Origin: a virus
DNA: 22,681 nt
Reading direction: 5' to 3' (one strand)
Virus record (IMG/VR): IMGVR_UViG_3300009494_000136
Location: 1 to 22,681 of that record
Part shown: positions 1 through 22,681 of the stretch, piece by piece
How positions within the stretch are numbered: position 1 is the stretch's first letter
How the letters are laid out: each line of letters opens with the position of its first letter
Notes under the pieces: generated by a model
Database searches by the model: none
Told to the model about the DNA's origin: nothing
What the model saw: the letters and a program-made list of their open reading frames with translations, nothing else
Program-made: the position numbers and the translations under genes

Positions 1-2011
1 CATACATTTCCAACATATTATCTAGATATTCAGCATAATTTTCACCGTCTTCGGCCAATTGAGCATTATGTTCTTCTACGTATTCCACGCCGAATTCAGC
101 TACATCGGCAAGGTATCTTTTGTGTTGGCTTGCCATATATTTTAATCTATCTTTCACCTCTTCAACTTCTGTATCTGTAATAATGATTATAGGATCTTTC
201 TTTGGTGGTCCCCCATCCGGAGCCTCGGGAACGGCAACCGGCCTTTCCCTTGTTTCTATTAATTCTTTTAATGAATCATTCAAAGCATCTACTTCAATCC
301 TTGATTTTTCTTGATTAAGAATTAATTGATCTTCTTCTAATGACCTTTTTTCAGTAGCTAAAGATAATTCATTTGTTAACTTAAGATATTCAACATTATC
401 TCTTAACCGTATTTCCATCATATCATTTAGTTGTTCTTGTTTAAATAACCCTTCTACCCCGCCAGTTAATATGAATTCCGTTAATTCTTTTTCGGCTTCT
501 ATTTGTTTTTTGATCCTTCTTATTTCTTTGTTTCCCTCATCTTCTTTTCTATCATATAATTCTTTGGCCAAATCAGCTCGCCGCATTTCGATTTTAGCCT
601 GTTCTAACTCTAATTTCATGATCTTTATACTCAGATCTATAGTTCCTTCTTTAGCTAAGGTTAAGATATCGATTGAACCCGCAGCATCTTCGGCAGCTTT
701 TCCGAGAGTGGGGAAATATATAGCTAAGGCTCTCTCAGCAGCTTCTAATTTAATTGTTTCAGTTTTAGTGAGTTCTGTTTTACCTCTTAGATTTTCTATT
801 GTGGCGATTAAATCATCAATTCTACTTTGTTTCCTCTGTAAAGTATCGGTTAATTCCGAAAAACTTCTTGTCAATTTAGAGAGTTCATCGTTTGCCCCGC
901 TCATAGCGATATTAATCCCACTAGCTATCTCATTCATGAAAGCAAGTATATTATCGCCAAGTGGTTTTAATTTTGCCATTACATTGTTTCTTAGGATTGC
1001 TAATTGATTTTCGGTAGTATCCACCATAGTTTTGAAGGCTTTATCGGTAGCGCCTAATGAATTTTCTATCTCATGTAAAGTTTTATTATATGCTTCCCCT
1101 TCGTCCGTCATAACCGCAAGTAATCCAATAAGTCCACGTACATTAGGAAATAATTCCATTAAAGCACCTTCGTTCCCTTTAGTTGCTTTTATTATATCTT
1201 GTAGAATCTGTTTAAATCCTTTGGATTTTAAGGCAGCTATATCAAATTCTATTCCTAATTCTCTTGCTTTATCTGCTGCTTCGCCCGTACCTTTTGAAAC
1301 ACGCAACATAGCTGTTAATATTCCTCTTATGCCCGTAGAAACAATATGCGGTTGTATTTTCTTTACTGCTTCGGCATACATTGCGGCAAGTTCATTAAAT
1401 CCCAATCCGGCTTCTGCAGCTAGTCCTGTTACCATAGAGATAGTTGGTCCCAATTCTTCCATCTTAACTTTACCTAATTTCACTATAGTAAATAGTTTAT
1501 CTGATATCAGTGCGGCAGTTCCAGCGGCTTTACCATAAGCATTCATTACATAGGTTAGAGTATCGGCAGCAGTGAATGTATCGGTAACAGAAGCGACAGC
1601 AAGTTCTGTAGAGGTCCGGAGTATCTTCATAGCTTCCGCACCGTCATAACCAGCACTGACAATCTGATAGAGTGCTTTGGTTAGTTTTTGGGCATTATCG
1701 GGTACGGTCTTTGACATATCAATTATTTCTTGAGAGATCCCTTTGAAGTCATTTTGAACGGCTTTTGAGATGGTCTGGACTTCTTTCATCGCTGTTTCGA
1801 ATTCTTTTGCGAAATTGTAGGCTTGCTTAGACATCTTTGCAAAGACAAGAGCTGAACCTATCGCTAAACCTGCGAAAATGTCCATACGTGTTATAGATTT
1901 TGATAAACCTGCTAATATACCTTTAGCTTGAGTAGATCCAGCTATGAGTCCGGCATTATTTATTCCGGTATTCCAGAATAATGAAGAACTCCCTGAAACA
2001 TCAAGTGCCAT
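1..2011 (-). CDS. Tail tape measure protein, N-terminal part (runs off the left edge)
   Basis: The minus-strand frame is open from an ATG at 2009-2011 to the window edge, about 670 codons without a stop, so the gene is incomplete at its C-terminus. Tape measure proteins set tail length, sit in the tail lumen and are wrapped by the tail chaperones encoded just upstream. Residues about 60-260 look like the TP901-type core: alternating Ala/Gly-rich helices such as QIVSAGYDGAEA, TYVMNAYGKAAG and VTGLAAEAGLGFNELAA. A long charged coiled-coil stretch (about residues 330-580) and a short Pro/Gly-rich linker (APDGGPPKKDP) follow. The start lies 1 nt past the stop of the upstream HNH gene, and a weak SD (AAGGCGG) lies inside the end of that gene, so translation is probably coupled. 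Family identity is confident; the total length is unknown. Confidence 0.9.
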   Translation of the reverse strand, partial: MALDVSGSSSLFWNTGINNAGLIAGSTQAKGILAGLSKSITRMDIFAGLAIGSALVFAKMSKQAYNFAKEFETAMKEVQTISKAVQNDFKGISQEIIDMSKTVPDNAQKLTKALYQIVSAGYDGAEAMKILRTSTELAVASVTDTFTAADTLTYVMNAYGKAAGTAALISDKLFTIVKLGKVKMEELGPTISMVTGLAAEAGLGFNELAAMYAEAVKKIQPHIVSTGIRGILTAMLRVSKGTGEAADKARELGIEFDIAALKSKGFKQILQDIIKATKGNEGALMELFPNVRGLIGLLAVMTDEGEAYNKTLHEIENSLGATDKAFKTMVDTTENQLAILRNNVMAKLKPLGDNILAFMNEIASGINIAMSGANDELSKLTRSFSELTDTLQRKQSRIDDLIATIENLRGKTELTKTETIKLEAAERALAIYFPTLGKAAEDAAGSIDILTLAKEGTIDLSIKIMKLELEQAKIEMRRADLAKELYDRKEDEGNKEIRRIKKQIEAEKELTEFILTGGVEGLFKQEQLNDMMEIRLRDNVEYLKLTNELSLATEKRSLEEDQLILNQEKSRIEVDALNDSLKELIETRERPVAVPEAPDGGPPKKDPIIIITDTEVEEVKDRLKYMASQHKRYLADVAEFGVEYVEEHNAQLAEDGENYAEYLDNMLEMY

Positions 2012-2012
2012 A

Positions 2013-2636
2013 TTATACCGCCTTAATTAAATTTATTTTTTTATGTAATTTTTTATGACAATCTTTACATAAAGTAATCCCATTATTTATATTCCATAAT
2101 TCTTCACAACTCATAGCTCCTTCTAAGGTAGTAATTTCATAATATTGTAAGATAGAAGATAAAGTTTTTTTATGATGAGCTTCTAAATTACCACCTTTAT
2201 CATCTCCACAATCCTGGCAAGTAAAGTTATCTCTCGTGAATACATCAGAACGCCATTGACGATATTTAAAGTTATGTCTTATTTGTTGTAAAAGGGGAGT
2301 AATACCACCTTTCCATAATGGACAATCTTTCCCTTTTTTACCATAATTAGGATGATTTTCACCTTTTTCAAATTCAGTATTGATATTAAAATGTTTACCT
2401 TTGTTCGCTTTACTTATCTTTTCTTTAACTTTTTCGGATCGATATCCTCCCTTATTCCAACCGATATGTCCTTTTTTGAATTCAGTCTGTTGTGAATTTC
2501 TGCCTTCTCTCATTTTTTCTAAAGTTTCTTCGGAATAAATTCCCGTTTTCCCTTTATTCCAGGGGATTTTACCTAAATGACTAATCCTATTATTCTCTAT
2601 AGCTTCTTTTGAACGTTTATATACTCCAGTCGGCAT
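2013..2636 (-). CDS. Homing-type endonuclease, NUMOD3 repeats plus HNH domain
   Basis: 207 residues. The N-terminal half carries NUMOD3-like DNA-binding repeats (PWNKGKTGIYSEETLEKM, GWNKGGYRSEKVKEKISKA). The C-terminal half is an HNH nuclease with a zinc-binding frame: C140-x2-C143, the H154-H155 pair, Asn184/185, C190-x2-C193-H194 and H198. Such proteins cut phage DNA at a specific site and drive their own spread by homing. The ATG directly follows the stop of the glycosyltransferase gene, with SD AAGGGAG about 8 nt upstream. The gene sits between the glycosyltransferase and the tape measure gene and plays no obvious virion role. All catalytic positions look intact, so it is probably active. 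The target is inferred to lie in a neighbouring gene of a related phage lacking this insert. Confidence 0.85.
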   Translation of the reverse strand: MPTGVYKRSKEAIENNRISHLGKIPWNKGKTGIYSEETLEKMREGRNSQQTEFKKGHIGWNKGGYRSEKVKEKISKANKGKHFNINTEFEKGENHPNYGKKGKDCPLWKGGITPLLQQIRHNFKYRQWRSDVFTRDNFTCQDCGDDKGGNLEAHHKKTLSSILQYYEITTLEGAMSCEELWNINNGITLCKDCHKKLHKKINLIKAV

Positions 2637-3833
2637 TTATTTATCTCCCTTAATCAATCTTTGTCTGCACTTTTTTGTAGCCGAAAAAATATCCCACCTT
2701 AATGGCAAACGTCCATTATTGAGGTTTATTCCCTTATTCATCATTTCTCCGGCTTTTTTGTAATTCTTTCGTTCGAAATAATAAATACTCAACCAATTTA
2801 ATATCTCAGGAAGCACAATTTTTGTATTACTAATCAGTAGTCTCTCGTATAAGCTCCCTTGTGTGCTACAAATATCAACTGCTACTAAAAAATATTCTTT
2901 AGCTTTTTCATCATTCTTACCAGCATAATAATTCCCTAGCATAAGATATATTTGTGATATCCTGCTCGAGTAATGACAGGCTTCTCTTTCTGTCTTTTCA
3001 GCATTTTTTATATCATCAAATGCTAAATATGACCCCACTATATTGACAAAACACTCTAAGAAAGCATTCCACCCTTCATTAAATTCTGCTTTTCTCATTT
3101 GTTTCATCCAAATTTTGCCATATTTGATTGTATTTTCAAAATCACGGACCACATAATAAGTTTTCACCAAGTGAGTTAGATTATGTAGATTGTCCGGATC
3201 TCTTTTGTATTCTCTTTCTAGCATTGGTAGACTGCGTTCCATCTTACTGCCTAATAGTTTTCCACCCTTTTCACCCTGGAAGATATAGCCATAATGGTTA
3301 AATATCACATCAGGAGCGAAAAGGTACGGGACCCTACATATTGGTTTATTATGAACAGCGTGTTCATAGTGGAAGTTGTCTTTATTTATAAATATTCTTG
3401 GTTGCAACATTTCAGAATATTGCTTTAAGTCCCTTTTATAATAATTATATATATTTACGAATATTGAAGGTTCCTTATATTTTGGGTTTAAGATTATATC
3501 TTCCAATCTGTAAATGGATTCTTGCCTTAATTCCTCGTCAGCGTCCACAATAAGGATCTTATCTCCAATAGCTTTTTTAATACCAAAATTCCGGGCTTTG
3601 CTAAAATCCCAGGGGATAAATTCTTTAGCATATACTTTATTAGTAAATTTTTTAGCTATATTAATTGTTCTATCAGTTGATCCTGTATCTACTACAATTA
3701 ATTCGGTGAGTGATTCTAACGTTTTATCATCTTTCATCATAATGATCGGCAAAAATGAATCTAGACAGCGTTGCAGATTTGCCTCTTCATTCTTTGCGAT
3801 CATACATATTGATAATTTTGGTTTATTCTCCAT
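2637..3833 (-). CDS. Family 2 (GT-A) glycosyltransferase with C-terminal TPR-like repeats
   Basis: 398 residues. The N-terminal domain is a GT2 glycosyltransferase: LSICMIAKNEE near residue 7, LIVVDTGSTDRT at 45-56 and the metal-binding DAD motif (IVDADEEL) at 97-99, followed by the W-D-F-S-K-A-R-N segment (75-82) that resembles the SunS/WaaE-like branch. The remaining roughly 200 residues are helical, Tyr/Leu-rich repeats resembling TPRs, a layout found in protein- or lipid-linked sugar transferases. Expected reaction: transfer of a sugar from a nucleotide donor to an unknown acceptor in the cytoplasm. It has a good SD (AAAGGAG) and begins immediately before the stop of the small upstream gene. 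Its place between tail chaperone and tape measure genes is unusual and suggests late expression; the acceptor (tail protein or host glycan) cannot be told from sequence. Confidence 0.88.
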   Translation of the reverse strand: MENKPKLSICMIAKNEEANLQRCLDSFLPIIMMKDDKTLESLTELIVVDTGSTDRTINIAKKFTNKVYAKEFIPWDFSKARNFGIKKAIGDKILIVDADEELRQESIYRLEDIILNPKYKEPSIFVNIYNYYKRDLKQYSEMLQPRIFINKDNFHYEHAVHNKPICRVPYLFAPDVIFNHYGYIFQGEKGGKLLGSKMERSLPMLEREYKRDPDNLHNLTHLVKTYYVVRDFENTIKYGKIWMKQMRKAEFNEGWNAFLECFVNIVGSYLAFDDIKNAEKTEREACHYSSRISQIYLMLGNYYAGKNDEKAKEYFLVAVDICSTQGSLYERLLISNTKIVLPEILNWLSIYYFERKNYKKAGEMMNKGINLNNGRLPLRWDIFSATKKCRQRLIKGDK

Positions 3834-4175
3834 CTAAAACTCCTTTAAACAACTAATAGGATTCACACCCCATATACCTTTTATATCCGGTTTATATGGT
3901 GCGATCTCGCAAATAACTCTTGCCTTTATATTCTTTACTCCTTCTCCATAATCAATTTCAATATAAACATCTTTGCAAGCTTCGCCTATAATTTTGGTAT
4001 TGACTATTTTCCATTTTCTTAAATCCTTTTTCCAGAACCAGCCTTCTAACCATTTAATATTATTCTCATGATTTTTTCTCCATGTTAATTGGGTATATCT
4101 TGTCATCTTTACCCAATTTTTCTTTTTCCAATTGGCCAGGAATTTCCCTATTACCTTTTTTATTTCCTTATCCAT
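3834..4175 (-). CDS. Tryptophan-rich small protein of unknown function
   Basis: 113 residues, not recognised. It is basic and unusually rich in Trp in the first 60 residues (LANWKKKNWVKM, LTWRKN, WLEGWFWKKDLRKW), followed by a beta-rich half (VYIEIDYGEGVKNIKARVICEIAPY) ending in VNPISCLKEF. The alternating pattern could suit a small NTF2-like or cystatin-like alpha+beta fold, but this is only an impression. The ATG has a strong SD (AAAGGGGG) 6 nt upstream and follows the chaperone extension by 13 nt; its stop abuts the glycosyltransferase start. In many siphoviruses nothing lies between the chaperones and the tape measure gene, so this gene, the glycosyltransferase and the HNH gene together form an insertion in that slot. 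A role with the glycosyltransferase is possible but unproven. Confidence 0.7.
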   Translation of the reverse strand: MDKEIKKVIGKFLANWKKKNWVKMTRYTQLTWRKNHENNIKWLEGWFWKKDLRKWKIVNTKIIGEACKDVYIEIDYGEGVKNIKARVICEIAPYKPDIKGIWGVNPISCLKEF

Positions 4176-4188
4176 TGTTCCCCCTTTT

Positions 4189-4434
4189 TTATATTAACCC
4201 TTTTAATTCTCCTATATCCTTTATTTCCAAATCTTTCTTTTTCTCTTTATCGGCGATGTATGAAGGTACGCTGCTCATCAGCATTGCAAGGTTTGTGTAG
4301 CTATAACCCCACAGGATATCTCTCATAGACATCTCAGGAAAATAATGCATTAATCCTCCGATGATTCTCCAGGGGTTTGCTTCTTCTTCTTTGTCTCTAG
4401 AAGATTCATCCCCTTTATCGAGACCAAACTGGCC
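4189..4434 (-). CDS. Tail assembly chaperone, -1 frameshift extension (gpGT-type T domain)
   Basis: This frame is open from the slippery site at 4434-4440 to a TAA at 4189-4191 and encodes 81 residues when entered by a -1 shift, giving a fusion of about 246 residues with the upstream chaperone. The sequence GQFGLDKGDESSRDKEEEA is a charged linker leading to a domain beginning PWRIIGGLMHYFP and containing MRDILWGYSY. By analogy with lambda gpG/gpGT, the short form and the rarer fusion both coat the tape measure protein, and the T part recruits tail tube protein. The last 53 residues could also be made from an internal ATG at 4348-4350 with SD GGAGG, overlapping the short-form stop as TAATG; both routes may operate. 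The frame shift rests on the heptamer, the open frame and gene position. Confidence 0.85.
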   Translation of the reverse strand, partial: GQFGLDKGDESSRDKEEEANPWRIIGGLMHYFPEMSMRDILWGYSYTNLAMLMSSVPSYIADKEKKKDLEIKDIGELKGLI

Positions 4435-4928
4435 AAAAAAGGGGATACATCCATTTGTTGAACAACGAGTGTCATAAGCTTCAACCCCTCCTTTGCAGTT
4501 AAATTTTCATTTAGAAACTTAATTAGATTTTTTGATGGTTCTTTCTCGCTGTTAGTAATCCCATAAGCTATCATCATAATCAGTTTATCTTTATTCTCGA
4601 TTATGTTTTTTGCCCCTAAATCTAATAAATTTATTTCTTTATCGCCATTTTTCATAACGTTTGTTAATTCCTCAGTATCCAGATCCAATAAAATCTCACT
4701 GATTTTTAATAATGTTCCCATCTTAATAGGGTAAATAACAAATTTTCTTTTAATAGGTTTTAAATGAAGTTTATGGAATATACTTATATTAGTTGTGGTT
4801 ATCTCAAAGTCTACCCCTTTTTCTAAGATAGAATCGATTGCATCTTGCCGGATAATTTTATTAGATTTATTAGCACTCGGGGCCCCGAGCTTATTCTTAA
4901 TTTCTTTTTCTTTTTTATTTTTTGCCAT
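4350..4928 (-). CDS. Tail assembly chaperone, short form (gpG-type)
   Basis: 192 residues, between the tail tube gene and the tape measure region, the standard slot for the tail assembly chaperone. The N-terminus is basic and Lys-rich; a strand-rich part (FVIYPIKMGTLLKISEIL) is followed by an all-helical domain (LLDLGAKNIIENKDKLIMMIAYGI, LTAKEGLKLMTLVVQQM). The zero-frame tail ends in Lys- and Glu-rich residues. The protein binds the tape measure protein during tail assembly and is absent from the mature virion. It starts at an ATG with SD AAGGAGAG about 7 nt upstream. A slippery heptamer at 4434-4440 allows a minority fusion to the downstream frame. Primary sequence similarity is weak, so the call relies mainly on position, size and the frameshift. 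Confidence 0.85.
   Translation of the reverse strand: MAKNKKEKEIKNKLGAPSANKSNKIIRQDAIDSILEKGVDFEITTTNISIFHKLHLKPIKRKFVIYPIKMGTLLKISEILLDLDTEELTNVMKNGDKEINLLDLGAKNIIENKDKLIMMIAYGITNSEKEPSKNLIKFLNENLTAKEGLKLMTLVVQQMDVSPFLASLVSIKGMNLLETKKKKQTPGESSED
4434..4440 (-). other. Programmed -1 ribosomal frameshift site (U UUU UUG)
   Basis: On the minus strand the zero-frame codons CCT TTT TTG contain the canonical X XXY YYZ heptamer T TTT TTG, and an overlapping C CCT TTT heptamer lies just before it. A -1 shift here enters a frame with no stop until 4189. A short GGCCA/TGGTC stem with a 3-nt loop follows directly and could stimulate slippage. It lies about 28 codons before the zero-frame stop, the usual position in gpG/gpGT-type chaperone pairs. 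Confidence 0.82.
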
Positions 4929-4954
4929 ATTTTTCTCTCCTTTTTAAATTTACA

Positions 4955-4986
4955 CCCGTCCTAAAATATTTCTAAATCAGGACGGG
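4955..4986 (-). promoter_or_regulatory. Intergenic stem-loop between tail tube and tail chaperone genes
   Basis: A perfect 8-bp GC-rich inverted repeat, CCCGTCCT (4955-4962) and AGGACGGG (4979-4986), flanks a 16-nt AT-rich loop. It lies 22 nt after the tail tube stop. No strong U-tract follows in the minus direction, so it is not a classic terminator; a partial attenuator, RNA-processing site or 3'-end stabiliser of the abundant tail tube message are the likely roles. Confidence 0.55.
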
Positions 4987-5007
4987 CAATAAATGGTTCA
5001 TATCTCT

Positions 5008-5523
5008 TTAGACCTGTGTAATAACCAATGGAGAAATCTGAGTTGCGGAAGCAGGCACTTTCACGTCACATGAAAAAGTTATTTGACCTGATTCGGTTTT
5101 AGTAAATCTTAAATCTCCACCAGTTTTGATAGAAGCTCTGGGGATCTCTATTTTCAGCTTCTTGCCATTATAAGTCTTAGAGATTGCTTCTATACAGCTC
5201 TCTTTGATTACAACCGCTGTTACAGGTGCACTCCATACTCCTGTAGTAGTGATATAACTACCTCCAAAAGCTTCCAATAATACAGCTCCACCTATATCCC
5301 TTGTAGCGAACTCAAGACTCTTTTTCGCTGTACCTAATATAGAGATATCAGGAAGATCTTCTTCTTCTACATAAAGATCAGTAGTTCCAGGAGCTTCCAA
5401 GATAAGATGTGCGCTATCGGGCACAGTAGCCACCATAGAAGTTAAGGTAGTACCCATTGCACCAGTTACCCCTACATCTCCGATCCTTATGCTCTCCAAT
5501 CCGATTAATCTAATATTACTCAT
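5008..5523 (-). CDS. Major tail tube protein
   Basis: 171 residues, mostly short beta strands with Gly/Thr/Val-rich turns, and a C-terminal half (GQITFSCDVKVPASATQISPLVIT) typical of the beta-sandwich seen in siphovirus tail tube subunits. Hexamers of this protein stack to form the tail tube around the tape measure protein. Placement supports the call: it lies directly after the tail terminator-like gene and directly before the tail chaperone pair. It is preceded by a strong SD (AAAGAGGTGA) with the same GAGGTGAATAA leader as the major capsid gene, fitting high expression. A GC-rich stem-loop follows its stop. The sequence alone gives no signature motif, so identification depends on context. 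Confidence 0.75.
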   Translation of the reverse strand: MSNIRLIGLESIRIGDVGVTGAMGTTLTSMVATVPDSAHLILEAPGTTDLYVEEEDLPDISILGTAKKSLEFATRDIGGAVLLEAFGGSYITTTGVWSAPVTAVVIKESCIEAISKTYNGKKLKIEIPRASIKTGGDLRFTKTESGQITFSCDVKVPASATQISPLVITQV

Positions 5524-5544
5524 TATTTATTCACCTCTTTCGTT

Positions 5545-5943
5545 TTATTTTTCAATTAAACAATTTATTCTTAAATTTATATAGCTCATCGTGGCTTGGT
5601 CAATGTCTTGTAATAATATTTGATTAGTTATTGCAAAAATATAGTAGTTAGATGTACTATTATAGGCTTCTATCACGGCTACTACTGCGTTGATAGTTGC
5701 CCTTAGTTTTGTTATATCCGGAGTTCCATTATCAAAATTCTTGCAAAAACAATTGATCATAATCGTAGCGTCATTTATTATTTCGTCTCCGGTATAGTTA
5801 GATAAAGGAAGTATTACGATATCCTGTAATTCAGAATTTAAAGGCTTTTTATTGCGGTATATCCTACCATCGATTGTAGCCTTTATAGAAGCTATGTTGA
5901 TTATCGGATATAATATATCTAATATATCAATTGTGGTCTTCAT
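5545..5943 (-). CDS. Tail terminator / tail completion protein
   Basis: 132 residues, alpha+beta pattern: an N-terminal helix (TIDILDILYPIINIA), strands (IDGRIYRNKKP, DIVILPLSNYTG, ATIMINCFCKNF), a helix (ITKLRATINAVVAVIEAY) and C-terminal strands. This order suits the fold of gpU / SPP1 gp17-type tail terminators, which cap the tail tube and form the joint to the head. It sits between the gp10-like neck gene and the tail tube gene, the usual slot, and its ATG overlaps the upstream stop by 4 nt (ATGA). Assignment is by size, predicted fold and position; it could be exchanged in role with a neighbouring neck protein. Confidence 0.6.
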   Translation of the reverse strand: MKTTIDILDILYPIINIASIKATIDGRIYRNKKPLNSELQDIVILPLSNYTGDEIINDATIMINCFCKNFDNGTPDITKLRATINAVVAVIEAYNSTSNYYIFAITNQILLQDIDQATMSYINLRINCLIEK

Positions 5944-6368
5944 CTTATTCTATATTCCTTTATTTTTGATTTCAGAAGAGCCTTCGCTGCCGGTATACTT
6001 CCGGTTATTACATCATATCCTTTTGATTCTACAGCCGCTGCATATTCCATACCAGCTACCACAATTAGGACAAATCCTTTAGAATTCTCCCTTAATACCT
6101 CTTTTGCTGTTTCTCTTGCTCTGGCCTTACCTTCCGCTTTACCTTCGATGTTTTCCTGGATAATTACTCCATCTCTTGCAATAATATACCCAATTGAGCT
6201 TCTTAGATTCCCAGTTTGGTCTTTGTATGTTCTTGTACTTCTAGCGTCATTAACAAATGCTTCACCTGTCATGGCTAAAGCCCAGATGATTCTTTGCTCA
6301 ATACTGACTACCCATCTATCTATCCGTCTGTTTATATCGCCTTGAGAAAATCCAGGTATTAATGGCAT
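5940..6368 (-). CDS. HK97 gp10-like neck / tail completion protein
   Basis: 142 residues. The helix-rich N-terminus (residues about 9-60) is followed by an Ala/Glu/Lys-rich helix and the segment VAGMEYAAAVESKGYDV (about 104-120), which matches the characteristic Y-A-x-x-V/L-E-x-G pattern of the HK97 gp10-like family. These proteins sit at the head-tail joint and help tail attachment. It starts 1 nt after the stop of the head-closure gene and its end overlaps the next gene by 4 nt, consistent with a translationally coupled neck cassette. The family motif makes this the best supported of the small neck genes. Confidence 0.72.
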   Translation of the reverse strand: MPLIPGFSQGDINRRIDRWVVSIEQRIIWALAMTGEAFVNDARSTRTYKDQTGNLRSSIGYIIARDGVIIQENIEGKAEGKARARETAKEVLRENSKGFVLIVVAGMEYAAAVESKGYDVITGSIPAAKALLKSKIKEYRIR

Positions 6369-6369
6369 A

Positions 6370-6678
6370 TTAGCATTTAATCTCCGTATGTTTCTGATAT
6401 GGAAATAATTGTAATATTATATGTTCTTTGTTAAAAAATTCTAACTTAGCTCCATCGGGAACGCTACTCGCGCCGGGAAAGTTTTGAGAAAGGACATGCC
6501 AACTATAACCTATTTTATCCCCAGAAGCCCCTAAAATATATTTAGTTGAATTCGGTTGTATATTACAAGTTATACCTATTGTTACTAACGTGCCGGGGGT
6601 ATACGCTCCAACAGTGTTATAAGTTCCCGGAGTATAATAATTTAAGGTCGCTGTATGTGGATATCTTTTTATTACCAT
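6370..6678 (-). CDS. Head closure / head-tail joining protein
   Basis: 102 residues, beta-rich: YPHTATLNYYTPGTYN, VTIGITCNIQP, a loop containing SGDKIGYSWHV, then DGAKLEFFNKEHIILQLFPYQKHTEIKC. The early 'HTATLNYY' strand and the late strand pair resemble SPP1 gp16 / HK97 gp7-like stopper proteins that close the portal channel after packaging and provide the docking surface for the tail. Position between the capsid-proximal adaptor and the gp10-like gene agrees. It overlaps the adaptor gene by 7 nt. Sequence evidence is modest and the assignment leans on gene order. Confidence 0.6.
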   Translation of the reverse strand: MVIKRYPHTATLNYYTPGTYNTVGAYTPGTLVTIGITCNIQPNSTKYILGASGDKIGYSWHVLSQNFPGASSVPDGAKLEFFNKEHIILQLFPYQKHTEIKC

Positions 6679-6965
6679 ATTGCATCCCCATCGATTGTCG
6701 CTATATCCTCATCATATTTTTTCAAGATTATTTTTGACATTGCAAGCAATTGGGTTCCATTATATTTAGTCGCAAAAGACCCTTCTCTTAGTTCCGGATG
6801 TGCAGCAAGAGTAAAATAGAGGGATGCGGCACATAAATCTATTTTCTTAGCATTAGTTGCCGCATAAGTCCCTCCGGGTGTCAATCCTCTATCTAGGAGA
6901 AGTTTCTCTAATAAATTATCATTATCATATTCAGTTTGCGATTGTAGAGCTTCTTTATTAGTCAT
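6672..6965 (-). CDS. Head-tail adaptor (connector) protein
   Basis: 97 residues, mostly alpha-helical, with two Ala/Leu-rich helices (KKIDLCAASLYFTLAAHPEL and LLAMSKIILKKYDEDI). Short helical proteins coded straight after the major capsid gene are usually connector subunits (HK97 gp6 / SPP1 gp15 type) that bind beneath the portal. SD AGGAG lies about 9 nt before the ATG. The 29-nt gap to the capsid stop holds a small direct repeat (GTAGAAAGTAGA) and the SD. The call is from size, helix content and position. Confidence 0.6.
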   Translation of the reverse strand: MTNKEALQSQTEYDNDNLLEKLLLDRGLTPGGTYAATNAKKIDLCAASLYFTLAAHPELREGSFATKYNGTQLLAMSKIILKKYDEDIATIDGDAIW

Positions 6966-6993
6966 CTATTTGTACTCCTGTCTACTTTCTACT

Positions 6994-8118
6994 TTATGCG
7001 CCCCAACTGGTATGAGACTCAGTATCGAGACTAAACATTCTATCTATTGTAGGCCAAGATGGGAATGCATTCAATTCGCTCTTTGTATATTCGGCTACGG
7101 GATCAACGTTACTCCATTTAGAAATTAAGATTGGTCCTTTTTTAGCTTGCAATACTTGTTTCGGAGGATTAGTTTCTTCCGCTATTGGACCATAAAGCAT
7201 ATCCCCACATTTTAATTCTTCGAGGAATGTTACATATCTATCTGCGCCAGCGCTATCCAGCCAGGGGTCAACCGTTACAATAGTATGATTTGCGTCTTCA
7301 TAACTTATTCTGGTATCTATTATGATTATAGTAGGGAACCCTTCAGATTTCAAAGCTTCATTGGCTATTTCTAACGTTGGTGCCCTCTGTTTTTTAGTCC
7401 CGCCGTATAAGGCAAAAGGAATAATAAAGTCCTTTACCTGGCTTGATACTCTAAATGCTAACCATTTAGATCTATTCATTAAGATATTTTCTATTTTTAC
7501 ATCATTATCTCTTGCTGTTTCTAAAACGGCTTCTATATCTGTTATAGGTTGTGAAGTTGCATATAAAGCAGTAGTCCAGTGTCTATTTGCAGCAGTCCCT
7601 CCAACATAAGCTTTATTGCCCGAGGGAAGGCCAAAATCTATATCAGCTTCAGTTATCACTCCTCCGGCATTTGTAGTTGTAGAAAGCGTTATTAGTCCTT
7701 TAGATAATGCTTGGAATACTATCCATTCCAATCTGGCATTTGCACCATCCACACAAGCATCTATATCCCCAAAGATAAGATCGAGTAAGGCATTCTGTTC
7801 GGGTTTGGCAGCAGCTTTCATGATATTATAGGTGTTAAGATCCTTTTCTGTCATTTTCTTTTTCATTCTAATGGCAGGGATCTCTCCTGATAATTTACTT
7901 ACTACCTTCCTTGTTTTTAATGGTGCGCTTACGTCATAAGCTACTACGTCAGCAGCTACTCTGTTTCCCTTAGAACCGATTAATGTTTCATATGATAGGT
8001 ATGGGGTCCATTTTAAAGGGAAAAAAGTAGGCCAAAATAATTTTTCGTATACTCTAGCGTTTAAATACGCTTGCATGTTTTTCTTATTAATTGCTGATTT
8101 TAATAATGAATATTCCAT
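6994..8118 (-). CDS. Major capsid protein (lambda gpE-like family)
   Basis: 374 residues, the length expected for capsid proteins of the lambda gpE-like group (HK97 fold). Features that suit this are the N-terminal segment VYEKLFWPTFFPLKW, a long alternating region with RMKKKMTEKDLNTYNIM (about 85-100) and a DARxDD-like loop (ETARDNDVKIENILMNRSKW, about 200-220), then the C-terminal strand ILISKWSNVDPVAEYTKSEL leading to FPSWPTIDRMFSL. The protein forms the icosahedral shell. It follows the scaffold and decoration-like genes and precedes the neck cassette, the canonical order. It has a very strong SD (AAGAGGTGA) in a leader nearly identical to that of the tail tube gene, consistent with high expression. 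Confidence 0.85.
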   Translation of the reverse strand: MEYSLLKSAINKKNMQAYLNARVYEKLFWPTFFPLKWTPYLSYETLIGSKGNRVAADVVAYDVSAPLKTRKVVSKLSGEIPAIRMKKKMTEKDLNTYNIMKAAAKPEQNALLDLIFGDIDACVDGANARLEWIVFQALSKGLITLSTTTNAGGVITEADIDFGLPSGNKAYVGGTAANRHWTTALYATSQPITDIEAVLETARDNDVKIENILMNRSKWLAFRVSSQVKDFIIPFALYGGTKKQRAPTLEIANEALKSEGFPTIIIIDTRISYEDANHTIVTVDPWLDSAGADRYVTFLEELKCGDMLYGPIAEETNPPKQVLQAKKGPILISKWSNVDPVAEYTKSELNAFPSWPTIDRMFSLDTESHTSWGA

Positions 8119-8162
8119 TATTTATTCACCTCTTATTATTTTATTTGTTTTGATCATTATTT

Positions 8163-8753
8163 TTAAGCAAATCTTATTCTAACAGTTAAAGCAGTCTTAT
8201 CAGCATCTGTCACAAAATATGGTAATTCTGATTCATCTACTGTTCCCCTGACAATAGCTCCTGCGAATATATTATCTGATAAAGTTTCTACGCCTGCCTT
8301 CCTTACCTCTATACTATTCCTTAAAACAGCACTTGCGGCATATAAAACAGCTCCTGTAGGATTAGCAGCTTCGCCGAGAATACTTCCCGATGCAATGGCT
8401 GCGCCAGCTTGCCCAGTAGTTGGGACTACAATAGCAGTGGCGGATACCCTGCTGATAGTTTGTGCGGTACCATTTAATTTAAGATATTCCCCTACTAAAA
8501 ACAGATGTGGAGCTTCAACGGCGACCGCTGTATCGCCAGTGGGGAATGCTGCAGTCAATCTTGCAGATTTTATTATGTTGTAAAGGCCTGCACTGGAGGC
8601 GTCAGCGTTTAGCAAAGCTCCTTTTTTTATTTCCTTAGTAGTAGTTGGAAATCTATTAGTCTTTACAGTCACTCCGCCAGGAATATCTTCTAGTATTTTG
8701 AGAAATACGGGATCATATTTGACCCCAGTTTCTTTTATAATTTGTAAACTCAT
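8163..8753 (-). CDS. Capsid decoration / head-stabilising protein
   Basis: 196 residues, Ala/Gly/Thr/Val-rich, acidic to neutral and predicted mostly beta (AVAVEAPHLFLVGEYLKLNG, SRVSATAIVVPTTGQAG, GAIVRGTVDESELPYFV). The central part (about 75-130) reads like a small beta-barrel or Ig-like domain describing a coating value and transition, as in head decoration or fibre-base proteins found between scaffold and capsid genes of Firmicutes phages. It would bind the outer capsid surface. SD GAGGTGA lies about 10 nt before the ATG. No family motif was recognised with certainty; the position between scaffold and capsid genes is the main evidence. If the phage glycosylates its virion, this surface protein is a candidate acceptor. 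Confidence 0.6.
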   Translation of the reverse strand: MSLQIIKETGVKYDPVFLKILEDIPGGVTVKTNRFPTTTKEIKKGALLNADASSAGLYNIIKSARLTAAFPTGDTAVAVEAPHLFLVGEYLKLNGTAQTISRVSATAIVVPTTGQAGAAIASGSILGEAANPTGAVLYAASAVLRNSIEVRKAGVETLSDNIFAGAIVRGTVDESELPYFVTDADKTALTVRIRFA

Positions 8754-8787
8754 TATATTTTCACCTCGTTAAATTTATTTGTTTACT

Positions 8788-9543
8788 CTATTTTTCTTTG
8801 ATTTCTTCGCCTTTTTTGATCTCTTTTTCGCTTAATCCCTGGAAAGGTTGATTAGCAACACCCTCGTTTTTTTCTTTAGCAAAAGTAATCGCTATTTCTT
8901 CTTCAATAGTTCCTGCTGCTTCGCCCTTTGCAGGTGCTCCACCTTCTTCTTTTAATTTCTTGTCAATTTCGGCTTGTTTAAGTCCGAGAACCTCGTCCTT
9001 TAAACTGTTTACGCTTCCTTCAATATCTTCATCTTTATCGACTGTAATATATTTTGAGAATCCTTCACTTAAGCCTGCTTTTTTTAAAGAGTCCTTTATT
9101 AAAGTTTCCCTTTTTGCCTTAACAGTTGTTTCAGTTACACCTTTTACCAGGTTGGTTAAGTTTCCGATTTGTTCAGTTAGATTAGCTATTGTCTTTTCAG
9201 TTTCGCTCATATTCGCCTGCCCTTTCTTTTTTTCTTCATCTGCTTTTGTTTTTGCAATAGCTTCCTCTTTTTCTTTTGACAGTTTAAGGTCATGAGTAGC
9301 GATAGCCTGCGACACTCTCCTGTCCGTTTCACTCTGTAGGTGCTTATTAAAACTTTCTTCCAGCCCAGCCTTTTTGATTGCTTCTTTTAGCTGTTCTGGA
9401 GTAAGCTCTACCTTACCTTTTAACTTTTCAATCTCTGCTTCGATTTCTGACTCATTAATTATTTTGATGTCTTTTGCTAATTCCTCATCAAGCCCTGCTT
9501 TCTTCAGTGCTTTTTTAACTAAAGTTGTTAGCTTCTCATCCAT
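8788..9543 (-). CDS. Capsid scaffold protein (DUF4355/GPO-like)
   Basis: 251 residues, extremely rich in Lys, Glu and Ala, predicted almost wholly coiled coil, with a central segment (SETDRRVSQAIATHDLKLSK, residues about 71-90) that closely resembles the E-x-D-R-R-V-x-x-A motif of clostridial and bacillary phage scaffolds. Scaffolds direct capsid subunits into a correctly sized procapsid and then leave or are cleaved. Three copies of a short motif, L-x-x-L-K-K-A-G-L-x-E-x-x-x-K, occur at about residues 8-25, 52-69 and 148-166. The C-terminus is polar and Gly/Glu-rich. The SD (AAAGGAG) lies inside the final codons of the upstream HNH gene, 6 nt away, so the two are probably translationally coupled. 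It lies two genes ahead of the capsid gene, as expected. Confidence 0.8.
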   Translation of the reverse strand: MDEKLTTLVKKALKKAGLDEELAKDIKIINESEIEAEIEKLKGKVELTPEQLKEAIKKAGLEESFNKHLQSETDRRVSQAIATHDLKLSKEKEEAIAKTKADEEKKKGQANMSETEKTIANLTEQIGNLTNLVKGVTETTVKAKRETLIKDSLKKAGLSEGFSKYITVDKDEDIEGSVNSLKDEVLGLKQAEIDKKLKEEGGAPAKGEAAGTIEEEIAITFAKEKNEGVANQPFQGLSEKEIKKGEEIKEK

Positions 9544-9548
9544 CTTAC

Positions 9549-9995
9549 TTAATCTCCTTTATTTTTATTTTTTATTTTAAATTGCTTATTTAAATATCCT
9601 TTTAACTGAAGATATTTCTGAAGATATGCAAAATCCCCATGTTCGTATGCTTCTACCATTCGATGGCATCGAGAGCATATCCATATTCCTTTAGATAAAT
9701 TATCATCCCAATGATGATAATGTGGTTTTTTGATAGTTCTTCCGCAAAGCTCGCAATTGTCAGTCCATTCTCGTTTATTTAATCCATTAATTTTATTCTT
9801 TCCAGTACCCGTTCCTAACCTATGTTTTCGATTCCAAGCTAATGTTTTCTCTCGATTTAATTCTCTGCGGATTTTTATTTCTTCTTTATGTTCTTCCCGA
9901 TATAATTTACCGTAAGCTTTTACTCTTTCTTTATTTTGTCTATACCATTCTCTATGTGAAGCTTTACGTTGTTCATATTTATCTTTATTGTCCAC
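9549..9995 (-). CDS. HNH endonuclease-like protein
   Basis: 148 residues starting at a GTG (9993-9995) with SD AAAGGAT about 5 nt upstream. The first 65 residues are a highly basic helix. An HNH/zinc module follows: C81-x2-C84, H92-x-H94-H95, and C107-x2-C110-H111, with WICSRCHRMVEAYEHGD resembling the C-terminal part of the His-Cys HNH fold. Likely a free-standing homing endonuclease, although some phages use HNH proteins next to the packaging genes as accessory factors. That role is less likely here because the gene lies next to the scaffold rather than the terminase. It is the first gene after the terminator at 10037-10089 and its end carries the scaffold SD. Function is inferred from motifs only. 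Confidence 0.75.
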   Translation of the reverse strand: MDNKDKYEQRKASHREWYRQNKERVKAYGKLYREEHKEEIKIRRELNREKTLAWNRKHRLGTGTGKNKINGLNKREWTDNCELCGRTIKKPHYHHWDDNLSKGIWICSRCHRMVEAYEHGDFAYLQKYLQLKGYLNKQFKIKNKNKGD

Positions 9996-10036
9996 TACTT
10001 ATCCTTTATATTTTTATTTTTTATTTTCTCCCAATA

Positions 10037-10089
10037 AAAAAGAGAGCCATTCTAATATCTTAATTATATTTTAGAGTGGCCCTCTTTTT
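10037..10089. terminator. Rho-independent terminator hairpin (works on either strand)
   Basis: A 19-bp stem pairs 10037-10055 (AAAAAGAGAGCCATTCTAA) with 10071-10089, with a single A-C mismatch and one wobble pair per strand and a 15-nt AT-rich loop. The base of the stem is A5 on one side and T5 on the other, so a U-tract follows the hairpin in both directions. On the minus strand it lies between the 34-residue membrane peptide gene and the HNH/scaffold/capsid genes. Confidence 0.8.
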
Positions 10090-10098
10090 GGAGCTCTA
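10090..10098 (-). promoter_or_regulatory. GAGCTC box, copy 1 (upstream of terminator hairpin)
   Basis: The minus-strand sequence TAGAGCTCC, then 4 nt, then AGAGGGCCA (start of the hairpin) matches the arrangement at 22592-22613, where TAGAGCTCC, 4 nt and AGAGAGCCA precede another hairpin; 18 of 22 bases are identical. The shared box plus hairpin suggests a common RNA or DNA regulatory element. No function is known. Confidence 0.5.
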
Positions 10099-10118
10099 AT
10101 TAATTTATTTGTTAAAGA

Positions 10119-10223
10119 TTATTTTTGGAGATTATATACTTTTATATGTAAATAAATACAACATCCTATACCGGAAATCGCAATAACCCCTGCACATATA
10201 TAACCAGCTATTATTGATTCCAT
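10119..10223 (-). CDS. Small single-pass membrane peptide
   Basis: 34 residues from an ATG at 10221-10223, with SD AGAGGAT about 6 nt upstream. Residues about 4-27 form one hydrophobic segment (IIAGYICAGVIAISG followed by IGCCIYL), with two adjacent Cys, then a short polar end (HIKVYNLQK), so it should insert as a single-pass inner-membrane peptide. A perfect consensus promoter lies directly upstream and a strong terminator directly downstream, so it may be an independent short transcript. Small holins, superinfection-exclusion peptides or toxins are conceivable, but nothing in the sequence picks one; no lysis gene lies nearby. The ORF is real in the sense of start, SD and promoter; function is unknown. 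Confidence 0.6.
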   Translation of the reverse strand: MESIIAGYICAGVIAISGIGCCIYLHIKVYNLQK

Positions 10224-10242
10224 GATTAATCCTCTTCTTAAA

Positions 10243-10271
10243 ATTATATATTAAAAATATTTACCTGTCAA
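10243..10271 (-). promoter_or_regulatory. Perfect-consensus sigma70 promoter
   Basis: On the minus strand, TTGACA (10266-10271) and TATAAT (10243-10248) are separated by exactly 17 nt. The -35 box overlaps the stop codon of the methyltransferase gene. Initiation would fall near 10236, giving a leader of about a dozen bases that consists essentially of the SD for the 34-residue membrane peptide. Confidence 0.8.
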
Positions 10272-10936
10272 TGTTTAAAATATTTTTGGTAATTATAGAA
10301 TATTACATCTATCTTTACAAAGATATAACTCGTATATTGTAAAGGAAAATCTATCCCGTAGATATCTATTTTAGTTGGCCCGAAGCCAATTGAGCTGAAC
10401 ATGTGTAAAATATTAACCATGAAATATGCTTCATCCACGACCTGAAGCCTTTCGGGATAATTCTTCACCATCCAAAATTGCAATCTTGGATCAGGAATAT
10501 TAAGATAGATGATGGTATTCTCGTGAGTGTATTTTTTTATATTTTCTATTAGTCCTGAAATATTCTCTTTTGGTATGTGTTCCATCACGTCCACTAGACA
10601 TATTATATCAAATTTCTGCTTTTCGAGATCAGCTTTAGTTATATCGCCAACAATATATTTGATATTTTTATGAATTGAATTTTCCTTTGCGTATTTGATT
10701 AATTTAGGTGATAGATCAACTCCAGTTACTTCTGCGCCTAATTCGGCTATATATTTTGTAGTGATTCCAGTGCCACAACCTAGATCAAGGACGTTCATAC
10801 CTTTTTTGATTATAGTTTTTAAATCTTTTTTGATTTTAACATGCCGGGGGTTTTCATGAGTATGATCATGCTTAAGATGGTCAAGAAAATTATCGTAATA
10901 GGTCTGTATTTCATTTGTAGTAATCTTTAGTTTCAT
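10268..10936 (-). CDS. SAM-dependent methyltransferase (class I)
   Basis: 222 residues. Class I Rossmann methyltransferase of the UbiG/Methyltransf_11-like type: motif I VLDLGCGTG (49-57), the acidic ribose-binding position in VTGVDLSP (70-77), and motif DIICLVDVMEHIPKE (about 114-128) with the post-motif hydrophobic strand. It would transfer a methyl group from S-adenosylmethionine. Following the glycosyltransferase gene with a 1-nt gap, it probably modifies a sugar, as methyltransferases in surface-polysaccharide clusters do, but a DNA, lipid or small-molecule substrate is not excluded. It is the last gene of the sugar block; its stop overlaps the downstream promoter's -35 box. Confidence 0.85.
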   Translation of the reverse strand: MKLKITTNEIQTYYDNFLDHLKHDHTHENPRHVKIKKDLKTIIKKGMNVLDLGCGTGITTKYIAELGAEVTGVDLSPKLIKYAKENSIHKNIKYIVGDITKADLEKQKFDIICLVDVMEHIPKENISGLIENIKKYTHENTIIYLNIPDPRLQFWMVKNYPERLQVVDEAYFMVNILHMFSSIGFGPTKIDIYGIDFPLQYTSYIFVKIDVIFYNYQKYFKH

Positions 10937-10937
10937 T

Positions 10938-11891
10938 TTATATAGCCTCCAATATTTTCTTTATTTGCCTAATTTGATTATTTAACGTCCAATCTCTATC
11001 AATTACCCAATCCCTATACATTTTCGAATAATATTCATTAATTTTTACTCTATTAGCCGCCTGTTCAACCGTATTAAAAAGGACTCTCAAAGAAGAATCT
11101 AAATTAGCGTATAATTCTTTTGCACCCCTAAAATTATGTATAACCGGTTTAATACCTCTCGCCATAGCCTCCGTTATAGCCAACGAGTGCCCTTCGTGAA
11201 TACTTGTGTGTAGTAAATAATTCTTATCTTCCCAAAATTGTTCCATATTTTCTACCCATCCGTAGAATTTTATATTATCTTGTAATCCCATCTCTTTAAT
11301 CATGTATTCCAGATAGATTTTATATCGTGTATCCTGGAATGAACCCGCTATATGGAGTGTATAACGCTTATCAATATCGACTAGTTTTTTCATTATCTGC
11401 AATGTCATTGGAGGATTTTTCTTATGATTAATATAACCTACCCAGGCAATATTATAACCTCCTTCCCGCTTTTTAAAGGGGATATTTCCTATATCGATCC
11501 CATTATATATGACTTCGGATTCAACCTTTTTATCTATATCGGGAATAGTTTCCTTTAATATATCCCTGATATGCGGTGCTACAAAGATTAACCTGTCTAC
11601 CGCAAACCAGTTAATTTGTTTTGGGAAGTCTGTAAAGATTTCGTAACTATGGAGTCTTACAATTACTTTTTTGCCTCTAATGCCCTCCTCTTGTATGTAG
11701 TTGGTACCGACTATAGTAGATTGATTTGCCCATTCAAAGAAGATTATATCAGTGCATTCGATTGCATTATATATGTCCTGTTCGGTTTTGATTATATATT
11801 TTCTCACCATATAATCATTCGATAATTTTTCTATTATTGGATCTATAAATTGATCAAGCCCTATCATACAAATAAATCCTATTCTCTTCAT
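10938..11891 (-). CDS. Family 4 (GT-B) glycosyltransferase
   Basis: 317 residues. The C-terminal nucleotide-sugar-binding half has the GT4 E-x7-E motif, EGHSLAITEAMARG, with the two Glu at 233 and 241, preceded by YNIAWVGYINHKKNP (about 146-160) and LHIAGSFQD. The N-terminal acceptor domain is shorter than usual (about 130 residues), so the whole protein is smaller than the typical 370-400. It would transfer a sugar from a nucleotide donor to an acceptor in the cytoplasm. Its place directly after the sugar-nucleotide enzymes and the zincin suggests that it uses the product made there. Specificity cannot be read from sequence. Confidence 0.87.
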   Translation of the reverse strand: MKRIGFICMIGLDQFIDPIIEKLSNDYMVRKYIIKTEQDIYNAIECTDIIFFEWANQSTIVGTNYIQEEGIRGKKVIVRLHSYEIFTDFPKQINWFAVDRLIFVAPHIRDILKETIPDIDKKVESEVIYNGIDIGNIPFKKREGGYNIAWVGYINHKKNPPMTLQIMKKLVDIDKRYTLHIAGSFQDTRYKIYLEYMIKEMGLQDNIKFYGWVENMEQFWEDKNYLLHTSIHEGHSLAITEAMARGIKPVIHNFRGAKELYANLDSSLRVLFNTVEQAANRVKINEYYSKMYRDWVIDRDWTLNNQIRQIKKILEAI

Positions 11892-11892
11892 C

Positions 11893-12210
11893 TTACTTCT
11901 CCTTCTTAGCCTTGATTGTGAAATTATCGCTTAAAACTTGAAATAATCCATTCGATAACCTACCTACTTCTTTCTCGTTAAGAGAATCATTGTTATAATG
12001 TCTATCTATTCCGTGCATAATTTCATGAAAGAATGTTTCCTCTATTTCAGATTGTGCCCTTGGTCGTTTAGATTTATAATATTTACAAAGTCTAATTTCC
12101 TTAAAATCATTATTATAATTACCTATTAATCTTTCTTTAGAAAGCCCTTCATCATCCCATATTACTTTATAATTATGTCCAGCTATTCTTATCCTTTTTG
12201 GTATTTTCAT
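11893..12210 (-). CDS. Zincin-like metallopeptidase (phage HExxH protein)
   Basis: 105 residues. A helix carries F-F-H62-E63-I-M-H66-G, the HExxH zinc motif, and a further acidic residue in LNEKEVGRL (Glu79/Glu81) is the likely third ligand. The N-terminal strand-rich part (IRIAGHNYKVIWDD, GNYNNDFKEIRLC) matches the small phage proteins of this kind often found in Firmicutes phages. A peptidase role is predicted by the motif but substrates of this family are unknown. It lies in the sugar block, 7 nt after the acyltransferase stop and 1 nt before the glycosyltransferase start. It does not belong to sugar metabolism, so it may simply be a small accessory gene in the same operon. Confidence 0.75.
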   Translation of the reverse strand: MKIPKRIRIAGHNYKVIWDDEGLSKERLIGNYNNDFKEIRLCKYYKSKRPRAQSEIEETFFHEIMHGIDRHYNNDSLNEKEVGRLSNGLFQVLSDNFTIKAKKEK

Positions 12211-12217
12211 AATTGAT

Positions 12218-12937
12218 TTATCCTACATAGAATTTTTGATTCTCAATTAACTGATCACTGAGTACATTCCGAATAACCCTTGCCGGTGCTCCCATAACTA
12301 CCATTCGAGCAGGCACATCTTTTGTAACTACACTCCCCGCCGCAATCAGGGCATCTTCTCCTATAACCTTACCCGGAAGAATAACCGCCCCCGCTCCGAT
12401 TCTACCGCCTTTTTTAACTGTAATGCCTTTAAAATGTTTTTTCCGTTCTTCTGTCCGGCCTATATAATTATCGTTACTTGTTACTACACCGGGAGCAATA
12501 AAAACATAATCGGCTAAATCAGAATAAGCAGTTATATAACAATTACTTTCTAATTTGCAACGCTTGCCTATTTTTACATAATTCTCTATCGTTACGCCCC
12601 TGCCTATAATAGTATATTCATCTATACTGGTATTTTCCCTTATAGAAGCTAAATCTGCAACTAAAACATGATCAGCGATATCAGAACAGATATATATTAT
12701 TGCATTAGCCCCAATTAAACAATTATTACCGATATAGGTTATGGTTAGATCAAGTTCTTCTTTGAAGATGCTTAGATCTGCCCTCATAGGACGTTTCCCG
12801 ATTATAGCATTATCATCAATCCGAACATCGTTACCAATTATAGTGCCACTTCTGATAATTACATTATAACCAACTTGGAAATTATCGCCAATTATTACAT
12901 TATCTTCGATAATTACATTTTTATCCTTTAATTTCAT
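12218..12937 (-). CDS. Hexapeptide-repeat sugar N-acyltransferase (WbpD/WlbB-like)
   Basis: 239 residues, almost wholly made of left-handed beta-helix hexapeptide repeats ([LIV]-G-x4): VIIGDNFQVGYNVIIRSGTI, NAIIGKRPM, YIGNNCLIGANAIIY and so on, ending GEDALIAAGSVVTKDVP and GAPARVIR. The loop in APGVVTSNDNYIGRTEERK is typical of acetyl-CoA-dependent acyltransferases acting on UDP-amino sugars. In the proposed route it would acetylate the 3-amino group made by the aminotransferase. It overlaps the upstream oxidoreductase gene by 4 nt (ATGA), so the pair is co-translated. Family is clear; the exact acyl group and sugar are inferred from the neighbouring genes. Confidence 0.85.
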   Translation of the reverse strand: MKLKDKNVIIEDNVIIGDNFQVGYNVIIRSGTIIGNDVRIDDNAIIGKRPMRADLSIFKEELDLTITYIGNNCLIGANAIIYICSDIADHVLVADLASIRENTSIDEYTIIGRGVTIENYVKIGKRCKLESNCYITAYSDLADYVFIAPGVVTSNDNYIGRTEERKKHFKGITVKKGGRIGAGAVILPGKVIGEDALIAAGSVVTKDVPARMVVMGAPARVIRNVLSDQLIENQKFYVG

Positions 12938-14070
12938 AGCATCCTCCCGAAATCATTAGATTTTATATCCATATTCTCATTATACCTAATAGTTCTAGAT
13001 AATCTCTGAGACTGATAAGCCATTAAGATTATACTCAGTGATTTTATCCCTTCATCCCCACTGATCAATGGTTCTCTATTATTTCCAACCGCATCTATAA
13101 AATCTTGATAAAGTGGAATGTGTCCATCACCATAAATATTATCAATATCTAAATTATATTCTTTCTGTACCTGTTCTAACGAATCTTTTTTGTCCTCAAA
13201 ATCCCAGATTAATATTTTATTTAAAGCAAGTCCGCCAATAACTGCAGTCCCCTTTTCACCTAAGATGGTAAGTGTTTCCTCTAAGTTTTTAGGATATACA
13301 TTTACAGTACCCTCAATGTTTCCGATGGCACCGTTAGCAAATTTAATTATTATGCTTCCATAATCTTCGGTTTGTATATAGGGGTGCATGTAGTTAGCAG
13401 TCTGTCCATATACTGATTTTATTTCACTGTTTATCATCCATTGAAGTAAATCTATATTGTGGGTACATTGATTTATTAAGCAACCGCCGTCTAACTTCCA
13501 AGTGCCTCGCCAATTAGCCTTATCGTAATATGCTTTATTTCGATTCCAGAGGATTCGAGCAGTACCAGCAAAGATTCGCCCAAATCGCCCTTCATTAACT
13601 GCCTGCCTTAGCTTTTGAATAGGCTTATTAAATCTATTTTGGTGACAGACTGCCAGCTTAAGCCTATTTTGCTTAGTTGTATCTATCATCTTGTTAGCGT
13701 CTGTTATTGACATTGCCATCGGTTTTTCTACGATAACGTGCTTGCCGTGGTCTAAGCAATAGAGAGCAATTTTAGCATGGTAGCCCGATTCGGTACAGAT
13801 AGAGCAGATGTCTATATCTTCTTTTTTAAGCATTTCTTTGTAATCGGAATAGATGTTAATTTTTTCTGGCTGTATGATCTTCTCAAGATTTATAGGAATA
13901 TCTATTTCATGTGTATATATTTGATAGCCTAATTTTTCTAATGCAGCTTTACCCTCTAAAATATCACAAAGAGCCACTGCCTCTATATCTTTATAATTGG
14001 CTAATACAGCTTTTAAGTGATTATCTGATATCCTACCGCAACCTATTAAGGCTAATCTTAGTTTATTCAT
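12934..14070 (-). CDS. Gfo/Idh/MocA sugar-nucleotide dehydrogenase (WbpB/WlbA-like)
   Basis: 378 residues. N-terminal NAD-binding Rossmann domain (RLALIGCGRISDNHL, residues 5-19) with the family's E-K-P motif (VIVEKPMAMS; Lys116), then an alpha/beta domain with the D-G-G (194-196) and H204-N-I-D207 catalytic region (KLDGGCLINQCTHNIDLLQW). The downstream GNIEGTVNVYPKNLEETL strongly resembles WlbA/WbpB enzymes, which oxidise the 3-hydroxyl of UDP-N-acetylglucosaminuronic acid ahead of transamination. The subgroup call rests on this and on the adjacent aminotransferase and acyltransferase. It overlaps the small gene upstream by 4 nt (ATGA), with SD AAAGGGG. Confidence 0.88.
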   Translation of the reverse strand: MNKLRLALIGCGRISDNHLKAVLANYKDIEAVALCDILEGKAALEKLGYQIYTHEIDIPINLEKIIQPEKINIYSDYKEMLKKEDIDICSICTESGYHAKIALYCLDHGKHVIVEKPMAMSITDANKMIDTTKQNRLKLAVCHQNRFNKPIQKLRQAVNEGRFGRIFAGTARILWNRNKAYYDKANWRGTWKLDGGCLINQCTHNIDLLQWMINSEIKSVYGQTANYMHPYIQTEDYGSIIIKFANGAIGNIEGTVNVYPKNLEETLTILGEKGTAVIGGLALNKILIWDFEDKKDSLEQVQKEYNLDIDNIYGDGHIPLYQDFIDAVGNNREPLISGDEGIKSLSIILMAYQSQRLSRTIRYNENMDIKSNDFGRML

Positions 14071-14246
14071 TTATCCCCTTTAATATTTGTAATTTTATCA
14101 ATTAATAAAGCGTAAAATTTCTTTTGTTTATCGTTATGTGCATTATAATATTCTGGTTCAATTAAATCTCTTATAAATATTAATAATTCATCTTTTGTTT
14201 TTACCTTTATTAATTTTGCTTTTAATTTTTCATCTGGATGTATCAT
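14067..14246 (-). CDS. Small protein of unknown function
   Basis: 59 residues, charged (Lys, Asp, Glu) and predicted helical (KLKAKLIKVKTKDELLIFIRDL, KKFYALLIDKITNI), with no recognised motif. Strong SD (AGGAG) 6 nt before the ATG; that SD overlaps the stop of the aminotransferase gene, and its own stop overlaps the next start as ATGA. The tight coupling on both sides shows it belongs to the sugar block operon, but its role is unknown. Confidence 0.6.
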   Translation of the reverse strand: MIHPDEKLKAKLIKVKTKDELLIFIRDLIEPEYYNAHNDKQKKFYALLIDKITNIKGDK

Positions 14247-14253
14247 TTATCTC

Positions 14254-15438
14254 CTATCGGTAAAATTCGCTAATCTTACTTACTACATATTCCTGTTGTT
14301 CCCCTATAAGCTCTGGATACATCGGCAAAGCCAGAACGTGTTTACTTGCATTCTCGGCCACCGGAAAATCACCAACCTCATAGCCAAGATATTCAAAGCA
14401 TTCCTGCAAGTGTAAACACAATGGATAATATATGCTCGTGTCTATGCCGTTTTGTTTTAGGTATTCCTGTAATTTGTCTCTGTCTTTTGCGTAGATTACG
14501 TATTGGTTAAAGGTGTGTTTCCGTTCAGTTATAACCCCTAAATCTATATAAGTTGTAGTCATTTTTTTATCGTCAATTAGTTTATATTCAAAGAATAATT
14601 CCTGATATTTAAGAGCTACCCAACATCTATCCTCTAACCACTTATCTAAATATCTTAATTTGATAAGCAGTATAGCCGCATGTATCTCGTCAAGCCGGGA
14701 ATTAATGCCAATATATTTATGATAGTATTTCGGGTCTGCTCCGTGAGAACGGTAAGTCCTGCAATAATCAGCATATTCAGGGTTAGAGGTTGTAATCATA
14801 CCGCCGTCTCCATAAGTGCCAAGGTTTTTAGTGGGGAAGAATGAGAAGGTAGCTAAATCGCCATAACTGCCGGCTCTTTTGCCTTTATATTCCGAGCCTA
14901 TCGACTGAGCAGAATCCTCTATAACTTTCAAGTTATATTTATTGGCTATTTTCATAATCTCATCCATCTTGCACATCTGACCATATAAATGAACGGGGAT
15001 AATTGCTTTAATTGGCTTGCCGGTTTGTCTATTCATTAACCTCCAACCTTTAGAGGTAAAAGTATAATGGTAGTTAAGGCATTCCCTCAATTGCTTAGGG
15101 TCAATATTATAAGTATCTGGCTCGATATCCACAAATATAGGAGTCGCCCCTGCCCTAACTATGCTTCCAGCAGTGGCAAAGAAGGTAAAAGGTGTAGTTA
15201 TAACACCGTCACCCTGCTTTATTCCCAAAGCTTTCAAGGCTATATAGAGAGCATCTGAACCGTTAGCAACCCCTATACCGTATCTGGTGCCTGAATAGGT
15301 TGAAATAAAGTTCTCAATTAGTTTTACATTACCGCCGTTAATAACCTTGCCAGACTCTAAAACGGATTTAATGGCTGAGTCGATTTCTTCTTTTATAGAG
15401 TGATATTGAATTGTTAAATCTAATTGTGATATTTTCAT
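14254..15438 (-). CDS. DegT/DnrJ/EryC1 sugar aminotransferase (WbpE/WlbC-like)
   Basis: 394 residues, near the usual 360-400. PLP-dependent fold type I: the substrate-binding N-terminal part (VANGSDALYIALKALG, about 58-72), the PLP phosphate and Asp region (KVIEDSAQSIGSEYKG; Asp175) and the Schiff-base lysine in SFFPTKNLGTYGDGG (Lys204). It would aminate a 3-keto sugar nucleotide using glutamate as amino donor. Its neighbours (Gfo/Idh dehydrogenase and acyltransferase) complete the two flanking steps. An insert of about 15 residues (YHYTFTSKGWRLMN) lies near residues 123-136. The start is adjacent to the upstream stop (TAAATG), with SD GGGGAGG about 15 nt away; this wider spacing is less than ideal. 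Confidence 0.9.
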   Translation of the reverse strand: MKISQLDLTIQYHSIKEEIDSAIKSVLESGKVINGGNVKLIENFISTYSGTRYGIGVANGSDALYIALKALGIKQGDGVITTPFTFFATAGSIVRAGATPIFVDIEPDTYNIDPKQLRECLNYHYTFTSKGWRLMNRQTGKPIKAIIPVHLYGQMCKMDEIMKIANKYNLKVIEDSAQSIGSEYKGKRAGSYGDLATFSFFPTKNLGTYGDGGMITTSNPEYADYCRTYRSHGADPKYYHKYIGINSRLDEIHAAILLIKLRYLDKWLEDRCWVALKYQELFFEYKLIDDKKMTTTYIDLGVITERKHTFNQYVIYAKDRDKLQEYLKQNGIDTSIYYPLCLHLQECFEYLGYEVGDFPVAENASKHVLALPMYPELIGEQQEYVVSKISEFYR

Positions 15439-15612
15439 TTATGGTTTAAATTCCTCCCCTGAGCTTTTAGCAATTATAAAGCCCTGTTTTATAGCTTTTA
15501 ATTTGGCTGCCGTTTCAGATTTTTTATTACCGGGAATATAGGTATAACATTTACCACCTTGTCCATATTTCCAGCCTGGTTTATTTTCCATTTTGCATCT
15601 CTTTAGTGGCAT
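15439..15612 (-). CDS. Small conserved phage protein, MPLKRC...GWKYGQGGKCY type
   Basis: 57 residues from an ATG at 15610-15612 with SD AAGGAG 7 nt upstream. The pattern C-x-N-G/K-P-G-W-K-x-G-x-x-G-K-C-Y-T-Y, then Lys/Ala-rich KAIKQGFIIA, recalls small proteins often found near portal and MuF genes in many phages. Two Cys (6 and 22) and the Gly/Trp motif could form a compact binding site, but the role is unknown. Its stop abuts the aminotransferase start, so it marks the junction between the head block and the sugar block. Confidence 0.72.
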   Translation of the reverse strand: MPLKRCKMENKPGWKYGQGGKCYTYIPGNKKSETAAKLKAIKQGFIIAKSSGEEFKP

Positions 15613-15757
15613 CTTGTTTCTCCTTTTTGATTTTTTGTTTTTTAATACTTTCCTCTTCGTAAATCATAAAATCGATACCAGGAAATCTTTCAACGAGATT
15701 AAAAGTACCATCTGTATTTAGAAAAGAATTTTTATTATTTTTTGTTTCGGCCATCAT
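15581..15757 (-). CDS. Small protein of unknown function
   Basis: 58 residues if started at the first ATG (15755-15757) or 57 at the second (15752-15754). It overlaps the stop of the MuF gene, with the SD (AGGTGG) inside the MuF tail. The sequence is polar, with one hydrophobic patch (RFPGIDFMIYEE) followed by a Lys/Glu-rich helix. No family recognised. Its 3' end overlaps the next gene by 32 nt in another frame. Supported by the ATGA-type overlap and SD rather than by similarity. Confidence 0.55.
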   Translation of the reverse strand: MMAETKNNKNSFLNTDGTFNLVERFPGIDFMIYEEESIKKQKIKKEKQDATKEMQNGK

Positions 15758-17988
15758 TTATTCACCCACCTTTTATATTCTATACCAAATTTTTTAGCAA
15801 ACATTTCCATCGCTTCATGTGTATGCCTTTGGCTTGTTACCTTCGTCGCATATTTTACCGCTTCATCATATTTAAACCCAGATTTTATCAAATAGTCACG
15901 TCTTGATTCATATATTACCTGGTATTTCTTTTGTAATGCGGTGTTTTCTATCCTGAAAAAGTCCTTTAATTCGGTACCAGAATTTGGGAATTTAGTATTA
16001 TCTATTATTTTAACACTATATTCGTAGTTTGTCCCTATTGCCCTTACTTCGGTCCCTCTTTTATATGCTCCTAACATATTAATATCATCACCGGAAAAAC
16101 TGCTTCCAGAAGGATGATTATGTGTAAATATCATATTATCAACATTCATTCTATCAAATTCAGCTTGCGAGAAATTTATATGGTTTTTACTACCGGATTT
16201 CGAGATTAATATATTGCCTTTTTTGTCTACAGCGATACAATGTTCTATTTTAGCATCAGCATATTTCTTATTAAATTCCGATATTCTTAATAATTGCATA
16301 TCGGTTCCTGCAGGAGTCGGTGCGGGTGTAGGTATAGTTGTTCTCAATACATGATCTTTAAGCTTAAAATCTTTTGTGAAGTTATCTTTAATAAAATATG
16401 GAGTATTTTTATATCCTGTTATCGCTTTAGCATTTGTTTTTATCCATTTTGTTGCCTTTTTAGGAATCCTCAGGATATGCTTTGATTTAGCTATTTTTCC
16501 GGTTTTCATGAATTTAAGTGAATCCTTTTTGTTCAACATTATTGAGGTCGTATAACATAGACAACTCGGGTGCCAGCCAATAAAGATAAAGCCTTTTGGA
16601 TATTTTCCTACTAGATCATCGCAATTATGGACTACAAAACCTTTTATTATATAACTATTATCTTTCTTGACTTCCAGATTATATCTTGTTATAGGTGCTT
16701 TATTTTCAGCAGTCCAACTCTTAACTTTTTCAATAATTACATCCACAAATTCAAAATTATCGGAATGGTTATTTATCACTCTGTCTATTTCTTTTTTAGA
16801 AACACCTTCTCTATGTTTTGGGTTACTCCATTGTTTTTTTGTCGTTGCATTACTTGCGCAAGACTTGGAACAATATTCTCTATAATAAGGGATTTTCTTT
16901 CCACACCATTCACATCTTGAAGCTAATATTTTGACTTTATCCCCAACTTTAATATCTTTTGCCGGAGTCCATTTATCATTTACTAAAAAGGGATGATTTT
17001 CTGTTGAACTTATTTTTTTAGATTTTGCTCTATTATCATATCCACATTTATATTCAATAGTTCTCATTTCTACTTTATGAGTAGTAGTTTTATATTTTTT
17101 AGTGACCCTTCTGAATTTCCCTTCATGGGATAAAACCAAATCGTTCTCTTTTATTTTACAAATAGATACCCAACCTTTTGAAGTTAATACTTTATACATC
17201 CCCGATATAAAACACATATCAAGTCGAGGATGGCTTGCAGATAGATGAACCTCTATTCCTATTACAAAAGGTAACTGTTGTCTTCTTGTATAATCACTCA
17301 TACGATATGCCATATTTATTTCAGTTCTAGTGAGTCTTAAAGCATTTCTATAAGAGCTCCTGTAGATCCCCGATCCTGGGTGATAACCTCTAGCTGATTT
17401 ACTTAAAACTAATTTTCCTTCTTTTCTTACTCTTCTAAACAATTTATTAGGTTCGTTCAGATATTGTTTAACATCTCTTGCTATCCCTGCTGCACTTTTC
17501 CCAACTGCTATCCCCGAGCTGAGATAAAGTTCTAATTGATCCTTCGCTCCATTGACTAAATTCCAAACTCTACTACTCAAATTCATTCCGGCTGTGGTCC
17601 GGACCAAGAAGCTATCCAAGGCTACCATATTCAATTGATTAAAAGAAGCTGGGATATTCCCTTTGCCTAAAGTTATATCTTCCGCCCAGATTCCCACCAA
17701 TTTATCATTTTTTAGGTTGGCCATATCCCAGTGGGTAACAATTCCATTTTGTATATTAGATTGTATGTCTTTGTGAAGATTATTTAATATTATATTTATT
17801 CTTTTCTCTAAACTTTTATTTATTTTATAGAAAGATCCATTAACTATCTTAGTCGGGCTTTTCATTTCAATGATAGCAATTCTCATTGCTAAATCATTGG
17901 AAGCTTTGTTCAATGCTGTCTTAATTTTACTGTTATAGCTAATTATATCCAGCATATTCCTATTTTCAAATTGCCCTTCAATGCCCAT
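15754..17988 (-). CDS. MuF-type head morphogenesis protein with intein and C-terminal JAMM/JAB domain
   Basis: 744 residues as translated; about 547 after removal of the intein. The N-terminal part (1-258) is helical and leads to the MuF core: R-x-A-L-R-L-x-R-T-E (214-223), the SHPRLDM segment, and after the intein CDDLVGKYPKGF and GWHPSCLC (472-478), giving the conserved C-D-x-L-x-G...W-H-P-x-C-x-C pattern. MuF proteins are minor head proteins bound to the portal, probably ejected with the DNA. The C-terminal part has a JAMM-like site: H623-N-H625-P-S-G then S632-G-D-D635, in the RadC/JAB family of Zn metalloproteases. A Pro/Thr-rich linker (PTPAPTPAG, about 552-561) joins the two. SD GGAAC is weak. 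It lies between the portal-adjacent dehydrogenase and small genes, the usual MuF place. Confidence 0.88.
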   Translation of the reverse strand: MGIEGQFENRNMLDIISYNSKIKTALNKASNDLAMRIAIIEMKSPTKIVNGSFYKINKSLEKRINIILNNLHKDIQSNIQNGIVTHWDMANLKNDKLVGIWAEDITLGKGNIPASFNQLNMVALDSFLVRTTAGMNLSSRVWNLVNGAKDQLELYLSSGIAVGKSAAGIARDVKQYLNEPNKLFRRVRKEGKLVLSKSARGYHPGSGIYRSSYRNALRLTRTEINMAYRMSDYTRRQQLPFVIGIEVHLSASHPRLDMCFISGMYKVLTSKGWVSICKIKENDLVLSHEGKFRRVTKKYKTTTHKVEMRTIEYKCGYDNRAKSKKISSTENHPFLVNDKWTPAKDIKVGDKVKILASRCEWCGKKIPYYREYCSKSCASNATTKKQWSNPKHREGVSKKEIDRVINNHSDNFEFVDVIIEKVKSWTAENKAPITRYNLEVKKDNSYIIKGFVVHNCDDLVGKYPKGFIFIGWHPSCLCYTTSIMLNKKDSLKFMKTGKIAKSKHILRIPKKATKWIKTNAKAITGYKNTPYFIKDNFTKDFKLKDHVLRTTIPTPAPTPAGTDMQLLRISEFNKKYADAKIEHCIAVDKKGNILISKSGSKNHINFSQAEFDRMNVDNMIFTHNHPSGSSFSGDDINMLGAYKRGTEVRAIGTNYEYSVKIIDNTKFPNSGTELKDFFRIENTALQKKYQVIYESRRDYLIKSGFKYDEAVKYATKVTSQRHTHEAMEMFAKKFGIEYKRWVNK
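16624..17214 (-). other. Intein inserted in the MuF protein
   Basis: Residues 259-455 of the MuF ORF (197 residues). Block A starts with Cys259 (CFISGMYKVLTSKGW); block B has T-E-N-H-P (329-333); blocks F and G read YNLEVKKDNSYIIKG and VVHN, ending at Asn455, with Cys456 as the +1 residue. Splicing would join SHPRLDM to CDDLVGKYP and restore the MuF motif. The middle holds C359-x2-C362 and C373-x3-C377 followed by KKQWSNPKHREG, a homing-endonuclease-like DNA-binding remnant with no obvious nuclease core. Confidence 0.92.
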
Positions 17989-18771
17989 CTAGAGTTCCTT
18001 TCTTAATAAATCTCTATTCCTTTGATCAGCCATTAACATTATTCCTGGGAAGGTTTCCTTCATTTTTGCTGCATGGATCAGAAATTTAAGATCCTTAGGA
18101 AGACATTTTCCCCCTGCCCCTCTATATCCATCAAATAACGGGTCTAGGTGCATTATGTTGATGTACTTATCTAAGTTGAAGCCCTTAAGCAATTTATAAT
18201 AATTTGCCCCATATTTTTCGCAGATATCATATAATTCGTTCCCGAACACTACTTTTATTACATATAAGCTATTTAAAGCAACTTTTAATAATTCCGCTTC
18301 TATCGGTTTCATCATCATTATTTTGTTCTTTCTGTCCGGTACGTGTTTAAAAAGGTTATAGAATATTCCAAATATTTTACTCTTTTTAGTGCCTATAATT
18401 ATTTTGTCAGGACAGGTCTCGTCTAAAAAGGCTGTTCGCTCTCGTAGAAACTCCGGAAGATAAACAAATTCCCTCTTATACATTTTAGTAAATTTATCTG
18501 TCATTCCAGGCATTAAAGTTGATCTAATGGCTATTATCCCATTTTTATTTTTGTTATTCGCATAACTCATTGCAATTTTGACATCTTCGAATTTCATGTC
18601 GGCCTTAGTAGGTACGCAAATGAAAACAATTCTGGATTTGGAAATATCATCAAATAAATTTTTAATCGGATCATATCGTTGAACAAAATGCCCCATATCT
18701 TCCAATAATTTGGCAAGGCTTTCACCGATAACTCCACATCCTATTATTCCGAGATTCGTCTTTTTAAACAT
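17989..18771 (-). CDS. UDP-sugar 6-dehydrogenase-like protein lacking the C-terminal domain
   Basis: 260 residues from ATG 18769-18771, which has SD GGAG 9 nt upstream and overlaps the portal stop by 8 nt; an upstream TTG is not preferred. The NAD-binding GIIGCGVIGESLA (about 8-20), the PEFLRER motif (106-112), the ELLKVALNSLYVIK segment with Lys163/Asn167, and the catalytic-Cys motif GAGGKCLPKD (Cys223) are present. Family members are about 430 residues; the third UDP-binding domain is missing. It would oxidise UDP-glucose or UDP-GlcNAc to the uronic acid, the first step of the proposed diamino-uronic acid route, if active in this short form. It stands apart from the other sugar genes, between portal and MuF genes. 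Confidence 0.82.
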   Translation of the reverse strand: MFKKTNLGIIGCGVIGESLAKLLEDMGHFVQRYDPIKNLFDDISKSRIVFICVPTKADMKFEDVKIAMSYANNKNKNGIIAIRSTLMPGMTDKFTKMYKREFVYLPEFLRERTAFLDETCPDKIIIGTKKSKIFGIFYNLFKHVPDRKNKIMMMKPIEAELLKVALNSLYVIKVVFGNELYDICEKYGANYYKLLKGFNLDKYINIMHLDPLFDGYRGAGGKCLPKDLKFLIHAAKMKETFPGIMLMADQRNRDLLRKEL

Positions 18772-20149
18772 TAAATGATTCTCCAAGATTACTCGTCTCG
18801 CTCTTATCTTCTTCCTTTAATCGTTCTATATCTTCCTCCGCGTCACTGACGAGTGGATTTTTTCTTACAGCTTCTTTTCTACTCATTATTACATCACCAC
18901 CGCGGGCAACTGATAAGGATTTTACTAATTCATCTATGCTTTTAGGTAAAATATCTCCAAATTCAATCGATATATCTAATTCTTCTAAAGATTTTTTGGC
19001 TTTTATATTAGTTATCGATAAAATTGCTTTTAATAGATTAACCCGTCTGGTTAATGCTTCTCCAAATATCTCTTCCTTATCTTTCGCTTTCAGAATAGCG
19101 TCCATAAAGAGAAATCTAAAAGCTTCCCCAGATGTTTTGTTTAATCCTTTAACGTTATTGAGAGATAAATCAGGAGTAGAAGTTAGAGAATGAATAATAT
19201 CCTTTAAAGTCTCGTATTCTAATTTTGTAGCTTCCGGAGCGCTCTTCCAGGTTAAATATTCAGCGTCGCCATAATCAATTTTACCTTCCGCATTAGGTTC
19301 ACCTTTAAATTGCAATATCTTCCCGACCTCAGCCTTTTCCGGTGGATTAATGATCTTGCCCTTTAGCATCAGTGTAGGTGAACCAAAATAATCGTTTGTA
19401 TCCGCTGATTTACTAATCAACATTTCTATTCTGTCAATTTCGCTCTGCACTGATGTCCATTCTGGTTCAGTTTGTTCGTAATAAATTATTGTAATTTTGC
19501 CATATAGGTTATCCTTCTTTTCTCTTTGCCAGGTATCCCCTTTCTTGATTCCATAAATAGTATTTTCAGCGGTATAAATATCTACATGTTCATAAGTTTT
19601 GCCATCAATATTCTCTAATTTATATCGTCTGGTGAAGGCATCCATATCGCCGTTTTCATCAAAATGGGGATAAATATCATCGCCGTTTTCATCGCATAAT
19701 AAAGCTACCTTGATATGTGTTATATTATTATTATCAATTAGAACATACCAGAGTTCAGCCACCTTTGTTTCCACGAATAACCGTCTTGCTAACTTCCTAT
19801 TGAAGTAATCCAACTTATTATTCATCCATATATTGTTCACCAATTTAAAGGTTTCTTGATATTTATCTTCTTTATTGCCTAATATCAATTTTGCGGGGTC
19901 CCCGAATAGAAAAGCTACTGCCATGTTAACTATTTTTTCTTGGTATCGAATAACAAGTCTAGCTTGTTCAACAGTCTTAGTTGTTGAACCTTTACCAATG
20001 GTTTTTTTAGGACGGTCTAAAATATCATGTTCCCCTTTGTATTCTTTATTATATTTTTCAATATCACGTTCTACTGGGTCTTTGCATAGGATAGTGATCA
20101 CTTTTGGAAAATCGCTTTCATACTTTTCTAAAATATCTTTTATGTTCAT
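18764..20149 (-). CDS. Portal protein (SPP1 gp6-like)
   Basis: 461 residues, close to the 450-500 of SPP1 gp6-like portals. N-terminal wing, a long conserved core with VAFLFGDPAKLILG (78-91), FNRKLARRLFVETKVAELWYV (about 115-135) and a central region with EPEWTSVQSEIDRIEMLISKSADTNDYF leading to the stem helix, then LTSTPDLSLNNVKGLNKTSGEAFRFLFMDA (about 318-347), a typical portal signature with the tunnel-loop. It forms a 12-mer ring at one vertex, the channel for DNA. It starts 25 nt after the terminase stop with SD AAGGAG 9 nt upstream; order terL-portal-MuF is standard. Confidence 0.9.
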   Translation of the reverse strand: MNIKDILEKYESDFPKVITILCKDPVERDIEKYNKEYKGEHDILDRPKKTIGKGSTTKTVEQARLVIRYQEKIVNMAVAFLFGDPAKLILGNKEDKYQETFKLVNNIWMNNKLDYFNRKLARRLFVETKVAELWYVLIDNNNITHIKVALLCDENGDDIYPHFDENGDMDAFTRRYKLENIDGKTYEHVDIYTAENTIYGIKKGDTWQREKKDNLYGKITIIYYEQTEPEWTSVQSEIDRIEMLISKSADTNDYFGSPTLMLKGKIINPPEKAEVGKILQFKGEPNAEGKIDYGDAEYLTWKSAPEATKLEYETLKDIIHSLTSTPDLSLNNVKGLNKTSGEAFRFLFMDAILKAKDKEEIFGEALTRRVNLLKAILSITNIKAKKSLEELDISIEFGDILPKSIDELVKSLSVARGGDVIMSRKEAVRKNPLVSDAEEDIERLKEEDKSETSNLGESFNV

Positions 20150-20173
20150 GATAATCTCCTTACGTATTATTTT

Positions 20174-21433
20174 CTAAAATATTCCTAATCCATCGGCAGT
20201 ATATTCCTTCTCTTCCTTCGATTCGAAAATTCTTTCTGTAAGCGAATATCTAACCTGGTCTATAAAATGATTGAACTTGTCTACCGGCACATTCATTGCC
20301 ACGCCGTCCCTGTCCTTTTTCCATTGGTATTGTTGAAATTCGTTAATTGCATTCTGGCAAGTACGGTCAATAACAATTTCAAATTGCTTCAGATACTGTA
20401 TGCCAAAGTTGATACTTCCCGGGCCCTTCTTTGCTGATAGAGCTTCTATACCGTAGCCTCTTAATTCTGCTATTGATTTAGGCTCAGCTGAATCACACCT
20501 TATATATTCCTTACCGATAGCAGGCTTTAATATACTGGCTATAACGTCATTGGTTAGCCCCTTCTCATATATTATCTCCTGTAGGATATATAGCTTCTTG
20601 CCTTTGATGGCTTGCCTACCTGCCGCCGCTTCATCATTACTATACCCGAAGTCCAGTCCGTTATAATAAGTCCCGAAGGTATTTTTAAGCTTCGACAGGT
20701 CTGCGACTTTCCAGTTAGTAAAGATTAAGTCGCCTAATATACCCCAGTTGCCTAAGGTGTAGACGTCCCTGTAATAGGAGTCTTTTTCGTTTTCTAATTC
20801 GTCATGGTCAGCCTGTTCTAAGAATCTATTATTCTTATGAGTCGTTTTTAGAATTGTTAAGTTTTCATCATGATATTCGAAGCTACCTTCTACCCAATTG
20901 ATGAAGAATTCTTTAAATATCCAGTGGCTACGCATAATAGGATTGAACAATAATGTTATCCTCTTTTTAACCCCGCCAGCTAACCCTCGTGTTCTTATTT
21001 TTAATTGCCTAAAAGCTTCCTTCTTTGTTTCAGTTGCTTCTTCGACAATAACATCAGTAATAACGCCCTTTTCCGGTATAATTGATTTAAGCTTTTCGGG
21101 ATCATCCAAACCCCTAAAGAGTATCTGATATCCATTTCCGCAAGTTATAGTCATTTCCGATTTATTAATCTTGAATAGCTTACTTACACCAAAGTTTGAT
21201 ATAACCTTCTTTATTTCGTTAAAAACTGAAGCTCTTATTGTATTCGCTGTGTTTCTGATTACAAGATAGTTTCGGCCACCCTTTAAGAGGTCTACCACAC
21301 ATCTTTGAAAGACGAAAACACTTTTACCTCCCGAAGCTCCACCGAAAAATATTTGTATTCTTGTATCATTGTCTAAATAAGGAATATAGACTGGATTAAA
21401 GATATCTTCATCAATTTTTATATCACAACGCAT
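20174..21433 (-). CDS. Terminase large subunit (PBSX/Terminase_3 type)
   Basis: 419 residues. ATPase domain: Walker A FFGGASGGKS (residues 29-38), Walker B VIVEEATE (128-135) and a coupling motif near LLFNPIM. Nuclease domain (RNase H fold): acidic positions Asp261 (GLDFGYSNDEA), Asp314 (CDSAEP) and Asp392 (FNHFIDQVRYS). It powers DNA packaging and cuts the concatemer. The start at 21431-21433 is preceded only by a weak SD-like GAGAG; the end of the GIY-YIG gene overlaps it by 11 nt, so expression probably relies on coupling. Conserved motifs are all intact, so it is functional by inspection. Confidence 0.95.
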   Translation of the reverse strand: MRCDIKIDEDIFNPVYIPYLDNDTRIQIFFGGASGGKSVFVFQRCVVDLLKGGRNYLVIRNTANTIRASVFNEIKKVISNFGVSKLFKINKSEMTITCGNGYQILFRGLDDPEKLKSIIPEKGVITDVIVEEATETKKEAFRQLKIRTRGLAGGVKKRITLLFNPIMRSHWIFKEFFINWVEGSFEYHDENLTILKTTHKNNRFLEQADHDELENEKDSYYRDVYTLGNWGILGDLIFTNWKVADLSKLKNTFGTYYNGLDFGYSNDEAAAGRQAIKGKKLYILQEIIYEKGLTNDVIASILKPAIGKEYIRCDSAEPKSIAELRGYGIEALSAKKGPGSINFGIQYLKQFEIVIDRTCQNAINEFQQYQWKKDRDGVAMNVPVDKFNHFIDQVRYSLTERIFESKEEKEYTADGLGIF

Positions 21434-22109
21434 TACTTATTTCTCTCAAGCGATTTCTTTCTTTTCTCCATCTAAGTTTTTGGCTTTCACTTCTCATTAT
21501 TTTTTCTTCTTCTGATTGTGTACGGCCTAACCCATATTTATTACCAATTGAAGCCAGACCTATCTTTCTCTTAGCCTCTTCCGTATGCTTATAACCAGAA
21601 TTTTTATTACCTATTTTTATTCTTGTTTCTTCTGAAACAGTATGCCCCAATAAAGTATTTCTAATTTTATCTTTTGTTTCCTCTGTAGTGGTATGACGTA
21701 TGCCAAGACTATTTTGTTTCCCCATCATTCTAATAGATATTTTCTTGCGAATTTCCTCAGATATTATTTTGCCTTTTTGTACTATACTTTGTTTTTTTCT
21801 ATATTCGTCACTACGAATTACCCCTAAACTATTCCCAGCAATAGGGCAAATATTATATTCAGGAGACTCTTTGTCAAGATAATCTTGTTCGTTCTTTAAT
21901 AAATGTTTTATTTCACATTTAAGAAGAATGATAAAATTAAAATTTTCTTCTCCATATTTTTCCCATGCTCGCTGTAAATGTATATTATGATGAATATTAT
22001 TCTTAAGTCTAAGAATATGTAATCTCCACCGTTCCTTTATATTGATAGATGAACCAATATATTTATGTCCATTAATTATATTGTTAATAGCGTATATACC
22101 AGATATCAT
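21423..22109 (-). CDS. GIY-YIG homing endonuclease with NUMOD3 repeats
   Basis: 228 residues. Catalytic GIY-YIG domain at the N-terminus: G4-I5-Y6, Y17-I18-G19, R27 and Glu74 with Y77. The C-terminal half (about 112-215) is a tandem array of NUMOD3-like DNA-binding motifs (SEEIRKKISIRMMGKQNS, TEETKDKIRNTLLGHTVS, SEETRIKIGNKNSG). Resembles Seg-type T4 or I-TevI-like homing nucleases: free-standing genes that cut near their own position in rivals lacking them. It starts at ATG 22107-22109 with SD AGAGGG and overlaps the terS stop by ATGA, while its end overlaps terL. It thus lies in the terS-terL junction without interrupting either gene. It appears intact and probably active. Confidence 0.9.
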   Translation of the reverse strand: MISGIYAINNIINGHKYIGSSINIKERWRLHILRLKNNIHHNIHLQRAWEKYGEENFNFIILLKCEIKHLLKNEQDYLDKESPEYNICPIAGNSLGVIRSDEYRKKQSIVQKGKIISEEIRKKISIRMMGKQNSLGIRHTTTEETKDKIRNTLLGHTVSEETRIKIGNKNSGYKHTEEAKRKIGLASIGNKYGLGRTQSEEEKIMRSESQKLRWRKERNRLREISNAL

Positions 22110-22519
22110 TTTTTACCCTCTATGGTTACATGTATTTCCAAATTTTTATCTTCGGGGTTTTCACCCATTAACAGCAAGTCAAGCTTAGCCATCACATTTA
22201 AGTCCTCTGGTCTTTCGATTCTTATTTTTCCGTCTTTTAATTTATCTTCAAATTTCTTAACCACCTTCGATATTAAAGCCCTGTAATTTGCCTTTGATTG
22301 CACTATCGCTTTATCGACTTTTTTTTCTAACTTTTTACCGTTTTCAATATTCCGTTGCTCAACTCTTTCCTTCCAATTGTATTTTTTATACCAACGCCAG
22401 ATGGTTCTTTCAGATACCTGCCATTTTTCTGCAACTTTTCTGACATTTTTGTCAGATGCCATGCCACCAATTGACAAAAAAAATTCAAAGGCTTCTTTAT
22501 GCTTAATCTTTTCCTTCAC
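22106..22519 (-). CDS. Terminase small subunit
   Basis: 137 residues from GTG (22517-22519), which has SD AAAAGGAG 10 nt upstream. N-terminal helix-turn-helix (about 20-48: VRKVAEKWQVSERTIWRWYKKYNW) for binding the packaging start site, followed by a basic Lys/Glu-rich coiled coil used for oligomerisation (about 50-105) and an acidic end. The HTH of terminase_2/phBC6A51-like type and the gene order to terL support this. An upstream GTG at 22559-22561 would add 14 residues but lacks SD and lies in the hairpin. Stop overlaps the next gene as ATGA. Confidence 0.85.
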   Translation of the reverse strand: MKEKIKHKEAFEFFLSIGGMASDKNVRKVAEKWQVSERTIWRWYKKYNWKERVEQRNIENGKKLEKKVDKAIVQSKANYRALISKVVKKFEDKLKDGKIRIERPEDLNVMAKLDLLLMGENPEDKNLEIHVTIEGKK

Positions 22520-22545
22520 TACTAAAAAACTCCTTTTAATAAAAT

Positions 22546-22600
22546 AAAAAAAGGGGACCACTTGAAAGAAGGTTCTAAACTTCTTAAAAAATGGCTCTCT
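22546..22600 (-). terminator. Hairpin with U-tract in the terS leader (possible attenuator)
   Basis: In the minus strand GCCATTT (22589-22595) pairs with AAGTGGT (22557-22563), and AAGAAG (22580-22585) pairs with CTTCTT (22566-22571) above a small internal loop; CCCC and seven T (22546-22552) follow. The hairpin lies between a candidate promoter and terS, so it could attenuate or serve as an antitermination target. Pairing at the base is imperfect. Confidence 0.45.
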
Positions 22601-22604
22601 AATA

Positions 22605-22613
22605 GGAGCTCTA
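22605..22613 (-). promoter_or_regulatory. GAGCTC box, copy 2 (upstream of terS leader hairpin)
   Basis: The minus-strand sequence TAGAGCTCC, 4 nt and AGAGAGCCA repeats the arrangement found at 10077-10098, in the same orientation and again just ahead of a hairpin with a U-tract. The two sites precede the two halves of the late region. Confidence 0.5.
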
Positions 22614-22627
22614 CAATATTTAGTTGT

Positions 22628-22656
22628 TTTATATTCGATATTTCTTTTTAAAACAA
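22628..22656 (-). promoter_or_regulatory. Candidate sigma70-type promoter upstream of terS
   Basis: Minus-strand TTGTTT (22651-22656), 17 nt, and TATAAA (22628-22633). The -10 box is 5/6 to consensus but the -35 only 3/6, in AT-rich DNA where chance matches are common. Transcription would start near 22621, just before the GAGCTC box. Nothing else was seen in 22614-22681. Confidence 0.35.
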
Positions 22657-22681
22657 TGTGGGTTGTAAAACTTGTATTTCT

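Follow-up and report, generated by a model that had tools for sequence, protein, structure and literature searches.

The gene for a MuF-type head protein in a metagenome-derived virus carries, directly before the first conserved Cys of the MuF core, what is very likely a self-excising mini-intein that arose from an EDxHD homing intein by deletion of the nuclease. The window, as it is called here, comprises the whole virus record (IMG/VR IMGVR_UViG_3300009494_000136; 22,681 bp). At this one MuF site, three allele states of the homing cycle (empty, full-length, and endonuclease-deleted) exist in closely related phages: the window copy is the natural mini-intein, an allele termed L002 is its full-length counterpart, and alleles resembling L003 are potential cleavage targets of the latter.

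The intein and the head protein that it interrupts

The interrupted protein, P0001, is encoded by a single ORF of 744 aa (15754–17988, minus strand), around which PHROGs identify a head module with portal (18764–20149), large terminase (20174–21433), and major head protein (6994–8118). The N-extein (residues 1–258; 17215–17988, minus strand) ends in ...SHPRLDM, and the C-extein (15757–16623, minus strand) comprises the rest of the MuF core (CDDLVGKYP...HPSCLC, with HPSCLC at 16555–16572, minus strand; alignment A2) and a variable C-terminal domain. The extein matches PHROG head morphogenesis and minor head families 7625, 1657, and 115 (E down to 4e-43), homologs in Riemerella phages are annotated as “head morphogenesis capsid protein”, and the motif C..G.YP...HPxCxC is conserved in the extein and its homologs, which marks the protein as MuF-type. 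Pfam Phage_Mu_F gives no match to the extein, which belongs to a divergent subfamily. The C-terminal domain (15757–16314, minus strand) includes a RadC/JAB-like motif, HNHPSG...S..D (16072–16149, minus strand), with a weak Pfam RadC match (E=0.035) that lies below the cut-off. This motif is kept in L003–L017 and the domain is absent from shorter homologs (L002, L021, L022, and others), which stop near extein residue 353, so the tail of the MuF protein is modular.

The segment that interrupts the conserved core of this protein comprises residues 259–455 of P0001 (197 aa; 16624–17214, minus strand) and reads CFISG...SSTENHPF...YNLEVKKDNSYIIKGFVVHN, followed by Cys. Cys1, the splicing nucleophile in block A (CFISG; 17212–17214, minus strand), is invariant in alignments A1 and A4. 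Block B contains T71-E-N-H74 (TxxH; 16993–17004, minus strand), of which T71 and H74 are invariant in A1, A4, and A5. Blocks F and G read YNLEV...GFVVHN, where the VVHN sequence, covered by TIGR01443, ends in the C-terminal cleavage residues His196-Asn197 (16624–16629, minus strand). Directly after it stands Cys+1 (16621–16623, minus strand); in the MuF motif, CDDLxGxYP, this residue is at the same time the first conserved Cys.

Pfam Intein_splicing (PF14890) matches the segment with E=2.4e-11 (44.1 bits; cut-off, 35.8), NCBIfam intein_Cterm (TIGR01443) with 17.6 bits (cut-off, 15.6), and PT-HINT with E=1.4e-10, also above its cut-off. An AlphaFold2 model has the HINT fold, with pLDDT 85 overall and above 93 in the splicing blocks. 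Fold search with this model retrieved the inteins of Ssp DnaB (5e-7), Mtu RecA, and gp41-1 (E about 1e-6), and among the matches listed from 52 PDB fold matches at E≤0.001, all are inteins or other HINT domains. Like the window intein, the Ssp DnaB, Mtu RecA, and gp41-1 mini-inteins have the HINT fold and class 1 chemistry and are endonuclease-free; structural-alignment identity to them is about 12–15%, and they are about 125–160 aa in length, whereas the window intein has 197 aa owing to an extra finger, which is inserted within the HINT domain of the model. A single-sequence PDB search with the window intein gave no strong match (best E=0.13), and its best match in public phage records, where no close relative was found, was a thymidylate synthase intein with 33% identity; the L002 intein likewise has no close relative in those records.

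The position-1 nucleophile, TxxH, His-Asn with Cys+1, the HINT fold, and the precise empty alleles described below establish computationally that the segment is a class 1 intein, for which splicing is predicted and which is probably active. The earlier note had proposed an intein at 16624–17214 in the conserved core of a MuF head protein, with Cys1, TxxH, VVHN, and Cys+1 all visible; its coordinates, strand, and length are exact, each splicing block is confirmed, and excision of the 197 residues, which it said would restore the MuF motif, indeed yields the uninterrupted sequence of the relatives. A split intein is rejected, as the HINT domain lies in the single 744-aa ORF. After translation, an N–S acyl shift at Cys1 would open class 1 excision of the HINT domain, the chain would then be transferred to Cys+1, and cyclisation of Asn197, aided by His196, would release the intein, with ligation of SHPRLDM to CDDLVGKYP giving an ordinary MuF protein of 547 aa.

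Elsewhere in the window, a free-standing GIY-YIG + NUMOD3 homing endonuclease gene (21423–22109, minus strand) overlaps the large terminase gene at its start, an HNH + NUMOD3 endonuclease is encoded at 2013–2636 (minus strand), and a small ORF (9549–9995, minus strand) has an HNH-like Cys/His pattern, with no endonuclease family above cut-off. Thus, several homing-type endonuclease genes are present in 22.7 kb. Interleaved with the head genes is a nucleotide-sugar/glycosylation cassette (2637–3833, 10268–11891, 12218–15438, and 17989–18786, all minus strand), which includes a UDP-sugar dehydrogenase between portal and MuF, a DegT aminotransferase, a hexapeptide acetyltransferase, glycosyltransferases, a methyltransferase, and a Gfo/Idh/MocA oxidoreductase, for which the best-scoring model, UDP-GlcNAc 3-dehydrogenase, stays below its cut-off. 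The cassette is similar to WbpA/B/E/D, a set for a diacetamido uronic acid.

Alleles at the insertion site, the deletion, and horizontal movement

When IMG/VR was scanned with the complete protein, 25 relatives were retrieved. At 23 viral loci, SHPRLDM (or its equivalent) passes directly into CDDLxGxYP without an insert; extein identity to the window is roughly 64–78% in the close inteinless viral loci, 40% in L025, and 33% in L026. Relatives in bacterial genomes (GTDB), mostly Bacteroidales, are uninterrupted at the site without exception (67 of 67), and the +1 Cys is invariant across the inteinless viral and genome homologs. The relatives of the window phage suggest that its host may belong to the Bacteroidota. 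Inteinless alleles at this MuF site, for which the earlier note had suggested a search, are thus represented by 23 viral and 67 genome loci, and homologs that hold the segment as a normal domain, which it had considered damaging to its reading, were not seen. The segment as a normal domain is rejected, because most relatives are without it and all carriers at the site have complete splice junctions.

Full-length alleles at the same site were found in two groups, and these, like the window, all come from metagenome assemblies. L002 has an intein of 365 aa, which is 90% and 82% identical to the window intein on the two sides of an extra segment of 168 residues, and six near-identical contigs (L028–L033) have a 365-aa intein that is 80% identical to that of L002. 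In the extra segment, DUF559 scores above its cut-off. With profile A5, its top PDB match is 3r3p, the catalytic domain of I-Bth0305I (E=4.3e-7), and fold search also finds 3r3p (TM 0.76 on target). By sequence and by fold, the nuclease domain of L002 and L028 is therefore homologous to I-Bth0305I and belongs to the EDxHD/Vsr homing endonucleases, an accepted family (PMC3943268) described from split inteins (Dassa et al. 2009, according to PMC12350094); here, in contrast, EDxHD domains occur in contiguous inteins together with a treble-clef finger. Between L002 and L028, the endonuclease segment has dN 0.13 and dS 1.1 (a rough Nei–Gojobori estimate near saturation, as are all dS values given here), which points to purifying selection. 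The window intein has no such domain and is not itself an EDxHD/Vsr homing-endonuclease intein; because 168 codons are absent, it is filed as a mini-intein.

The window and L002 inteins are 591 and 1095 nt long, a difference of exactly 504 nt, in frame, and all splicing residues are still present in the shorter form. Relative to L002, 504 bp (168 codons) have thus been deleted, and the scar (...SKK^EIDRV...; 16786–16800, minus strand) shows microhomology of about 4 nt (AAAG). The nuclease is present in the outgroup L028 and in further, deeper inteins at the site (L136–L139), and in the intein tree the window joins L002 (100/92) inside a clade specific to the site (100/99), the other members of which carry the endonuclease. 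This indicates that the nuclease has been lost rather than gained. What was left behind is an orphan treble-clef or zinc-finger-like module, C101-x2-C104-x10-C115-x3-C119 (16858–16914, minus strand), in which the four Cys are near-invariant among relatives and for which there is a weak match to a Pfam treble-clef family (DUF2116); L002 and L028 have the same module ahead of their EDxHD domain. In comparison with these alleles, the window intein is an endonuclease-deleted mini-intein that retains a treble-clef finger, a derivation that was not visible to the earlier note.

The ancestor of this element was very likely a 365-aa full-length homing intein with an EDxHD/Vsr-type endonuclease. With the help of the treble-clef finger, this nuclease presumably cleaved MuF alleles in which the site was empty, and the intein would have been copied into them during mixed infections [for the homing-cycle model as it is described, see PMC1654191]. 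In-frame loss of the 168-codon nuclease part then left an element reduced to predicted splicing, in which the finger is an orphan, i.e., a degenerate stage of the homing cycle, which is most likely no longer mobile alone.

The intein has moved horizontally, because the histories of intein and exteins differ in both divergence and trees. For window versus L002, the intein has dS 0.80 and dN 0.054 (dN/dS about 0.07; 13.5% nucleotide difference across the shared intein), whereas in the exteins dS is saturated and dN is 0.20. For L002 versus L028, the intein has dS 0.87 and dN 0.105, and the exteins have saturated dS and dN 0.36–0.47; overall, synonymous divergence of the inteins is about 0.8–1.0 between saturated flanks. 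In the extein tree, a fork with 99/99 support separates the window, which groups with inteinless alleles, from L002, the window's own place being an open fork and that of L028, a long branch beside L025, being unreliable. The route of transfer was presumably homing. In the 30-nt upstream flank, identity between the window and L002 is 0.90, compared with at most 0.80 between the window and 17 inteinless alleles, and this is a weak sign of co-conversion, from 30 nt on one side only.

Alternative readings of the finger, the scar, and the HINT domain

Perhaps, the retained CxxC...CxxxC finger binds zinc or senses redox, thereby making splicing conditional and timing head assembly. The finger region has been kept without decay, with one change in 44 residues of the window intein, and the independent mini-intein L041 also retains all four Cys after loss of the nuclease. 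However, a recent deletion alone could explain this retention, the finger accompanies the nuclease (it also stands before the HNH domain of L196), and the relatives L198 (140 aa) and L044 are without it. Because it travels with the nuclease, the finger is most simply seen as a leftover DNA-binding part. Splicing regulated through the finger is possible in view of its retention, but as an account of this intein it is improbable. A wider form of the idea, in which MuF proteins host many EDxHD-finger inteins of one lineage at three Cys that resemble zinc ligands, and finger-keeping mini-inteins such as that of the window have been preserved as zinc or redox switches timing head assembly, is similarly improbable.

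The deletion that removed the nuclease may also have killed splicing, in which case the MuF protein would stay interrupted and the contig would represent a defective phage. Of the 12 amino-acid changes private to the window, 5 fall within the 15 residues just downstream of the scar, as relaxed constraint or repair would give. Against this stand the intact catalytic residues, the open ORF, the low dN/dS relative to L002, the confident model of the splicing blocks, and the intact extein motif; moreover, a dead insert in the core of a head protein is expected to be lethal. We regard this outcome as quite unlikely.

Assembly might have created the 504-bp deletion in a phage whose true intein is full-length, but there is very little chance of this. 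The record is derived from a metagenome, and the scans returned no other contig with the identical mini form; however, the microhomology of about 4 nt at the scar is far below assembler k-mers, other endonuclease-less forms exist (L041, L188, L186, and L198), and the 13.5% nucleotide difference across the shared intein means that the window is not a chimera of the L002 contig.

Finally, MuF proteins carry polymorphic toxins whose HINT domains process the C-terminus (PMC3482391), and the PT-HINT family scores above its cut-off here, but such a processing domain, or a bacterial intein-like domain, is rejected as almost certainly wrong, because the segment lies inside the conserved MuF core rather than ahead of a variable toxin domain, shows a complete splice junction at its C-terminal end, where the +1 Cys is invariant, and has precise empty alleles and full-length forms bearing a homing endonuclease. 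The preferred reading thus remains that of a mini-intein derived from an EDxHD homing intein.

MuF proteins as a recurrent intein target

Further relatives were sought with intein-only alignments, the search patterns being taken from intein blocks only. The first scan of genome contigs, with intein alignment A1, gave no match; the intein-only scans revealed a lineage of inteins with finger and EDxHD domain, dozens of them in MuF proteins. Among the N-exteins of 46 intein relatives, Pfam Phage_Mu_F is found in at least 28 and a PHROG of the head module in about 30, a share that may be overestimated because the profile was seeded with MuF inteins. Two match uracil-DNA glycosylase, so the lineage has also left MuF. 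Three insertion sites are used: site a, before the first Cys (window, L002, L028, L136–L139, and, in another subfamily, L038); site b, before the first Cys of CRC (most relatives); and site c, before the second Cys of CRC (e.g. L140, L144, L166, and L186). Erosion of the endonuclease recurs, being partial in L188 and L186, down to the finger in the window and L041, and minimal in L198.

MuF head proteins are thus a recurrent intein target with three Cys sites, and annotation resources can miss it. PHROG 36001, 15127, and 21587 (matches in L035–L044, L034, and L028) align to both MuF exteins and intein, and so appear to have been built from unrecognised intein-interrupted head proteins.

The description of a MuF intein as unusual, given in the earlier note, does not hold in view of these relatives and of two precedents, to which the window intein adds a further instance. 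The Mu-like prophage of Methylococcus capsulatus Bath has an intein in its F protein (Mu gp30), reported in 2004 (PMC517821), which is likewise in a MuF head protein and without a recognisable endonuclease; it was reported as nearest to archaeal IF-2 inteins, and, unlike for the window, full-length or empty counterparts are not described for it. The cryophage AB09 intein, which lies in a minor head protein and was reported in 2020 (PMC7468147), resembles that of the window in its metagenomic origin and presence/absence variation, but is about 0.8 kb and has a homing endonuclease, which the window form has lost. In the literature searched, coverage of which was incomplete, no description of a MuF-associated EDxHD intein family was found; this lineage and the three-state allele set are the main points of interest.

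Several further inteins were observed. In L196 (3001–3855), the same treble-clef finger is followed by an HNH nuclease in place of EDxHD, i.e., a nuclease swap on one scaffold. In L191, L193, and L199, members of this intein lineage are inserted ahead of a conserved CRP motif, and L040, L041, and L044 encode portal-MuF fusion proteins in which the inteins are also in the MuF part. MuF proteins of Bacteroidales prophages (L097, L118, and L119) have an apparently LAGLIDADG-type intein, which, like that of the window, is in a homologous MuF protein, but is at site b, before CRC, ends in GSN rather than VHN, and has a different type of nuclease (weak LAGLIDADG_3 Pfam matches, below cut-off, in two of the three). 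As in MuF polymorphic toxins, Gln_amidase/CdiA_C-like domains are present at the C-terminus of L118 and L119.
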